A stretch of 64,000 bases of DNA from Rhodopseudomonas palustris. Its GTDB lineage: Bacteria; Pseudomonadota; Alphaproteobacteria; Rhizobiales; Xanthobacteraceae. Of this stretch, positions 1-64,000 are shown piece by piece. Each line of letters opens with the position of its first letter. Positions within the stretch are counted from its first letter, which is position 1. The stretch lies in NCBI GenBank assembly GCA_016215605.1, contig JACRJB010000007.1, positions 62,001 through 126,000 of the forward strand, written 5' to 3'. A model generated the notes under the pieces. The model did no database searches, had not been told where the DNA came from, and saw only the letters and a program-made list of their open reading frames with translations. The translations under genes were made by a program, and so were the position numbers.

Positions 1-1
1 C

Positions 2-889
2 GATTGCGACGGGCTGCTGCGCAATGCCGACATGGCGCTGTACCGCGCCAAGGCCGCCGGCGGCGGCTGCCATCATTTCTTCGAGAAGGAGATGGACCGC
101 CAGGCGCAGATCCGCCGCGACATGGAGATCGACCTGCGCCACGCCTTCGCGCACGGCGAGTTCGAACTGCACTATCAGCCGCTGATCGATCTCGCCGAGG
201 ACCGCGTCAGCGGCTTCGAAACGCTGCTGCGCTGGCGGCATCCCGAGCGCGGCATGATCTCGCCGGCCGATTTCATCCCGATCGCCGAGGACATCGGCCT
301 GATCGTCGGGCTCGGCGAATGGGTGCTGCGCCAGGCCTGCCTCGAAGCGGCGCGCTGGCCGGAGGACATCAAGGTCGCGGTCAATCTGTCGCCGGTGCAG
401 TTCCGCAGCCGCAATCTGGTGCAGGTGGTGATCTCGGCGCTGGCGCAGTCCGGCCTGTCGCCGCGCCGGCTCGAACTGGAAATCACCGAGTCGCTGTTTC
501 TCGCCGACAGCGAGGCCAATCTCGCGACGCTGCATCAGCTCCGCAGCCTCGGCGTGCGGATCTCGATGGACGATTTCGGCACCGGCTATTCGAGCCTGAG
601 CTATCTGCGCAGCTTCCCGTTCGACAAGATCAAGATCGACCGCTCGTTCGTGAAGGATCTGATCGAACGGCCGGACTGCCTCGCCATCGTCCGCGCCATC
701 GCCGGCCTCGGCCGCAGCCTGAACATCACCACGCTCGCCGAAGGCGTCGAAACCGTCGAGCAGCTCCAGGCGCTGCGCGCCGAAGGCTGCCACGAAGTGC
801 AAGGCTTCCTGTTCAGCCCCGCACGCCCCGCCGCCGAGATCGACGGCCTGCTGATGAAATTCGGACGGCAGGCGTCGCAGGCGGCGTGA
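2..889 (+). CDS. GGDEF-EAL domain protein (C-terminal part)
   Basis: Partial gene whose 5' end lies outside the window. The first visible residues (NADMALYRAK) are the typical last strand and helix of a GGDEF diguanylate cyclase domain. An EAL c-di-GMP phosphodiesterase domain then runs to the stop. The EAL signature reads FETLLRW, so Ala is replaced by Thr. The metal and catalytic motifs are otherwise present: NLSPVQF, LEITES, DDFGTGYSSL, KIDRSFV, AEGVE and the late Gln in VQGFLF. It should therefore be a competent phosphodiesterase, or a bifunctional protein if the unseen GGDEF half is intact. It probably acts at the membrane through upstream sensor domains that cannot be seen here. The gene ends 74 nt before the caspase-like gene, in the same orientation; I see no evidence that they are functionally linked. 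Confidence 0.93.
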   Translation, partial: DCDGLLRNADMALYRAKAAGGGCHHFFEKEMDRQAQIRRDMEIDLRHAFAHGEFELHYQPLIDLAEDRVSGFETLLRWRHPERGMISPADFIPIAEDIGLIVGLGEWVLRQACLEAARWPEDIKVAVNLSPVQFRSRNLVQVVISALAQSGLSPRRLELEITESLFLADSEANLATLHQLRSLGVRISMDDFGTGYSSLSYLRSFPFDKIKIDRSFVKDLIERPDCLAIVRAIAGLGRSLNITTLAEGVETVEQLQALRAEGCHEVQGFLFSPARPAAEIDGLLMKFGRQASQAA

Positions 890-963
890 GCATCCGCTTC
901 GGCATTGGCGGCCCGGCCCTGATCGGTCTATCGTCGCGCGAGCGGTGAGGAGAGATCGCGGCG

Positions 964-2376
964 ATGGATCGGGCAGTTCGGCTGCTGCTGGCGTTTGTCT
1001 TGATGGCGGTGTGTTCGGCGGCCCGGGCCGAGACCCGGGTTGCGCTGGTCGTCGGCAATTCCGCCTATCGTCACGTCACCGCCCTCGACAATCCGACCAA
1101 GGATGCCGATCTGATGGTCGAGACGTTGCGGCGGCTCGGCTTCAAGCTCGTCGGCGGAGGCGCGCAGCTCGACGTCGACAAGGCCCGGTTCGACACGCTG
1201 GTGCAGCAGTTCGGCCGCGACGCCGCCGGCGCCGATGTCGGGCTGTTCTACTACGCGGGCCACGGCGTGCAGATCCGCGGCGTCAACTATCTGGTGCCGG
1301 TCGGCGCCAATCCGACGCGCGAGGCCGACGTCGATTTCCAGATGCTCGATGTCGGGCTGGTGCTGCGGCAGCTGGAGAGTGCCGGCACGCGGCTCAACAT
1401 CGTGCTGCTCGACGCCTGCCGCAACAACCCGTTCGGCGGCCGGGGCCTGCGCTCCTCCGGCGGCGGCCTGGCGCAGATGCAGGCGCCCGAGGGCACGCTG
1501 ATCTCCTACGCGACCCAGCCCGGCAACGTCGCCCAGGACGGCGACGACGGCCATAGTCCCTACACGCGGGCGCTCGCCGAGATCATGACGCGGCCGGGTC
1601 TCGACATCTTCCAGACCTTCAACCGCGTCGGGCTCGCGGTGAAGAAGGCGACCGCCAATGCCCAGCTGCCGTGGCTGTCGTCGTCGCCGATTCAGGGCGA
1701 CTTCTATTTCTCCGGCCAGGCGGCCGGTGCGGCGGCCGCGCCGACGCCTCCTCAGACGGCCGCGATCGCGCCGTCGGCACCCGTGGTTTCGTCGCCGCGG
1801 CCGGCCGAGCCGGTCACGACGACAAATCCGCCGCCGGTCTCATCGGCGCCGCAGCCGCGCCGGGGCTTCCGGGTGCTCGACAGCGTCTCCGAAGGCATCC
1901 TCAACATGCGGTCCGGACCCGGCACGGGCCATCCGATCGTCGTGGCGATTCCGGCGGGCAGCTCCGGCGCCGCCAAAGGAAATTGCCGCGCGCCGGATGA
2001 TGGCGGCCGGCATCCCTGGTGCGAGGTCGAATGGCGCGGTCGCTCCGGGTGGGTGTCGAGCCGATCGATCGTCGAGACACGCGGCGACGAGGCTGCGGCG
2101 GCTCCATCCTCGTCGCGGGCGCGGCCGGTGTTCCGGGTGCTCGGCAACGTGTCGCAAGGCATCCTGTATGTCCGCGCCGGCCCGGGCACCGGTCATCCGG
2201 CGTTGTTCTCGATCCCGGCCGGCGCGTCCGGCATCCAGCTCGGGCGCTGTCGCAGGTCCGAAGAGGGCGGCAGCGCGCCGTGGTGCGAGGTCGAATGGGG
2301 CGGGCGCAGCGGCTGGGCGTCGGCCTGCTGCATGGTCGATGCCGCCACCGGCGCGTTCGCGACGGTGCGCGATTGA
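964..2376 (+). CDS. Secreted caspase-family (C14) protein with two SH3-like domains
   Basis: A 470-residue protein with an N-terminal signal peptide (cleavage probably after about residue 22). A caspase-like p20 fold follows: the catalytic His lies in YYAGHG (H100) and the catalytic Cys in LLDACRNNPF (C152), so the dyad is intact. After a Pro/Ala-rich linker (about 250-300) there are two similar modules, about residues 302-370 and 389-458. Each has an MRSGPGTGHP or VRAGPGTGHP core and a CEVEW...SGW end, the hallmark of bacterial SH3-like (SH3b) domains. The pair looks like an internal duplication. SH3b domains usually bind peptidoglycan, so an envelope-located orthocaspase is the likely picture; substrate and role are unknown. 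The start is supported by a GAGGAGAG ribosome binding site upstream. Confidence 0.9.
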   Translation: MDRAVRLLLAFVLMAVCSAARAETRVALVVGNSAYRHVTALDNPTKDADLMVETLRRLGFKLVGGGAQLDVDKARFDTLVQQFGRDAAGADVGLFYYAGHGVQIRGVNYLVPVGANPTREADVDFQMLDVGLVLRQLESAGTRLNIVLLDACRNNPFGGRGLRSSGGGLAQMQAPEGTLISYATQPGNVAQDGDDGHSPYTRALAEIMTRPGLDIFQTFNRVGLAVKKATANAQLPWLSSSPIQGDFYFSGQAAGAAAAPTPPQTAAIAPSAPVVSSPRPAEPVTTTNPPPVSSAPQPRRGFRVLDSVSEGILNMRSGPGTGHPIVVAIPAGSSGAAKGNCRAPDDGGRHPWCEVEWRGRSGWVSSRSIVETRGDEAAAAPSSSRARPVFRVLGNVSQGILYVRAGPGTGHPALFSIPAGASGIQLGRCRRSEEGGSAPWCEVEWGGRSGWASACCMVDAATGAFATVRD

Positions 2377-2449
2377 TCGACGCCCTGGCGGATCGCAGAG
2401 CCGCCGCGCACCGACGCCCCGCGATCCGGTCCTGCCCGCGCCCGAGGCG

Positions 2450-3013
2450 TCAGAACCGCGTCACGATCTCCGCCAGCGTCGGCCGCGGCCGGTCTTCGAC
2501 GTCCTTGGTCCGGCTGCCGATGTGGATGAAGCCGGCGAGCTTTTCGCCGTCCTTCAGGCCGAGGCCGGCGAGCACGGCCCGGTCGTAGGCGATCCAGCCG
2601 GACAGCCAGTTGGCGCCGTAGCCGAGCGCGGTGGCGGCGGCGACGATGTTCATGCAGCTCGCGCCGGCCGACAATTCCTGCTCCCAGGCCGGCACCTTCG
2701 GATGCGGCTTCGGCGAACTCACAACGGCGATCACCAGTGGCGCCTCGCTCAGCCGGCCGCGCTCGACCGCGATCTCGTCCGGCGTCGCCTCCGGCTTGGC
2801 GCGCGCGAACGCCTGCGCGATCACCTCGCCGGCGCGCGCCCTCGCGTCGCCCTCGAACACGATGAACCGCCACGGCGCGATCTTGCCGTGATCCGGCACC
2901 CGCGCGCCGATCGTCAGGATGGTGTCGAGTTCGGCGGGCGAGGGGCCGGGCCCCGTCATCTCGCGCGGCTTCACCGAGCGGCGGGTTTTGAGGAAGGGAA
3001 TGACGTCCGACAT
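2450..3013 (-). CDS. Nitroreductase-family FMN protein
   Basis: 187 residues starting MSDVIPFLKTRRSVK. The start at 3013 is chosen because GGAG lies 7 nt upstream; an ATG two codons earlier has no room for a ribosome binding site. The RRSVK segment and ARVPDHGKIAPWRF near the N-terminus are the FMN-contacting motifs of the nitroreductase superfamily, and the C-terminal GFIHIGS segment is also typical. It resembles the small YdjA/TdsD-like subgroup of NAD(P)H-dependent oxidoreductases. The physiological substrate cannot be deduced. It is transcribed alone, convergent with the caspase gene and divergent from the YfdX gene. The roughly 300 nt before the YfdX start contain no other gene that I can support. 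Confidence 0.9.
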   Translation of the reverse strand: MSDVIPFLKTRRSVKPREMTGPGPSPAELDTILTIGARVPDHGKIAPWRFIVFEGDARARAGEVIAQAFARAKPEATPDEIAVERGRLSEAPLVIAVVSSPKPHPKVPAWEQELSAGASCMNIVAAATALGYGANWLSGWIAYDRAVLAGLGLKDGEKLAGFIHIGSRTKDVEDRPRPTLAEIVTRF

Positions 3014-3312
3014 GGGCATTCTCCGGCGATCCGACGATCGCTTCGCATGAAAATTGGAGCCCGTTCTAGCAAAGAACACGCGCTCGATCGACCGCCGCGC
3101 GACAGATCAGAGAGCTTCCAACCGATCGCGCCGCCGCCGTCCCGATCCTGAGCGAAGGTCAGAAAGGCCTGCAGTACAATGATTTCCTAAGTTTAATGAA
3201 ACGCGATCCCCGGTGTTGTCGTTGTCGGAGCGAACTCGACATCGCGAGTTCTGCCGACCGATCACCGGACGTCGATGACCGCGTTCGACACCCACTCAGA
3301 GGAGAAACGACC

Positions 3313-4131
3313 ATGCTTCGTGTCAAGACGACGCTCATCGCTGCCGCGCTCGCCACCACCGCCCTGTGCGGCGCCGTCTATGCGGCGGACCATTCGACCA
3401 CGCCCGACCAGGTCGCCGCGCAGGACTTCTCCAAGCTGTCGAAGGACGGTTTCGCCGCGTTCCAGGATATTCGCGAGGCGAGGCTGGCGCTGTTCAACGG
3501 CAAGCCGGACGCGGCGCGCAAGGACGTCAACAAGGCGATGGAGTCGCTGGAGAAGAGCAAGACCGACGACTCCATCTTCACCAAGGCCGAGGCCGATCTG
3601 AAGCTGCCGGCGCAGGTCGCCGCTGCCAAGCAGTCCGGTCAGAGTGCGCCGTCGACCACGCCGATCAAGTGGTTGCCGGTCAACGGCACCATCACGGTGC
3701 AGGAAGACTATTCGGCCGTGCCCGCCAAGGCTGCGGCGCTGAAGACCGCGAACGCGCAGCTCAAGGCCGGCAAGCAGAAGGACGCGCTCGAGACGCTCAA
3801 GATGAACGACGTCAACGTCGCGGTCGCGCTCGAGGTCGCGCCGCTGGATGCCACTCTGAAGGGAGTCGACCAGGCATCGAAGATGCTCGACACCGGCAAG
3901 TACTACGAGGCCAACGGCGAGCTGATGCAGGTCGAGAACGGCATCCGCTATGCGGTGGTCGATATCAACGACAAGGTGCCGGCGAACACGGCCGCGGCCA
4001 ACACTCCGGCGTCCGCGACCAAACCCGCGCCGACCACCAGCGGCCAGGCTTCGGCGACGCCCTCGACGGCCACGCCGTCGCCCGCGGCCCCGTCGGCCAC
4101 TCCGTCCACTGCCAAGCCGTCAACCCACTGA
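3313..4131 (+). CDS. YfdX-family secreted protein
   Basis: 272 residues starting MLRVKTTLIAAALATTA, preceded by a GAGGAGAA ribosome binding site. A signal peptide ends near residue 24 (VYAAD). The body is helical with the features of the YfdX family (LSKDGFAAFQDIREARLALF, LPVNGTITVQEDY, GIRYAVVDIN). The last 45 residues are a low-complexity Ala/Pro/Thr/Ser tail. YfdX proteins are periplasmic and poorly understood; in Escherichia coli the gene belongs to the EvgA acid/multidrug regulon and a chaperone-like activity has been proposed. Nothing in the neighbourhood adds to that. The family call is firm, the function is not. Confidence 0.85.
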   Translation: MLRVKTTLIAAALATTALCGAVYAADHSTTPDQVAAQDFSKLSKDGFAAFQDIREARLALFNGKPDAARKDVNKAMESLEKSKTDDSIFTKAEADLKLPAQVAAAKQSGQSAPSTTPIKWLPVNGTITVQEDYSAVPAKAAALKTANAQLKAGKQKDALETLKMNDVNVAVALEVAPLDATLKGVDQASKMLDTGKYYEANGELMQVENGIRYAVVDINDKVPANTAAANTPASATKPAPTTSGQASATPSTATPSPAAPSATPSTAKPSTH

Positions 4132-4278
4132 CGGTGTCGATCCGGTCGAAGCAAGGGATCATTGCTTCGGCCGCTCCGGCCGGCGGCGGCCATGCGGTGA
4201 AGCGCCGAGCGCTCCCCGAAGCCGATACCGCCGGCAGCGTGAGGGCGACGATCGCCCCCACGTCTCGTTCAGGTCGGC

Positions 4279-6381
4279 TTACTCCGCGGCAGCGGCCGTC
4301 TCGCCCCGCATCCGCCGCACGTCCGGCGGCGTCGCTTCGTCCACCAGCGCAGCAATCGCCTCGTCGGTCGACATCACCGTCTGCCGCTCGCTGCCGAGGC
4401 GGCGGACGGAGACGGAGTGCGTCTCGGCTTCCTTCTTGCCGACCACCAGCAGCGCCGGGACCTTGGCGAGCGAATGCTCGCGCACCTTGAAGTTGATCTT
4501 CTCGTTGCGCAGGTCGATGTCGGCGCGGAGGCCGGCCTTGCGCAGCGCGGCGAGCACCTTCTGGGCGTAGTCGTCGCCTTCCGACGTAATCGTGGTGACG
4601 ACCACCTGCACCGGCGCCAGCCACAGCGGGAAGTTGCCGGCGAAGTGCTCGATCAGGATGCCGATGAAGCGCTCCATCGAGCCGCAGATCGCGCGATGCA
4701 CCATCACCGGCGCCTTCTTGGCGCCGTCGGCGTCGATGTAGAACGCGCCGAACCGCTCCGGCAGGTTGAAGTCGACCTGCGTGGTGCCGCATTGCCAGTC
4801 GCGGCCGATCGCGTCGCGCAGCACGTATTCGAACTTCGGCCCGTAGAACGCGCCTTCGCCCGGGTTGATCTCGGTCTTGATCCGGTTCGAACCCTGCGCC
4901 TTGATCTCGCTGAGCACGGTGGCCATCACGCGCTCGGCGTGATCCCACATCTCGTCGGTGCCGACGCGCTTGTCGGGCCGGGTCGAAAGCTTCACGGAGA
5001 GTTCGCCCTCGAAGCCGAAGTCCGAATAGGTCGACAGGATCAGATCGTTGATCTTGAGACACTCGTCCGCGAGCTGCGCCTCGGTGCAGAACACGTGGGC
5101 GTCGTCCTGGGTGAAGCCGCGCACCCGCATTAGGCCGTGCATCGCGCCCGACGGCTCGTAGCGATGCACCACGCCGAACTCCGCCATCCGCAGCGGCAGG
5201 TCGCGGTAGCTCTTCAGGCCGTGCTTGAAGATCTGCACGTGGCCCGGGCAGTTCATCGGCTTCAGCGCGAACCAGCGCTTGTCCTCGGCGTCCTCGCCGG
5301 CGGACTGCGCCGCGAACATGTTCTCGCGGTACCAGTCCCAGTGGCCGGAAGTCTCCCACAGCACCTTGTCGAGGATCTGCGGCGCGTTGACCTCGTCGTA
5401 AGCGCCGGCGAGGCGGCGGCGCATGTAGGCCACCAGCGACTGGAAGATGCTCCAGCCCTTGGCGTGCCAGAACACGACGCCGGGGCCTTCCTCCTGGAAG
5501 TGGAACAGGTCGAGCTCGCGGCCGAGCCGGCGATGGTCGCGCTTCTCGGCTTCCTCGATCTGCTTCAAGTAAGCGTCGAGGTCTTCCTGCTTGGCGAAGG
5601 CGGTGCCGTAGATCCGGGTCAGCATCGGGTTGTTGCTGTCGCCGCGCCAATACGCGCCGGCCACCTTCATCAACTTGAACGCGGTGCCGATCTTGCCGGT
5701 CGAGGTCATGTGCGGGCCGCGGCACAGATCGAACCAGTCGCCCTGCTTGTAGATCTTGATGGTCTGGTCGGCCGGGATCGCGTCGACCAGCTCGACCTTG
5801 AACATCTCGCCATTGTCGGCGAACACCTGCTTGGTCTGGTCGCGGGTCCAGATTTCCTTGGTGAAGGGTTTGTCGCGCTGGATGATCTCGCGCATCCGCT
5901 TTTCGATCGCCGCGAAGTCTTCGGGCGTGAACGGCTCGTTGCGGAAGAAGTCGTAGTAGAACCCGTTCTCGATGGTCGGGCCGATCGTCACCTGGGTGCC
6001 CGGCCACAGGCTCTGCACCGCTTCGGCGAGCACGTGGGCGCAGTCGTGCCGGATCAGCTCCAGCGCGCGGGCGTCGTCGCGGGCGACGAAATCGATCGCG
6101 GCGTTCTCCTCGATGCCGTCGGCGAGGTCGGTCAGCACGCCGTTCAGCGCCATCGCCACGGTGCGCTTGGCCAGCGACGGCGAGATCCCCTTGGCGATCT
6201 CCAGCCCGGTGGTGCCGCGCGGATAATCGCGGGTCTTGCCGTCCGGGAAGGTGACGGTGATCTGCGCGGCGTTCACCGCCGGCTTGAGGTTGGACAGGGT
6301 GAATTGAAAGCTGGAGCCGGCGCCCTTGTCGGCGGCGGACTTGTCGGCGGAGTTCTTGTCGGAAGCGGGCTTGTCGGTCAT
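4279..6381 (-). CDS. thrS: Threonyl-tRNA synthetase
   Basis: 700 residues. The start at 6381 ([10 protein letters not shown]) has AGAGGAG 6 nt upstream. Order: a Lys/Ala/Asp/Ser-rich extension (about 1-35) that is unusual for the enzyme, a TGS domain (about 39-99), the editing domain with HDCAH (H112, H116), the class II catalytic core with [30 protein letters not shown] and [13 protein letters not shown], then the anticodon-binding domain (APVQVVV...[15 protein letters not shown]). It charges tRNA-Thr with threonine and edits Ser-tRNA-Thr in the cytoplasm. All core motifs are intact. The 145 nt before it hold only a short inverted repeat and then the left copy of the MFS repeat. Confidence 0.98.
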
Positions 6382-6528
6382 GTCGTTCTCCTCTGGCTCA
6401 CTCCTGCACACGAGCGCAGGTAAGCGGACGAGCGATATAGCAGCCGATTCCAGGGATGCAAGAAAGCTGCGGCGGTTTCCGGGCCGTGGCGCCGGCAAAA
6501 TCGGCCCCGCCGGCGGCCGTCAAATTTT

Positions 6529-6542
6529 AATGCACATGCATT
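6529..6542. promoter_or_regulatory. Palindrome AATGCA-CA-TGCATT (left copy), candidate operator
   Basis: A perfect 6-bp inverted repeat with a 2-nt spacer, 24 nt before the GTG start of the MFS fragment and duplicated in front of the intact gene at 9868. The form fits a dimeric regulator (MarR or TetR type). No regulator gene is adjacent, so the partner is unknown. Confidence 0.45.
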
Positions 6543-6565
6543 GAAATCCTGCTAGACCTCGTCGG

Positions 6566-6753
6566 GTGTCCCGCAAGCTTGCTCCCTCCGCCCTCATGCT
6601 CGGCAATTTCGTCACCGGCACCTCGGTTCTGGCGCCGGCCGGGATGTTGCCCGAGCTGTCCGCCGGACTCGACGTCGGCATTCGCGACGCCGGGCTGCTG
6701 ATCACCTTCGGCGCGGTGGTGCTGTGCATCGGCTCGCCGCTGTCGGCGTGGCT
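6566..6753 (+). pseudogene. Orphan N-terminal fragment of MFS exporter
   Basis: Encodes the first 62 residues of the MFS protein that is complete at 9905 (MSRKLAPSALMLGNFVTG onward, through the first transmembrane helix). It then runs into unrelated sequence and stops after about 28 foreign codons. Two residues differ from the intact copy (Ser8 for Thr, Asp36 for Gly); the other five base changes are silent. It is a remnant of the original gene, or a hitch-hiking allele, left at the insert boundary. Confidence 0.85.
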
Positions 6754-6784
6754 CAACTCATTGAGTGGCTCGAAAAAAGGTGAA

Positions 6785-9748
6785 CTACACTCGAATGGGC
6801 ATGTTTTGGGCAGGCCGCTTCTCGCCTGCAATTTGTAAAAGATCCGAAATTTCCTTTTGCATCATTCGAAAATCGGACCTATCGACTTTTGCTGATGCGT
6901 CGCTAAGCAGCTTGTTTGCCTCGTCCAATTTTCGCCGATCTCCGGTGTGCGAAACGGACGTTGCCGATAGAGGATGATACGAGAAATAGTCGCCCAGAGC
7001 AATTCTAGCCCACTGCAACTGTATCTCGACGAGTCTCAATAATTGGGGGCCGACCTCAGCAATTGCTGTGGCTTCGGCTAGGTCACGAGCAGCGCGTTCC
7101 CAGTCACCCAGGTAGGTTCGAAATCGAGCTCGGCTCAGATAGGCTATCGTTAGATAGTCAGCGATTCCGGAGCTCCTGGCTCTTGCTATCGAATTGTTGA
7201 ACATCTCTTCCAAGGCAATCATCTTGTCGGATGCCAAGAGGTGGTGGTCGGGGTCTTCGTTCTCAATTGCGCGCCCGAGAAGCGCTCGGGCTGCGATTGT
7301 TGTCGAGCATCCATGTGACAATGCGGGTAGTCTATCCGAAAGCCTCTCGATGTCTCGGCAGGTTGATTCTGCTTCTTGCCATCTCCTCTGGTGAAGTAAA
7401 ATTTCGCATTTTGTCTGAAGGTAGCCCGATCGAACGGCCGCCAAGTCTATCGGGAAGCGATGATCGAGCAAATCCATTAGTCGTTGTACCTCTGACGTGT
7501 TGTCCTCCAAAAATCGTAGTATCAACGTGGAAGTGTGGGCCAATTGAACGGCAGTAGAATTTCCGGCTGCTTGAATTGCTGCAGTATTAGCAGTCGTTGC
7601 CATTAATCTTGCCTCGGTGACTTTTCCGATAGAGATTAGGATGCGAACTAGATTGCTAGCTATTGCTGCTACGTCAGCCGCAGTTTGCGGCAATTTTTTT
7701 GCTGTTCCTATAATCTCGCTTAGGGCGCTTCTTAAAGTTCTTTCCGCATCGGTATTTCGTCCCAGATTTCCAAGCAGTGACGCTGTCATGACGAGCAGCT
7801 GAAGTTTTGCCGCGCGCTCAATGTTCCTGGTCTTAATAAAAGGAGTCACGAAGAAAAGAGAAAGAGTTGCAAGGTCGGTTGAGGCCAAGCCGAGTACTTC
7901 ACAAGAGTACCCCGTAGATCTTGATATCCGGCCTTGGTAGATTTGATAGAAGGCTTCGTCTAAGAGGCCTGCTTTGCAGGCGTGGCCTATTGCTTGATAA
8001 AGAGGTTGTAGGGAGCTCGCAGTCGGCTGTTCTCCTTCGAAGGTGTTTAGTTTTAGGTAGCGGAAAAGCGTAGTATGGGCGCGCTTCCATGTGTTCTTAT
8101 CGCGCGCTTGCAGTCTACTCGCGAACCAGTCCCGAATTAGAGGGTGCGTATCCAGGTCTGAGGGGGAAAATCTGTCAATTGGCGCAATCAAACGAACTTC
8201 TCGTAGAGCAGAAATGGCATCGAGCCACTCGTTGCTGCTTAAATTTCTAAGTGAGCCAGCCTGAGGGATAGAGAATTCTTTCTTTAATTCTTCCACTAGT
8301 TCCGCTTTTGCGGGGCGGTCAAATATTGCAATAATATCCATTGTTGCTTGCAAAAGAGGTTGGTTTCTCAGCCATTCTGCTTCAATGGACCGCATCACGC
8401 GTTTTGCGTGTCCATGAACGGCTTCATCAGTCGTTTGGGCGCTCTCCGTGAGAAGTGGCCCTATGCAGTCACGTCGGCGGACATCGCCAGCGTGACGACG
8501 CACCAAGTAGCCCGCGAGAAGGCTAAGTGCCAATGCGTGACCTCCAAATTCTTGCGAAGCGTCTTCCAGTTCAGTTTTGCTGCCGATTACGTCGTTGTCT
8601 GCAAGCAGTTCGCCCCCCGCCTCATTCGAGAGGCGTTCAAGCTCGACAACTGGAGATGATCCGGCGACGATGGCAAATCGACCAAGATCCTTTATTTTGA
8701 GGCGGGACGTCAGCACGACGAGGCCTAACGTGCTTTGTTGCGGCTCAGCTGCGAAGCGCTTGAGAAATCGTTTGAGACCAACGTCTTTAAGGAATCCTTC
8801 CTCTGGCCCCGGACCAAATTGTAAGGGTTCGACACCGTCGAGTATGAGGAGTACTCTTCTCCCTTTCAGTTCGCAGGATAGAAGTTCACCGCGCTGATCA
8901 GCATCCGCCGGGAAGTCACGAAGTCCAAGTGCGTTGAGCGACCATTCGAAAAAAAGATCAGCAGAACTTGCGCGCTCTTTTGTTCCTTGATCATAGAATG
9001 ACCACCCGAGAACGGCTTCAGCTCCACGATAGTTATCCCGTTGAATTCTCGCGAGCCAGTCGTTGACAAGGGTGGTTTTTCCTGCGCCTCCCCAGGAAAT
9101 AAGAGACAGAATGTTGACGCCTCTCTGGTCCCAAGCGCTGTTCAATGTCTGTATCTCTGTCTCGCGGCCAACGAGCCGTTTGTAAGCTGTCTCTGGCAAG
9201 CGGGCGATGTCGAGAATTGGAGACCTTATGCCTTCCACCGGTGTGCCAGCGTTTGGCTGAGAATGGCCGAAAGTGCGAATTTCACGTGCAAGGTCGGCCA
9301 TTACTGCGTTTCGTTGAGGCTCGTTATACAATTCGAGAGCCTTGCCATCGCGAGGCCTGAGATTGAATCTCAGCAACCATTCCGCTGCGCCGAAGTCGCA
9401 AGCAGAGAGAACAATAGGAAAGAGTCGTACCCCCTTCTCTTGGTGGCGCTCCAAGATAGTCTTCATTTCGACGTCGAGAATGAAGCGCGATGTGAGTGAA
9501 TGGCGGGATACAAGCAGTATGCAAATGTCACAATCCCTTAGGGAGTCGTCGATTTCCCGTCGCCAATCACCGCCCCCTTCTATGGATCGGTCGTCCCATA
9601 CCTTTATGTGCTGATGAGCTTGAGCAGGGCCAAGGTGGGATTTGATGTATGTGAGCCACCTTGGAGCTGCCGTGTCAGAGACGGCATCCCCTTCGTCTTT
9701 GTGGCTATAGCTGATGAAAATTCTCGGTGTTGGCGACTTCTGAAGCAT
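6785..9748 (-). CDS. TIR-STAND-TPR protein (NLR-like antiviral candidate)
   Basis: 987 residues. A TIR domain occupies about 8-160: RIFISYSHKDE, VWDDRSIEGGGDW, ILLVSRHSLTSRFILDVE, with Glu94 in the position of the TIR NADase catalytic Glu. A STAND NTPase follows: Walker A GGAGKTTL (220-227), Walker B LLILDGVE (301-308), a TSR sensor (347-349) and GGHALALSLLAGYL (402-415) where NB-ARC proteins have GxPLA. The C-terminal half (about 520-980) is helical with TPR-like repeats such as GDWERAARDLAEATAIAE. In bacterial NLR-like defence proteins this layout means ligand sensing by the repeats, ATP-driven assembly and NAD+ depletion by TIR; that role is inferred here. The gene is much richer in A/T than its neighbours, stands alone on the opposite strand, and lies between 227-bp direct repeats. 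No good ribosome binding site is seen, but the TIR domain begins directly after this start. Confidence 0.9.
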   Translation of the reverse strand: MLQKSPTPRIFISYSHKDEGDAVSDTAAPRWLTYIKSHLGPAQAHQHIKVWDDRSIEGGGDWRREIDDSLRDCDICILLVSRHSLTSRFILDVEMKTILERHQEKGVRLFPIVLSACDFGAAEWLLRFNLRPRDGKALELYNEPQRNAVMADLAREIRTFGHSQPNAGTPVEGIRSPILDIARLPETAYKRLVGRETEIQTLNSAWDQRGVNILSLISWGGAGKTTLVNDWLARIQRDNYRGAEAVLGWSFYDQGTKERASSADLFFEWSLNALGLRDFPADADQRGELLSCELKGRRVLLILDGVEPLQFGPGPEEGFLKDVGLKRFLKRFAAEPQQSTLGLVVLTSRLKIKDLGRFAIVAGSSPVVELERLSNEAGGELLADNDVIGSKTELEDASQEFGGHALALSLLAGYLVRRHAGDVRRRDCIGPLLTESAQTTDEAVHGHAKRVMRSIEAEWLRNQPLLQATMDIIAIFDRPAKAELVEELKKEFSIPQAGSLRNLSSNEWLDAISALREVRLIAPIDRFSPSDLDTHPLIRDWFASRLQARDKNTWKRAHTTLFRYLKLNTFEGEQPTASSLQPLYQAIGHACKAGLLDEAFYQIYQGRISRSTGYSCEVLGLASTDLATLSLFFVTPFIKTRNIERAAKLQLLVMTASLLGNLGRNTDAERTLRSALSEIIGTAKKLPQTAADVAAIASNLVRILISIGKVTEARLMATTANTAAIQAAGNSTAVQLAHTSTLILRFLEDNTSEVQRLMDLLDHRFPIDLAAVRSGYLQTKCEILLHQRRWQEAESTCRDIERLSDRLPALSHGCSTTIAARALLGRAIENEDPDHHLLASDKMIALEEMFNNSIARARSSGIADYLTIAYLSRARFRTYLGDWERAARDLAEATAIAEVGPQLLRLVEIQLQWARIALGDYFSYHPLSATSVSHTGDRRKLDEANKLLSDASAKVDRSDFRMMQKEISDLLQIAGEKRPAQNMPIRV

Positions 9749-9865
9749 TGGGAATCACTGTTTGATCAAATCTTGCGAATGGAATGAGCCAAAGATAATA
9801 GGCCCATTTCGAGTGAATCCAAGGCGTCGCTTGGCAAAGTGGGAGTGCGAGGTGGTTGCTGAAAG

Positions 9866-10092
9866 TTAATGCACATGCATTGAAATCCTGCTAGACCTCG
9901 TCGGGTGTCCCGCAAGCTTGCTCCCACCGCTCTCATGCTCGGCAATTTCGTCACCGGCACCTCTGTTCTGGCGCCGGCCGGGATGTTGCCCGAGTTGTCC
10001 GCCGGGCTCGGCGTCGGCATTCGCGACGCCGGGCTGCTGATCACTTTCGGCGCGGTGGTGCTGTGCATCGGCTCGCCGCTGTCGGCGTGGCT
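9866..10092 (+). repeat. Right 227-bp direct repeat (MFS promoter and 5' end)
   Basis: Partner of 6527-6753. This copy is continuous with the rest of the MFS gene and supplies its promoter region, start codon and first transmembrane helix. The sequence between 9749 and 9865 belongs to the insert and contains an imperfect inverted counterpart (9802-9815) of the extreme 3' end of the TIR-STAND gene (6788-6800). Confidence 0.95.
9868..9881. promoter_or_regulatory. Palindrome AATGCA-CA-TGCATT (right copy), candidate operator
   Basis: Identical to the site at 6529, here 24 nt upstream of the intact MFS start. It is the natural candidate for repression or activation of the exporter gene. The regulator is unknown. 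Confidence 0.45.
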
Positions 10093-11059
10093 GACCTCCA
10101 GGATCGACCGCCGGCTGCTGCTGACGGCGACGCTGCTGGTGCTCGCGCTCGGCAATCTCGTCTCGGCATTGGCGCCGAACTACGCCGTGCTGCTGCTGGC
10201 GCGGCTGGTGATGCTCGCCGTCGGCGCGCTGTACACGCCGCAATCGGCCGGGACGGTGGCGCTGATCGTGCCGCCGGAGAAGCGCGGCGGCGCGATGGCC
10301 TATGTGTTTCTCGGCTGGTCGCTGGCGGTGGCGCTCGGCGTGCCGCTGGTCACCTTCGCGGCCAGCCATCTCGGCTGGCGCGAGGCCTATGCGGTGGTCG
10401 GCGCGATCGGCCTGGTGGCGTTCGCGCTGCTGTGGGCGCGGCTGCCCGGCGGGCTGCGCGCGGCGCCGGTCGATCTCAAGACCTGGGCCGCGGTCGGCCG
10501 CAACCGCCGCATCCTGGCGCTGCTCGGCGTGTCGTCGCTGCAGACCTCCGGGCAGTTCGTGGTGTTCACCTATTTCGGGCCGCTGCTCACCGGGCTGACC
10601 GGCGCCGGCCCCGCCGAGATAGGCCTGGTGTTCGCGCTCTACGGCGTGTTCGGCTTCGTCGGCAGCGTGATCGCCAGCCGGATCGTCGACCGCTGGGGCT
10701 CCTACAACACCTCGGCGCTGTTCACGTCGCTGATGCTCGCCGGCATCGTCGGCTGGAGTTTCGGCGCCGGGCAATTCGCCGTGATGGCGGCGGCGGTGGC
10801 GGTGTGGGGACTCGGCTTCGCGGCGTCGAACTCGATGCAGCAGGTGCGGCTGCTGACCGCCGATCCGGCGCTCGCCGGCGCCAGCGTGTCGCTGAACACC
10901 TCGGTGCTCTACATCGGCCAGGCGATCGGCTCGGCGGTCGGCGGCGTGCTGTATGCGGCCGGCCTGCTGCAGGTCAACGGCTACGTCTCCACCGCGATGA
11001 TGGCGCTGGCGCTCTGCGTGCTGCTGATCGCGACGCGGGAGAACAAGCGCGCGGTCTGA
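9905..11059 (+). CDS. MFS efflux transporter (DHA1, AraJ/YdhP-like)
   Basis: 384 residues with about 12 hydrophobic helices. The N-terminal half has the drug-proton antiporter pattern (LSAWLTSRIDRRLLL after TM2, LLARLVMLAVGALYTP, PPEKRGGAMA, LGWSLAVALGVPL). It probably exports a sugar, purine or drug across the inner membrane by proton antiport; the substrate is not readable. The start is the GTG at 9905. No clear ribosome binding site precedes it and an ATG at 9935 is an alternative. The first 188 nt of the gene and 39 nt upstream are duplicated at 6527, so the insertion of the TIR-STAND segment left this copy complete. Confidence 0.9.
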   Translation: MSRKLAPTALMLGNFVTGTSVLAPAGMLPELSAGLGVGIRDAGLLITFGAVVLCIGSPLSAWLTSRIDRRLLLTATLLVLALGNLVSALAPNYAVLLLARLVMLAVGALYTPQSAGTVALIVPPEKRGGAMAYVFLGWSLAVALGVPLVTFAASHLGWREAYAVVGAIGLVAFALLWARLPGGLRAAPVDLKTWAAVGRNRRILALLGVSSLQTSGQFVVFTYFGPLLTGLTGAGPAEIGLVFALYGVFGFVGSVIASRIVDRWGSYNTSALFTSLMLAGIVGWSFGAGQFAVMAAAVAVWGLGFAASNSMQQVRLLTADPALAGASVSLNTSVLYIGQAIGSAVGGVLYAAGLLQVNGYVSTAMMALALCVLLIATRENKRAV

Positions 11060-11446
11060 GGCCGTCCGGTCGCAGGCCGCACGCGCCGCGAGCCAGCGGC
11101 CGAGGCGCGTGGCCAGTCCCAGCAGCAGCCGTCCGGCGACGAGAAACGGCAGCGCCGCCGGCGGCGCATGCAGTGGCAGGCCGGCGGCTAACGCGATCAG
11201 CGCATCGGCGAATTGAAACGCCAGATGGCGCAGGGCGGCGCGCAGCGCGCCGCGGTCGAGAGCAAGCTTAGAGAAGACATGTGTCGTGAGGAAAGCCACA
11301 GCGGTCTCCAGGCTGTTCCTCGATCGACCGGAGGCGGCACGCAGCGCACTCCGATCGCGAGGATCGTCGAGTGCGTTGCCTGACGTCGAACGCTTACGGC
11401 CAGCGGGACTGGCGCATACCGCCCGCGAGGCGCGGGCGGGGAGAGA
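11060..11446. other. 387-nt stretch without a supportable gene
   Basis: Between the MFS stop and the convergent methyltransferase stop. An open frame on the minus strand begins at 11299 with a hydrophobic start, but it continues antisense through the whole MFS gene and has no ribosome binding site, so I do not call it. No repeat or terminator is clear. Confidence 0.5.
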
Positions 11447-12133
11447 TCAGCCGAGCCGCATCGACAGCTCGACGTCGGCGGCGAACGGCACCGACAGGTA
11501 GCCGCCGGCCGGCGCACGCACCCGCGCCAGATAGTCGGGCGAATGGTCGGCATTGTCGGCGACGATCAGCGCGCCGGGCCGCAGCCGGCTCTCGAGCAGA
11601 TCGAGGATGTCCGGATACAGCGCCTTGGCGCCGTCGAGCAGCACCAGGTCGATCCGCTCCGGCAGATCCGCGCTCAGCGTCTGCAGCGCGTCGCCTTCGC
11701 GACACTCGACCAGATCGGCGAGTCCGCCGGCCGCCAGATTGGCCCGCGCCCGCGCCAGTTTCGACGGCTCGAATTCGGTGGTGATCAGCCGGCCGCCGCC
11801 ATTGTCGCGCAGCGCCGCGGCGAGATGCAGCGTCGAGATGCCGAACGAGGTGCCGAATTCGACGATCGTGGTCGCGCCGCAGCTCCGCGCCAGCATGTAG
11901 AGCAGCGCGCCGGTGGTGGGCGAGACGGCGAGCGGATAGTCCTTCAGGCGGCGGTAGAAGGCGAGGTAGTCGGTCTTGCTCCGCATCAACCGCTGGCGGC
12001 CTTCGAACAGATCGGCCAGCGGCGGATCGTTGGTCGGCGACGCGGCGGCGTCCTGTTCGAACAGCCGCGCCAGCAGCGGCGCGAGCGGGGCGGCGGTGAG
12101 GGTGGTGGTGGTTAGAGTGGTCGTGGGGGGCAT
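11447..12133 (-). CDS. Class I SAM-dependent O-methyltransferase
   Basis: 228 residues. After a Thr/Ala-rich N-terminus come the SAM-binding motifs VEFGTSFGISTLHLA (motif I), ITTEFEPSKLARARANL (acidic loop), EGDALQTL and LVLLDGAKALY, then ADNADHSPDYL. This matches the catechol/caffeoyl-CoA O-methyltransferase-like family, in which small aromatic hydroxyls are methylated. The substrate is unknown. It is divergent from a TetR gene with a 95-nt gap that contains an inverted repeat, so it is probably the TetR target. Confidence 0.88.
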   Translation of the reverse strand: MPPTTTLTTTTLTAAPLAPLLARLFEQDAAASPTNDPPLADLFEGRQRLMRSKTDYLAFYRRLKDYPLAVSPTTGALLYMLARSCGATTIVEFGTSFGISTLHLAAALRDNGGGRLITTEFEPSKLARARANLAAGGLADLVECREGDALQTLSADLPERIDLVLLDGAKALYPDILDLLESRLRPGALIVADNADHSPDYLARVRAPAGGYLSVPFAADVELSMRLG

Positions 12134-12184
12134 CGGGGGCTCCGGAGGTTCGTGCGAGCGCGTCCTTGCGCAGCTCGAAAAATA

Positions 12185-12198
12185 CGACTAATTCGTCG
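12185..12198. promoter_or_regulatory. Inverted repeat CGAC-N6-GTCG, candidate TetR operator
   Basis: CGACTAATTCGTCG lies in the intergenic space between the O-methyltransferase and the divergent TetR gene, 31 nt before the TetR start. The position suits simultaneous autoregulation and control of the methyltransferase. Confidence 0.4.
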
Positions 12199-12228
12199 CA
12201 TTCGCTATTCGCGTTCCCGGAGGCGGCC

Positions 12229-12861
12229 GTGACCGAGCGCCGAAGTGCTTCTCTTTCCTCACGAAAGCAGCCCAGCCAGGCGCGCTCGGCGGACCTCGTC
12301 GCGGCGATTCTCGACGCCGCTGTTCAGGTTCTGGCGAAGGAAGGCGCCCAGCGTTTCACCACCGCGAGGGTGGCCGAGAAGGCCGGCGTCAGCGTCGGCT
12401 CGCTGTACCAGTACTTCCCCAACAAGGCCTCGATCCTGTTCCGGCTGCAGAGCGACGAGTGGCGGCAGACCGCCGGGATGCTGAGCGCGATTCTGGAAGA
12501 TCGCGCGCGGCCGCCACTGGAGCGGTTGCGCCGGCTGGTGCACGCCTTCGTCGCGTCGGAATGCGAGGAGGCGGAGGTGCGCGGCGCGCTCGACGATGCG
12601 GCGCCGCTGTATCGCGATGCGCCCGAAGCGCGCGAGGCGCGGGCCTCGGCCGATCGCAGCATCGAAGCCTTCATGCGCGAGATGCTGCCGAAGGCGTCGG
12701 ACGCGACGAGGACGCTGGCGGGCGACCTGATCACCACGACGCTCACGGCGGTGGGCAAGGAGTTTTCCGGCACGCCGCGCAGCGCCGACGAGATCGCGAC
12801 CTATGCGGACGCGATGGCCGACATGTTCTGCGCTTATCTCGAGGGTGTGGCGGGCGCGTGA
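12229..12861 (+). CDS. TetR/AcrR-family transcriptional regulator
   Basis: 210 residues from the GTG at 12229, chosen because GGAGG lies 6 nt upstream (the frame stays open to 12166). An N-terminal helix-turn-helix (AILDAAVQVLAKEG, then TTARVAEKAGVSVGSLYQYF) is followed by a variable helical ligand domain. It should bind the inverted repeat just upstream as a dimer and control the divergent O-methyltransferase. The inducer is unknown. Confidence 0.92.
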   Translation: MTERRSASLSSRKQPSQARSADLVAAILDAAVQVLAKEGAQRFTTARVAEKAGVSVGSLYQYFPNKASILFRLQSDEWRQTAGMLSAILEDRARPPLERLRRLVHAFVASECEEAEVRGALDDAAPLYRDAPEAREARASADRSIEAFMREMLPKASDATRTLAGDLITTTLTAVGKEFSGTPRSADEIATYADAMADMFCAYLEGVAGA

Positions 12862-12927
12862 GCGGCAAGGGCGCGATGCGCCGCGACTGACAGGGGAGGC
12901 CGTCCCGGCGGCAGCGCGCCTGGCGCC

Positions 12928-13128
12928 TCAGCTCCGCGTCGCAGCCGAGCGGCCGCGGTCGGTGATTTGATAGTAGGCCGATTTGGTTTCCAGCGGCGGC
13001 GAGCGCTTCAGCCAGCCGAGCGTCACCAGATCCTCGTAGCGGCGCTGGTCGCGCGGGTCGAACACCTGCTTGCGTCCGCCGGCGTCGCGGATTTCGCGGA
13101 TCAGTCTGAAGTCGTCAGGCACGGCCAT
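12928..13128 (-). CDS. Small winged-helix-like protein
   Basis: 66 residues, start ATG at 13128 with GGAG 6 nt upstream (a TTG two codons earlier is less likely). The sequence has the rhythm of a winged-helix half: RRYEDLVTLGWLKRS, then SAYYQITDRGRSAA, where ITDRG is the usual wing turn of MarR/PadR-type domains. It lacks room for a full regulator and may be a stand-alone DNA-binding adaptor. It follows the next gene by 37 nt on the same strand, so the two are probably co-transcribed. Confidence 0.7.
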   Translation of the reverse strand: MAVPDDFRLIREIRDAGGRKQVFDPRDQRRYEDLVTLGWLKRSPPLETKSAYYQITDRGRSAATRS

Positions 13129-13165
13129 TGTCAACTCCAGTCCGGGGGCGCGAGGCTCCGTGCGA

Positions 13166-13447
13166 TCAGGCCTTCTTGCGCGGCTTCTTCTTGGCGGGCG
13201 GGGCGTTCTCGGCGGCGATCTGCGCGTCGCTTTCGTCCTGCGCCTGCTTGGCGAGCCGCAGCGCCTTCAGGCGCTCCATGTTCTTGCGCACGTTGACCGC
13301 TTCGGCCTGGAACTGCGCCATGGTGCGGGCGCCTTCTTCGCTGGCGATCTGCTTCTTGCGCGCCCGGTCGAGGCTCGCGGGGGATCGTTCTGCGACGCTC
13401 TTGTCGACCATCTGAACATCCTTCGCTTGTGACTTGGCTGTAGACAT
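13166..13447 (-). CDS. Small Lys/Ala-rich charged protein, unrecognised
   Basis: 93 residues from MSTAKSQAKD. No family is recognised. The centre (ERSPASLDRARKKQIASEEG to RLAKQAQDES) is highly charged and predicted helical or coiled. The C-terminus ends in a PAKKKPRKKA basic tail like those of histone H1-like or RNA-binding proteins. The codon pattern is that of the host. It lies between the cold-shock gene and the small winged-helix gene, all on one strand. Confidence 0.6.
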   Translation of the reverse strand: MSTAKSQAKDVQMVDKSVAERSPASLDRARKKQIASEEGARTMAQFQAEAVNVRKNMERLKALRLAKQAQDESDAQIAAENAPPAKKKPRKKA

Positions 13448-13518
13448 GGCGACGCCCGCCCAATCGTAACCGATCGAGCGGGTCACACCTACCGTTTCAG
13501 TACATCCGTGAAACGGAG

Positions 13519-13540
13519 CGAGCTGGATCAGACCAGCTCG
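13519..13540 (-). terminator. Hairpin enclosing the cold-shock gene stop codon
   Basis: An 8-bp perfect stem (CGAGCTGG/CCAGCTCG) with a 6-nt loop that contains the TGA stop of the cold-shock gene. A second 5-bp hairpin (TCCGT-TTC-ACGGA) follows directly. There is no U-tract, so it may protect the 3' end of the RNA or affect termination rather than be a classical terminator. Confidence 0.45.
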
Positions 13541-13737
13541 AGATTTTCCGCGCTCGTCTTACCGCGCATCTTGTCGGTCTTGAGCTCGAAATTGACCTTC
13601 TGGCCTTCCGCGAGGCCCGAAAGCCCGGCGCGCTCAACGGCGCTGATGTGCACGAACACATCGTTGCCACCGTCGTTCGGCGCGATAAAGCCGAAGCCCT
13701 TTTGTCCATTGAACCACTTCACGGTTCCTGTCGGCAT
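13528..13737 (-). CDS. Cold-shock protein (CspA family)
   Basis: 69 residues, single CSD domain: [18 protein letters not shown] (RNP1), then [14 protein letters not shown] (RNP2), with the C-terminal [18 protein letters not shown] common in alphaproteobacteria. It binds single-stranded RNA/DNA and acts as an RNA chaperone. GGAGAAG precedes the start. A 9-bp perfect hairpin sits in the leader and another encloses the stop codon, so the short mRNA is bracketed by structure. Confidence 0.97.
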
Positions 13738-13759
13738 CTTGTCTTCTCCAAAGCATATA

Positions 13760-13780
13760 GACGCGTGACGATCACGCGTC
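13760..13780 (-). promoter_or_regulatory. Leader hairpin upstream of cold-shock gene
   Basis: GACGCGTGA-CGA-TCACGCGTC is a perfect 9-bp stem with a 3-nt loop, 22 nt before the ATG and just upstream of the ribosome binding site. It could be a structured 5' UTR element or a DNA operator. Confidence 0.45.
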
Positions 13781-14200
13781 GTCGTTCAACTAATCGATGT
13801 CTTTGGGAAGGAGCCCGCAGGCGCGTTCAGAAAGTCACAGCGGCTAATCGAATTTAAGGACCTTATCCGAAACGGCCCGTAAACACAAGCGGCGCATCTG
13901 TCGCAGCTTTTGCGGCCACGGAGCGCTGAGATTGCGTTCGCAATGCGGCGGCGCCGCTTGCTGACGATCACGCAGGGAACAAATCGCAGCGACTCGCTTT
14001 TTGCCGACCGGCCCGACGCACGATCGCGATCATCGGCAGCTACTTGCCCGATGTCGGGCGGTCGACGTAGCAATGCTTCCATGCCGCCGCGCCTGGGCTG
14101 ATCGCTTGTCGCCGCGAGCCGCGCCGTTCTATCCTTGCGCAACGACGGACGCCGACATCGCGCACTAAGCGCGGACCGATCCGTCACCCGGGAGGACAGG
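13781..14200. other. Intergenic region without a supportable gene
   Basis: About 420 nt between the divergent cold-shock and serine-hydrolase genes. It is relatively A/T-rich near 13790-13870 and probably holds the cold-shock promoter and a long leader. No repeat or RNA gene is recognised. Confidence 0.5.
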
Positions 14201-15478
14201 ATGAAACGCATCGTCGCCGCGCTCGCGGCCGTCACCATCGCATCCACCACCATCGCGGCCACGGCGTCGCAGGCCGCGCCGCTGCCGGAAGCAAAGCCGG
14301 ACGAGGTCGGCTTTTCGCAAGCCGGTCTGACGCGGCTCGACGACTTCTTCGAGCGCGAGATCGCGCGCAAGCGCGTGCCCGGCGCGGTGGTGGCGATCGC
14401 CCGCGACGGCAGGCTGGTGCACTACAAGGCCTATGGTCAGCTCGATCCGGTCAAGGGCACGCCGATGCCGCTCGACGCGGTGTTCGCGCTGGCGTCGATG
14501 ACCAAGCCGATGGCGGCGGTGGCGGCGCTGACGCTGATGGAGCAGGGCCGCCTGCCGCTGCAGGCCAGGCTGGCCGACTACTACCCGGCGTTCGGCGCGA
14601 TGCAGGTCGGCGTCGTGCAGCCGGACGGGTCGATGAAGCTGGAGCCGCAGGCGCGGCCGATCCGGATTCACGATCTCTATCGCCACACCTCCGGCCTGAT
14701 GTATGGCGGCCGGCCCGACAGCGCGAGCCCGATGGCGCGGCTGTATCCGGACGGCACCGCGCCGGCGATCGAAGGCGACACCCAGGCGTTCGTCGACCGC
14801 ATCGCCAAGCTGCCGCTGGCGCATCAGCCGGCGACGCAGTTCGAATACGGCTTCTCGATCGACGTGCTCGGCGCGGTGGTCGAGAAGGTCGGCGAGCAGC
14901 GGCTCGGCGAGTATCTCGGCAAGGTCGTATGGCAGCCGCTGCGGATGAAGGACGCGACCTTCCACCCGACCGAGGCGCAGCGCCCGCGGCTGGCGCGGCC
15001 GTTCGCCAACGATCCGCTGACCGGCAAGCCGCAGGCGATCAAGCTGCTGGATACGCCGACGCAGTTCGATTGCGGCGGCGCCTGCGCCTTCGCCACCGTC
15101 GGCGACTATCTACGCTTCGGCCAGATGCTGCTGAACGGCGGCGAACTGGACGGCGCCCGCATCTTCAGCCCGCAGACCGTGCGCCACATGACGTCGAACC
15201 ACCTCGGGCCGGAGATCAAGAACACGGTCGCCAACATCGAGCCGCATCGCGCCGGCTTCGGCTTCGGGCTCAGCGTCGCGGTGCGCACCGAGAGCGGGCT
15301 GTCGGCGGTGCCGGGCAATCCCGGCGAGTTCACCTGGAACGGCGCCTACGGCACGCAGTTCTTCTGCGATCCGAAAGAGCGTCTGGTGGTCGTGGTCGGC
15401 ACCGCCGCGCCCGGCGAATTGCGCAAATATTATCGCGAGCAGGTCCAGGACATCGTCTACGGCGCGATGGTGAAGTGA
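14201..15478 (+). CDS. Secreted serine hydrolase (class C beta-lactamase fold)
   Basis: 425 residues with a signal peptide (cleavage near ATASQA-AP). The active-site SxxK is SMTK (S99, K102). The Tyr motif appears as YGFS near residue 223 rather than the YxN of true class C beta-lactamases. HTSGL and a late WNGAYGTQFFCDP segment are typical of EstB-type esterases and D-aminopeptidases in this fold. It is therefore probably a periplasmic esterase or peptidase, not an antibiotic-resistance enzyme. GGAGGA precedes the ATG at 14201. It lies 109 nt before a second secreted hydrolase in the same orientation. Confidence 0.9.
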   Translation: MKRIVAALAAVTIASTTIAATASQAAPLPEAKPDEVGFSQAGLTRLDDFFEREIARKRVPGAVVAIARDGRLVHYKAYGQLDPVKGTPMPLDAVFALASMTKPMAAVAALTLMEQGRLPLQARLADYYPAFGAMQVGVVQPDGSMKLEPQARPIRIHDLYRHTSGLMYGGRPDSASPMARLYPDGTAPAIEGDTQAFVDRIAKLPLAHQPATQFEYGFSIDVLGAVVEKVGEQRLGEYLGKVVWQPLRMKDATFHPTEAQRPRLARPFANDPLTGKPQAIKLLDTPTQFDCGGACAFATVGDYLRFGQMLLNGGELDGARIFSPQTVRHMTSNHLGPEIKNTVANIEPHRAGFGFGLSVAVRTESGLSAVPGNPGEFTWNGAYGTQFFCDPKERLVVVVGTAAPGELRKYYREQVQDIVYGAMVK

Positions 15479-15587
15479 GCGGCGGTGCAGCGCCGCGGAA
15501 CGCTATCTTTACATTCGCCGGCTAGATCTCGCCGCGGAGCCGAGCCTCCGCGGCGCGCGCCCGCGTGCCGCCCCTCCAGCATGGCGG

Positions 15588-16796
15588 ATGACGATGGGTC
15601 GAGTTCGATTGGCGCTGGTCGTGACATGGGCGATGCTCGCCGCCGCGTCCTCCGCGAGCGCCCAGCAGCCCGCGCCGGTGCAGGTCACCTCCGGCGTCTC
15701 GTATCAGTATCTCGATCGCTGGGACGTCGATCGCCTCAACAAGATCCTCACCACCGACACGCCGCAATTCGCCGGCATCAAGGTGACCTACACGCCCGCG
15801 ACCAACGCGGTGCGGCTGTATCGCGTGACCTATCAGTCGGTGGTTCCGGAGCGCGGCAACAAGCCGATCACCGCCACCGGCCTGATCGCGGTGCCCGACA
15901 CCCAGGCGACCGCGCTGCCGATGGTGTCGTATCAGCACGGCACGGTGTACGGGAAGCAGGAGGTGCCGTCGTTTCCGGAGCAGTCGCCCGAGACCCAGCT
16001 GATGATCGCGCAATTCGCCGGGCAGGGCTATCTGCTGATCGGCGCCGATTACTTCGGCATGGGCAGCTCGGCCGAGCCGGAAGGCTACATGGTCAAGGGC
16101 AGCCATCAGCAGGCGACCTACGACATGGTGGTCGCCAGCCGGGCCGTGCTCGCCGATCTCAAGCTGTCCGACACCAAGCTGTTCCTCAGCGGCTGGTCGC
16201 AGGGCGGCTTCGTCACGCTGGCGATGCTGGAGAAGCTCGAAGCGTCCGGCATGAAGGTGGCGGCGGCGACCACCGCCAGCGCCCCGGCCGACGCCTTTGC
16301 GGGCTTCGAGGGCTTCCTCAATTTTCCGCGCAAGATCGACGCCAGCTGGATTCCGACGATCTTCATCCTGACCGCGTTCTCGTTCGAGAACTACTACGGC
16401 GTGCCGGGCCTCGCCCGCGCGCTGCTGACCGAAGACAGCTACGACACCGCGCGAAAAGCCTATCTGCGCGAGCCGTTCGATCCGGCCGCGATCCCGACCG
16501 ACCTGAAGAAGCTGATCCGGCCGGACTATTTCGACCCGCAATACTTCGCCAACTCGGCCTATGGCCGCATCGTCGCGCAGACGCAGGCCTATCGCTGGGT
16601 GGTGAAGACGCCGGTGCGCACCTATTACGGCCTGACCGACGAGGCGATCCGCACCGAGCTCGGGCAGTTGCCGATGACCTGGCAGAAGGCGATGGGCAAC
16701 GACAAGATCGAGGCGGTGCCGACCGGCGACACCACCCACCGCGGCACGTTCGCCACGGCGGTGCCGCAATGGAAAAGCTGGTTCGATAGCAAGTAA
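15588..16796 (+). CDS. Secreted alpha/beta hydrolase
   Basis: 402 residues with a signal peptide (cleavage after about SASAQ). The nucleophile elbow GWSQGG lies near residue 202. SYQHGTVYGKQEVPS and GADYFGMGSS are the oxyanion-hole and early catalytic-domain segments seen in secreted lipase/feruloyl-esterase-like hydrolases. The late THRGTF may carry the catalytic His. The substrate is not readable. An alternative start two codons downstream (15594) is possible. The gene is convergent with chrA, 21 nt apart. Confidence 0.85.
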   Translation: MTMGRVRLALVVTWAMLAAASSASAQQPAPVQVTSGVSYQYLDRWDVDRLNKILTTDTPQFAGIKVTYTPATNAVRLYRVTYQSVVPERGNKPITATGLIAVPDTQATALPMVSYQHGTVYGKQEVPSFPEQSPETQLMIAQFAGQGYLLIGADYFGMGSSAEPEGYMVKGSHQQATYDMVVASRAVLADLKLSDTKLFLSGWSQGGFVTLAMLEKLEASGMKVAAATTASAPADAFAGFEGFLNFPRKIDASWIPTIFILTAFSFENYYGVPGLARALLTEDSYDTARKAYLREPFDPAAIPTDLKKLIRPDYFDPQYFANSAYGRIVAQTQAYRWVVKTPVRTYYGLTDEAIRTELGQLPMTWQKAMGNDKIEAVPTGDTTHRGTFATAVPQWKSWFDSK

Positions 16797-16817
16797 GCGC
16801 GGTCGTCCGGTTGTCGC

Positions 16818-18053
16818 TTACGCCGCGCTCAGCGCGAGCAGCGTCGTCGTGAGGGTGGTGCCGACCACGACGACGAGCGGCGGCGCGCGCCAGGCGGTGA
16901 GCAGCACGAAACCCGCCAGTGCGATCGCGACGTCGAGCGGTGTCGCGACCGTACTGGTCCAGACCGGATCGTAGAGCGCCGCGCCGAGCAGGCCGACCAC
17001 GGCGGCGTTGACGCCGCGCAGGATTGCCTGGGCATTCGCGTCGCCTCGACACCAACTCCAGAACGGCAGCGCGCCGACCAGGATCAGCACGCCGGGCAGG
17101 AAGATCCCGACGAGGCCGAGCAGGGCGCCCGCCGCTCCGTTCGGCGCCGGTCGAGCGATCGTTCCCAGATAGGCCGCGAAGCTGAACAGCGGCCCGGGCA
17201 CCGCCTGGGCTGCGCCATAGCCGGCCAGAAAGGCGTCGTCGCTCACCCATCCCGGCGCGACGAAGGCCTCGCGCAGCAGCGGCAGCACGACGTGGCCGCC
17301 GCCGAACACCAGCGCGCCGGAGCGATAGAACGCATCGAACAACGCGATGCCGGGCGAGCCGGTCGCCCGGCTCAGCACCGGAAGCCCGACCAGCAGCAGC
17401 ACGAAGGCCGCCAGCGCCGCCAGCCCGGCGGCACGCGACACCGGAAACGCGATCGGCGGCGCCGTCAGCGTCGGTCCGCTGCGGCAAAGCCACAGGCCGG
17501 CGAACCCGCCCACCGCGATGGCGCCGAGTTGCGCGACCGGCGAGGTGCTGATCAGCACCACCACGGCCGTGACCGCGGCGATCGAGGCGCGTTCGCGATC
17601 CGGACACAGCGCCCGCGCCATGCCCCACACCGCCTGCGCCACGATCGCCACCGCGGTCAGTTTCAGCCCGTGCAGCAGCGCGGTCCCGATCGGTCCGTGC
17701 AGTCCGGCGGCGCCGTAGGCGAACAGCACCAGCAGCACCGCGGACGGCAGCGTGAAGCCGGTCCACGCCGCCAGCCCGCCGAGAGGGCCGGCGCGGAACA
17801 GGCCGATCGCGAAGCCGACCTGGCTGCTGGCCGGCCCCGGCAGAAACTGGCACAGCCCGACCAGGTCGGCATAAGCGGGATCGTCGAGCCAGCGCCGACG
17901 CACGACGAACTCGTCACGAAAATAGCCGAGATGCGCGATCGGGCCGCCGAAACAGCTGAACCCGAGCCGCAGAAAGATCCGCAGCACCTCCAGCGGCGAG
18001 CCCGCGCCCGGCGCGGTTGCGGCTTGGTCGGCATCCGGCGCGTTGCTGGTCAC
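16818..18053 (-). CDS. chrA: Chromate transporter, ChrA (CHR family)
   Basis: 411 residues, two homologous halves of about six helices each. Half one carries LRLGFSCFGGPIAHLGYFRDEFV and QFLPGPASSQVGFAIG. Half two carries FGGGHVVLPLLREAFV and AAQAVPGPLFSFAAYLG. These are the duplicated CHR signatures. Full-length two-domain ChrA expels chromate (or imports/exports sulfate-like oxyanions) across the inner membrane. No chrB-like regulator is adjacent. Confidence 0.95.
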   Translation of the reverse strand: MTSNAPDADQAATAPGAGSPLEVLRIFLRLGFSCFGGPIAHLGYFRDEFVVRRRWLDDPAYADLVGLCQFLPGPASSQVGFAIGLFRAGPLGGLAAWTGFTLPSAVLLVLFAYGAAGLHGPIGTALLHGLKLTAVAIVAQAVWGMARALCPDRERASIAAVTAVVVLISTSPVAQLGAIAVGGFAGLWLCRSGPTLTAPPIAFPVSRAAGLAALAAFVLLLVGLPVLSRATGSPGIALFDAFYRSGALVFGGGHVVLPLLREAFVAPGWVSDDAFLAGYGAAQAVPGPLFSFAAYLGTIARPAPNGAAGALLGLVGIFLPGVLILVGALPFWSWCRGDANAQAILRGVNAAVVGLLGAALYDPVWTSTVATPLDVAIALAGFVLLTAWRAPPLVVVVGTTLTTTLLALSAA

Positions 18054-18157
18054 GATCGGGCGGTCCGCACCTGACGATGGTCGGCTGACGTGTCGATAAA
18101 GCAGAAGAGGCGCGCCGGCCAGCTTCGATGCGGCCGCGGCAACGGCGCCGGCGGGGC

Positions 18158-19426
18158 CTACCGCCCCGCGCCCTCGTTCGCCGCCAGCCGTGTCAGCGAC
18201 GGCGAGCCGGCGAGCTTCGCCAGCACGGTCTGCACCGGGTTCTTGGTCCAGGCCTGGGTGACGTAGTCGCGGTGGGTGATGCCGTCCTCGGTCTCGACGA
18301 AGATCACGCTGCCGGGCTTCAGCGGGCGGTCGAAATCCTCGGCGTAGCTCACGCCCTTGTCGCGCAGCAGCCGCATCAGCTCCTCGTCGTGGCGCCTGGT
18401 GTAACGCGTGTAGGACGAGACGAAGAACGCCGAGCGGTTACGCTCGATCCAGCCGGCGAATTTGTCGAGTTCGCCATACACCGCGTCGAGCAGCACCACG
18501 CCGCGGATGCGCTCGCCGGCGCCGCCGACCGCGAGGCTCCAGGCGGCAGGCACGTAGCCGCCGCTATAGGCGACGATCACCACCGGCATCGCGGCGAATT
18601 TCTTCGCCGACGACGGATCGCCGGTGAGCTGCGCCAGATGCTGGGCGGATTCGGCGAGGAAGCGCTTCAGCCCGCCCGGTTGCCAGAACTTGCCGGCGCT
18701 GGAATCGACCGCATCGACGGCGAGCTGCGGCGCCAGCAGCACGGCGTTGGCGCCGGAATTGGAAATCTGCTGCGGCAGCAATTGGCGATCGCGGACGTCG
18801 CGCTCCAGCGTCGCGCCGTTGCCGTGGAAGAACACCACGATCACGCCCGGCCGGTCGATGTCGAACTGCCGCGGCACGTGCATCAGCACGCGGTTGTCGG
18901 CGTAGGTCTGGTCCTGCCAGTACACCCGCCCGCCGGGGCCGCGATGGCCACGGCGCGGACCGTCGGAGACGTTCAGGAACGGCTCGTCGGTGCGCGGGTT
19001 CTTGCCGAGATAGGGGAAGGCGGAGGATTGCAGGCCGACCAGCGTGGTCAGCTCGTCGCGCTCGCGCTGCTGATGAAACGGCAGTTGCGGCGCCAGCGAC
19101 GCCATCTGCACGCCGCTTCGCGCCGGGAAGCGCTCGGCGGTGGTGACGATCCGCTTCGGCGGCGCGGCCTCGACCGGCTGCGGCGAGATCATCTCGGCGG
19201 CCTGGAAGCGGTCGGCGAAGTCGTCCTGCGGGCCGGGGAAACGGTCGTTGAAGCTGGCGGCGGCAGTGACGCTGCGCGAAGCGGTCGGGGACGGCGGCGC
19301 GCCGCCGCAGTGCGCCAGCGGCAGCGTCAGCGGCGCGATCAGCGCCAGCGCGCGCAGCCTGCGACGGGCGCGCGACAGCGCGCTCGCGGTCCGGCCGTGC
19401 CTATCGCACTGCACTGGTTCGATCAT
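18158..19426 (-). CDS. Exported alpha/beta hydrolase-like protein
   Basis: 422 residues from the ATG at 19426. The frame is open upstream to 19549, with further starts at 19483 and 19549, so the start is uncertain. I prefer 19426 because a hydrophobic export segment (ALALIAPLTLPLAHCGG) then lies near the N-terminus. The Cys could be lipidated, although His at -1 is unusual for a lipobox. GVIVVFFHGNGATLERDV is the oxyanion-hole region and VVIVAYSGGYVPAAWSL carries an AYSGG nucleophile elbow. VVLLDAVYGELDKF and a late DGITHRDYV (possible His) follow. Specific function unknown. Confidence 0.75.
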   Translation of the reverse strand: MIEPVQCDRHGRTASALSRARRRLRALALIAPLTLPLAHCGGAPPSPTASRSVTAAASFNDRFPGPQDDFADRFQAAEMISPQPVEAAPPKRIVTTAERFPARSGVQMASLAPQLPFHQQRERDELTTLVGLQSSAFPYLGKNPRTDEPFLNVSDGPRRGHRGPGGRVYWQDQTYADNRVLMHVPRQFDIDRPGVIVVFFHGNGATLERDVRDRQLLPQQISNSGANAVLLAPQLAVDAVDSSAGKFWQPGGLKRFLAESAQHLAQLTGDPSSAKKFAAMPVVIVAYSGGYVPAAWSLAVGGAGERIRGVVLLDAVYGELDKFAGWIERNRSAFFVSSYTRYTRRHDEELMRLLRDKGVSYAEDFDRPLKPGSVIFVETEDGITHRDYVTQAWTKNPVQTVLAKLAGSPSLTRLAANEGAGR

Positions 19427-19625
19427 CACCCCTGGCCCCAAGGACCGCGCCCCGGCGTCTCGCCATAGCGCGGCGTCGGCCATGCTGCAGCGACTTCCCC
19501 GATCCGACCTGACATGAGGGACACAACATCGTGTCCTGATTGTGTGCATCGCGCCACCCTGGGGTGTTTACCAGGTAAGCTGATACGCCCAGGCGGCTCA
19601 ATAAGTGATCAAACGCAGGGTTGGA

Positions 19626-19640
19626 TTAATTGCTCATTAA
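19626..19640. promoter_or_regulatory. CtrA-type box TTAA-N7-TTAA
   Basis: TTAATTGCTCATTAA fits the CtrA full-site consensus exactly. It lies 62 nt upstream of the permease start (19703) and about 200 nt from the divergent hydrolase start. CtrA is the cell-cycle response regulator of alphaproteobacteria. Binding here is a prediction. Confidence 0.5.
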
Positions 19641-19702
19641 CGTTGCTTGAACCGGATAGGCCCGGCCGGCACACTACACACGGCAGGGGGACGGCAATCC
19701 GG

Positions 19703-21088
19703 ATGGCGGCAGGTCAGACGCAGATGCAGCAACGCCCCGCCGCTGGGGCGACCGTCTCGGTCTGGGTGGCGACCGCGATCGTGGTCGCCGACATGGTCGG
19801 GGTCGGCGTCTTCACCAGCCTCGGCTTCCAGATCAACGACGTCGCGTCCGGCTTCTCGCTGCTGCTGCTGTGGGCGGTCGGCGGCGTGGTGGCGCTGTGC
19901 GGGGTGTTCGCCTATTCCGAACTCGGCGCGATGTTTCCCCGCTCCAGCGGCGAGTACAATCTGCTGGCGCGCTGCTATCACCCGGCCTTCGGCTTCGTCG
20001 CCGGCTTCGTCTCGGCCACCGTCGGCTTCGCCGCGCCGGTGGCGCTGGCGGCGATGGCGTTCGGCCAATACGCCAAGGCGGTCGTGCCGGGCGCGCCGCC
20101 GCTGGCGCTGGCGCTCGGCGTGGTCTGGCTGGTGTCGCTGGTGCAGCTCGCCGGCCTGCGCCACTCGGCGACGTTCCAACTCGTCGCCACCCTCGCCAAG
20201 GTGGCGCTGATCGTGGCGTTCCTGATCGCCGGATTCGCCATCGGCACGCCGCAGCCGATCTCGTTCGCGCCGCAGGCCGCCGACTGGACGCACATCGCCA
20301 GCCCGTCCTTTGCGATCGCGCTGGTGTTCGTGATGTACGCCTTCTCCGGCTGGAACGCCGCGACCTACATCACCGGCGAATTGCGCGATCCCGAGCGAAG
20401 CCTGCCGCGCGCGCTGTTGATCGGCACGCTGATCGTGACTGCGCTGTACGTCGCGCTCAACGCGGTGTTCCTCTACACCACGCCGCGCGCCGCGATGGCC
20501 GGGCAGCTCGACGTCGCCCGGATCGCCGGCGGCGCGATCTTCGGCGACACCGGCGGCCGCGTCGTCGCAACGATGATCTGCATCGGGCTGGTGTCCTCGA
20601 TCAGCGCCATGATGTGGATCGGCCCGCGCGTCACCATGACGATGGGCGAGGACCTGCCGGCGCTGCGGCTGTTCGCGCGGCGCTCGCCGGGCGGGGCGCC
20701 GCGGCCGGCGATCCTGCTGCAGCTCGGCGTCGCGACGCTGCTGCTCGCCACCCAGAGCTTCGAGGCGGTGCTGGATTTCATCCAGTTCAGCCTGCTGTTC
20801 TGCTCGTTCTTCACCGTGCTCGGCGTCGTCGTGCTGCGGATCACCCAGCCGGACCGCAAGCGGCCGTATCGTGCCTGGGGATACCCGGTGACGCCGGCGA
20901 TCTTCCTGCTCGTGACGCTGTTCATGATGACCTATCTTGTCACCGAACGGCCGCTGCAGTCGCTGCTCGGCGTGGCGCTGATGAGTGCGGGTCTTTTGAT
21001 CTATGTCCTGTTTCGCAGCCGAACCGAACCGGTCGATCCCGCGCCGGCCAGCCTCGAACGAGTCCCCCGCGATGCGTCACTACACTAG
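19703..21088 (+). CDS. APC-family amino acid permease
   Basis: 461 residues and about 12 transmembrane helices. TM1 reads VADMVGVGVFTSLGFQ (the GxGxF substrate-backbone motif of APC transporters) and is followed by YSELGAMFPRSSGEYNLL, the usual TM2-3 signature. FSGWNAATYITGELRDPERSLPRA near TM6-7 is also typical. It should import amino acids or amines by ion coupling; the substrate is unknown. A CtrA-type box lies just upstream. The last 17 nt overlap the next gene, suggesting coupled translation. Confidence 0.92.
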   Translation: MAAGQTQMQQRPAAGATVSVWVATAIVVADMVGVGVFTSLGFQINDVASGFSLLLLWAVGGVVALCGVFAYSELGAMFPRSSGEYNLLARCYHPAFGFVAGFVSATVGFAAPVALAAMAFGQYAKAVVPGAPPLALALGVVWLVSLVQLAGLRHSATFQLVATLAKVALIVAFLIAGFAIGTPQPISFAPQAADWTHIASPSFAIALVFVMYAFSGWNAATYITGELRDPERSLPRALLIGTLIVTALYVALNAVFLYTTPRAAMAGQLDVARIAGGAIFGDTGGRVVATMICIGLVSSISAMMWIGPRVTMTMGEDLPALRLFARRSPGGAPRPAILLQLGVATLLLATQSFEAVLDFIQFSLLFCSFFTVLGVVVLRITQPDRKRPYRAWGYPVTPAIFLLVTLFMMTYLVTERPLQSLLGVALMSAGLLIYVLFRSRTEPVDPAPASLERVPRDASLH

Positions 21089-22175
21089 GCGCGCCTTTGT
21101 GCGTGCGATCCTCGCGACCGGCCTGTTGCTCGTCGCCGCGCTGCCGGCGCGCGCCGCGGCGGCGACCGCCAACGACGTCGCGCTGTTCCTCGCCGGCATG
21201 GCGCCGCCGGCGGAGTCGCCGCTGACCCCGCTGACCCAGGACCCGGGGTGGCAGCGCCACGCGCGGTTCTTCGATCGGGCGTTCGGCGAGCTCGAGCAGC
21301 GGCAGCTGTCGAAGATCCGCGCCTGGACCGCGGTCAATCTCGCCGCGCCGCGGCCGACCATGTACTACATGTTCAGCGGCCCGGATTTTCTCTACGCCGA
21401 CGCGTTCTATGCGAACGCGACGACCTATGTGCTGAGCGCGCTGGAGCCGGTCGGCGCGATCCCCGATCTCACCAAGATGTCGCGCGGCGCGATCGTCAGC
21501 TCGCTGGCGAGCGTCGAGCGCTCGCTCTCCACCATCCTCGCCTTCAGCTTCTTCATCACCAAGGAGATGAAGACCGACCTGCGCGACCGCCAGGTCTCCG
21601 GCGTGCTGCCGGTGCTGTACGTGTTCCTCGCGCGCAGCGGCAAGACCATCCGCGAGGTGACGCCGGTGGTGCTCGACACCGAGGGCCAGTTCATCCCGGC
21701 GGCGGACAAGCCGGGCAGGGGCGCAACGCATGGCGTCAGGATACTGTTCGCCGGCGCCGACGGCGTTGCGCGGACGCTGTATTACTTCTCGACCGACCTC
21801 AGCAATTCCGGCGTCAAGGCCAGCGGCTTCCTGAAATTCTGCGCCACGCTGGCGCCCGGCAACAGCCTGATCAAGAGCGCGTCCTATCTGCTGCACTCGT
21901 CGAACTTCAGCACCGTGCGCGATTTCTTGCTCAGCAACAGCGCCAGCATCATCCAGGACGATTCCGGGATTCCGCTGGCTGCGTTCGGCGCCAAGGCGTG
22001 GCGGCTGTTCCCGTTCGGGCGCTACAAGGGGCCGATCGACAAGTTCCCCGGAACCTATCAGCGCCGCGCCGCCGAATTGTTCCAGGGCGCGCCGCCGATC
22101 GAGTTCGGCATCGGCTATCGCTGGCGGCCCTACGAGACCAATCTGCTGCTGGCGATCAAGGCGCCGGGGCAGTAG
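21072..22175 (+). CDS. Exported protein of unknown function
   Basis: 367 residues. The N-terminus (MRHYTRRAFVRAILATGLLL...ALPARAAAA) is a signal peptide with a twin-Arg. No domain is recognised. The mature part has a region rich in Tyr/Phe (TMYYMFSGPDFLYADAFYAN), then a helical central part and a final GYRWRPYETNLLLAIKA. The start overlaps the end of the permease gene, which implies co-transcription. It is well conserved in codon use with the host, so it is a real gene rather than a chance frame. Confidence 0.8.
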   Translation: MRHYTRRAFVRAILATGLLLVAALPARAAAATANDVALFLAGMAPPAESPLTPLTQDPGWQRHARFFDRAFGELEQRQLSKIRAWTAVNLAAPRPTMYYMFSGPDFLYADAFYANATTYVLSALEPVGAIPDLTKMSRGAIVSSLASVERSLSTILAFSFFITKEMKTDLRDRQVSGVLPVLYVFLARSGKTIREVTPVVLDTEGQFIPAADKPGRGATHGVRILFAGADGVARTLYYFSTDLSNSGVKASGFLKFCATLAPGNSLIKSASYLLHSSNFSTVRDFLLSNSASIIQDDSGIPLAAFGAKAWRLFPFGRYKGPIDKFPGTYQRRAAELFQGAPPIEFGIGYRWRPYETNLLLAIKAPGQ

Positions 22176-22302
22176 CCGCGTTCCGCTCCGCAGCGTCGTC
22201 TCATGTGATCGCGCGCGGAGGTCGCAGGCGGCGCGGCTGGTATTGCGGCGCACGCGTCCTATATCGCCATCATCCGTCCTCCGGTTTTCATCCGCCCATC
22301 TC

Positions 22303-23040
22303 GTGAGACGCCTGGTGATCCTTCTGCTGTTGTTGCTGATCGTGCCGATCGCCGTGTCGGCCGGCAAATACGCGCTGGGCGATCGCAGCGTGTCGTGGCA
22401 GTCGGCCGACCGCTCCAGCGCCGGCCTGTTGCCGCCGCCGGCGGCGCATCCCGAGGCGCTGGTGCGGGTGTTCGCCGCGCGCACCGTGCGCTGGCGCGGC
22501 ATCTTCGCGGTGCACAGCTGGATCGTGGTCAAGCCGGCGGGCGCCGCGCGCTACACCCGCTACGACTACACCGCGTGGGGCGATCCGATCCGCGTCAACG
22601 GCTTCGCCGCCGACGGCCGCTGGTTCGGCGACGAGCCGGAAGTGATCGCCGCCGCCGACGGCGAGGCCGCCGCGGCGATGATCCCGAAGATCGAGGCGGC
22701 GATCAAAAGCTACAAGCTCAGCGCCTATGGCGATTACCGCGCCTGGCCGGGGCCGAACTCCAACACCTTCGTCGCCGCGGCGCTGGCCGCGGTGCCGGAA
22801 CTGCGCACCACGCTGCCGCCGACCGCGATCGGCAAGGACTATCCGTGGGACGGCGGCTGGATCGGCGTCACGCCGTCCGGCACCGGCATCCGCGCCACGC
22901 TCGGCGGCTATCTCGGCCTGACGCTCGGCTGGATCGAAGGCGTCGAGCTGAATGTATTCGGCGCCGTGCTCGGCCTCGACCTGCGCCGCCCCGCCATCAA
23001 GCTGCCGGGATTGGGACGGATCGGGTTGAGCCCGATCTGA
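22303..23040 (+). CDS. DUF3750-family membrane-anchored protein
   Basis: 245 residues from the GTG at 22303. The frame is open to a TTG at 22243, and neither start has a strong ribosome binding site. An N-terminal transmembrane helix (RRLVILLLLLLIVPIAVS) is followed by a periplasmic domain with RVFAARTVRWRGIFAVHSWIV, YDYTAWGDPIRVNGFAADG and WPGPNSNTFVAA. I recognise these as the DUF3750 family. His, Asp and Asn-rich motifs (HSW, NSNTF) suggest a papain-like or transpeptidase-like fold, but activity is unproven. Confidence 0.75.
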   Translation: MRRLVILLLLLLIVPIAVSAGKYALGDRSVSWQSADRSSAGLLPPPAAHPEALVRVFAARTVRWRGIFAVHSWIVVKPAGAARYTRYDYTAWGDPIRVNGFAADGRWFGDEPEVIAAADGEAAAAMIPKIEAAIKSYKLSAYGDYRAWPGPNSNTFVAAALAAVPELRTTLPPTAIGKDYPWDGGWIGVTPSGTGIRATLGGYLGLTLGWIEGVELNVFGAVLGLDLRRPAIKLPGLGRIGLSPI

Positions 23041-23087
23041 CCGGTGCGATCGCAGCGCCAGCGGTGGCGGATGCGCCGCGGCAGGGG

Positions 23088-24455
23088 TCACGGATTGAGC
23101 AACTGGCCGAGTTCCGGATCGTCCCGAGGAATGCTGGCCAGATCGTCGTCCGTCGAATTCTGCGGCGGTTGCCATAATCCGAACAGCAGCGGCTTCGCCT
23201 TTTGCGGCGCGATCTTGAGCGCGGCTTTCACCTCGTCGATCACCTTGGCCCGCGCCTCGGCCACGATATCGGAAGCCCCCGGCTGCGAAGCCCCCGGCGG
23301 CTTGGTATAATACGCGTGCTTCTGGCCATAGGCCGACGCCAGCCAGATGTGCAGGTTGAGGTTGTCCTCGGCGCCTTTCTGCTGCGCCAGCCGGGTTCCG
23401 ATCCTGATCGCCTTTTCGAAGCCGCCGGGCGGGTCTTCGTACAATGCGTTGAACAGCGCGATCTCGCTGTCGTTGTCGTCTTGCAGAACCTGTTTCGCCG
23501 CATCGGGGCGAGACTGTGCGGTGTACACCGTGGCGAGCGCCTGCTTGAAGAACGGATCCGACGGATTCTCCCGGGTCGCCTCCTTCAGGGCGACGGCGGC
23601 GGTTTCGAGATTGTTGGCGCGCGCGTTGGCGAGGCCGAAGGCGGCGAGTTCGCTCGCCGTATTGTAGGCCGTAATCGGGAATTTCAGTAGCGCGGCATCG
23701 GCAGCCAGCACCTTGGCGGCGGTCGGCTTTTCGAGCTGTCCCGTCGGGTCGATCTTGAACGCCTCGGGAGCCAGCGCCGTATTGATCGCCTCCAGCGACG
23801 GCCGTTCGACGTCGTCGAAAAATTTGGTCAGAATGGTGCGCGTTCCGACATAGCCGAGCCAAAAGCCCGCCGGGGCGAAGAACAGGAACAGCGACAGGAA
23901 AAGGGTCTGTCCGCCCGTGTTGTCGCCCAGCCCGGCAGCCTTGCTGATCTTGGCAGCAGATTGCCAGACGTAGTGCGGTACGAAGTACAATTGCGTCAGG
24001 CCGACGCCGACCAGGGTTTTGGTCAGCCAGTCGGAGATGTCTTCGAGGTTGGTGTTGACGCGGCTGGTGGCGGCCGGCGCCGGCCCCGTTTGCGCAGGCG
24101 CCGCATTCTCCTTGCCGCTGCCGTCCGTTCCGCCGGCTTTTTCAGCGAGCGGTGCCGGCTGCGGCCGTGCCAGGGTTCGCGGGATGCCGAACAGCAGCCC
24201 GAGCAGCCAGCCGCACACGGTGCAGGCGGATGCGAAGAACACGAAGGTTGTGACGACGCGGACAGGGCCCGCGGCGCCGGTCGGCAATCCGGCGTAAAGC
24301 ATCAGGCCGATGAAGCCGATGATCGCCGCGCCGACGAACCAGCGGAAGAACCAGTGGAAGATGACTGCGAAATCACCGCGCCGAAGCGCTTCTGTCAGCG
24401 GTGAAACGTGAAAGGCTGAAATCTGTGCGGCAGGCTTCTGCCATAAACCGGGCAT
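23088..24455 (-). CDS. Membrane protein with C-terminal TPR-like repeats
   Basis: 455 residues, GGAG 8 nt before the ATG. Two transmembrane hairpins: about 30-90 (IGFIGLMLYAGL; FVFFASACTVCGWLLGLLFGI) and about 150-205. The segment VNTNLEDISDWLTKTLVGVGLTQL resembles the membrane portion of bacterial YEATS-associated proteins. The C-terminal half (about 225-440) is helical with TPR-like pairs (GLANARANNLETAAVALKEA; NPSDPFFKQALATVYTAQ). It probably scaffolds something at the inner membrane. No partner gene is adjacent. Confidence 0.75.
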   Translation of the reverse strand: MPGLWQKPAAQISAFHVSPLTEALRRGDFAVIFHWFFRWFVGAAIIGFIGLMLYAGLPTGAAGPVRVVTTFVFFASACTVCGWLLGLLFGIPRTLARPQPAPLAEKAGGTDGSGKENAAPAQTGPAPAATSRVNTNLEDISDWLTKTLVGVGLTQLYFVPHYVWQSAAKISKAAGLGDNTGGQTLFLSLFLFFAPAGFWLGYVGTRTILTKFFDDVERPSLEAINTALAPEAFKIDPTGQLEKPTAAKVLAADAALLKFPITAYNTASELAAFGLANARANNLETAAVALKEATRENPSDPFFKQALATVYTAQSRPDAAKQVLQDDNDSEIALFNALYEDPPGGFEKAIRIGTRLAQQKGAEDNLNLHIWLASAYGQKHAYYTKPPGASQPGASDIVAEARAKVIDEVKAALKIAPQKAKPLLFGLWQPPQNSTDDDLASIPRDDPELGQLLNP

Positions 24456-24601
24456 CGAAAATCTCCGGTGAAATGTCTTGAAGAACTGCTTGGAAAAATC
24501 TCGGCCGTAATAATCCGCTTATTCTGACGCGGCGCGCTCGATTGTCAACGATGCTGCGGCCCGCGCTCATCGGGCCGAGCGCGGTAGGAACGGCGAACTG
24601 A

Positions 24602-24985
24602 TCAGTTCGGCTTGGTATCGGCGCAGCCGCAGCCGTGCTGCGTCGCCGCGGGTGCATTCACGCCGCGCCACCGCGCGTAGCGCCAGGGCAGGTACCAGCG
24701 CGCGTCGGGCGGCGCGACGGCCGGCACGTTGTCGATCCCCGAGGTGCCGAACGGATTGCAGCGCAGCAGTCGCGCCAGCGTCATCCAGCCGCCGGCCCAC
24801 AGTCCGAACCGGCCGATCGCTTCGTCGCCATATTGCGAGCAGGTCGGCAGATGCCGGCAGTTGGAGCCGACCAGCGCCGAGAAGCTGTGGCGATACACCC
24901 AGATCAGGCCGCGGCCGGCATTGCGCGGCAGCCGGGCCAGCGCATGGAGAGTGTCGGCTGCGGTCGCTGGAAGTTTCACGGGCAT
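24602..24985 (-). CDS. yidD: Membrane protein insertion efficiency factor YidD
   Basis: 127 residues. RHSFSALVGSNCRHLPTCSQY, GDEAIGRFG, WMTLARLLRCNPFG and GIDNVP are the YidD signature, including the conserved cysteines. YidD assists YidC/Sec in inserting inner-membrane proteins. In many bacteria it neighbours rpmH-rnpA-yidC; here it is isolated. The C-terminus has extra Cys (HGCGCAD). Confidence 0.95.
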   Translation of the reverse strand: MPVKLPATAADTLHALARLPRNAGRGLIWVYRHSFSALVGSNCRHLPTCSQYGDEAIGRFGLWAGGWMTLARLLRCNPFGTSGIDNVPAVAPPDARWYLPWRYARWRGVNAPAATQHGCGCADTKPN

Positions 24986-25228
24986 TCTGCCTGAGGCGTC
25001 GTCGCTGATCTGCCGGGTTCCTGGGCGGGGAACACGAAGGTGGCTGCAAATGTGCCACAGACACGGAAATATCGCACTTTGTTGAGTGCGGCGCAGCAGC
25101 CGTGATCGCCTTTGCGATTGATCAACGCCGGATTTTCCATGACCATTAGATAACGCAAGCGTGACGGATTCGATGCGATTGCTTCGGAACCTTTCACGCC
25201 GTTGCTGACGGAGATGTGAGGAGGCTCG

Positions 25229-26203
25229 GTGAACGCCGCTGTCCTGTTCCGGTTCGCTCGATCCGCGCTGCTGCGCGCGGCCGCCGTCGGCGTCGTGCTG
25301 ATCGGCGCCGCGGCCGGACCGACACAGTTGGCGAAGGCCGGCGGCACGCTCGAAGCCCGCAAGCTGCCGATGCGGTTCGGCTGGGTCGCCTGCGAGCCGA
25401 ATTGCGGCGGCTGGATCACCGCGGTCGGCATCGTCACCGCCGACACCCCGAAGGCCTTCGACGAGTTCGCCGGCAGCCGTAAGCTCGACGGCGCGGCGCT
25501 GGTGCTGGATTCCAGCGGCGGCTCGGTCAACGACGCGATCACGCTCGGCCGGCGCTGGCGCAAGATGGGGCTGATGACCACGGTCGGCACCAGCGTGCAG
25601 ACGCCGACCCCGGGCGGCCCGAGCGCCGGCATCGTCCCCGAGGCGTATTGCGAGTCGATGTGCGTGTTCCTGCTGCTCGCCGGCAAGACCCGCTACGTGC
25701 CCGACGGCGCCCGGGTCCGGGTGCACCAGATCTGGATGGGCGACCGCGCCGACGACGCCCGCGCCGCCAGCTACACCGCGCAGGACCTCACCATCATCGA
25801 GCGCGATATCGGCCGGCTGGCGAAGTACACCTTCGACATGGGCGGCACCGGCGACCTGCTGGCGCTCGCCCTCAGCGTCGCCCCGTGGGAGGATCTGCAC
25901 GAATTGTCGCCGCAGGAACTGCGCGAGGCCAATCTGATCACCACGCAGGCGCTCGCCGATCTGCTGCCGCGGCGCGGCGAGGGCGGCAAGATCCCGATGG
26001 CGGCCACGACCCCGGTTGCGACGACCTCGGTCGCCGCGGCCGGCCCCGACGTCGCCCCGAAGCCGGTGCAGGACCGCTTCGCCGCGCAGGGCGAGGCCCC
26101 GGCCGCATCGTCGTACGGCCCGCCGGTCCGCCCGACCAAGACCGCCGACGCCCAGCCGACCGGCGGCGTCGCCGCCCCCAGCCGATCGGCCCCCGCGCCG
26201 TAG
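25229..26203 (+). CDS. Exported ClpP/crotonase-fold serine protease-like protein
   Basis: 324 residues with an N-terminal hydrophobic segment (export signal, residues 8-36). LVLDSSGGSVNDAITLGRRWR is the ClpP/SppA substrate-groove loop, and AYCESMCVFLLLAG with RVRVHQIWMG corresponds to the nucleophile Ser region and catalytic-His strand. The last 80 residues are a Pro/Ala/Thr-rich tail. This small periplasmic ClpP-like family is common in Nitrobacteraceae; its role is unknown. The tail suggests extracytoplasmic location. Confidence 0.8.
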   Translation: MNAAVLFRFARSALLRAAAVGVVLIGAAAGPTQLAKAGGTLEARKLPMRFGWVACEPNCGGWITAVGIVTADTPKAFDEFAGSRKLDGAALVLDSSGGSVNDAITLGRRWRKMGLMTTVGTSVQTPTPGGPSAGIVPEAYCESMCVFLLLAGKTRYVPDGARVRVHQIWMGDRADDARAASYTAQDLTIIERDIGRLAKYTFDMGGTGDLLALALSVAPWEDLHELSPQELREANLITTQALADLLPRRGEGGKIPMAATTPVATTSVAAAGPDVAPKPVQDRFAAQGEAPAASSYGPPVRPTKTADAQPTGGVAAPSRSAPAP

Positions 26204-26280
26204 CGGCAGGCGCGGCGCAGCCGCGGTCCCCGCCACAACAAGCATTGTGCATCGTCCGATCTTGTTTATGCATGATCGGC

Positions 26281-27198
26281 ATGAACCTTCAGGATATCGA
26301 AGCCTTTGTTGCCGTGGCCGACACCGGCTCGGTGAGCCGCGCCGCCGCCCGGCTCAATCTCACACAGCCCGCGACTTCACGACGCATCCAGAATTTCGAG
26401 GCGGCCGTCGGTGAGGGCCTGCTGTTCAATCGCCTGGTCAAGCCCGCCGCCTTGACGGCCGTCGGCGAGCACGTGCTGGAACATTGCCGGCGCGTCCTTG
26501 CCGCCGTCGCCGAGCTCCAGGCCTGTACCACCGGCGCGGCCAATCCCCAGGGCGAACTGAAGATCGGTATCGCGCACGGCCTGGGCGAGATGGTGCTGAC
26601 CGCGCCGCTGGACGCGCTGCGCAAGGACTTCCCGCGCGTCAAACTCCAGATCAGTTCGAACTGGAGCGCCGGCCTGATCGACGAGGTGCGCAGCGGCGCG
26701 ATCGATTGTGCCATCGGGCTGCTGACGGAAGATCATGCGATTCCGGCCGGGCTGCGCCGAATGCCGCTGGGCGCCGAACAGATCGTCGTCGTCTCGGCCT
26801 CGCGAGCGCCAACCCGGCCGGACGGCAGCCCGTGGCGCCTGCGCGACCTTGCCGACGAGGCCTGGTTCCTCAATCCGGCCGGATGCGGGTGTCGGACCGC
26901 CCTGGTGCGGTCGTACGATCGCCAACAGCTGCCGATGCGCATCGCCGCCGAAATCTTCGGCGAGGATCTTCAGCTCGCGCTGCTGTCGAAGGACGGTGGC
27001 TTGTCGCTTGTCCCACGACGGCTGTTCGAGCAGAGCCACCGGCGCGAGGGGCGGCATATCGTCTCCGTCGTCGACTTCAACGTGCCGGCGATGGTGACGC
27101 TGATCCGCGGCGCCGTGCCGAGCCGGTTCGATCCCGCGATCGATAGGCTGGCCGGCGAACTGGCGGAGAAGCTGAAATTATCTCATAATTACGCATAA
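26281..27198 (+). CDS. LysR-family transcriptional regulator
   Basis: 305 residues from MNLQDIEAFVAVADTGS; an ATG three codons upstream is also in frame. The N-terminal winged HTH (GSVSRAAARLNLTQPATSRR) and a periplasmic-binding-protein-like effector domain (GELKIGIAHGLGEMV...) are standard. An inverted repeat CCGATC-N12-GATCGG (26256-26279) overlaps the start region. An A/T-rich palindrome follows the stop codon directly, before the degraded ABM-like frame in the same orientation, which may be its former target. Confidence 0.93.
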   Translation: MNLQDIEAFVAVADTGSVSRAAARLNLTQPATSRRIQNFEAAVGEGLLFNRLVKPAALTAVGEHVLEHCRRVLAAVAELQACTTGAANPQGELKIGIAHGLGEMVLTAPLDALRKDFPRVKLQISSNWSAGLIDEVRSGAIDCAIGLLTEDHAIPAGLRRMPLGAEQIVVVSASRAPTRPDGSPWRLRDLADEAWFLNPAGCGCRTALVRSYDRQQLPMRIAAEIFGEDLQLALLSKDGGLSLVPRRLFEQSHRREGRHIVSVVDFNVPAMVTLIRGAVPSRFDPAIDRLAGELAEKLKLSHNYA

Positions 27199-27199
27199 T

Positions 27200-27215
27200 C
27201 ATTATAGTGATAATG
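27200..27215. promoter_or_regulatory. A/T-rich palindrome CATTAT-AGTG-ATAATG
   Basis: A perfect 6-bp inverted repeat, one base after the LysR stop, in a strongly A/T-rich 60-nt patch of an otherwise GC-rich region. It could be a LysR binding site controlling the downstream frame at 27314. A GC-rich hairpin CGACCGCC-GTC-GGCGGTCG (27266-27284) lies between them. Confidence 0.4.
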
Positions 27216-27313
27216 CATTGGATTAATGATGATGGCGTGTCCATCCTGAGGGTCTGAAGCGCTCCCGACCGCCGTCGGCGGTCGACGTTTCACGTCCTCA
27301 AAGGCTCGGCACC

Positions 27314-27436
27314 ATGATCGTCACGGTTTTCCGCTCCCGTCTGGCACCCGGGGGTCACGACGTTCTTCAGCGCGTTCCAGTATCAAATCTGCACCGTCGC
27401 GCGCATGCGGATTTGGGAGAGCAAAGCCGGCGCGCG
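27314..27436 (+). pseudogene. Remnant of an antibiotic-biosynthesis-monooxygenase-like gene
   Basis: The first residues MIVTVFRSRLAPGGHDVL match the usual N-terminus of ABM-superfamily monooxygenases (MIVTVFRSRL then acidic helix). After about 20 residues the resemblance ends, and the frame runs into the small protein that starts at 27437. The LysR gene upstream and the palindrome between them suggest a regulated gene that has been deleted to a stub. Confidence 0.45.
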
Positions 27437-27637
27437 ATGACATGCGCGGCGCCGGACGACCCGACCGATCCATCACAACCCGTCGTCACCCCGGAGGTGA
27501 TCGAGCGCCACCGCCGGCTTGCGCACGCGCTGAGACACCAGGCCATCCGCAGCGCCGTCAGACGTTGCGGCCGGCTGTTCGTCCGATCGCTTCGCGCGTT
27601 GCGGATCTTTGTCGCCCTTGAGCGGTTCATTGTTTGA
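27437..27637 (+). CDS. Small basic protein, unrecognised
   Basis: 66 residues if started at the ATG at 27437; it is in frame with the ABM-like stub upstream. VVTPEVIERHRRLAHALRHQAIRSAVRRCGRLF is an Arg-rich amphipathic helix like those in the small DUF1127/RSP-type proteins of alphaproteobacteria. No ribosome binding site is strong. It may be expressed as a fusion with the stub. Confidence 0.45.
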   Translation: MTCAAPDDPTDPSQPVVTPEVIERHRRLAHALRHQAIRSAVRRCGRLFVRSLRALRIFVALERFIV

Positions 27638-27670
27638 TTGAATCGGCAAAGCTTTTCGAGATGCACTGAA

Positions 27671-27778
27671 TCCTCATCCTGAGGAGCCCGGCGAAGCCGG
27701 GCGTCTCGAAGGATGGGGCGACGCCTCGCTCGAGGCGCATGGTTCGAGACGGCGCTACGCGCCTCCTCACCATGAGGG
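27671..27778. repeat. Mosaic palindromic repeat, family C copy 1
   Basis: Begins TCCTCATCCTGAGGAGCCCG and ends CTCCTCACCATGAGGG. Internal blocks are CCCGGCGAAGCCGGGCGTCTCG, GAAGGATG and CATGGTTCGAGACG. It shares these blocks with 31791-31957 and 35446-35591. It fills most of the gap between the small basic ORF and the Fe-S scaffold gene. Confidence 0.85.
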
Positions 27779-27905
27779 CGTGCCTGTGGCCAACGTCTCA
27801 GCGCGCCAATTCTGATTCCAACAAAAGCAGAACGGCTCTAAGCAACAGAAGGGCGGAGGCCCGACGTCGGAGGCGAAGCCACGCCGCGCGCTGACAAGGC
27901 GCCGG

Positions 27906-28358
27906 CTACGCGCTGGCGCCGGCGGCTTCGCGCTTCGTCTCGATCTGGCCGATCGCGTCGACCACGGCGTCGAAGGTCAGCAGCGTCGAGGCGTGGCGGG
28001 CCTTGTAGTCGCGGACCGGTTCGAGCATCGCGATGTCGGCCCATTTGCCGTCCGGCGGCGCGCCGTTTTCCTTGAGCATTTTGCGCACGGTGTCGCGCAG
28101 CGCTCGCAATTCGCTGGAGCTTGAGCCGACGACGTGGCTGGCCATGATCGCCGACGACGCCTGGCCGAGCGCGCAGGCCTTCACCTCGTGGGCGAAGTCG
28201 CTGACCACGTCGCCGTCCATCTTCAGGTCGATCTTGACGGTCGAGCCGCACAATTTCGAGTGAGCGGTGGCGGTGGCATCGGGGTGTTCGAGGCGGCCGA
28301 TCCGCGGGATATTGCCCGCCAGCTCGATGATCCGCTTGTTGTAGATGTCGTTCAGCAT
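27906..28358 (-). CDS. Fe-S cluster assembly scaffold-like protein (IscU/NifU N-terminal family)
   Basis: 150 residues. Two of the three scaffold cysteines are visible: C37 in SKLCGSTVKIDL and C62 in VKACALGQASSAIMA. At the place of the third, where IscU/SufU has a Cys, the sequence reads YKARHASTLLTF, so it is lost. This variant is usual for the stand-alone alphaproteobacterial members and suggests a carrier or repair role rather than de novo assembly. It is divergent from folE; the 268 nt between contain no further gene. Confidence 0.85.
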   Translation of the reverse strand: MLNDIYNKRIIELAGNIPRIGRLEHPDATATAHSKLCGSTVKIDLKMDGDVVSDFAHEVKACALGQASSAIMASHVVGSSSSELRALRDTVRKMLKENGAPPDGKWADIAMLEPVRDYKARHASTLLTFDAVVDAIGQIETKREAAGASA

Positions 28359-28626
28359 GCCAGAGCGTCCGGGCCGTGCCGCCGGCCCGCCGATGGATTC
28401 GGCGGGGCTGCCTTGGCGGTTCCGGCGTATCATCTTATATAGGAGGGCAGGCGGCGAAAGACAGGCCGCCGCGCGGCGCTGAAACCGCCCGCCGTATCTT
28501 GTGAACCGAACGCGCTCAGGCGACTGCGCGGCGAGGTTCACTGAGGGGATCAAGACGACCGGCGGCTGGCCGCCCGTCTGCCCGGTGACACATCCGGCCC
28601 GCGAGGGACGGTCGAACGGAGAGAAG

Positions 28627-29316
28627 ATGGACGCCAAGATCAAGCCGCTGCGCACCGGCAAGTCGCCGGACGCCCGCCCCGAATTCCACCCCGCCGATCT
28701 CGATCCGTCGGAGTTTCTGGCTGCCGCCGTGCAACCGGATCAGCCGCGGCCGTCGCGCGCCGAGGCCGAGGCCGCGGTCAAGACGCTGCTGTCCTATATC
28801 GGCGAGAACATCGAGCGCGAAGGCCTGCTCGACACCCCGCGCCGGGTGGTCGAAGCGTATGACGAGCTGTTCCAGGGCTACCACCAGTGCCCGGCCGAAG
28901 TGCTCGACCGCACCTTCGGCGAGACGGCCGGCTACGACGACTTCGTACTGGTCCGCGACATCAGCTTCACCTCGCATTGCGAGCACCACGTGATGCCGTT
29001 CTACGGCAAGGCGCACATCGCCTACACGCCGGTCGAGCGCGTCGTCGGGCTGTCGAAGCTGGCGCGGCTGGTCGAGATCTTCGCCCGCCGGCTGCAGACC
29101 CAGGAGCATCTCACCGCGCAGATCGCCGCCGCGATCGACGAGGTGCTGAAGCCGCGCGGCGTCGCCGTGATGATCGAAGCCGAGCACACCTGCATGTCGG
29201 TGCGCGGCATCGGCAAGCAGGGCGCCTCGACCTTCACCAGCCGCTACACCGGCATGTTCCGCGACAATCCGGCGGAGCAGGCGCGGTTCATGTCGATGAT
29301 TCGCAACCACCGCTAA
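28627..29316 (+). CDS. folE: GTP cyclohydrolase I
   Basis: 229 residues, GGAGAGAAG before the [40 protein letters not shown] (Zn ligands C118 and H121) and [12 protein letters not shown] (third ligand C189) identify the enzyme, which converts GTP to dihydroneopterin triphosphate, the first step of folate synthesis. The C-terminal [14 protein letters not shown] is also typical. The N-terminal 45 residues are a variable extension. hisI follows 28 nt downstream and is probably co-transcribed. Confidence 0.98.
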
Positions 29317-29344
29317 GTCGGCGGTTCTGCGAGAGGAATTGCCC

Positions 29345-29791
29345 GTGACTTCATCTGCCGGGGCAACCCCCGCGCTCGACGATGTCGAGGAAGGCATCGC
29401 GCTGCGTCCGAAGTTCGACGCGGCCGGCCTCGTCACCTGCGTCACCACCGACGCGCGTTCAGGCGATGTCTTGATGGTCGCCCATATGAACGCGGAAGCG
29501 CTGCAGAAAACCATCCAGAGCGGCGACGCCTGGTACTACAGCCGCTCGCGCAAACGGCTGTGGAAGAAGGGCGAAAGCTCCGGCCACGTCCAGAAGGTGC
29601 TGGAGATGCGGATCGACTGCGACCAGGACGCGGTCTGGATCAAGGTCGACCAGGCCGGCGGCGCCGCCTGCCACACCGGCCGCGCCTCCTGCTTCTACCG
29701 CCGCATCGACCGCGACGCCTCGGGCGAGGCGCTGCTGACCATGGTCGACGACCACCGGCATTTCGATCCGGACAAGGTCTACGGGAAGTAG
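29345..29791 (+). CDS. hisI: Phosphoribosyl-AMP cyclohydrolase
   Basis: 148 residues from the GTG at 29345, with AGAGGA 8 nt upstream; a TTG at 29339 is too close to that site. [46 protein letters not shown] and [12 protein letters not shown] contain the Zn and substrate residues. It opens the purine ring of phosphoribosyl-AMP in histidine synthesis. It is the single-domain form without a HisE fusion. Confidence 0.97.
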
Positions 29792-29820
29792 CAGCGGCGC
29801 CGCCCTTGATTCCTGGCTCC

Positions 29821-29940
29821 GTCATTCCGGGGCGCTCGCGCAGCGAGCGAACCCGGAATCTCGAGCTGTTCTGCGTCGCCTCCGGGTGCCCCGAACCTCG
29901 AGATTCCGGGTTCGCGCCTGACGGCGCGCCCCGGAATGAC
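29821..29940. repeat. Palindromic repeat, family B copy 1 (complete)
   Basis: 120 bp, from GTCATTCCGGGGCGCTCGCG to CGCGCCCCGGAATGAC. The two ends are inverted copies, each with CCGGAAT(C) blocks, separated by a variable core. The same family occurs at 33887, 35266, 36695 and 36991. Confidence 0.88.
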
Positions 29941-29982
29941 GGTGCGCGGCAGAGCGCCTCGCGGCGCGTCCCGCCCCTCGCA

Positions 29983-29997
29983 TTAACCGCTCATTAA
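29983..29997. promoter_or_regulatory. CtrA-type box TTAA-N7-TTAA
   Basis: TTAACCGCTCATTAA fits the CtrA consensus exactly and lies 85 nt upstream of the transglycosylase start at 30083. It shares the spacer end GCTCA with the site at 19626. Confidence 0.55.
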
Positions 29998-30082
29998 CCA
30001 TGCCGGCCGCAGGGTCGGGGCCGGCGTGGACGCGGGCGCGCAGGCGAGTCGCGCCACAGCCCGGGGAGCGGGGGCCCCATCG

Positions 30083-31201
30083 ATGTCGGCCGACAGCATC
30101 AATTCCGCGGTGACGATCGTCGATCCGGCGCGGACCCGGGTGGCCGGCGCGATCAAGCAGGCCTCCGGCGCCACCGGCGCCAGCTTCGAATATCTGCTCA
30201 CCACCGCCAAGATGGAGTCGAACTTCAACCCGACCGCGGCGGCGTCGACGTCGTCGGCGAAGGGGCTGTTCCAGTTCATCGAGCAGACCTGGCTCGGCAC
30301 CGTGAAGGAAGCCGGCAGCCAGCTCGGCTACGGCCAGTACGCCGACGCGATCAGCAAGTCCTCGTCCGGCAGCTACTCGGTGTCCGACCCGGCGACGCGC
30401 CAGGCGATCATGGACCTGCGCAACGATCCGGTGGTGTCGTCGGCGATGGCCGGGGCGCTGACGCAGTCCAACAGCTTCAAGCTGACCGGCGAGATCGGCC
30501 GGCGGCCGTCGGACGCCGAACTCTACATGGCGCATTTCATGGGGGTCGGCGGCGCCGCCAAGCTGATCACCACCGCGCAGGACAATCCGAACGCCAGCGC
30601 CGTGGCGATGTTTCCCGCCGCCGCCGCCGCCAACCAGTCGATCTTCTACGACCGCGCCGGCGCCGCCCGCAGCGTGGCGCAGGTCTACGACAATCTGAAC
30701 AGCCGCTACGCCGCCGCGGCGAATTCGTCGGCGACGCAGAGCGCGCTGGCCTCGGCCGGCGGCGTGCCGGCCGGCGCCGCGATGGTGCTGGCTTCGGCGC
30801 CGGTCGACAACGCGGCGTATCTGTCGAGCTTCCCCGACGTCCGCAACGTCGCGCCGGTCAGCGCCACCACCACCGCGGATGCGACGACCTCGGCGACGCG
30901 GCAGAGCACCCAGCCGATGTTCCGCACGCTGTTCCAGGGCGGCGACCGCAGCGAGCCGGTGTCGCCGGCGGTGCGCGATCTGTGGACCAACGCCACCGGC
31001 GCGTCCGGCACCTCGACCGACGCTGCGGCCTCGAGCACGACGCTGTCCTACGCGCCGGCCACGTCGACCTCGGGCAGCACCACCGTGCCGACCGACTTCG
31101 GCCTGACCGATCCGTCCGCCGCGCTGCAGACGACGCCCACCATCCGCCCGCCGCGCACCCTCGACCTGTTCAGCGACCGCACCGGCACCTACGCCAGCTG
31201 A
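30083..31201 (+). CDS. SLT-type lytic transglycosylase domain protein
   Basis: 372 residues from MSADSINSAVTIVD; the frame is open upstream to 30026. The catalytic Glu is in TTAKMESNFNP, and SSAKGLFQFIEQTW is the next soluble-lytic-transglycosylase motif. AELYMAHFMGVGGA completes the fold. No signal peptide is seen. The C-terminal 160 residues are low-complexity Ala/Ser/Thr. Such proteins often act in flagellar or secretion-system assembly in Rhizobiales, and the CtrA-type box upstream agrees with cell-cycle or motility control. That is inference. Confidence 0.85.
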   Translation: MSADSINSAVTIVDPARTRVAGAIKQASGATGASFEYLLTTAKMESNFNPTAAASTSSAKGLFQFIEQTWLGTVKEAGSQLGYGQYADAISKSSSGSYSVSDPATRQAIMDLRNDPVVSSAMAGALTQSNSFKLTGEIGRRPSDAELYMAHFMGVGGAAKLITTAQDNPNASAVAMFPAAAAANQSIFYDRAGAARSVAQVYDNLNSRYAAAANSSATQSALASAGGVPAGAAMVLASAPVDNAAYLSSFPDVRNVAPVSATTTADATTSATRQSTQPMFRTLFQGGDRSEPVSPAVRDLWTNATGASGTSTDAAASSTTLSYAPATSTSGSTTVPTDFGLTDPSAALQTTPTIRPPRTLDLFSDRTGTYAS

Positions 31202-31334
31202 TTGCGGCGCGCGCCTGCGCTCCACCAGAGTTCTTCGCAGCCAGCACCGCGCGCACCTCTCCCACGCGGCAGGGGATTCGCATGTCAGCTCCCGCCCGGT
31301 GTCGATCAGCGACTTGGGCCCTACCTCTCCGCCC

Positions 31335-31453
31335 GTCGTCCCCGCGCAGGCGGGGACCCATACGCCGCCGCCTCTCGAGGCAAGCCCGGGGGCAGTGGCC
31401 TTGCTACACTTGCAAAGCCAGGGGCTATGGGTCCCCGCCTGCGCGGGGACGAC
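31335..31453. repeat. 119-bp palindromic repeat, family A copy 1
   Basis: Both ends are inverted copies of about 28 bp (GTCGTCCCCGCGCAGGCGGG... and its complement). Each arm is itself a hairpin (CCCCGC-GCAG-GCGGGG). Same length as the copies at 33374, 36500 and 36796; the core differs in this copy. Confidence 0.92.
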
Positions 31454-31516
31454 TCGTTGCGGATGCAGCGGCCCCTCCGCGAGCTGATGCGCGTCGCCGC
31501 GACGAGCACTGCGCAA

Positions 31517-31680
31517 CCTCTCCCCGCGCGCGGGGAGAGGTCGGCGCGCATCGCCAGATGCGTGCCGGGTGAGGGGGCGTCTCGACGCGGCCGAGCGATC
31601 GTGCTGAACGACGGCCGATCCGCGTCGCAGCCGCTGCAGCCCCTCACCCCAACCCTCTCCCCGCAAGAGCGGGGCGAGGG
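31517..31680. repeat. Palindromes of family D
   Basis: Contains a perfect 24-bp palindrome CCTCTCCCCGCG/CGCGGGGAGAGG at 31517-31540 and a related interrupted one (CCCTCTCCCCGC-AAGA-GCGGGGCGAGGG) at 31653-31680, with GGGTGAGGGG and CCCCTCACCCC motifs between them. Confidence 0.75.
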
Positions 31681-31790
31681 AGCGCGCCGTGCGTGGGGCG
31701 AGGTCATCGCTTATCAGCGGCATCGCGGGCCAGCATCAGCAGACCAGCATCGACATCCGCAAGCCCATCTTCGAACTAACACCTCGCGTC

Positions 31791-31957
31791 ATCCTCATGG
31801 TGAGGAGCCCCGGCGAAGCGCAGCGCCGCCGGGCGTCTCGAACCATGGGCGACGCGCGCGCGGCGCCGGCGGATACGCGCGGCCATCCTTCGAGACGCGA
31901 TCCTTCGAGACGCCGCGCTTCGCCCTGCGGGCAAAGCCCGGCTCCCCGGGATGAGGG
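31791..31957. repeat. Mosaic palindromic repeat, family C copy 2
   Basis: Carries ATCCTCATGGTGAGGAGCCC, GGGCGTCTCGAACCATGG, CCATCCTTCGAGACGC and CCCGGGATGAGGGG. The last three repeat-rich kilobases (31202-32159) contain no gene that I can support; this element, families A and D and short spacers make up most of it. Confidence 0.82.
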
Positions 31958-32159
31958 GCACGCAAGCTGTTAGTTCGACGATCGACTCGCGGAAGCGATG
32001 AGCTCGCTTACTCCCCGCCTTCATGTCCATCGGTTTCCGCGCCGTTAACGAAACAGCAACAAACCCAACCGGTTATGGTGAACCCTTTGTTAAGCGTCAT
32101 GGTTTACGAAGTATGACGTCAGGCATCGCGTCGCGGTGTCGTTGGTTGCGTAAGCCGGA

Positions 32160-33335
32160 ATGCCCATGATCGTTCGGCAGTTCATCAGTTGGATCCGTCA
32201 CGCGCCCGCGGGCGAGCGTGCAGAGGCGACCCGGGCGCTGGCCCGGGCCTGGCTGATCTCCGATCTCACCCCCGACGATCGCGCCGCCGCCGAAGGCGCG
32301 CTGCTGATGATGCTCGACGACGTCTCGCCGCTGGTGCGCCAGGCGATGGCGCAGGTGTTCGCCCGCAGCGCGCACGCGCCGGCCGCGATCGTCCGCGCGC
32401 TCGCCGCCGATCAGCCCTCGGTGGCGCTGCCGGTGCTGGAATTCTCGCCGCTGCTGATCGACGCCGATCTGGTCGACATCGTCGCCACCGGCGACGACGC
32501 GGTGCAATCGGCGATCGCGCGCCGCGTCCGGCTGCCGGCCGCGGTGTGCGCGGCGATCGCCGAAGTGGGCAGCGCCTCCGCCGCGCTGGAACTGATCGAA
32601 AATCCGCACGCCGAACTGGCGCCGTTCTCGTGGGACCGCATCGTCGAGCGCCACGGCCATCTCGCCGCGATCCGCGAGTCGATGCTGGTGCTGGAGGATC
32701 TGCCCGGCGCGACGCGGCTGGCGCTGGTCGCCAAACTGTCCGACACGCTGCAGCAATTCGTCGTGGCGCGCGGCTGGCTGACCGCCGATCGCGCGGCGCG
32801 CGCCACCGCCGAGGCGCTCGACCGCTCCACCGTCGCGGTGGCGGCGCGCTCGCGCGGCGACGACATGGCCGCCCTGATGCGGCATCTGCGCGCCACCCAG
32901 CAGCTCACCGCCGGGCTGATCCTGCGCGCGCTGCTGTCCGGCAATCTCGAATTGTTCGAAGCCGCGCTGGTCGAACTGTCCGGCCTGCCGCAGGCCCGCG
33001 TCGCGGCGCTGCTGCATGCCCGCGGCGGCACCAGCCTGACCGCGCTGCTGACGCGCGCCGGCCTGCCGGAGACGACGTACCCTGCGTTCCGCGCCGCGCT
33101 CGAGGCGATCCACGAGATCGGCTTCGTCGGCAGCGAGAACGGCGCGGTGCGGCTGCGCCGGCTGATGGTCGAACGCGTGCTGACCCGCTGCGAGACCGCC
33201 GCCGATGCCGCGGCGCCTCTGCTGATCCTGCTGCGCCGCTTCGCCACCGAATCGGCCCGCGAAGACGCCAGCGCCTTCTGCGGCGAACTGATCGCCGACC
33301 ATTCCGTCTGGCGCCCGGATCTGATCGCGGCTTAG
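32160..33335 (+). CDS. DUF2336-family protein
   Basis: 391 residues, alpha-helical throughout with HEAT-like character (ALLMMLDDVSPLVRQAMAQVFARS, then repeated helical pairs). The N-terminal FISWIRHAPAGERAEATRALARAWL and central LPVLEFSPLLIDADLVDIV are typical of DUF2336 proteins, which are restricted to alphaproteobacteria and whose function is unknown. An ATG two codons downstream is an alternative start. The gene lies between repeat clusters on both sides. Confidence 0.85.
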   Translation: MPMIVRQFISWIRHAPAGERAEATRALARAWLISDLTPDDRAAAEGALLMMLDDVSPLVRQAMAQVFARSAHAPAAIVRALAADQPSVALPVLEFSPLLIDADLVDIVATGDDAVQSAIARRVRLPAAVCAAIAEVGSASAALELIENPHAELAPFSWDRIVERHGHLAAIRESMLVLEDLPGATRLALVAKLSDTLQQFVVARGWLTADRAARATAEALDRSTVAVAARSRGDDMAALMRHLRATQQLTAGLILRALLSGNLELFEAALVELSGLPQARVAALLHARGGTSLTALLTRAGLPETTYPAFRAALEAIHEIGFVGSENGAVRLRRLMVERVLTRCETAADAAAPLLILLRRFATESAREDASAFCGELIADHSVWRPDLIAA

Positions 33336-33373
33336 CTGATTGTCGGACGCAGCGTCCGCTGCCTCCGCAACAC

Positions 33374-33492
33374 GTCGTCCCCGCGCAGGCGGGGACCCAT
33401 ATCCCCTGGCTTCCCAAGTGAAGAAAAGCCTCTGCCACGGTGCTTGAATCGAGCAGCTGCGGCGTATGGGTCCCCGCCTGCGCGGGGACGAC
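33374..33492. repeat. 119-bp palindromic repeat, family A copy 2
   Basis: Same arms and same length as the other A copies. Its core (ATCCCCTGGCTTCCCAAGTG, then AGAAAAGCCTCTG) is close to those at 36500 and 36796. It starts 39 nt after the DUF2336 stop. Confidence 0.92.
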
Positions 33493-33586
33493 AGCGGATA
33501 GGCCACGGCCGAACGCCGATCGAGATTGCGCCGCCGGCCGACGCCGCTACACTTTCACCGGAGCCGCACATCCTTTGGCGTCGGCG

Positions 33587-33874
33587 ATGGCCTACTACGT
33601 CTACATGCTCGCGAGCGGGAAGCACGGCACGTTGTATCTCGGCGTGACCAACGATCTTGTGCGCCGCGTGTACGAGCATCGCAGTCACGCAGTGCCCGGG
33701 TTCACGTCGCGCTACGACGTCGGCGCGCTGGTGTGGTTCGAAATCCACGATGATGCGATCGCTGCCATCACGCGCGAGAAGCAGTTGAAGAAGTGGCGGC
33801 GCGAATGGAAAGTGCGATTGATCGAGGCGGAGAATCCGGATTGGATAGATCTGTATCCGGAGATCGCTCGCTAG
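33587..33874 (+). CDS. GIY-YIG nuclease-superfamily protein
   Basis: 95 residues. YYVYMLASGKHGTLYLGVTNDLVRRVYEHR gives the GIY-YIG pair (as YVY...YLG), the catalytic Arg region and the following helix. FTSRYDVGALVWFEIHDD and REKQLKKWRREWKVRLIE complete the stand-alone URI/UPF0213-like form found widely in Rhizobiales. These small proteins are thought to be endonucleases, but their role is unknown. The gene is tightly boxed in by repeats: family A copy 2 ends 94 nt upstream and a half copy of family B begins 12 nt after the stop. Confidence 0.9.
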   Translation: MAYYVYMLASGKHGTLYLGVTNDLVRRVYEHRSHAVPGFTSRYDVGALVWFEIHDDAIAAITREKQLKKWRREWKVRLIEAENPDWIDLYPEIAR

Positions 33875-33886
33875 CACGGGGGTTAT

Positions 33887-33928
33887 GGATTCCGGGTTCA
33901 CGCGCTGGCGCGCGTGCCCCGGAATGAC
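33887..33928. repeat. Half copy of family B repeat
   Basis: ATGGATTCCGGGTTC to GTGCCCCGGAATGAC is the right half of the family B palindrome. It starts 12 nt after the GIY-YIG stop. Confidence 0.75.
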
Positions 33929-34005
33929 GGTGGGTGGGGCTCGACGCGCGGCGACGGCGCGCGCAACGCGGCGACGCGCCCGACTACTTCGCGACGCACG
34001 CCCGA

Positions 34006-34584
34006 CTACTCCCCCGGCGCGATGCTCGGGGCCAAAATGGCGTCGAGGTGGTCGGGGCGGTCGCGGTTGACGGCGGCGAGGTAGTCGTCGGCGACGCCGC
34101 GCAGCTTGCGGTTCAGCGCGCGCTGCAGCTCGGCCTTGTCGGGCGCGCCGCCTTCGCGGACCATCGCCTGGATGGCGTGGACGTGGTTGGCGATCAGTTC
34201 GTCCGGCACCGCGGCGAGATCCGGCGCGTGCTCGATCACCCGGCACAGGCTGAAGGCGGCGTCGGCGGCGGCCGGATAACCGAACGTCGCAGCGTCGCCC
34301 TTGATGTCGTGCGCGGCGCGGAACAGTTCGTCCTTGGTGGCGCGGCTGACGCCGTCGCGCGCGAGCGCCGCATAGGCCGCCGACAGCCGGTCGCACTCGA
34401 CGCCCATCCACTGCGCGAATTCGCCGGCGAGCTCGGCCAGCGCCTGTTCGGCGCGCGCCACCGAATCGTCGACCTGCGCGTCCTCGACCCGGCGCAGCAC
34501 CTTGCGCAGCGGATTGGCCTGGGTGATCACCTGATGGTCGGGAAAGGTCGCGACCTGGATGTCCTCGGGGCGTTTGCGGCTCAT
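34006..34584 (-). CDS. Hpt-domain phosphotransfer protein
   Basis: 192 residues. FRAAHDIKGDAATFGYP contains the phosphorylatable His (H92) of a histidine phosphotransfer domain. The N-terminal 60 residues (RPEDIQVATFPDHQVITQ...) are of the type seen in alphaproteobacterial chemotaxis or cell-cycle phosphorelay Hpt proteins. It begins 4 nt after the response-regulator gene ends, so the two are translated from one message and probably form a phosphorelay pair. The kinase is not in the window. Confidence 0.9.
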   Translation of the reverse strand: MSRKRPEDIQVATFPDHQVITQANPLRKVLRRVEDAQVDDSVARAEQALAELAGEFAQWMGVECDRLSAAYAALARDGVSRATKDELFRAAHDIKGDAATFGYPAAADAAFSLCRVIEHAPDLAAVPDELIANHVHAIQAMVREGGAPDKAELQRALNRKLRGVADDYLAAVNRDRPDHLDAILAPSIAPGE

Positions 34585-34588
34585 GGCG

Positions 34589-35134
34589 TCAGCCTGCGAC
34601 CTTGGCCTTGTCGAGCAGCGACGGCTGCTGGATGATGTCGGCCTCGCCGTGGCCGCGCCGCTCCGGGCCGATATAGCCGCCGCCGGCGCTGCGCCGCCGG
34701 TCCGGCCCGAAGTAGTTGCGGGTCTTGATGAACGGCCGCGGGCTGGCGACGACGTTGAGCACGCGCTGATACAGCCCCTTCGACGAGATCGGCTTGGCGA
34801 GAAACTCGGTGATGCCGGCGTCGCGCGCCAGCGTCACGCGGCGCTTCTCCGAATGCGCGGTCAGCATGATGATCGGCACGAACGGGTTGGCCTTGGAGTC
34901 CGGCTGCCGGATCATCTGCGCCAGCTCCAGCCCGTCGAAGATCGGCATTTCCCAATCGGTGATGACGATGTCGGGCGCGGCGTGGCTGAAGGTCTCGAGC
35001 GCGGTGGCGCCGTCCTCGGCCTCGTAGACCTCGCGCGCGCCGAACGAATGCAGCAGCGTGCGCAGGATGCGCCGCATGTGCGGATTGTCGTCGCACACCA
35101 GGAAGCGCAGCTTGTTGAAGTCGATGCGGAACAT
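34589..35134 (-). CDS. Single-domain response regulator
   Basis: 181 residues with one receiver domain: acidic pair in VCDDNP (D15, D16), phospho-acceptor D60 in VITDWEMP, T92 in MLTAHS and K114 in LAKPIS. No output domain; the last 50 residues are an Arg/Gly-rich tail with a repeated GPDRRR/GPERRG motif. Probably CheY- or DivK-like signalling. A pair of GTTAACGA repeats lies 50-80 nt upstream of its start. Confidence 0.93.
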   Translation of the reverse strand: MFRIDFNKLRFLVCDDNPHMRRILRTLLHSFGAREVYEAEDGATALETFSHAAPDIVITDWEMPIFDGLELAQMIRQPDSKANPFVPIIMLTAHSEKRRVTLARDAGITEFLAKPISSKGLYQRVLNVVASPRPFIKTRNYFGPDRRRSAGGGYIGPERRGHGEADIIQQPSLLDKAKVAG

Positions 35135-35184
35135 GAGAAACTTCGGGCTCGTCCGGGCGCGGCGACAGAGGCGATATACCTGGC

Positions 35185-35212
35185 GTTAACGATAGGCCGT
35201 CGTCGTTAACGA
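35185..35212. promoter_or_regulatory. Direct repeat GTTAACGA with 20-bp period
   Basis: GTTAACGA at 35185-35192 and again at 35205-35212, spaced two helical turns apart, upstream of the response-regulator gene. Each contains a TTAA half-site, but the spacing is not the N7 of a full CtrA box. Candidate binding site for a CtrA-like or other dimeric regulator. Confidence 0.35.
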
Positions 35213-35265
35213 AGGGTTGCCGGGGGCGCCGGCAGCGCGCGCCGACGGTGCCCGTCTCACCCCCC

Positions 35266-35386
35266 GTCATTCCGGGGCGCTCGCGCAGCGAGCGAACCCG
35301 GAATCCAGAGGTGTTGGACCGATTCCGCCGATGCCCCGAACGTCGAGATTCCGGGTTCGCGAGCAAAGCTCGCGCCCCGGAATGAC
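35266..35386. repeat. Palindromic repeat, family B copy (complete)
   Basis: 121 bp, GTCATTCCGGGGCGCTCGCG to GCGCCCCGGAATGAC. The left 40 nt are the same as at 29821. With family C copy 3 it fills most of the 571-nt gap between the response regulator and the zinc-ribbon gene. Confidence 0.88.
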
Positions 35387-35445
35387 GCCTTTGTTGCGGA
35401 GGACTCACCATGAGTGCCGTCGCGTTCAGCGGCCACCGGCACGCC

Positions 35446-35591
35446 CCTGAGGAGCCCCGCATCGCCCGAAGGGCGTAGCGGGGCGTCTCGAAGGATGAGT
35501 TGTTCATCTCGCTCGGCTGCTGAGCCGTCCGTCGCCCATGGTTCGAGACGCCCGCCGGCGCTTCGCGCCGCCGGGCTCCTCACCATGAGGG
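35446..35591. repeat. Mosaic palindromic repeat, family C copy 3
   Basis: Blocks CCTGAGGAGCCCCGC, GGGGCGTCTCGAAGGATGAG, CCATGGTTCGAGACGCC and GGGCTCCTCACCATGAGGG in the order seen in copy 1. Confidence 0.82.
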
Positions 35592-35705
35592 CCAACTGGT
35601 CACGGCGGCCGGGCGCGCTGATTATTTCGCAGCGGGTATCGCGCTGCGGCGCGCCGCGGCGGGCGGCCGACTAACCTCGTGTTGTTACTGATTCGGAGCG
35701 CGTCG

Positions 35706-35888
35706 ATGACCACCACCCCGAACTGCCCGCATTGCAACGAGACGTTGGAGCTGGTCGGCAACCGGCCGCTGGTGCAGGGCTATCAGCTGCGCGAATATCA
35801 ATGTCCGAAATGCGAGACCAGGACCCGCGCCGCCACCCATTGGGATCATTCGCTGACCGAGCCGCACGGGCACTTCTATCACGAGTAG
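35706..35888 (+). CDS. Small zinc-ribbon protein
   Basis: 60 residues. Two Cys pairs, NCPHCNETLEL and YQCPKCETRTRA, about 30 residues apart, form a zinc ribbon, and the C-terminus has HWDH and HGHFYHE. No known family is recognised. It stands alone after a repeat cluster. Confidence 0.7.
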   Translation: MTTTPNCPHCNETLELVGNRPLVQGYQLREYQCPKCETRTRAATHWDHSLTEPHGHFYHE

Positions 35889-36103
35889 CACGCCCGCGCG
35901 GCGGCGCCGCGCGCCGCACGATCGCGCTGCAGCGCAGCACGGCGCGCTTAAGCAGCGATTAGCCATCGCCCACGATCGGTGCCGCGCCGCGCGCCGGAAT
36001 TGTCGCTGGTCATTTCCCATCGCCGCCCGACATGATTACGATCATCACCGCGGGGCCGCACCGAGCCGCCGCCGCGACGGCGAGCCGGACAGGGGGCGAC
36101 ACG

Positions 36104-36274
36104 ATGACCGACGAACTCACGGCGTTTCTGATGTTCACGATGCTGTGCAGCGCGTTTCTGATCGGTCTGATGGTGCAGTACCTGCGCCGCCTCAACCGCC
36201 TGCGCGCCACCGTGCGCGTGTTCAGCCAGGTCAACGACATGGTCCCGCAGAGGGTGCCCGCGCGGCGAGAGTAG
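36104..36274 (+). CDS. Small single-helix membrane protein
   Basis: 56 residues from MTDELTAFLMFTMLCSAFLI; GGGGGC lies 7 nt upstream. One transmembrane helix (about 8-26), then a basic segment (YLRRLNRLRATVRVF). No family recognised. A near-consensus CtrA box (TTAA-N7-TTAG, 35948-35962) lies 142 nt upstream. Confidence 0.6.
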   Translation: MTDELTAFLMFTMLCSAFLIGLMVQYLRRLNRLRATVRVFSQVNDMVPQRVPARRE

Positions 36275-36363
36275 GCAACAGCAGGCACGACTGACCGGGA
36301 CATTAGCGACGGCTGTGACGTCGCCTGATGGCGGGTGGGGCGGCCTCACGCACTCCGCGTCTT

Positions 36364-36382
36364 GGCCGGGCTCGGCCCGGCC
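36364..36382. repeat. Palindrome family F
   Basis: GGCCGGGC-TCG-GCCCGGCC, a perfect 8-bp inverted repeat at the head of a stretch (to about 36455) that looks like a further intergenic repeat family. Only one copy is seen here. Confidence 0.5.
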
Positions 36383-36499
36383 ATCCATCCATCATCTTCG
36401 AAAGATCTCTCGCAAAGCGCGATGGATCAGCGGGGCGAGTCCGGTGACGACGTCGTGTTGTGACGCGGGCTCAGTCGCACGGCAGCGCCGACGCGACGC

Positions 36500-36618
36500 G
36501 TCGTCCCCGCGCAGGCGGGGACCCATATCCCCTGGCGTCGCAAGTGAGAGAAGGCCTCTGTCGCAGGGGTTCAGTCGGGATGCTGCGGCGTATGGGTCCC
36601 CGCCTGCGCGGGGACGAC
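36500..36618. repeat. 119-bp palindromic repeat, family A copy 3
   Basis: Arms as in the other copies. First half of a tandem arrangement with copy 4 (period 296 bp), in which the following 170 nt (GTCGACAGGCAAG, GGCGAAGTCGCGC, GCGCCAGCCCCACCCCCGTC) are also duplicated. Confidence 0.92.
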
Positions 36619-36694
36619 AAGTCGACAGGCAAGGCTCAAAGGCGAAGTCGCGCCGAACGCCGCCACCCACGACGTTCGCGCCAGCCCCACCCCC

Positions 36695-36745
36695 GTCATT
36701 CCGGGGCGGGCGCAGCGAAGCTGCGCACGAGCCCGGAATCGCGAG
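36695..36745. repeat. Half copy of family B repeat in tandem unit 1
   Basis: GTCATTCCGGGGCGGGCGCA to CGGAATCGCGAG, the left half of the B palindrome with an altered core (GCAGCGAAGCTGCGC). Duplicated at 36991. Confidence 0.78.
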
Positions 36746-36795
36746 GTGAGGGGGCGGTCGCGGCCCAATTTGTTCAGCCGCTGCATCAGCCCCAC

Positions 36796-36914
36796 GTCGT
36801 CCCCGCGCAGGCGGGGACCCATATCCCCTGGCGTCGCAAGTAAGAGAAGGCCTCTGTCGCAGGGGTCCAATCGAGATGCTGCGGCGTATGGGTCCCCGCC
36901 TGCGCGGGGACGAC
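36796..36914. repeat. 119-bp palindromic repeat, family A copy 4
   Basis: Nearly identical to copy 3, exactly 296 bp downstream of it. Part of the second tandem unit that reaches about 37040. Confidence 0.92.
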
Positions 36915-36990
36915 AAGTCGACAGGCAAGACGCAAAGGCGAAGTCGCGCGCCGAACGCAGCCCCCCGCCAATCGCGCCAGCCCCACCCCC

Positions 36991-37040
36991 GTCATTCCGG
37001 GGCGGGCGCAGCGAAGCTGCGCACGAACCCGGAATCTCGA
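36991..37040. repeat. Half copy of family B repeat in tandem unit 2
   Basis: Matches 36695-36745 with a few changes. It lies 97 nt before the restriction-modification gene. Confidence 0.78.
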
Positions 37041-37136
37041 AGTGAGGGGGGCCGATCCTCCAGAACCATTGCCTCGATTGTAAGCGAATCTCGATTCGCG
37101 TAAGGCTGGCGGCGGCTCGGGGAGGCCTGCCGGCGG

Positions 37137-39671
37137 ATGAACCAGATTCTGATTCAAGACTATCTCAACGACCTGTCCGACCTGCGTAAAGCGTCCGGAA
37201 CCAATCGCGAAAGCGTCGTCAGCGAAGCCTTCAAGGACCTGCTGAAGGGCTACGCCAAGTCGCACGATCTGATCTTCCTGCCGCAATACGAATTGCCCAA
37301 GCAGGACGGCGCCCGCCGCATCGTCGACGGCGCGCTGGTCTACGATCTGCGCGTGCCGTTCGGCTATTGGGAAGCCAAGGACGAGGAAGACGAGCTCGAT
37401 GCGGAAATCGCCAAGAAGCTGCGCCGCGGCTATCCGCGCGACAACATCATCTTCGAGGATTCCCGCACCGCCGTGCTGATGCAGTACGGCAACGAGGTGA
37501 TGCGCTGCGCGGTCGACGACACCGGCAAGCTGCAGCACCTGCTCGAGCTGTTCTTCAAATACGAACGGCCGGAAGTCGCAGACTTCCGCAAGGCGGTGGC
37601 GCAATTCCAGAAAGACCTGCCCGACGTGCTCGCCGCGCTGCGCGACATGATCAACGCCGCGCAGACCGACAGCGCCCCGTTTCGCAAGGCCGCGACCAAG
37701 TTTCTCAAGCACGCGCAGGAGACCATCAATCCGATGGTGACAGCGGACGACGTCCGCGAAATGCTGATCCAGCACATCCTGACAGAAGAAATCTTTTCGA
37801 AGGTGTTCGACGAGGACGATTTCCATCGCCAGAACAACGTCGCCAAAGAGCTCTATACGCTGGAAAACCTGTTCTTCACCGGAGCACGCAAGAAGAACAC
37901 GCTGAAGGGGCTCGAGCCGTATTACAACGCGATCCGCACTACTGCTCACCAGATTGCCACCCACACCGAGAAGCAGACCTTCCTCAAGGTGATCTACGAG
38001 GGCTTCTACAAGGTCTACAATAAGAAGGCCGCCGACCGGCTCGGCGTGGTCTACACCCCGAACGAGATCGTGCGCTTCATGGTCGAGAGCGCCGACTGGC
38101 TGTGCCAGAAGCATTTTTCGAAATCGCTGATCGATCGCGACGTCCAGATCCTCGATCCGGCGACCGGCACCGGCACCTTCATCTGCGAACTGCTGGAGCA
38201 TTTTCGCGGCCAGAAGGACAAGCTCGCCTACAAATACAAGGAAGAGCTGCACGCCAACGAGGTGGCGATCCTGCCGTACTACGTCGCCAATCTGAACATC
38301 GAGGCGACCTACGCGGCGATCACCGGCCAGTATGCCGAGTTTCCCAATCTGTGCTTCGTCGACACGCTCGACAATGTCGGGGGCCTCGGCATCAAGGCCG
38401 GCCATCAGCACGATCTGTTCGGTGCGATGTCGGAAGAGAACGTCGCCCGCATCAAGCGGCAGAACTCGCGCAAGATTTCCGTCGTGATCGGCAATCCGCC
38501 CTACAACGCTAACCAGCAGAACGAGAACGACAACAACAAGAACCGGACCTATCCGCGGATCGACGAGCGGATCAAGGATACCTACATCAAGCTCAGCACG
38601 GCGCAGAAGACCAAGGCCTACGACATGTACACGCGGTTCTTCCGCTGGGCCTCGGATCGGCTGCACGACGACGGCATTCTGGCGTTCATCACCAACCGCA
38701 ATTTCATCGACAGCCGAACCATGGACGGCTTCCGCCGCGCGGTGGCGGCGGAATATTCCGACATCTATGTGGTCGATCTCGGCGGCGACGTGCGAGCCAA
38801 TCCGAAACTGTCAGGCACAAAGAACAACGTGTTCGGCATCCAGACAGGTGTTGCCATTTCATTTCTCGTCAAACGTCGGCGAAAGAAGGGTGAAAAACAT
38901 AGCTGTGCAGTCCACTATGCGCGTCGGCCGGAGATGGACACCGCTGAACAAAAGCTCGAATGGCTGGGGCAAGCCCAACTGTCCACCTTGCAGATGGACA
39001 ATTTGCGTCCGGATGACAAAGCAAATTGGTTGAACCTGACGGACAATGATTTCCAGAATTTTATTCCTATTGCCGGCAAAGCAAAGAACAAGCTCTTCGC
39101 TTTGGGCGCCAATGCAATCAAGACAAACCGTGATGATTGGGTCTTTGACTTCGATCTTTCGGAATTGAAACGAAGGTCTGCATTCTTGCTAGAGCGTTTC
39201 AATGCGCAACTGAAAAGAGGGCTCAGCGACGCAGGTAAACTTGACTATTCTATCAAATGGAGCAGCGGTTTAAAGGGCGTCAAAGTTAAACAAGAATCTG
39301 CTGACAAGGATTTCGTCGAAGCCGTGTGGAGGCCTTTTGTAAGAAAATTTTACTTTTCTAATAGGTCTTTCAGCGATCGCCTAACTGAACTCCATTTCAG
39401 AATGTTTGGGGCGCACTTAGGGCAAAGAAATCGATCGATTCTCATTGTGTTTGGAAGTCGACTACCTTTCACATCGTTCGTGGTGGATCGTCCAGTCAGC
39501 TATTCGCTTCTCTCGCTTGATCCCGTCTATTTGCTTCCGGAGTCGCAGTTTGCAAAGACTGGAGAAAGGATCGGGAATGTTACGGACTGGGCCTTTAATC
39601 AGTTCAAAGCGCACTACCGATCAAACAAGAACATCCGACGGACCATTACTAAAGATGCAATCTTTCATTAG
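37137..39671 (+). CDS. Type ISP/IIG-like restriction-modification protein, ends at an in-frame amber codon
   Basis: 844 residues before a TAG at 39669. The N-terminal part (about 1-150) has a PD-(D/E)xK-like nuclease core: QYELPKQDGARRIVDG, then GYWEAKDEEDEL with the E-A-K near residue 80. The methyltransferase has motif I ILDPATGTGTFICELLEHF near 340 and motif IV VIGNPPYNANQQN near 453. No helicase domain lies between them, so the layout is that of a single-chain type IIG/ISP enzyme. From about residue 563 (nt 38825) to the stop, the DNA becomes clearly A/T-richer; this is the expected target-recognition region. The reading frame continues after the TAG with conserved sequence (next entry), so this is probably a nonsense-interrupted gene. 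Palindromic repeats flank it on both sides. Confidence 0.9.
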   Translation: MNQILIQDYLNDLSDLRKASGTNRESVVSEAFKDLLKGYAKSHDLIFLPQYELPKQDGARRIVDGALVYDLRVPFGYWEAKDEEDELDAEIAKKLRRGYPRDNIIFEDSRTAVLMQYGNEVMRCAVDDTGKLQHLLELFFKYERPEVADFRKAVAQFQKDLPDVLAALRDMINAAQTDSAPFRKAATKFLKHAQETINPMVTADDVREMLIQHILTEEIFSKVFDEDDFHRQNNVAKELYTLENLFFTGARKKNTLKGLEPYYNAIRTTAHQIATHTEKQTFLKVIYEGFYKVYNKKAADRLGVVYTPNEIVRFMVESADWLCQKHFSKSLIDRDVQILDPATGTGTFICELLEHFRGQKDKLAYKYKEELHANEVAILPYYVANLNIEATYAAITGQYAEFPNLCFVDTLDNVGGLGIKAGHQHDLFGAMSEENVARIKRQNSRKISVVIGNPPYNANQQNENDNNKNRTYPRIDERIKDTYIKLSTAQKTKAYDMYTRFFRWASDRLHDDGILAFITNRNFIDSRTMDGFRRAVAAEYSDIYVVDLGGDVRANPKLSGTKNNVFGIQTGVAISFLVKRRRKKGEKHSCAVHYARRPEMDTAEQKLEWLGQAQLSTLQMDNLRPDDKANWLNLTDNDFQNFIPIAGKAKNKLFALGANAIKTNRDDWVFDFDLSELKRRSAFLLERFNAQLKRGLSDAGKLDYSIKWSSGLKGVKVKQESADKDFVEAVWRPFVRKFYFSNRSFSDRLTELHFRMFGAHLGQRNRSILIVFGSRLPFTSFVVDRPVSYSLLSLDPVYLLPESQFAKTGERIGNVTDWAFNQFKAHYRSNKNIRRTITKDAIFH

Positions 39672-40214
39672 GTCTACGCCGTCCTGCACGACCCAATCTA
39701 TCGCGAAAAATACGCGCAAAATCTCAAGCGAGAATTTCCACGGATTCCGTTTTACGCCGATTTTTGGAATTGGGCGGAGTGGGGCGAGTCGCTGATGGCG
39801 ATGCACATCGACTACGAGACGGTGAAGCCGTGGAAGCTTGAGCGCATCGATGTGCCCGACGCTAAGTCGCGCGCGGCAGGATTGTTGCCGAAGCCGTCGC
39901 TGAAGGCCGACAAGGACAACGGGGTCATCATCCTCGACTCCGAGACGCAATTGACGGGCGTCCCGCGGCAAGCCTGGACCTATCGCCTCGGCAACCGCTC
40001 GGCGCTGGAATGGATTCTCGATCAGTACAAAGAGAAGACTCCGAAAGACTCGACCATCCGTGAGAAGTTCAACACCTATCGGTTCGCCGATCACAAGGAG
40101 AAGGTGATCGATTTGCTGATGAAGGTCACGCGCGTCAGCGTCGAGACGATGAAGATCGTCGAGGCGATGCGCAACGAGCCGCGCGCGTCGGAAGAGACCG
40201 ACGCCGCGAACTAA
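39672..40214 (+). pseudogene. 3' continuation of the ISP/IIG-like gene after the amber codon
   Basis: In frame with the preceding entry and open for 180 codons. It begins VYAVLHDPIYREKYAQNLKR and contains IPFYADFWNWAEWGESLMAM, TYRLGNRSALEWILDQYKEK and the final helix RVSVETMKIVEAM, the conserved end of this enzyme family. Homologues usually read H-Y-V-Y where this gene has H-stop-V-Y, which fits a Tyr codon changed to TAG. Internal initiation at 39795 is possible but unlikely to give a useful product. DNA returns to host-like high GC here. Confidence 0.85.
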
Positions 40215-40268
40215 TCAATCCGATTCGGTCGCGGCCATCCCCCGCCGCCTCGCGGTCGCCCCGCGCTT

Positions 40269-40436
40269 CACCCTCCCCTGGAGGGGGAGGGTCGCTCGCG
40301 TCAGCGAGCGGGGTGGGGTGGCGAAGAGTTCATCTGCCGTGCCCGCGGCTCACCCCACCCCGGCGCGCATGCAGTCGGGCGAGCTGTTCCAGCTTTGCCG
40401 TCATGCGCGCCGACCCTCCCCCTCCAGGGGAGGGTG
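40269..40436. repeat. Mosaic palindromic repeat, family E
   Basis: The ends are a perfect 26-bp inverted repeat (CACCCTCCCCTGGAGGGGGA... at 40269-40294 and its complement at 40411-40436). Inside, GGGGTGGGGTG (from 40310) and CACCCCACCCC (from 40352) form a second inverted pair. It lies 54 nt after the restriction gene frame. Confidence 0.88.
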
Positions 40437-40860
40437 ACGAGAGCTGGCGATCTCCATCGGAGTGTTGGTGCGAAGCAGTCGCATTTACGCCGACCCGCCG
40501 ACTGTGGCGCGTCGGTCACCGTGCGTCAGGAATGCTGTCCCATTGACTGTGGCGATGGGGTCACGCCGGGCGCCGACCCGATCCAGACACCGCCGGCCGT
40601 CTCGGCGCTGTCGCCGCAATTCCGCCCCAAGCGGATTTCGCCACTGTCCGCGCCTGCCGCAGGTTTGTCACCGGTTTGCCGCAGGCGGCCGATCGAAATT
40701 TTGCAGCGATTTCAACGCCGGTCCTAGCGGGCGATGGAGCTGCCACAGGTTTGCCCCAAGCGCCGGCGCGCGGCGGTCAAGTTCTTGATCGGACAAACAA
40801 AATCGGCGCCATCGGCAGCGCGGGCAGGGTGTGCGCCGGCCCGGCGCGAGCGCCGCCTCG
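40437..40860. other. Intergenic region without a supportable gene
   Basis: About 420 nt. The phrase GACTGTGGCG occurs twice (near 40499 and 40544) and CAGGTTTGYC occurs twice (near 40660 and 40747), but I see no clean element. No coding frame has host-like protein character. Confidence 0.45.
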
Positions 40861-41640
40861 TCAGGTCCCGAACTGCTCGCTGAGGATCCGCTCCTCGAGG
40901 CTGTGGCCGGGGTCGAACAGCATCCGCATCGCGATGGTCTTGTCGGAGATCACCTCGACGCGGCGGACGTCGCGCGCCTCGTCGTGATCGGCCACCGCCG
41001 CGACCGGGCGCTTGTCGACTTCGAGCACTTCGATCACCACGAAGGCGTTGTCCGGCAAGAGCGCGCCGCGCCAGCGCCGCGGCCGGAACGCCGAGATCGG
41101 CGTCAGCGCAAGTAACTGCGCGTTGATCGGCAGGATCGGGCCCTGCGCCGACAGATTGTAGGCGGTCGAACCGGCCGGCGTCGCGACCAGGATGCCGTCG
41201 GCGACCAGCTCGCTCATCCGCTCGCGCTCGTCGATGATGATGCGCAAGCGCGCCGCCTGATGGCTCTGGCGGAACAGCGAGACCTCGTTGATGGCGTGAT
41301 GGATGTGGACTTCGCCGTAGATGTCGGTGGCGCGCATCAACAGCGGATGGATCACGGTTTCGCGCGCCGCCCGCAGCCGGCCGGGCAGATCGTGGGTCGA
41401 ATATTCGTTCATCAGGAAGCCGACCGTGCCGCGATGCATGCCGTAGATCGGCTTGCCGCTGCGCATGTGCTGGTGCAGCGTCTGCAGCATCAGGCCGTCG
41501 CCGCCGAGCGCGACCACGACGTCGGCCTCGGCGGCGTCGTGATTGCCGTACATCGACACGAGTTGCGCCTGCGCCGCTTGCGCTTCCGCGCTCTGGCTCG
41601 CGACGAAGGCGATGCGGTCTCGCCGCGGGGATGGGCTCAT
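40861..41640 (-). CDS. nadK: NAD kinase
   Basis: 259 residues. [16 protein letters not shown] holds the GGDG motif, [15 protein letters not shown] the NAD loop, [20 protein letters not shown] the conserved active-site segment, and [19 protein letters not shown] a typical C-terminal one. It phosphorylates NAD to NADP in the cytoplasm. It is of the usual alphaproteobacterial length. Confidence 0.97.
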
Positions 41641-41769
41641 CGAGACGATGCTCTGCGCAAGCGTGAACGGCTCGAAACTCCGCGAGGAAAGCGGGTTTCG
41701 CCGCGCTCGTCTATACGACCTTTCCCGGCTTTGTCGAGCCGCCGCCTTGGTCGGGCCCGGCCCCGCGGA

Positions 41770-42300
41770 TCAGTATGATCCGCCGGCGCCGCTGCCGATC
41801 GCCTCGGCGAGCGATTTGTATTCCTCGCAGGCCGTGTTGCCGCACAAAGCGGCGATGCGGTCGAGATGATATTGCGCGCGCTCGCGATGGCCCTGTTCGA
41901 CCTGCCACAGGCCGTAATACTGCCAGGTGCGGACGTGGTTCGGATCGGTCTTCAGCGCGCGCTCGTAATAGGCCTGCGCGAGCTTGTAGTCGCCGAGCTT
42001 GCGATAGGAATAGCCGATCAGCGTCGCCACCGAGGCGTTGTCGTCGCGGCCGAGCGCCTTGAGCTGATCGATCCCGGCGGCGTAGTCGGCGCGGTCGTAG
42101 ATCGTCGCGTAGGCGGCGCGGTAGCCGTCCTGGAAGCGCTGCTCGGACTGGCGATCCTTCTTCTTGCCGGACTTGCTGTCCGACGACGGCGGCGGCGACG
42201 GAGTGGAATCCGGCGCGGCCTGCGCCGGCGTCAGCAGCGGCGGCGCGATCAGCGCGGCCGAGAGCAGGGCGAAGGCGAGCAGGCGCAGTGGTCTGGTCAT
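41770..42300 (-). CDS. Exported TPR-repeat protein
   Basis: 176 residues from the ATG at 42300, with GGGAGGA 6 nt upstream. Signal peptide ends after TPAQAA. A Ser/Pro/Lys linker is followed by about three TPR units (DYAAGIDQLKALGRDDNASV; LIGYSYRKLGDYKLAQAYYE; RTWQYYGLWQVEQGHRERAQ) and a CGNTACEEY end with two Cys that may form a disulfide. Probably a periplasmic scaffold. Confidence 0.88.
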   Translation of the reverse strand: MTRPLRLLAFALLSAALIAPPLLTPAQAAPDSTPSPPPSSDSKSGKKKDRQSEQRFQDGYRAAYATIYDRADYAAGIDQLKALGRDDNASVATLIGYSYRKLGDYKLAQAYYERALKTDPNHVRTWQYYGLWQVEQGHRERAQYHLDRIAALCGNTACEEYKSLAEAIGSGAGGSY

Positions 42301-42568
42301 TGGCAGTCCTCCCATGGTCGATCCGATCGGGCACCGTCGTCATTGGTGCCAACACCGCGCGGCGAAGTTCATTCCCGACCCGCGAGCGCGAAGCTGACAC
42401 GCGGTTCATACGGATGAACCGGAGCTGCAGTTTCACGTCAGCAAGCGTTCAAGCGGCGCGCGCTAGCGTCGCAGCATGATCGCAGGCCCGGCCGGCAGGC
42501 CTCGCGGTCCAGCTTCCACCAGGCCGGCTGCGATTTGCAACAGACTTCATCCCCGTCAGGAGACTCTC

Positions 42569-42913
42569 ATGATCAAGACCCTGTCAGCCGCTCTGCTCGC
42601 CGTGTCGATGCTCGCCGCTCCGGCCCTTGCCGCCGGCGCCGAGCCGATGTCCGCCGCGCCCGCCGTCGCGGCGCCGGCCGCCAAGGCCCCCACCGCCGCG
42701 GCGCACGGCCAGCGCGCCGTCGCCAAGCCCGCGGCGAAGCACCACGCCCGGCACCATGCCAAGCACGCGGTGCGCCATCACGCCGCGCATCACGCGACCA
42801 AGCGTCACCTCGCGCGGCACGGCGCCGTGAAGCAGCATCTGTCCAAGCAGCACTTGTCCAAGCAGCACTTGTCCAAGGCTTCGGTCCGCCACGCAGCCCC
42901 CAAGCGCGGTTGA
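42569..42913 (+). CDS. Secreted His/Ala/Lys-rich protein
   Basis: 114 residues, CAGGAGA before the ATG. Signal peptide (MIKTLSAALLAVSMLAAPALAAG), then an Ala/Pro stretch and a His-rich core (KHHARHHAKHAVRHHAAHH). Near the end are three tandem KQHLS(K) repeats encoded by a 15-bp unit (42832-42876) with nearly identical DNA. The composition suggests metal binding or acid-stress protection in the periplasm; no family is recognised. Confidence 0.75.
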   Translation: MIKTLSAALLAVSMLAAPALAAGAEPMSAAPAVAAPAAKAPTAAAHGQRAVAKPAAKHHARHHAKHAVRHHAAHHATKRHLARHGAVKQHLSKQHLSKQHLSKASVRHAAPKRG

Positions 42914-43047
42914 GGATCGCCGCCGCGGCCGCGCCGGATGCGATCCCCGGCGCGGCCGCGCGTGGCTGCGTGCCCGCGCAACCTTTGATTTCGGCGGCGA
43001 TCGGGCTAAGGCTTGGGCCGTCGCCGTCCTGATTCACGAGCCCGCCC

Positions 43048-43446
43048 GTGACCGCCGTCCACCGCCGCCTTGCGATCGTGCTGCTCGCCGCCGGCGCGCT
43101 CGGCGGCTGCATCACCAGCGACGGCCCGGCCGGCGATGTCGGCGGCGACGCGGTGCAGCCGTTCCCGGCGAATTATCGCAGCGAGATCCCGCAGTTTTTG
43201 CGCAGCTACCTCAACAACCCGGTCGGGCTGCGCGATGCGGCGATGGCCGAGCCGGTGCAGCGCCCGGTCGCCGGCCATGTCCGCTTCGTGTCCTGCATCC
43301 GGTTCACGCCGCCGTCCGGCCGGCCGCAGGAGCTGGCGATCATCCACCTCAACGGCCGGCTCGACCGCGTCGCCGGCAACGCCCAGGAGCTCTGCGCCGG
43401 CGTCGTGTACGCGCCGTATCCGGAGCTGGAAAAATTGTCGCGATAG
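43048..43446 (+). CDS. Small putative lipoprotein
   Basis: 132 residues from the GTG at 43048. The N-terminus RRLAIVLLAAGALGGCITSD has a good lipobox (LGGC). The mature part (FPANYRSEIPQFLRSYLNNPVGLRDAAMAEP, then VSCIRFTPPSGRPQELAIIHLNGRLDRV) is a small domain known from many Nitrobacteraceae but of unknown role. Two Cys may form a disulfide. Confidence 0.8.
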   Translation: MTAVHRRLAIVLLAAGALGGCITSDGPAGDVGGDAVQPFPANYRSEIPQFLRSYLNNPVGLRDAAMAEPVQRPVAGHVRFVSCIRFTPPSGRPQELAIIHLNGRLDRVAGNAQELCAGVVYAPYPELEKLSR

Positions 43447-43621
43447 GCCCGACCAAATCGCAATCCATCGCGACTAATCTCACGAGCATCGACCCGCGAG
43501 TTCCCGATTGTTGCGCCGCTGTCACAGTCGCGCTCGATCCTCGCTGCGGCTTCGCCGCCGGGCAACCAAACTCGTGCCACGTTGTTTTGAGCACATCGGA
43601 CGACATCGAACGAGGGACACG

Positions 43622-44332
43622 ATGAAGAAGTATCTGCTCAGTGCGGTTGCGGTCTGTGCGCTCGGCGCGCCGGCCTTCGCCGCCGATCTCGGCCCGCGGA
43701 CCTACACCAAGGCGCCGGCCTACACCGCGCCGGAGGTGGTCTACAACTGGACCGGTTTCTACATCGGCGGCAACGTCGGCGGCGCCTTCGCCGGCAGCAA
43801 CAACATCCAGAGCGATGCCGGCCGGTTCATGGGCGGCGTGCAGGGCGGCTTCGACTATCAGTTCGCGCCGAACTGGGTGGTCGGCCTCGAAGCGCAATAC
43901 AGCTGGATGGCCTCGAACAACACCGGCGTGATCTTCCCGGGCGGCAGCACCGCCACCGAGAACACCCGCGGCCTCGGCTCGGTCACCGGGCGGCTCGGTT
44001 ACAGCTGGGGTCCGGCGCTGCTCTACGCCAAGGGCGGTTACGCGTTCCGCGACTCCACGCTCGGCGTCAACACCGCGGGCGGCATCCAGTCGGCCTACAC
44101 CACGTCGGGCAGCCGCAACGACGGCTACACCGTCGGCGCCGGCCTCGAATACATGTTCGCGCCGAGCTGGTCGGCCAAGGTCGAGTATCAGTACTACAAG
44201 TTCGACAACACCACCTTCACCGGCGGCCCCGCCGACGTGGTCGGCAACTCGTTCCGCAACGACGACCACACCGTCAAGGCCGGCATCAACTATCGCTTCG
44301 GCTGGGGCGGCCCGGCGGTCGCCAAATACTGA
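43622..44332 (+). CDS. Outer-membrane beta-barrel protein (Omp31/RopB-like porin family)
   Basis: 236 residues. Signal peptide MKKYLLSAVAVCALGAPAFA; then VVYNWTGFYIGGNVGGAF and GGVQGGFDYQFAPNWVVGLE, the start of the eight-stranded barrel found in Omp25/31-type proteins of Rhizobiales, and a final strand ending GINYRFGWGG. These are abundant, structural outer-membrane proteins. A strong rho-independent terminator follows. Confidence 0.92.
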   Translation: MKKYLLSAVAVCALGAPAFAADLGPRTYTKAPAYTAPEVVYNWTGFYIGGNVGGAFAGSNNIQSDAGRFMGGVQGGFDYQFAPNWVVGLEAQYSWMASNNTGVIFPGGSTATENTRGLGSVTGRLGYSWGPALLYAKGGYAFRDSTLGVNTAGGIQSAYTTSGSRNDGYTVGAGLEYMFAPSWSAKVEYQYYKFDNTTFTGGPADVVGNSFRNDDHTVKAGINYRFGWGGPAVAKY

Positions 44333-44369
44333 GCGCGCCGCCGGCGTTCCGATCGAAATCCTAGGACGA

Positions 44370-44392
44370 AAGGCCGGCCTCGCGCCGGCCTT
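44370..44392 (+). terminator. Rho-independent terminator of the outer-membrane protein gene
   Basis: AAGGCCGGC-CTCGC-GCCGGCCTT followed by TTT: a 9-bp GC-rich stem, 5-nt loop and U-tract, 38 nt after the stop codon. Confidence 0.92.
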
Positions 44393-44504
44393 TTTGCTGG
44401 CCGGAAAGCCGCTCCCGGACCGGGAATCGAAGGTTAACGAGTGTTAAATCCCGCGAAAAATATCGCCCGGGACTCCGCAGCCAGAATCGCCCGATGGTCC
44501 GGTC

Positions 44505-44612
44505 ATGACGACGATCTCCAAAACCCGCATCGACGGGATGCCGATCGGCCTGACGCTGACGCTGGCCCTTGCCTGCGCGGTCAACCTCGCAGTGCTGGCC
44601 CGCTGGCTGTAG
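44505..44612 (+). CDS. Tiny single-helix membrane protein
   Basis: 35 residues: MTTISKTRIDGMPIGLTLTL then ALACAVNLAVLARWL. One clear transmembrane helix with an Arg/Trp end. No obvious ribosome binding site. Called because the composition and length resemble the neighbouring tiny membrane proteins at 44702 and 44828. Confidence 0.45.
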   Translation: MTTISKTRIDGMPIGLTLTLALACAVNLAVLARWL

Positions 44613-44701
44613 CCGGCGCGCGCACGGCCCGAGGATTGACCGGCATCAAGGCCGGCCCGGTGGGGCGGGCGAATAATGCCGCCTTCGCCATGGAGGGGCC
44701 G

Positions 44702-44815
44702 ATGCCTCAGATCGATGTTCTGGTGATTGTCGCCGCCGCGCTGTCGACCGTGGTGATCTGGCTCGGTGTCGTGGTGCAGGGCCGGATCGCCGCCGCGCTG
44801 GCGTCGCGGCACTAG
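44702..44815 (+). CDS. Tiny single-helix membrane protein
   Basis: 37 residues: MPQIDVLVIVAAALSTVVIW, then LGVVVQGRIAAALASRH. GGAGGGG lies 6 nt before the ATG. One transmembrane helix with a short basic tail. Confidence 0.55.
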   Translation: MPQIDVLVIVAAALSTVVIWLGVVVQGRIAAALASRH

Positions 44816-44827
44816 CGGCCGACCAGC

Positions 44828-44947
44828 CTAGCCGAACAGCCACCAGCCCAGCACGCCGAGCAGGGGAACGGCGCCGACTGCGATCAACAGCAGCGGCGCG
44901 GGCTCGTTGCCCTTGCGGCTCGGGTCGTCGAATTTATCATCGTTCAT
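44828..44947 (-). CDS. Tiny single-helix membrane protein
   Basis: 39 residues: a charged N-terminus (MNDDKFDDPSRKGNEPAP) and a hydrophobic helix (LLLIAVGAVPLLGVLGWWLFG) at the extreme C-terminus, like a tail anchor. It is convergent with the ORF at 44702. The ribosome binding site is weak. Confidence 0.55.
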   Translation of the reverse strand: MNDDKFDDPSRKGNEPAPLLLIAVGAVPLLGVLGWWLFG

Positions 44948-45098
44948 GGCGCGACAAAGCCTGGGCGGCCGATCCGTTCCGGGCGCTGTGCGAGACGACC
45001 TGCGCGCCGTGTTGCCCGCCGAAACCGGCGGCAAAATCGGGCCGCGGCCTTGTCCCGACCGGCCCGCGCTGCTAGCTGTCTCGCGCCCCCGTGGCGAT

Positions 45099-45173
45099 GC
45101 CGGCGTAGCACAGCGGTAGTGCAGCGGTTTTGTAAACCGAAGGTCGGGAGTTCGATCCTCTCCGCCGGCACCA
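45099..45173 (+). tRNA. tRNA-Thr (anticodon TGT)
   Basis: The acceptor GCCGGCG (45099) pairs with CGCCGGC, followed by A and an encoded CCA. The T-arm GGGAGTTCGATCCTC and the anticodon loop TTTGTAA with TGT at 45131-45133 are intact; the first anticodon-stem pair is a G-A mismatch. Reads ACA/ACG threonine codons. Confidence 0.95.
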
Positions 45174-45334
45174 GTCCCCACCGATCTCCCGGTCTCTGTC
45201 GGCCCCGTCGCCTTTAACGATTCGCTCGGCACGACACGCGATGGAACGCGGATTCCGCGACGCGCGTTAGGCTTACCGGCGGTTCGCCGCCGCGCCTTAA
45301 CCCATCCGCCAAGCTTTTCAACTACCGTCGGGTC

Positions 45335-45829
45335 ATGTCCATGAAACGCCCCACGCTGCGCGCCGCGCAGGCGCTGCTGCTGCTCACCGTGACTGCCGCG
45401 CCGGCGCTCGCCGACAGCGGCGGCTTCGCCATCGTCATTCCGGGCCGGCCGGGCGTCCCGATCATCATCAACGGCCGCGACGTCTCCTACACGGTGGTGG
45501 AGGGCGACTGGGGGCTGGAGCGCGGCGTGCACCGGCAGCCGACGTTCTATGGCAGCCGCCCGGTCCGCCTGCCGGAAGTCGGGCACTATTATCCGGGCTC
45601 GAACCGCCTGCCGGGCTATGGCCGGCTGGAGGTCGAGCCGCCGGCCAACCGCAAGCTGCCGAAGCCGGCCGAGAGCTTCCATCAGTCGTGGGAGGTGGAG
45701 TCGCGTCCGCCGCAGCCCGCGCCGCCGCCGGTGCCGATGGATCCGCCGCAGGTGATCATCGCGCCGCCGCTGGACGAAGGCGGAGGCCGGCTGCCCATTG
45801 AGCCCAACTACCGCAGACCGCGAGGCTAG
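45335..45829 (+). CDS. Exported proline-rich protein, unrecognised
   Basis: 164 residues; a start two codons downstream is also possible. Signal peptide ends after TAAPALA. The mature part has GFAIVIPGRPGVPIIINGRD and YGSRPVRLPEVGHYYPGSN, then a long Pro-rich tail (RPPQPAPPPVPMDPPQ). No family is recognised. The next gene, 71 nt on, is also a small exported protein. Confidence 0.75.
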   Translation: MSMKRPTLRAAQALLLLTVTAAPALADSGGFAIVIPGRPGVPIIINGRDVSYTVVEGDWGLERGVHRQPTFYGSRPVRLPEVGHYYPGSNRLPGYGRLEVEPPANRKLPKPAESFHQSWEVESRPPQPAPPPVPMDPPQVIIAPPLDEGGGRLPIEPNYRRPRG

Positions 45830-45900
45830 CTCCGCTGCCCTCCGAGCTGCGTCGTCACGTCGAGACCAACCAAGAAAAGAGCACCCAACAGGAGAGTTAC

Positions 45901-46446
45901 ATGCGTCGAATGATCTCGGGATTGGCGGCGGCGATCGCCGTGGTGACCGTCAGCGCTGCGCCGGCATCGGCTTGCGGCGGCGGCCTGTTCGCGGGCGCCT
46001 GCGCGCCTTGCGGCGCGGTCAGCGCCTGCGGTTCGGCGGTGGTGCCCTACGACTACGGCTACAGCGCCGGTTACGGCGCCGCGGCGTTCGAGCGGCTGCC
46101 GGACCCGACCCGCTATTACTACGTCAACCAGGGTCCGACCTACACCGGTCCGGGCAATTTCGCGCCGGCGCCGTATTACGACGATCGCACCATTTCGGTG
46201 TGGCGCACCGGCTCGGCCTATTCCGGCGGTGTCTATGCCGATGCGATGACGCATCGTTACGTCGGCGCGCCGGCGATGGGCCCGGTGGTCTACAGCTACG
46301 GCCACCGCCACCGCCACGTCCGGCACCATCATCGCTACGGCATGCCGCATGGCGCCTTCCACCGCGGCCATTACGGCGCGCCGCGCTACGCCTACGGCCC
46401 GCGCACGCATTATCGCCATCACGCGCCGCTGCGCCGCTATTACTGA
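45901..46446 (+). CDS. Exported Gly/Tyr/His-rich protein, unrecognised
   Basis: 181 residues, AGGAGAG before the ATG. Signal peptide ends after APASA. Then a Cys/Gly-rich stretch with four Cys (CGGGLFAGACAPCGAVSACG), a Tyr-rich middle and a His/Arg/Tyr-rich end (YGHRHRHVRHHHRYG). Likely a surface or periplasmic structural or metal-binding protein. Confidence 0.75.
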   Translation: MRRMISGLAAAIAVVTVSAAPASACGGGLFAGACAPCGAVSACGSAVVPYDYGYSAGYGAAAFERLPDPTRYYYVNQGPTYTGPGNFAPAPYYDDRTISVWRTGSAYSGGVYADAMTHRYVGAPAMGPVVYSYGHRHRHVRHHHRYGMPHGAFHRGHYGAPRYAYGPRTHYRHHAPLRRYY

Positions 46447-46508
46447 TCGCCGGGACGACACCACAGCGCGCCCGTCCGCAGCGATGCGGGCGGGCGTCGG
46501 CGTGTCTG

Positions 46509-47327
46509 TCAGCCCATCAGGCCCAAGCGACTGGCGCCGATATACAGCGCCAGCGCGGCGGCGTTGGAGACGTTGAGGCTCTTGATCGCGCCCGGCATGT
46601 CGAGCCGCGCCACGACGTTGCAGGTCTCGCGCGTCAGCTGCCGCAGGCCCTTGCCCTCGGCGCCGAGCACCAGCGCCAGCGGCTGCCGCAGTTCGACCGC
46701 GGCGAGGTCGGCGCTGCCTTCACTGTCGAGCCCGACGGTGAGGTAGCCGCGGTCGTTGAGCTCGGTCAGGGCGCGGGAGAGGTTGGTGACCAGCACGAGC
46801 GGCACCAGTTCCAGCGCGCCCGAGGCCGATTTCGCCAGCACGCCGGTCGCCTCCGGGCTGTGCCGCGCGGTGGTGACGATCGCCTTCACGGCGAACGCCG
46901 CGGCCGAGCGCAGGATCGCGCCGACATTGTGCGGGTCGGTGATCTGGTCGAGCACCAGCACGATGCCGTCCTGGGGCAGGGTGTCGATCCGCGGCGATTC
47001 CAGCGGATCGGCTTCCGCCAGCATGCCCTGATGCACCGCGTCCGGCCCAAGCCGGCGGTCGATGTCGCCGGGCCGCACGATTTCCGGTGTGACCTTGGTG
47101 TCGATGTGCTCGTCGGCGAGTTTTCGCGCGGCGTTCTCGGTCAGCAGCAGTTTGCGGATGCGCCGCTCGGGATTGGCCAGCGCGGCGGTGACGGTGTGCC
47201 AGCCGTACAGAATCGCTGGCCCGTCGGGATCGCGCTCGCGCGCACCGGGACGGCCGAATCCCTGCGGTCGGCCCCGATCTCGGTCGTCGCGGCGCTGAAA
47301 CCGCGGATTTCGCTCTTTCGGACTCAT
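46509..47327 (-). CDS. rlmB: SpoU-family RNA 2'-O-methyltransferase (RlmB-like)
   Basis: 272 residues from MSPKERNPRFQRRDDRDRG, a basic extension. A SpoU substrate-binding domain (AILYGWHTVTAALANPERRI) precedes the trefoil-knot catalytic domain with motif 1 DPHNVGAILRSAAAF, motif 2 LVLGAEGKGLR and motif 3 SLNVSNAAALALY. It is of RlmB type, which methylates G2251 of 23S rRNA, but TrmH-like activity cannot be excluded by eye. Confidence 0.9.
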   Translation of the reverse strand: MSPKERNPRFQRRDDRDRGRPQGFGRPGARERDPDGPAILYGWHTVTAALANPERRIRKLLLTENAARKLADEHIDTKVTPEIVRPGDIDRRLGPDAVHQGMLAEADPLESPRIDTLPQDGIVLVLDQITDPHNVGAILRSAAAFAVKAIVTTARHSPEATGVLAKSASGALELVPLVLVTNLSRALTELNDRGYLTVGLDSEGSADLAAVELRQPLALVLGAEGKGLRQLTRETCNVVARLDMPGAIKSLNVSNAAALALYIGASRLGLMG

Positions 47328-47526
47328 CGCGCGCTTGTCCCACGCGGCCGCCCCCAAGGCAATTTCGCCGTGCCGCCGAATGGCCCAAGAAATTGTCATG
47401 TGATTGGTTGACTTGAGGGGGCCGCATCGCCCATAACCGCGCCGCGTTGCAGGCCCGCCCGCGGGCTCGCTGCGGCTGTCCGGTTCCGGTTTTGCCTGCC
47501 AAAGGCGTTCGGTCGGCAGCACGGGC

Positions 47527-47612
47527 GGGGGAGTGTCCCGAGTGGCAAAGGGAGCTGACTGTAAATCAGCCGCCTCATGGCTTCGCAGGTTCGAGTCCTG
47601 CCTCCCCCACCA
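47527..47612 (+). tRNA. tRNA-Tyr (anticodon GTA)
   Basis: GGGGGAG pairs with CTCCCCC; discriminator A and encoded CCA follow. Anticodon GTA at 47561-47563 in loop CTGTAAA, a long class II variable arm (about 47570-47584), and T-arm GCAGGTTCGAGTCCTGC. Reads tyrosine codons. Confidence 0.95.
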
Positions 47613-47875
47613 TCCCAAATAAGCTGCTGAATAATATGAATTATTGGCGCGGAAGCGCGGAACCGCGTCGAGTGCCCATGTCGCTCAAGCCCCTCCTGCA
47701 GCGGACCAAGGCAGAGCGGTTCGACTCCGCCCTTGGAAGCTGGGGATATCTCCCGGCTCAGAGCTCCGCCGACGACCATCCAGACAAGGTTGGGAACCGC
47801 AACGGCTGACCAGTGCAGGGACTGATATTTCGACGTGGTCGCGCCGAAAGTCCAAAGGTCGGATCGCGCCGAGGC
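47613..47875. other. Intergenic region after tRNA-Tyr
   Basis: 263 nt without a supportable gene. An A/T-rich patch follows the tRNA. GCGGTTCGACTCCGC (47709-47723) mimics a T-arm, but no acceptor or anticodon arm fits around it. tRNA 3' flanks are common integration sites; no direct repeat of the tRNA end is seen in the window. Confidence 0.5.
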
Positions 47876-48598
47876 TTACGATCCCTGCACCGCGTGCGCG
47901 AAGCCATTCAAGGTAGCGCGCGTCAGCTTGCGGCCGATTTCGGGGTCGTTGCCGCTGCGGTACCAGATCAGCATATTGCCGTCGTGCACCGCCTGCAGAT
48001 ACAGGACGATGTCCTTGGTATTCTGCTGCGTGGTGAAGTCACCGGTCGCCTTGCCGGAATCGATGATCGCCTCGAGCGTGCCGCCGAGCTTGTTGTAGAT
48101 CCGCGACATCTGCGATCGGATCTTGGACTTCGCGCGCGAAAACTCGACCGACATGAGAATCATCACGGCGAGGTCTTCGGGATGCATCGCCGCCCATTGG
48201 GTCTGATGCTTCACGAACGATGCGAGGCGTTCGGGCGGCGAGCCACCCTTGTGGTGAACGTGCTCGATGGTGGCGTCGATCGAACGTGTCTCGATGATCT
48301 CGAGCACCTTCAACAGCAAGCGCTCCTTGCTCTTGAAGTGATAGTAGACGGCCCCCTTGGTGAAGCCGGCGACGTTGGCAACTTCCTCCAGCGAACTGTT
48401 CCAGTACCCCTTGGTCGCGAACAGGTGGACGGCGGCATCGAGAATCCGCCCGAGGCTCAGGTCGCGCTTGGACGGGGCGACGGACGCCGGCGCTGGCGCT
48501 TTGCCTGCTGCGGCCGTCTTTCGGGGCCGCGATGCTGCGGCCCCGGTATTCGTGAGCCCGCGCGGCTTGGCCGGGCCTTTCTTGTCAGCAACTGGCAT
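47876..48598 (-). CDS. TetR/AcrR-family regulator of the catabolic locus
   Basis: 240 residues from the ATG at 48598 (AAGGAA 5 nt upstream). An Ala/Pro/Lys-rich leader of about 45 residues precedes the HTH (RILDAAVHLFATKGYWNSSL; EEVANVAGFTKGAVYYHFKS), the FadR/PaaR-like form that senses acyl-CoAs. The start overlaps the end of the acyl-CoA dehydrogenase gene by 14 nt, so it is the last gene of the leftward operon. It likely binds the inverted repeat at 51019 and represses both operons. Confidence 0.92.
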   Translation of the reverse strand: MPVADKKGPAKPRGLTNTGAAASRPRKTAAAGKAPAPASVAPSKRDLSLGRILDAAVHLFATKGYWNSSLEEVANVAGFTKGAVYYHFKSKERLLLKVLEIIETRSIDATIEHVHHKGGSPPERLASFVKHQTQWAAMHPEDLAVMILMSVEFSRAKSKIRSQMSRIYNKLGGTLEAIIDSGKATGDFTTQQNTKDIVLYLQAVHDGNMLIWYRSGNDPEIGRKLTRATLNGFAHAVQGS

Positions 48599-49715
48599 AG
48601 GTTTCCTTGGCAATCAGCAGACGCTGGATCTGGTTGGTCCCTTCCCAGATCTGCGTGATCTTGGAATCTCGCATCATCCGTTCGATGGGGTAGTCCTTGA
48701 GATAGCCGTAGCCGCCGTGCAATTGCACCGCGTCCGTTGAAACCGACATCGCGGCGTCGCTGCACAGCACTTTGGCGAGCGACGCATAGCGACGCGCGTC
48801 CGGATGATTCCGCAAGCGATAATCCACAGCTTGATAGAGCACCGAGCGCGCCGCTTCGACCTTCAAGGCCATGTCGGCGATCATGACGCGCACCGCCTGG
48901 AATCGCGAGATGGTCTGATCGAATTGGCGGCGCTCCTGGGTATATTTCAACGCCTCGTCGAGCGATCCCTGGGCGAGGCCGAGCGCATGGGCGGCGATCG
49001 TCAGCCGGGAGTTGTGCAGCATCTCGACGATGTATTCGCCGCCACGAGCCGGATCGCCGACCACGCGGCCGGCGGGCACGCGGCAGCCGTCGAGAATGAC
49101 GTCTGCGGTCGGGCTGCCGCGCATGCCCATCTTGTCCTCGGCCTTGCCGAAACGAATCCCGGGATCGTCGCGGTGGATCATGAAGATGCCGAAGGTCTTT
49201 TCGCCGGTCCGGGCGAAGATCAGATACCAGTCGGCCCACCCCGCATTGGTGATGAACCGCTTGGTGCCGTCCAGTACCCAATCGGTGCCGTCGGACTTGG
49301 CGCTGGTGCGGGCGCCCATCAGGTTGGATCCGCCTTGCGGCTCGGTCAGGCCCCATGCGCCCCGCATTTCACCGCGGCAGATCGGCGGCAGCACGAGCTC
49401 CTGGATCTCGGGAGATCCGTATTTCACGATCCCCTCGAGAACCCAACCGCTGGTAATGGTGAGGGACGCCGAGGCGCAGCCGCGGGCGAGTTCCTCGGTG
49501 GTGATCACCTGGGCAAACAGGTCGCCGTCCGATCCTCCCAGCCTCTCCGGAAACGGCAAGCCGGGAAGGCCGAGCGACAGCGCGGCGGTGATCGCCTCGA
49601 TCGGCGGTCGCCCCTCACGGTCGACCGCGGCGGCGTGCGGCGCCACATCACGCTCGACGAAGCGTCGAAGATTGTTGCGAAAGTCCTGGTAGTTGCCTTC
49701 TTCTGCGAGGCGCAT
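48585..49715 (-). CDS. Acyl-CoA dehydrogenase
   Basis: 376 residues, GGGAG before the ATG. Standard fold: N-terminal helices (FVERDVAPHAAAVDREG), AWGLTEPQGGSN (FAD/substrate), KRFITNAGWADWYLIFA, RRQFDQTISRFQAVRVMIAD, LHGGYGYLKDYPIERMMRDS, and the catalytic Glu in ITQIWEGTNQIQ. It oxidises an acyl-CoA to the 2-enoyl-CoA with FAD, passing electrons to ETF. The substrate is probably a short or branched/aryl acyl-CoA. Confidence 0.95.
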   Translation of the reverse strand: MRLAEEGNYQDFRNNLRRFVERDVAPHAAAVDREGRPPIEAITAALSLGLPGLPFPERLGGSDGDLFAQVITTEELARGCASASLTITSGWVLEGIVKYGSPEIQELVLPPICRGEMRGAWGLTEPQGGSNLMGARTSAKSDGTDWVLDGTKRFITNAGWADWYLIFARTGEKTFGIFMIHRDDPGIRFGKAEDKMGMRGSPTADVILDGCRVPAGRVVGDPARGGEYIVEMLHNSRLTIAAHALGLAQGSLDEALKYTQERRQFDQTISRFQAVRVMIADMALKVEAARSVLYQAVDYRLRNHPDARRYASLAKVLCSDAAMSVSTDAVQLHGGYGYLKDYPIERMMRDSKITQIWEGTNQIQRLLIAKETYASC

Positions 49716-49745
49716 GTCGTGTCTCCCTAGGTTTTATTAGAAGGG

Positions 49746-50903
49746 TCAGCCGTTGAACGCCGGGGGCCAGCCGAGCCCGATTTCGCGGCCGCGTTCATCG
49801 GCTGGGCTCGCTGCCGCGATCTGCGCGGCGCCGAGGCCGAGCGCTTCGAGGACCTCGACGCTGCGGTCGCTGGTATCGTTGGGGCAGGGTGCAATCGGCG
49901 TGCGGCTGAAGCGGGGAATTGCCGGCACCACGAACCGGCCGTCCTGCTGCTCGCCGCGCGTGCGGATCTGCGGGTCGTCCCACACCTCGTGCGGCAGCAG
50001 CACCGGCGTCACGCAGGCCTGCTTGCCTTCGAACAATGCCGCCCACGCATCGCGCGGCTGCGATCGGAAGGCGGCGTCGAGTTGCCGCTCGATCTCGGGC
50101 CAGGTGCGGCGATCCATGTGGTCGGGCAGGGCGCCGAGGTCCAGCGTTGTCCACAGCGCAGCGAAGAATTGCGGCTCGAGCGAGCCGACCGCGACGTGGC
50201 CGCCGTCGGCGCATTCGTAGCAACGATAGAACGGCGCATTTCCGGCGATCAGTCCGTCGCCGCGTCCCGGCATCGCTTCGGTACGCCACACCGGGAAGTG
50301 CATCGCGATCAGCGACAGGCAGCCGTCGACCATGGCGGCATCGATTCGCTGGCCCAGGCCGGTGCGCGACCGCTCGTGAAGCGCCGCCAGAATGCCGATC
50401 ACTGCCAGCATGCCGCCGCCGGCCATGTCGGCGATGGCGTTCAGCGGCAGCGTCGGCGGTCGGTCGACCGGCCCGATCGAACCGAGCACGCCGGTGTAGG
50501 CGAGGTAGTTGATATCATGGCCCGCTTCCTGCGCGCGCGGCCCGTCCTGGCCGTATCCGGTGAGCGAGCAGTAGATCAGTCCGGGATTGGTCGACGACAG
50601 CGCCTCGTAGCCGGCGCCGAGCCGATCGGCAACGCCGGGGCGAAAGCCTTCGAGGACGACGTCCGCGGTCGCTGCGAGCCGTTGCAGAGCGTCGCGGCCC
50701 TCGGGCGACTTCAGATCGAGCGTGATGAACGTCTTGCCGCGGGCAAACGTCGATACGGGCGGACCGGCGCGTCCGCCACCGACGACGATGACCTCCGCGC
50801 CGAGATCGGACAACAGCATCGTGCCGTAGGGGCCCGGCGCCAACCGGGTGAGATCGACGATGCGAATGCCCGTCAGCGGGCGTTTGGACTGTGTAGCTGT
50901 CAT
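49746..50903 (-). CDS. CaiB/BaiF family, alpha-methylacyl-CoA racemase-like
   Basis: 385 residues from the ATG at 50903 (AAGGAAGG upstream). The family fold is clear (GIRIVDLTRLAPGPYGTMLLSD, FRPGVADRLG). The AMACR-type catalytic set is present: H129-D130 in EAGHDINYLAYTG and D159 in NAIADMAGGG. It may therefore be a 2-methylacyl-CoA racemase rather than a CoA-transferase; the second CaiB/BaiF protein at 56881 lacks the HD pair. First gene of the leftward operon. Confidence 0.88.
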   Translation of the reverse strand: MTATQSKRPLTGIRIVDLTRLAPGPYGTMLLSDLGAEVIVVGGGRAGPPVSTFARGKTFITLDLKSPEGRDALQRLAATADVVLEGFRPGVADRLGAGYEALSSTNPGLIYCSLTGYGQDGPRAQEAGHDINYLAYTGVLGSIGPVDRPPTLPLNAIADMAGGGMLAVIGILAALHERSRTGLGQRIDAAMVDGCLSLIAMHFPVWRTEAMPGRGDGLIAGNAPFYRCYECADGGHVAVGSLEPQFFAALWTTLDLGALPDHMDRRTWPEIERQLDAAFRSQPRDAWAALFEGKQACVTPVLLPHEVWDDPQIRTRGEQQDGRFVVPAIPRFSRTPIAPCPNDTSDRSVEVLEALGLGAAQIAAASPADERGREIGLGWPPAFNG

Positions 50904-51018
50904 GGCCTTCCTTGTTGTTCCCACTCGGTTGTCCCGCCCGACCGATCGCTTTCGTGCGCGAGGTGCCGGATGCCTCTTGCGTCAGCCCGCCGCCGCCTAT
51001 ACGATCGCTTCAACAAAA

Positions 51019-51038
51019 CATACCGGCTGGATAGTATG
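51019..51038. promoter_or_regulatory. Inverted repeat CATAC-N10-GTATG, candidate TetR operator
   Basis: CATACCGGCTGGATAGTATG lies in the 377-nt region between the divergent catabolic operons, about 116 nt upstream of the leftward start and 243 nt upstream of the rightward one. The rest of this region holds no gene. The architecture suits a single operator controlling both directions. Confidence 0.45.
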
Positions 51039-51280
51039 GGCCGGAGGCGAGGAAAGACGCAAGAGGAGTTCGGCAGCGATATGACTGCTCAATTCAATGC
51101 ACATGATCTTTGCGCCCGCAGGGGAATGGCGCTGCACCGGCTCGCTGGGCAGTGCCGCGCCGCCGCTCGCGCAGCGCAATTGCGACGACTGCCGGGTCGT
51201 GGGCGTGCCGTGGCGCCGTTCGGGATGCCGAGGGCGTCGGTTCGTTTCCTTGAATGTGGCTGGAATGCAGGAGCTGTGTT

Positions 51281-52312
51281 GTGAGTGCGATTGATCTCGA
51301 CATGTTGGTGAAGAAAGTGACCGATTACATCCTGGCTCATCCTTACGAGCGGGATGTCTGGGAGAAGGCGCCTGCGATCACCGGCATCCTGCGCTGGAAC
51401 GACGACAAGGCGATCGCCGTCGCCAAGGCGTGGGTCGATCGCGCCGTCGATATGCAGTCGAGCCGCGGTTATCTCAGCTACGACGAGCGCATCGAATTGG
51501 CGAAGGGGCACGTCGAGGTGTTCTCGCCGACGGCGGCGCTGTCGTCTGCGCTGGGGTATTGCGTGCTCGCCTTCCACGAACGCGCTGCGGAGCCGCGCCT
51601 GCTCGAGGCTGCGCATTTGCAGGCCAAGGCGATGCTCGCCGCGCCGCGCACCCGCGGCGGTGGCTTCTGGGTCCGCGACGAAGGACCCGAACTGTGGATC
51701 GACTTCATCTACCTGATGTGTCCGTTTCTCGCGCGCCTCGGCCGCCTGACGGGAGACGACAAGCTCATCGACGAGGCGCTGCTGCAGGTCGAGGTCTACG
51801 TGCATCATCTCGTCGACAAGGACGAGAACCTGGCGCGTCACGCCTGGCGCGAAACGCCGAACAGCTTCCTGCAATCGACCTTCTGGTGCCGCGGCAACGG
51901 CTGGCTGACCTGCTGTCTGGTCGATCTGTTGGCCGAGATCGGAGATCATCCCAAGGCGGAGTCGCTGCGCGAACTCGGTCGGCGCGTGTTCGCGGCCATC
52001 GCGGCGCATCAGGATCGCAGCGGCTTCTTCCGAAACATCCTCGACGACACCCACTCCAAATTCGAGGCCTCGGGCACGCTGATGTTCGCCTACAGCGCGG
52101 CGCGGGCGGTGCGGATGGGGTGGCTCGACGCCAAACTCCTGGACAATGCCGAACGCGCGTTCCGCATCGTCGCAGGCTCGGTGGAGCCCGACGGCGCTGT
52201 GCCCGGCGTGCAGGTGCCGCCCGGCGGGCCCGGCGTTCCGTTCGCCACGGCGCTGTACGGCCAGGGCTTCTTCCTGCAGGCGGCGGCCGAACTCAAGGAA
52301 CGTCTCGCCTGA
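51281..52312 (+). CDS. GH105/GH88-like unsaturated glycosyl hydrolase
   Basis: 343 residues from the GTG at 51281 (GGAG 7 nt upstream). An (alpha/alpha)6-barrel hydrolase: the segment GPELWIDFIYLMCPFLARLG carries the catalytic Asp (D141), and STFWCRGNGWLTCCLVDLL and AHQDRSGFFRNILDD are typical of unsaturated rhamnogalacturonyl/glucuronyl hydrolases. No signal peptide, so it acts in the cytoplasm on an imported substrate. It heads the Liv-type import operon with a 44-nt gap to livH, an unusual partnership. The family call is firm, the substrate is not. Confidence 0.85.
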   Translation: MSAIDLDMLVKKVTDYILAHPYERDVWEKAPAITGILRWNDDKAIAVAKAWVDRAVDMQSSRGYLSYDERIELAKGHVEVFSPTAALSSALGYCVLAFHERAAEPRLLEAAHLQAKAMLAAPRTRGGGFWVRDEGPELWIDFIYLMCPFLARLGRLTGDDKLIDEALLQVEVYVHHLVDKDENLARHAWRETPNSFLQSTFWCRGNGWLTCCLVDLLAEIGDHPKAESLRELGRRVFAAIAAHQDRSGFFRNILDDTHSKFEASGTLMFAYSAARAVRMGWLDAKLLDNAERAFRIVAGSVEPDGAVPGVQVPPGGPGVPFATALYGQGFFLQAAAELKERLA

Positions 52313-52356
52313 TCGGGCGAGGCGGCGATCTGCAACAGCAGTGGGCGGAGAGGCAC

Positions 52357-53208
52357 GTGTATCTCGAAATTGTGGCTAACGGACTCTTCCTCGGCGCGAT
52401 CTACGCGCTGTTCGCTGTGCCGATGAGCGTGGTCTGGGTGACGACCGACGTGATCGACGTGTCGATCGGCGCCTACGCGGTCCTCGCCGGCGTCGTCGCG
52501 GCGGTGTTCGGTCTGCCCTATGGCGGACTGCTCGGCATCGCCGCTGCGATGGCGCTGGGCGCGGTGACGGGGGCGATCTTCCTCGGCTTCCACGCCCTGC
52601 GCACCATGAAGGACGCGATGCCGATCGTGCTGGCGACTTTTGCGCTGCTGCTGTTCGTCGAGTCGGCGCTGCTCGTCGCCGTCGGGACCGACAACCAGTT
52701 CGTCGAGCGCGTCCCCGGCATCTGGCTGATCGGCGATTCCGTGATCGGCCGGCAGGGGCTGTTCAATCTCGCCTGCAGCGTGGTGCTGATGCTCGCGCTG
52801 ACCGCGGTGCTGAAGTGGTCGCCTGCGGGTCTGCGGATGAAGGCCTGCGCCATCTCGGCCAAGAACGCGTCGCTCGCCGGCATCCCCGTCAAACGTACGC
52901 AATTCCTCACCTTCGTGCTCTGCGCCGGCATCGCCGGCAGCGGCGGCGTGCTCGCCTCAATGTCGATCGGCATGACCTATGCGAGCGCCTTCACCTTCAC
53001 CACCATCGCGTTCGGCAGCGCTGTGGTGCTCGGCCGCCGCGGTCCACTGCCGGCGTTTCTCGGTGGACTGCTGATCGGTCTTGCGGAGTCGGTCAGCGAA
53101 GCCTTCCTGCCGAACGGCTGGGCGCCCGCGGTGCCGGCGGTTCTCATCATCGTGGTGCTTGCGTCGGGCCGGATGCCGACCGCCGCGTTCTCGGGAGCGC
53201 GGCCATGA
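52357..53208 (+). CDS. livH: Branched-chain amino acid-type ABC permease, LivH
   Basis: 283 residues from the GTG at 52357, with GGAGAGG upstream. About eight transmembrane helices; the family motif near the C-terminus reads FVLCAGIAGSGGVLASMSIG. It forms the membrane channel with LivM. Stop and next start overlap (ATGA). Confidence 0.93.
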   Translation: MYLEIVANGLFLGAIYALFAVPMSVVWVTTDVIDVSIGAYAVLAGVVAAVFGLPYGGLLGIAAAMALGAVTGAIFLGFHALRTMKDAMPIVLATFALLLFVESALLVAVGTDNQFVERVPGIWLIGDSVIGRQGLFNLACSVVLMLALTAVLKWSPAGLRMKACAISAKNASLAGIPVKRTQFLTFVLCAGIAGSGGVLASMSIGMTYASAFTFTTIAFGSAVVLGRRGPLPAFLGGLLIGLAESVSEAFLPNGWAPAVPAVLIIVVLASGRMPTAAFSGARP

Positions 53209-54197
53209 CCGGCTATTCGAAATGGCTCGGCAGCGTCGGTCTGTTGATCGCTGCGATCGCGGGCGTGACCCTGCTCGGTGAGTTTCGGCCGTCGGTGTAT
53301 TCGACGTCGACCACGATCGGCATCTTCGCCTTGCTGGCACTGCCGCTGGGTCTGCTCTATGGTCAGGGCGGCACCGTGTCGCTGGCGCAGGGCGCGTTCG
53401 CGGCGATCGGCGCCTATACGACCGCGATCATCACCACGCGTTTCGGGCTGTCGCCGCTGACGTCGCTGCTTCCCGCGGTGGTGCTGCCGGCGCTGATCGC
53501 CTTCATCATCGCCAAGCCGATCCTGCGGCTGCCCGAACTGTCTTTGGCGCTCGTGACGCTGTCGATCGGCACGGTGGTCGAGGTCGCTTTGCAGCGCGGC
53601 GGCGATCTGACCGGAAGCTTCAACGGCATCAACGGCATTCCGGCGTTGCCGTTCGTGGGCACGTCGCGGATCCGCGCCCACTTCGTCGTCTGGACGGTCG
53701 TCGTGCTGCTGGTGATCGGCTACGTCAACTACATGTCGAGCCTGCGTGGGCGGGCGCTGAATGCGATCCGCACGGATCATCTCCTGGCCCAGGCCATGGG
53801 TGTGAACGTCGCGCTCGATCTGTCGCTGCTGTTCGCGATCACCGCGGGCCTCGCCGGCCTCGGCGGCTGGTTCTACGCCCACACGCTCGGCTACGTCGCG
53901 CCCGACTCTCTGTCGATCGCGCTGTCGGCGAACGTGTTGTTCATGGTGGTGCTGGGCGGTCGCAAATCGGTGCTCGGACCGATCATCGGTGCGGCGATCT
54001 TCACGCTCGCCAGCGACTTCCTGCCGGGTACCGAAAGTCAGGGCATGTTCTTCGGCGGCATCCTCATTCTCGTCCTGCTGTTCTCGCCGGACGGGTTGAT
54101 GACGCTGGTGCCGCGACGCTGGCGGCAGCGCTCCACATCGGTGGCGGCATTGTCGGCGAAGCCAAATCCCGTCGTGCCATCGGGAGCGGTGCAATGA
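53205..54197 (+). CDS. livM: Branched-chain amino acid-type ABC permease, LivM
   Basis: 330 residues, about nine helices. GLLYGQGGTVSLAQGAFAAI and FAITAGLAGLGGWFYAHTLG are the LivM signatures. The overlap with livH and livG (4 nt each) shows translational coupling. Confidence 0.94.
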   Translation: MTGYSKWLGSVGLLIAAIAGVTLLGEFRPSVYSTSTTIGIFALLALPLGLLYGQGGTVSLAQGAFAAIGAYTTAIITTRFGLSPLTSLLPAVVLPALIAFIIAKPILRLPELSLALVTLSIGTVVEVALQRGGDLTGSFNGINGIPALPFVGTSRIRAHFVVWTVVVLLVIGYVNYMSSLRGRALNAIRTDHLLAQAMGVNVALDLSLLFAITAGLAGLGGWFYAHTLGYVAPDSLSIALSANVLFMVVLGGRKSVLGPIIGAAIFTLASDFLPGTESQGMFFGGILILVLLFSPDGLMTLVPRRWRQRSTSVAALSAKPNPVVPSGAVQ

Positions 54198-54961
54198 GTT
54201 TGGAAGCCCACAACATCAGCATCGCGTTCGGCGGCCTGAAGGTGCTGAAGGACGTCAGCGTCGCGGTCCAGCCCGGCGTGATCACCGGTCTGGTCGGCCC
54301 CAACGGGGCCGGCAAGACGACGCTGTTCAATTGCCTGACGGGAGTCGCGCAGCCGCAGCAGGGCGTGGTGCGGCTCGATGGCGAGGACATCTCGGTCTAT
54401 CCGCTGTACAGGCGGATCCAGCTCGGTGTGTCGCGCACCTTCCAGACGCCGCGGCTCGACCTCGACGCCAGCGTGCTCGATGCGGTGATGATGGGGTTCT
54501 ACAGCCGCAACAAGCCGTCGCTGTTCGGCGCTGCGGTGTCGCTGCCGTCGCGCCGCAGGCTGGAACGGCAACTACGTGCCCAGGCCGAACGCCTGATCCT
54601 GCAGTTCGAACTCACCGCCGATCCGTACCAGCGCTCCGGTGCGTTGTCGCTCGGACGGCTGCGATTGCTCGAGGTCGCGCGCGCGATCGCCAGCAGCCCG
54701 AAATATCTGTTGCTGGACGAGCCGGCAGCCGGCGTCGACGAGCACGATCGCGCGCTGCTGGCCAAGGCCATCCGTCGTGCGGCCGGCGATGAGATCGGCG
54801 TCCTGCTCGTCGAGCACAATGTCGGCTTCATCGCCGAACTCAGCGACCACATGGTGGCGATGGTTCGCGGTGAAATCGTCGCCGCAGGAAAGCCGCATGA
54901 CGTCGTTCGCGACGAGCAGGTCGTCACCGCCTATCTTGGAGGTCATCGTGTCGCGGCTTGA
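54194..54961 (+). CDS. livG: ABC transporter ATP-binding protein, LivG
   Basis: 255 residues. Walker A GPNGAGKTTLFNCLTG, Q-loop SRTFQTPRL, signature ALSLGRLRLLEVARAI (degenerate: LSLGR instead of LSGGQ/LSYGQ), Walker B YLLLDEPAAGVDE, and H-loop VEHN. It energises the importer together with LivF. Confidence 0.95.
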   Translation: MSLEAHNISIAFGGLKVLKDVSVAVQPGVITGLVGPNGAGKTTLFNCLTGVAQPQQGVVRLDGEDISVYPLYRRIQLGVSRTFQTPRLDLDASVLDAVMMGFYSRNKPSLFGAAVSLPSRRRLERQLRAQAERLILQFELTADPYQRSGALSLGRLRLLEVARAIASSPKYLLLDEPAAGVDEHDRALLAKAIRRAAGDEIGVLLVEHNVGFIAELSDHMVAMVRGEIVAAGKPHDVVRDEQVVTAYLGGHRVAA

Positions 54962-55706
54962 TACGCAACCGACGCCCGCTGCCGCCACCGGCCTCGTTTG
55001 CGAGCGCATGAGCGCACGCTACGGCAGCCTGACGGTGTGCAACGGCATCAGCTTCTCGATCGCGCCCGGCGAATTGCTCGCCCTGATCGGGCCGAACGGC
55101 GCCGGAAAGACCAGCCTGGTCGGCGCGCTCAACGGCACCGTCAACGGCAGCGGCGAAGTCACGCTCGACGGCCGCCGCATCGATGCTTTGCCGTCGTGGC
55201 GGCGCGTCGGCATCGGCCTGACCACGGTGCCGGATGGCCGAGGTCTGTTTCCGTCGCTCACCGTATCGGACAATCTACGCCTCGGCGCATTGCTGACCGA
55301 AAAGAGCAGGCGCGACGAGGCGCTGACCGGTGCACTCGATCTGTTTCCCTTTCTCAAGGCGCGATGGGGAGATGCGGCGGGCGCATTGAGCGGAGGCCAG
55401 CAGCAGATGCTGGCGATCGCCAAATGTCTGGCCAGCAGTCCGCGCGTGCTGATGCTCGACGAGCCGACCCAGGGGCTGGCGCCGATCATCGTCGACGAAC
55501 TCGCGGAAGTCCTGCGCACGCTTTGCAAGCGCGGCCTGCCGATCCTGCTCGTCGAGCAGAACCATCATCTGGTGGAGACGGTTGCCGACCGCTTCATCGT
55601 GCTGGTGGGAGGAAAGGTCGTGCTCGAAGGCGGCCAGGCCGATCTCGCCGACCGCGACCGCATCGCCAACCTGTATTTGCAGCGCTCGGCTGCAGCCATC
55701 CATTGA
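54948..55706 (+). CDS. livF: ABC transporter ATP-binding protein, LivF
   Basis: 252 residues from the GTG at 54948 (TTGGAGG upstream). Walker A GPNGAGKTSLVGALNG, signature ALSGGQQQMLAIAKCL, Walker B VLMLDEPTQGLAP, H-loop VEQNHH. Overlaps livG by 14 nt. Confidence 0.95.
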   Translation: MSRLDTQPTPAAATGLVCERMSARYGSLTVCNGISFSIAPGELLALIGPNGAGKTSLVGALNGTVNGSGEVTLDGRRIDALPSWRRVGIGLTTVPDGRGLFPSLTVSDNLRLGALLTEKSRRDEALTGALDLFPFLKARWGDAAGALSGGQQQMLAIAKCLASSPRVLMLDEPTQGLAPIIVDELAEVLRTLCKRGLPILLVEQNHHLVETVADRFIVLVGGKVVLEGGQADLADRDRIANLYLQRSAAAIH

Positions 55707-55720
55707 TCGAGGGAGCAACA

Positions 55721-56884
55721 ATGACGAACACCAACCGGATCACCCGCAGAACCGCGCTGGCGCTCGGTCTCGCCGCCACGCTCGCGATGCCGACGCACCT
55801 GCGCGCTGCCGCGCCGAGCGGGGAGCCGCTGCGCATCGCCGTGTTGCTTGCGCTGTCGGGACCTGCGGCTGCTTACGGGGCCGACGAGCGTGCGGCGATC
55901 GAAGCCGTCGTTCAGCGCGCCAACGCCGATGGCGGCATCAACGGCAGGCCGATCGAACTGATCGTCCGCGACACCAAGACCAATCCCACCGAGGCGGCGC
56001 GCCTCGCCAACCAGGTCATCCTCGACGACAAGGTGATCGCGATCATCGGCGCGACTACCGGCTCCGAGACGCTGGCGTTTGCCGACCTCGCCATGCGTTC
56101 GAAAGTGCCGGTGTTCCCCATGGTGGGGACGCAGTCCGTCACCGACCCCAAGGAAGCGTTCTCGAAGTGGATGTTTCGGATGTCGGTGCCGATTTCGACC
56201 GACCTGCCGGCGAGCCGCGATCGCATCATCGCCGACGGTCACAAACGTGTGGCCATCTTCTCCGAGGAGGACGCCTACGGCCAGCAGGCCTCCGCGCTGT
56301 TTGTGAGCATGGCGAAGGAGAAGGGCGGCCTGGAGGTCGTCGAGAACACGTCCGCGCCGAAGGCGGCCACCGACCTGACCGCTCAGGCGATCAAGATCCG
56401 TCGCGCTCAGCCGGATGCGATCTTCCTGGCGACGTCGAGCACCGGCTCCGCCGGCTCCTTCCTGCGCAAGCTGCAGGAGATCGGCGTGAACGTCCCGGTC
56501 TACGGCATGGCCGGGATCGTGCAAAAGCAGATCATCAAGAACGGCGGCAAGGGCGCAGAGAACCTGATTGCGCCCGCGCTGGTCAACCCCGACGAGCCGG
56601 GTCCGCTGACCGATCTGTTCGACCTGTTGAAGGACAATGGTGGCGTGGCCGGCTTCGGGGCGCTGCTCGGCGCCAACGCGGCAGCGACGGTCGTGCAGGC
56701 TCTCAAGGCCGGCGCGACGGACGGGCCCTCGCTCCGCGACAAGGTCGAGACGATGGGCGCGATCAAGGGCTACGCCGCGGCTCCGATCCAGTTCTCGCCG
56801 ACCGATCACGACAGTTGGGGCAAGGACACGCTGATCTTCGTCACCGTGCGCGACGGCAAATTCAAGAACCTGGGCGCGAAATGA
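55721..56884 (+). CDS. livK: Periplasmic ligand-binding protein of the Liv-type importer
   Basis: 387 residues, GGGAGC before the ATG. Export signal NRITRRTALALGLAATLAMP. PLRIAVLLALSGPAAAYGAD is the usual ligand-pocket start, and IAIIGATTGSETLAFADLA and VPVYGMAGIVQKQIIKNGGK follow. Such proteins also bind aromatic and short organic acids, not just amino acids, so the ligand is open. Confidence 0.93.
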   Translation: MTNTNRITRRTALALGLAATLAMPTHLRAAAPSGEPLRIAVLLALSGPAAAYGADERAAIEAVVQRANADGGINGRPIELIVRDTKTNPTEAARLANQVILDDKVIAIIGATTGSETLAFADLAMRSKVPVFPMVGTQSVTDPKEAFSKWMFRMSVPISTDLPASRDRIIADGHKRVAIFSEEDAYGQQASALFVSMAKEKGGLEVVENTSAPKAATDLTAQAIKIRRAQPDAIFLATSSTGSAGSFLRKLQEIGVNVPVYGMAGIVQKQIIKNGGKGAENLIAPALVNPDEPGPLTDLFDLLKDNGGVAGFGALLGANAAATVVQALKAGATDGPSLRDKVETMGAIKGYAAAPIQFSPTDHDSWGKDTLIFVTVRDGKFKNLGAK

Positions 56885-58077
56885 CGGCACCGACGTCCCT
56901 TCCACTCAGCGGCGTGCGCGTGCTGGACCTCACGCAGGTCCAGTTCGGGCCGTGCGCGACCCAAGTCCTCGGCGATTTCGGCGCCGAAATCATCAAGATC
57001 GAACGACCAGGCGATGGCGACATCTGCCGCGGCACCGATCCGTTCATCGTCGAGGCGGCCGGCGAGTCGGCTTACTTCATGGGGCTGAACCGGAACAAGC
57101 GCGGCATGGCGCTCAACATGGGAAAGCCCGGCGGTTTCGAGATCGTATCGAAGCTGCTCGATCAAGCGGACGTGCTGGTCCACAATTTTCGGCCCGGCGT
57201 GGCCGAGCGCCTCGGCCTCGGCTACGACAAACTCAAGGAAACGCACCCGCGTCTGATCTACGCCTCAGGGTCCGGCTTCGGTCCGAGCGGGCCGCTGGCG
57301 CACAAGGGCGGCCAGGATTTTCTCGCCCAGTCGCTGTCCGGCCTCGCATCACGCAATCCGGACGCCGAGGGCGTGCCGCAGCTGTTTCCCACCGCGCTCG
57401 GCGATTTCACCTCCGGGATGGTGATGGTGCAGGGGATCCTGATGGCCCTGTATCACCGCGAGCGGACCGGCCTCGGTCAGCGCATCGATGTCTGCCTGCT
57501 CGACGTGCTGGTGACCCTGCAGCAGCAGGAAGTCACGCAGTGGCTGCTGCGGCAGAAGGAAGTCAACTGGGTCAAGCAGAACCTGATCGGGATCTTCCAG
57601 ACCAGGGACGGAGCGGTGACGTTGGTCGGCGTGTTCCGTCCCAATCCGCTCGGCGACATCTGCCGGGCGTTGGATCTCGAAGACTATTCGTCGTGGCCGA
57701 AATACGCGGATCGTGCGTCGTGGGGCCCCAACAGGTCGGCGATCTTCGAGCTGCTCGCGCCAGGCTTCGCCAAGTTCACCACCGCCGAATGCCTCGACCG
57801 GCTCGACGGCGAAGACGTGCTGTGCGCGCCGGTGCTGTCGCTCGGCGAAGCGGTGACGCAACCGCAGATCGAGGCCAACGGACTGATGATCGAGTTCGAC
57901 CATCCGGTACACGGCAAGGTCAGGACCGTCGGCAATCCGTTGAAGATGTCGTCGGTCGCGAAGCTCGCGACCCGCGCCGCCCCGACTCTCGGTCAGCACA
58001 ACGAAGAGGTGCTCGCCGAACTCGGTTACGCAGCCGCCGACATCGAACGTTTGCGCGGCGAAGGCGTGATTTCCTGA
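56881..58077 (+). CDS. CaiB/BaiF family CoA-transferase
   Basis: 398 residues. GVRVLDLTQVQFGPCATQVLGD, NRNKRGMALNM, FRPGVAERLGLGYDKL and TALGDFTSGMVMVQGILMAL, with catalytic Asp D175, form a class III CoA-transferase. It probably moves CoA from a donor acyl-CoA to the imported acid. Its start overlaps the livK stop by 4 nt, tying activation to import. Confidence 0.93.
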   Translation: MTAPTSLPLSGVRVLDLTQVQFGPCATQVLGDFGAEIIKIERPGDGDICRGTDPFIVEAAGESAYFMGLNRNKRGMALNMGKPGGFEIVSKLLDQADVLVHNFRPGVAERLGLGYDKLKETHPRLIYASGSGFGPSGPLAHKGGQDFLAQSLSGLASRNPDAEGVPQLFPTALGDFTSGMVMVQGILMALYHRERTGLGQRIDVCLLDVLVTLQQQEVTQWLLRQKEVNWVKQNLIGIFQTRDGAVTLVGVFRPNPLGDICRALDLEDYSSWPKYADRASWGPNRSAIFELLAPGFAKFTTAECLDRLDGEDVLCAPVLSLGEAVTQPQIEANGLMIEFDHPVHGKVRTVGNPLKMSSVAKLATRAAPTLGQHNEEVLAELGYAAADIERLRGEGVIS

Positions 58078-58108
58078 GCGTCTGCATTCTCCGAACCAAG
58101 GATCGATC

Positions 58109-58582
58109 ATGATCGTAGATTTCGACGACAGCCCACGTTCCACCATTCACGATCTGAAGATCGGCGACAGCATCGCCATCGAGAAGACGATCAGCGAATC
58201 CGACGTCTACCTGTTCGCCGGCATCTGCGGCGATTTCTCGCCGAACCACATCAACGAACGCTACATGGGAAAGACGCGGTTTCGCACCCGTATCGCCCAG
58301 GGCGCGTTGGTGGTCGGATTCACATCCGCCGCTGCGGCGATGTTCGGCATCAAGTATCGGGTCGACGGCGTTTCGGCGGGCTACGATCGTATCCGCTTCG
58401 TGGCGCCGGTGTTCTTCGGAGACACGATCCTGATCCGCTACGAAGTGGTGCGCATCGATCTCGACCGCGACCGCGCCTACGCGTCGCTCAAGGTCACCAA
58501 CCAGCGCGACGAGGTCGTTCTGGTCGGCGAGCATGTGCTGCGCTTCGTCGCTCTCGAAGAACCGCTGGAGGCGCAGGCATGA
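58109..58582 (+). CDS. MaoC-family (R)-specific enoyl-CoA hydratase
   Basis: 157 residues, single hot-dog domain. GDFSPNHINERYMGKTRFRT has the hydratase catalytic Asp (D42) and His (H47). RIAQGALVVGF and AGYDRIRFVAPVFFGDTILI complete the motif set. Hydrates 2-enoyl-CoA. Overlaps the next gene by 4 nt. Confidence 0.93.
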   Translation: MIVDFDDSPRSTIHDLKIGDSIAIEKTISESDVYLFAGICGDFSPNHINERYMGKTRFRTRIAQGALVVGFTSAAAAMFGIKYRVDGVSAGYDRIRFVAPVFFGDTILIRYEVVRIDLDRDRAYASLKVTNQRDEVVLVGEHVLRFVALEEPLEAQA

Positions 58583-59355
58583 AGGAGCCCATCGTCCGCC
58601 TCGAGATCAGAGGACCGGTCGGTCTCATCACGCTCAATCGACCGGAGGCGCTGAACGCGCTCAGCACCGAACTGATGGACGCGCTGACCGACGCACTCCG
58701 CAAATGCGAGAACGATCCGGCGATCGGCTGCATGGTGCTGACCGGACAGGGACGTGCCTTCGCGGCCGGCGCCGACATCAAGGAAATGGCGAACAAGACT
58801 TACGCCGAGGCCTACAGCGAGAACTTCATCACCCGCAACTGGGAGGAGGCGACGCGCTGCCGCAAGCCGGTGATTGCCGCGGTCAATGGGCTGGCGCTGG
58901 GCGGCGGCTGCGAGCTCGCGATGATGTGCGATTTCATCCTGTGCGCGGATACGGCTCGCTTTGGTCAGCCCGAGGTCAAGGTCGGGGTGATGCCCGGCGC
59001 GGGCGGCACGCAGCGGCTGTCGCGGTCGATCGGAAAATCCAAGGCGATGGAGATGTGCCTGACCGGACGCATGATGTCGGCCGACGAGGCCGAACGCTGC
59101 GGCCTGGTCAGCCGGGTGCTTCCCGCCGACGAGCTGATCGACGAGGCCGTCCGCGTCGCAACCCAGATCGCGGAGCTGTCGCGGCCGATGATCATGATGA
59201 CCAAGGAGGCTGTCGACCGCTCGTTCGAGGTGCCGCTCAGCGAGGGTGTCCGGTTCGAACGGCGACTGGCGCACACGACGTTCGCGCTCGAAGATCACAA
59301 GGAAGGCGCTGCGGCCTTTGCCGAGAAGCGCAAGCCGAACTTCCATCATCGCTGA
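58579..59355 (+). CDS. Enoyl-CoA hydratase (crotonase family)
   Basis: 258 residues. The CoA-binding GRAFAAGADIKEM, catalytic Glu112 in LGGGCELAMM and Glu132 in GQPEVKVGVMPGAGGTQR are intact. Presence of two different hydratases in one operon (with MaoC) suggests two hydration steps or both stereochemistries. Confidence 0.95.
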   Translation: MKEPIVRLEIRGPVGLITLNRPEALNALSTELMDALTDALRKCENDPAIGCMVLTGQGRAFAAGADIKEMANKTYAEAYSENFITRNWEEATRCRKPVIAAVNGLALGGGCELAMMCDFILCADTARFGQPEVKVGVMPGAGGTQRLSRSIGKSKAMEMCLTGRMMSADEAERCGLVSRVLPADELIDEAVRVATQIAELSRPMIMMTKEAVDRSFEVPLSEGVRFERRLAHTTFALEDHKEGAAAFAEKRKPNFHHR

Positions 59356-59374
59356 CCCCACGCCGGCGCCCGAC

Positions 59375-61039
59375 ATGCTGCAACTCCCGTTCGATCGCTG
59401 GACACTCGACGCTGCGCTCGCCGAACGCGCGCGGCTGTCGCCGGACGCGCCGTTCGTGCGCATGATCGACGGCGAGCCGGTCAGCTACGCCCGGATGCAG
59501 GCCCAGTGCACGGCATTGGCCTACGCGTTGGAGCAGGAGGGCGTGAAGCCAGGAGATCGCGTCGTGGTGATGGGCGCGAACTGCCTGTGGACCCTGCAGG
59601 CCTGGTTTGCGCTCAATCTGCTGGGCGCGGTCGACGTCACCATCAACACGGCGTATCGCGGCCACACGCTCGAACATGCCATCAACACGGCTGATGCCCG
59701 GCTGATCCTGATCGAAGATCGCCTGTTGCCGGTGTTGCGCGACAGCGAGCAGGCCGTCCCCGGGCTCATTCGCGCGCTCTGCTATCAGGCGGATGGCGCG
59801 GCGCCGGCGGTGGATTTGCGCTTCGAGCGGGTGTCGCTGGCGCCCCTCGCCAGTGCCGTCGATGGGCCGGCGGGATGGCGGCCGGCCGGCGCCAGGATGT
59901 CGGACCTCGCCTCGATCATCTTCACCTCGGGGACGTCCGGTCCGGCCAAGGGCGTGATGCTGCCGCACGCGCAGACCTATCTGCTCGCACGCGAATCCGC
60001 GCAGCAGATGCAGGTGACCGAGCGCGATGTCTACTATGTGTTTCATCCGTTGTTCCACATGTCGCCGCGCTACGTCGGCATCTATGCGGCATTGATCGCG
60101 GGTGCGGCAGTGTGCCTCGATCGCAGCTTCAGCGCCGCCGACTGGCTCGACCGCATCCGGGCTTGCGGCGCGACGGTGTCGATCGCCCACGGCCCGATGC
60201 TGGAGATGATCCACGCCCAGCCGGCGCGTCCCGACGATGCCGATAACCCGTTGCGACGGTTCGGGACGTCGCCGTTCCCGCGCCACATCGCGGCGGAATT
60301 CGAGGCGCGGTTCGCCGTCCGGGGGCTGGAGGTGTGGGGCATGACCGAAGCCAACATCCCGATCTGGTCGTCGCTCGACGAGCCGCTGCGGCCAGGCTGT
60401 TGTGGCCGGCCGATCGCCGACCATTACGAGCTGCGGATCGTCGATCCAGACACCGATTGCGACGTCGCAATCGGCGCCACCGGCGAATTGCTGGTGCGTT
60501 CGAAATTGCCGTGGACGTTGATGCAGGGTTACTTCGGCATGCCCGACGCGACGATCAAGGCCTGGCGCAATCTCTGGTTCCACACCGGCGATCTCGTTTA
60601 TCGCGACGACGGAGGCTACTACCATTTCGTCGACCGGCTCGGCGATCGCATCCGCCGCCGGGCGGAGAACATCTCGTCCTACGAGATCGAGCACGCCGCG
60701 ACGACGTATCCCGGCATCGGCGAATGCGCTGCCGTCGGCGTTGCGTCGGAATTCGCCTCCGATGACGACGTCAAGCTGGTGGTGGTTCCGAATTCGGCGA
60801 CGGCGGCCATCGATCCTGTCGGCTTGCTGGCGCATCTGGCGCGGCGGTTGCCGCACTACATGGTGCCGCGCTACATCGAGATCGTCGACGCCTTGCCGCG
60901 GACGCCCACCAACAAGATCCGCAAAGCGGAGCTGCGACAGAACGGCGTCGGTGTATCGACCTGGGATCGCAAGGCCGCCGGCATCGTCCTGAAGGATCTC
61001 GTCGACAGCCAGCGCGACATGTGCAGCGTCAGCGCCTGA
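59375..61039 (+). CDS. AMP-dependent acyl-CoA synthetase (CaiC/FadD-like)
   Basis: 554 residues. The P-loop SIIFTSGTSGPAKGVMLPH, EVWGMTEANIPIW, FHTGDLVYRDDGGYYHF, DRIRRRAENISSYEIE and the catalytic Lys in PTNKIRKAEL are all visible. It activates a carboxylic acid to its CoA thioester via an acyl-adenylate. It is closest in style to crotonobetaine/carnitine- or medium-chain acyl-CoA ligases. Starts 19 nt after the hydratase stop. Confidence 0.93.
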   Translation: MLQLPFDRWTLDAALAERARLSPDAPFVRMIDGEPVSYARMQAQCTALAYALEQEGVKPGDRVVVMGANCLWTLQAWFALNLLGAVDVTINTAYRGHTLEHAINTADARLILIEDRLLPVLRDSEQAVPGLIRALCYQADGAAPAVDLRFERVSLAPLASAVDGPAGWRPAGARMSDLASIIFTSGTSGPAKGVMLPHAQTYLLARESAQQMQVTERDVYYVFHPLFHMSPRYVGIYAALIAGAAVCLDRSFSAADWLDRIRACGATVSIAHGPMLEMIHAQPARPDDADNPLRRFGTSPFPRHIAAEFEARFAVRGLEVWGMTEANIPIWSSLDEPLRPGCCGRPIADHYELRIVDPDTDCDVAIGATGELLVRSKLPWTLMQGYFGMPDATIKAWRNLWFHTGDLVYRDDGGYYHFVDRLGDRIRRRAENISSYEIEHAATTYPGIGECAAVGVASEFASDDDVKLVVVPNSATAAIDPVGLLAHLARRLPHYMVPRYIEIVDALPRTPTNKIRKAELRQNGVGVSTWDRKAAGIVLKDLVDSQRDMCSVSA

Positions 61040-61181
61040 CGAGCGATGCTGCAAGTGCTGCGTCTTCATCTTCGCATGTCAGCTCGGCGACTTGTCGCGT
61101 GCGGACGGACTTGCCCATTCGACGATCGTCGTTACCATCTCGCCGCCAGATAGCGGCCTCACACGAACAGCCCGGGATTTC

Positions 61182-64000
61182 ATGACCGCAATCACGCTTC
61201 AGGACGTGTCGCTTCAGGACAAGTACATCAAGCCGTCGGGGCGGATCTATCTGTCCGGCGTGCAGGCGCTGGTGCGTCTGCCGCTGTTGCAACGCGAGAG
61301 GGATCGAGCCGCCGGACTCGATACCGGCGGTTTCATCTCGGGTTATCGCGGCTCGCCCCTCGGCATGTACGACAGTGCGTTGTGGGGCGCGAAGTCGCAT
61401 CTCGCCAGCGCCAACGTTCAGTTCCAGCCGGGATTGAACGAAGACCTCGCTGCGACGTCGGTGTGGGGCAGTCAGCAGGTCGGCATGTTTCCGGGCGCGA
61501 CCGTGCAGGGCGTGTTCGGCATCTGGTACGGCAAGGGCCCCGGCGTCGATCGATCGGTCGATGCCCTGAAGCACGCCAACGCCGCCGGCACCTCGCGCTT
61601 TGGCGGTGTGCTGGCGCTGGCCGGTGACGACCACGGCTGTCAGTCGTCGACGCTGCCGCATCAGAGCGAGCAGGTGTTCCGGGCGGCGATGATGCCGATC
61701 CTCAACCCGTCGACCGTGCAGGAGTATCTCGACTTCGGCATCTACGGCTTCGCGCTGTCGCGCTACTCGGGCTGCTGGATCGGCTTCAAGGCGATCTCCG
61801 AAACGGCGGAGAGTTCCGCGTCGATCACGGTCGATCCGCAGCGCATGCAGTTCGTCGATCCGAGCGATTTCGAGATGCCGGCGGGCGGCCTGCATATCCG
61901 CTGGCCGGATCCGCCGCTCGAGGCCGAGCGCCGTCTGCACGGGCCGAAGATGCAGGCCGTCGCCGCGTTTGCGCGCGCCAATCCGATCGACCGCGTGGTG
62001 CTGGACTCACCGTCGCCGCGCCTCGGCATTCTGACCACCGGCAAGGCGTATCTGGACGTGCGCCAGGCGCTCAGCGACCTCGGTCTGTCCGAGGACGCCT
62101 GCAGGTCGCTGGGTCTGCGCATCTACAAGGTCGGCCTGGTGTGGCCGCTCGAGGTTGAGGGGGCGCGCGCGTTCGCCGCCGGGCTTCAGGACGTGCTGGT
62201 GGTCGAGGAGAAGCACGGCTTCATCGAGAACCAGCTGGTGCAGGCGCTGTACAACATGGACGCCGGCCGACGACCTTCGGTGGTCGGCAAGAGCGACGAG
62301 CGCGGGGCGCCGTTGCTACCCAGCGAGGGCGAATTGTCGCCGACGCTGGTCGCCCGCGCGATCCTGTCTCGGCTCGAACGGATGGGGAGCGGCAATCCGC
62401 AACTGGCGCAGCGGTTGGCGCGCCTGGAGTCGTTCGAACGCGTGGCGTCGACGCCGCAGATCAAGTCGCAGCGCGCGCCGTTCTTCTGTTCGGGCTGTCC
62501 GCACAACACGTCGACGCAACTGCCCGAAGGCAGCCGCGCGATGGCCGGGATCGGATGCCACGGCATGGCGACCTGGATGCCGAACCGCAACACCCAGACC
62601 ATCACCCACATGGGCGGCGAAGGCGCAAACTGGATCGGTCAGGCGCCGTTCACGGCGGAGAAACACGTCTTCCAGAATCTCGGCGACGGCACCTACACCC
62701 ACAGCGGCTTGCTTGCGATCCGCGCCGCCGCGGCGTCGGGCGTCAACATCACCTACAAGATTCTCTACAACGATGCCGTGGCGATGACCGGCGGGCAATC
62801 CGCAGAGAGCGGCTTCACCGTGCCGCAGATCGCCTCGCAGATGGCGGCCGAAGGCGCGAAGCGTATCGTGGTCGTGTCCGACGAGCCGGACAAATACACG
62901 GACCTGAGCCTGTTCCCGCCCGGGGTGACGACGCACGATCGCAAGGACCTCGATGCCGTGCAGCGTGAGTTGCGCGACATCGCCGGCCTTTCCGTGATGA
63001 TCTACGATCAGACCTGCGCCGCCGAGAAGCGGCGCCGTCGCAAGCGCGGCCAGTTTCCCGATCCGGCCAAGCGGGCCTTCATCAACGACGCGGTGTGCGA
63101 GGGCTGCGGCGACTGTTCGGTGAAATCCAACTGCGTCTCCGTCAAACCGCTCGAAACCGAGCTTGGTCGAAAGCGCACCATCGATCAGTCGTCCTGCAAC
63201 AAGGATTTTTCCTGCGTGGAAGGCTTCTGCCCGAGCTTCGTCACCGTGCACGGCGGCGGCCTGCGCAAGCCGGCGAAGCCGAGCGTGACCGGCGGCGCGG
63301 ACCTGTTCGCGGCGCTGCCGATGCCTGCGCCCCGGCCGTTGCACGAACCTTACAATCTGTTGATGACGGGCATCGGCGGCACCGGCGTCATCACGGTCGG
63401 CGCGCTGCTCGGCATGGCGGCTCACCTCGAGGGCAAGGGCTGTTCGGTGCTGGATTTCACCGGCCTGGCGCAGAAGAACGGCGGCGTCATGACCCATGTG
63501 CGCATCGCGCCGACGCCGGAGGACATCGCTGCGGTGCGTATCGCCGCCGGCGGTGCCGATCTGCTGCTCGGCTTCGATATCGTCGGGGCGGCCTCGCCGG
63601 TGGCGCTGGCGCGGATCGAGGAGGGCGTCACCCGCGCGGTGATCAACAGTTCGCTGACTCCGACGGCGGCCTTCGTCACCGACGGCAATGTCGACTTCGA
63701 AGCCGGCCTGATGAACAAGGTCCTGCGCGATGCGGTCGGCGAGAAGCGCATCGACTTCGTGCAGGGCTCCCGGATTGCCACGACGATCATGGGCGATTCG
63801 ATCGCGACCAACCTGCTGCTGCTCGGCTACGTGTTCCAGAAAGGATTGCTGCCGCTCAGCTTCGAGGCGATCGACCGCGCGATCGAACTCAACGGCTCGG
63901 CGGTCGAGGCCAATCGCCGCGCATTCGCCTGGGGCAGGCTGACGGCGCACGAACCGGCGGCGGTCGAGAAGGCGATGGCAAGCCGCGCCACGCCCACGGC
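61182..64000 (+). CDS. Indolepyruvate ferredoxin oxidoreductase, fused alpha/beta form (3' end outside window)
   Basis: At least 939 residues, open to the window end (fused homologues are about 1150-1190). The N-terminus is the pyrimidine-binding alpha part (FISGYRGSPLGMYDSALWGA, LTTGKAYLDVRQAL). The TPP site is GIGCHGMATW and NLGDGTYTHSGLL near 450-505. A 4Fe-4S region lies near 630-680 (AVCEGCGDCSVKSNCVS; FSCVEGFCPSF). The gamma-like domain begins LLMTGIGGTGVITVGALLG near 728. It oxidatively decarboxylates arylpyruvates (or another 2-oxo acid) to acyl-CoA, reducing ferredoxin. Its place at the end of the acyl-CoA operon, 142 nt after the ligase, suggests it feeds the same pathway. Confidence 0.92.
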   Translation, partial: MTAITLQDVSLQDKYIKPSGRIYLSGVQALVRLPLLQRERDRAAGLDTGGFISGYRGSPLGMYDSALWGAKSHLASANVQFQPGLNEDLAATSVWGSQQVGMFPGATVQGVFGIWYGKGPGVDRSVDALKHANAAGTSRFGGVLALAGDDHGCQSSTLPHQSEQVFRAAMMPILNPSTVQEYLDFGIYGFALSRYSGCWIGFKAISETAESSASITVDPQRMQFVDPSDFEMPAGGLHIRWPDPPLEAERRLHGPKMQAVAAFARANPIDRVVLDSPSPRLGILTTGKAYLDVRQALSDLGLSEDACRSLGLRIYKVGLVWPLEVEGARAFAAGLQDVLVVEEKHGFIENQLVQALYNMDAGRRPSVVGKSDERGAPLLPSEGELSPTLVARAILSRLERMGSGNPQLAQRLARLESFERVASTPQIKSQRAPFFCSGCPHNTSTQLPEGSRAMAGIGCHGMATWMPNRNTQTITHMGGEGANWIGQAPFTAEKHVFQNLGDGTYTHSGLLAIRAAAASGVNITYKILYNDAVAMTGGQSAESGFTVPQIASQMAAEGAKRIVVVSDEPDKYTDLSLFPPGVTTHDRKDLDAVQRELRDIAGLSVMIYDQTCAAEKRRRRKRGQFPDPAKRAFINDAVCEGCGDCSVKSNCVSVKPLETELGRKRTIDQSSCNKDFSCVEGFCPSFVTVHGGGLRKPAKPSVTGGADLFAALPMPAPRPLHEPYNLLMTGIGGTGVITVGALLGMAAHLEGKGCSVLDFTGLAQKNGGVMTHVRIAPTPEDIAAVRIAAGGADLLLGFDIVGAASPVALARIEEGVTRAVINSSLTPTAAFVTDGNVDFEAGLMNKVLRDAVGEKRIDFVQGSRIATTIMGDSIATNLLLLGYVFQKGLLPLSFEAIDRAIELNGSAVEANRRAFAWGRLTAHEPAAVEKAMASRATPT

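What the first reader, a model, noticed from the sequence alone, without database searches (positions are those of the whole stretch)
6527..10092. TIR-STAND-TPR defence-like gene inserted in front of an MFS gene with duplication of 227 bp of its promoter and 5' end
The 3.1-kb A/T-richer insert carries a single NLR-like gene and no integrase or transposase. The right-hand repeat restores promoter, start codon and first helix to the exporter gene; the left-hand repeat is an orphan. This is what an island that carries its own replacement 5' end would leave, or a single-crossover capture. A solitary TIR-STAND cargo with such a gene-restoring duplication may represent an undescribed way for single defence genes to spread.
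Basis: partly seen in the sequence, partly recalled or inferred. Interest (0 to 1): 0.85.

Follow-up and report, generated by a model that had tools for sequence, protein, structure and literature searches.

The report
Defence gene bracketed by duplicated gene end
A single bacterial immune-type gene sits next to an ordinary transporter gene between two slightly different copies of that transporter's front end, the likely footprint of a small imported DNA piece that slotted in by matching the transporter rather than by using its own integration enzyme.

Summary
Confirmed: 6527-6753 and 9866-10092 are direct repeats (227 bp, 7 mismatches) of the promoter and 5' end of an MFS gene. They flank 3.1 kb of lower-GC DNA with one sense gene, a TIR/P-loop protein, and no integrase ORF. 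The left copy keeps the native thrS-MFS junction; the right copy restores MFS. Among 83 related loci with thrS in view the gap is under 600 bp in 67 and holds other DNA in 16; 0 of 85 have a 5' duplication.

The copies differ mostly synonymously (5 of 7), so they probably diverged as two working alleles: imported, not made in place. Similar anatomy recurs: the 3' end of the same MFS gene in another species, and ahcY and DUF72 3' ends around single TIR genes (2 of 55 TIR neighbourhoods at the strict threshold, 0 of 80 other stretches), plus a trpS end at a looser one. Not significant alone.

Best explanation: a small DNA circle from another strain, carrying the TIR gene and an MFS end, integrated by one crossover, as seen in the laboratory. 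Decayed or trans-mobilised islands and one-sided illegitimate recombination remain open. Pfam does not support "TPR". Mobility and defence are untested.

The parts
4279..6381 (-). thrS, threonyl-tRNA synthetase (left flank, divergent from MFS)
   Evidence: ORF (start codon chosen by me at the MTDK methionine); tblastn matches to thrS next to MFS in relatives
6382..6526 (.). native thrS-MFS intergenic DNA, as in relatives without insert
   Evidence: alignment with G005 and others
6527..6753 (+). left (orphan) copy of the MFS promoter and first 188 bp of coding sequence (GTG at 6566)
6529..6542 (.). palindrome AATGCA-CA-TGCATT in the duplicated promoter, possible operator (inference)
   Evidence: sequence; TGCA-NN-TGCAT present in all 13 relatives aligned
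6753..6754 (.). novel joint: MFS codon about 63 to cargo, 31 bp beyond the TIR gene's stop
   Evidence: loss of left/right identity after 6753
6754..9865 (.). lower-GC insert, 3112 bp
6785..9748 (-). TIR + P-loop NTPase (STAND-like) protein, 987 aa
   Evidence: TIR_2 4e-12; AAA_16 1e-4, below cut-off; relatives aligned over most of the length are about 30% identical
9861..9865 (+). GAAAG upstream of the right copy: promoter variant shared with G005 and G013, differing from the left copy's AAATT
9866..10092 (+). right copy, which completes the functional MFS gene
9905..11059 (+). intact MFS transporter gene
   Evidence: MFS_1 1.7e-37; 85% identical to the nearest species found

Best explanation
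The recipient had the ordinary thrS-MFS site without insert. In another strain of the same or a very near species the TIR-STAND gene stood directly upstream of the MFS promoter. A fragment of that locus, the TIR gene plus 227 bp of MFS promoter and 5' end, entered as a small molecule of about 3.3 kb with its ends joined; the joint is 6753/6754. It integrated by one homologous crossover inside the shared 227 bp. The incoming end now completes the MFS gene, and the native end is left as an orphan next to thrS. The TIR protein probably works as an NLR-like sensor whose TIR domain consumes NAD+ on infection. Shown: the anatomy, the sites with and without other cargo in relatives, two diverged copies, no integrase ORF. 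Inferred: the circle, the crossover, the donor, the protein's activity.
For: Left copy continuous with native intergenic DNA; right copy begins within a few tens of bp of where the seven occupied relatives examined resume MFS homology and carries a different promoter variant. Differences between copies are mainly synonymous: 5 of 7 here; 27 of 35 pooled over four such duplications, p=2e-9 against random change, so they look like alleles that diverged as working genes. Mirror event in G001: 300-bp 98% copy of the MFS 3' end around a 280-aa gene. Similar anatomy at ahcY (L201) and DUF72 (L220), each around one TIR gene, and trpS (L304, looser threshold). In E. coli, DNA with one homologous end gave the duplication PCR product in 56 of 60 clones; 14 were sequenced, with duplications of 109-950 bp, ascribed to single crossovers (PMC3240628, passages read).
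Against: No circle, donor locus or genome of the same species was seen. The precedent concerns conjugated plasmids, not natural fragments. Cargo trimmed to 31-188 bp around the gene in three cases is tidier than random fragments would give. With seven differences the synonymous bias here alone is modest (p=0.03), and the pooled p treats changes as independent. Gene-end repeats around TIR genes are not significantly enriched.
Confidence: 0.48

Rival explanations
1. Remnant or trans-mobilised island: the repeats are attL/attR of a site-specific element whose integrase is lost or supplied in trans (like cis-mobilizable elements, recalled), with the 227 bp as the usual replacement gene end.
For: Same anatomy as gene-end islands (recalled); cases at 3' ends of ahcY, DUF72 and trpS; an island without its own recombinase and with imperfect repeats is mobile in E. 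coli (PMC5426353).
Against: No integrase ORF in three compact one-gene inserts; the same joint was not seen elsewhere (0 of 85 MFS loci; 0 of 10 congeneric ahcY loci at >=90 bp and >=85%).
Confidence: 0.2
2. One-sided homologous, one-sided illegitimate recombination (HFIR) of a linear fragment, or template switching between sister chromosomes.
For: Explains one homologous and one illegitimate end; proposed for T6SS gene arrays in V. cholerae (PMC5361080, passages read).
Against: HFIR generally deletes recipient DNA (PMC3240628, passages); here DNA is duplicated. Microhomology at 6753/6754 cannot be judged without the donor.
Confidence: 0.2
3. In-place tandem duplication of the MFS 5' end, with the TIR gene inserted between the copies later.
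For: Simple; gives direct repeats.
Against: Copies differ mainly synonymously with derived states on both sides and different upstream variants; similar structures around TIR genes in other genomes.
Confidence: 0.06
4. Assembly artefact.
For: Draft assembly of 78 contigs, 2.3% contamination.
Against: Copies are non-identical, the joint lies deep inside a 167-kb contig, both flanks are native.
Confidence: 0.03

Closest known systems
H47 genomic island of E. coli (PMC5426353, part 1 of 5 read: abstract, introduction, start of methods)
   Same: No recombinase of its own; flanked by long imperfect direct repeats
   Different: A 13-kb microcin island shown to excise; here one gene, repeats are an end of a conserved gene, excision untested
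Single-crossover integration with partial gene duplication (PMC3240628, passages read)
   Same: Duplication of 109-950 bp of the homologous end beside foreign DNA
   Different: Laboratory plasmids; here a natural locus with a defence-type cargo
HFIR-type orphan arrays at V. cholerae T6SS loci (PMC5361080, passages read)
   Same: New cargo anchored by homology to a conserved stretch, old piece left as orphan
   Different: There the ancestral effector is displaced; here DNA is duplicated and the host gene is restored
Transfer hotspots without integrases, recombination at flanking core genes (PMC5635113, passages read)
   Same: Cargo between core genes, no recombinase
   Different: That model uses double homologous recombination, which would leave no duplication (inference)
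TIR-STAND (bacterial NLR-like) defence proteins (recalled as a class)
   Same: N-terminal TIR, P-loop NTPase-like part, long C-terminal region
   Different: This lineage is sparse (relatives about 30% identical) and PADLOC models matched only the TIR part

Membership tests
TIR-STAND defence protein | TIR domain | tested here: met
   PF13676 4.1e-12, above cut-off
TIR-STAND defence protein | STAND P-loop NTPase | tested here: inconclusive
   AAA_16 1.1e-4, below cut-off; Walker-like motif GGAGKT seen by eye
   best TPR family E 0.12
TIR-STAND defence protein | anti-phage activity and NAD+ loss | not testable with these tools
   needs experiment
Integrase-borne genomic island | integrase or transposase gene in the element | tested here: not met
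   only sense ORF of 80 aa or more in the insert is the TIR gene
Integrase-borne genomic island | same attachment site reused in relatives | tested here: not met
   MFS 5' duplication in 0 of 85 loci of other species
Recombinase-less island of the H47 type | extensive imperfect flanking direct repeats, no recombinase | tested here: met
Recombinase-less island of the H47 type | excision to a circle | not testable with these tools
   needs PCR
HFIR product | deletion of recipient DNA at the illegitimate end | tested here: not met
   native junction intact and MFS end duplicated
Single-crossover product | partial duplication of the homologous segment flanking the cargo | tested here: met
   227 bp
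Single-crossover product | donor circle with matching joint | not testable with these tools
   no genome of the same species or donor was available

The most novel reading that the evidence does not exclude
Single defence genes, TIR effectors above all, travel as small integrase-free units that carry the end of a conserved host gene as a homology address. One crossover inserts them, restores the gene and leaves direct repeats through which they can be lost again.
Probability: 0.15. Interest if true: 0.85.

Novelty: new variant of a known kind. Interest (0 to 1): 0.55.

Why it matters
In one survey of 80 bacterial groups, half of the gene-transfer hotspots lacked recognisable mobile elements and 27% lacked any integrase or transposase (PMC5635113, passages); how single genes arrive there is open. 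A duplicated end of the neighbouring gene is a footprint that suggests a one-crossover arrival and can be searched for in any genome. If it proves enriched around immune genes, it points to a route by which defence genes spread and are lost without mobile elements.

Tried and rejected
Close relatives of the TIR-STAND protein were sought and are rare. In the family sample, 3 of 391 genomes match at E<=1e-30, own included; class 3 of 385 and phylum 10 of 398 at E<=1e-40, own included. Genome contigs and viral-contig scans with this protein gave none. In plasmids 31 records match, none covering 80% of the query; the best 20 listed cover only 14-18%, the TIR part. No solved structure matched at E<=0.01. 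I did not check what genes stand next to the distant relatives.

L204 (52-bp, 92% repeat around its TIR gene) was set aside by eye as a dispersed GC-rich intergenic repeat. L230 (200 bp, 91%) lies beside, not around, its TIR gene. At the loosest threshold (>=45 bp, >=85%, spacing 0.8-10 kb) there were 7 pairs in the 55 TIR regions, 3 in 20 SIR2 regions, 4 in 20 matched and 3 in 40 random stretches. In the SIR2 regions L247 and L252 such pairs lie on both sides of the SIR2 gene. I judged none of these ten non-TIR pairs a clear copy of an intact gene's end, by ORF overlap only; not all were resolved, and any real one would weaken the case.

Gene transfer agents as vehicle: the GTA_TIM family is in 16 of 16 Rhodopseudomonas genomes, own included, but nothing ties it to this event; kept as a lead only.

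PMC3784515 (outline and abstract only) describes duplications of about 100-900 kb, a different scale. A search on anti-phage, illegitimate recombination and natural transformation gave one paper, on phosphorothioation and drug resistance (listing only). A six-term search on defence systems, flanking genes and homologous recombination gave none. The impression that this footprint is not described for defence genes rests only (listings and abstract starts of open-licence papers).
Full report
Observation. Two direct repeats, 6527-6753 and 9866-10092, share 220 of 227 bases. They hold the promoter, GTG start and first 188 coding bases of an MFS transporter gene. The right copy runs into the full gene (9905-11059). 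The left copy ends in codon 63 and is joined to an insert of 3112 bp with GC near 0.5, against 0.62-0.74 around it. The insert carries one sense gene, 6785-9748 on the minus strand, 987 aa.

The protein. Pfam gives TIR_2 at 4e-12 (above cut-off) and AAA_16 at 1e-4 (below cut-off); TPR families appear only at E 0.12 or worse. PADLOC matches only the TIR part. Relatives aligned over most of the length are about 30% identical and scattered through the phylum; in the family's 391 sampled genomes only two others pass 1e-30, both partial matches. NAD+ cleavage by TIR and NLR-like sensing are recalled knowledge of these families, not tested here.

The site. I took 85 MFS loci of other species: the 80 kept plus L040, L041, L044, L045 and L047. 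83 have thrS in the held DNA; the thrS-MFS gap is below 600 bp in 67 and above 1 kb in 16. MFS matches under 60% identity or 25 residues were dropped. No locus has a second MFS 5' end; only L041 (genome G001) has a second MFS 3' end. The occupied gaps hold different genes: bacteriophytochrome-GGDEF, subtilase, patatin-like, ClpP-like and others (these labels are mine from the sequences). Most of this cargo is not defence-like and has a GC near that of its surroundings. So the interval accepts varied cargo, once defence-like besides the window, without duplication in the cases seen.

Two alleles. The left copy continues into native intergenic DNA like that of G005, which has no insert. The right copy starts within a few tens of bp of where the seven occupied relatives examined resume MFS homology, and it has GAAAG upstream, as in G005 and G013, where the left has AAATT. 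Of the 7 differences 5 are synonymous, and states not seen, or rarely seen, in 13 relatives occur on both sides. Both copies share 200 of 233 bases with G012, so donor and recipient were probably of one species or nearly so. The duplication therefore most likely brought in a second, working allele.

Recurrence. In G001 the 3' end of the same MFS gene is duplicated (300 bp, 98%, 5 of 5 differences synonymous) around 1.2 kb of lower-GC DNA with a 280-aa gene, with an 88% copy of a neighbouring region at the joint. I then sampled defence-gene neighbourhoods, chosen by hand from hit lists for room on the contig, not at random: 40 regions from 139 TIR_2 matches and 20 from 59 SIR2_2 matches, fetched; and 15 from 139 TIR_2 matches (10, 5 shorter ones). 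At the strict threshold (>=90 bp, >=85%) two repeats bracket the TIR gene: L201, 141 bp of the ahcY 3' end around a TIR-AAA-TPR gene with about 64 bp either side; and L220, 93 bp of a DUF72 gene's 3' end around a TIR-FGE gene. That is 2 of 55. At this threshold there were none among the 20 SIR2 regions, none with spacing of 1 kb or more among 20 stretches taken about 40 kb away in many of the same genomes (two had closer, tandem-type repeats), and none among 40 stretches of 20 kb in G001 and G003. At a lowered threshold L304 adds 59 identical bases of the trpS 3' end around a TIR-WD40 gene and one further ORF; the controls then also show repeats, none of them a clear gene-end copy by ORF overlap. 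Fisher's test on the first 50 TIR regions against 80 others gives p=0.15 for two and 0.055 for three (the second mixes thresholds), so enrichment is suggestive at best. The chance that a repeat pair of that spacing would bracket the gene is 1.4%, 2.1% and 15% for L201, L220 and L304. The criterion 'gene end' was set after seeing the first case.

The proteins in L201 and the window are not alike by BLASTP (E 0.41), so the shared feature is the arrangement and the TIR domain, not one cargo family. Across the four duplications with differences (MFS 5', MFS 3', ahcY, DUF72) 27 of 35 changes are synonymous, about 28% expected, pooled p=2e-9. The ahcY orphan also carries a stop codon, so it is no longer coding. 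In that genus, of 10 other ahcY loci G195 has a gap of about 186 bp, nine show other DNA or a contig end downstream, often the same glycosyltransferase-like gene (my label), and none shows the duplication at the strict threshold.

Mechanism. In the window and at ahcY one copy keeps the native neighbour and the other, attached to the cargo, completes the gene. A single crossover between a small circle and the chromosome gives exactly this. Amarir-Bouhram and colleagues saw it in E. coli: 56 of 60 clones gave the duplication product, 14 were sequenced (109-950 bp) and ascribed to single crossovers of re-circularised DNA, while the other four were HFIR (PMC3240628, passages). HFIR, usually with deletion, has been proposed for V. 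cholerae effector loci (PMC5361080, passages). An island without its own recombinase and with long imperfect repeats is mobile in E. coli even without RecA (PMC5426353, part 1 of 5). Double recombination in flanking core genes, proposed for hotspots (PMC5635113, passages), would leave no duplication, so it cannot be the whole story here. Classical islands at gene ends have similar anatomy but bring an integrase (recalled); no integrase ORF is present, and the same joint was not seen again.

Verdict. Mobility, donor, circle and defence function are not shown.

Noticed in passing
L041 (G001), 9606-11423: Mirror event in another species of the genus: MFS 3' end duplicated (300 bp, 98%) around a lower-GC 280-aa gene without Pfam match, with an 88% copy (about 134 bp) of a neighbouring region at the joint.
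   Followed up: yes
L201:5288-8444: ahcY 3' end duplicated (141 bp, 91%) around a sole TIR-AAA-TPR gene; the orphan copy carries a stop codon.
   Followed up: yes
L220:7525-9945: DUF72 gene 3' end duplicated (93 bp, 87%) around a sole TIR-FGE-sulfatase gene.
   Followed up: yes
L304:7593-12293: 59 identical bases of the trpS 3' end bracket a TIR-WD40 gene and a 372-aa ORF without Pfam match.
   Followed up: partly
L042:7424-9755: Lower-GC insert at the same thrS-MFS site in G004 with a PD-Lambda-2_B-like protein and two ORFs without match in PADLOC or Pfam.
   Followed up: partly
window 31314-37050: Several 89-260 bp direct and inverted repeats (61-96% alike), perhaps a dispersed repeat family.
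   Followed up: no
G000:C13:97392-98294 and 15 genus-mates: GTA_TIM family in 16 of 16 Rhodopseudomonas genomes searched, a sign of a gene-transfer-agent-like cluster.
   Followed up: no
L247, L252 (SIR2_2 neighbourhoods): Repeats of 45-100 bp lie on both sides of the SIR2 gene, 5-10 kb apart; nature unknown.
   Followed up: no
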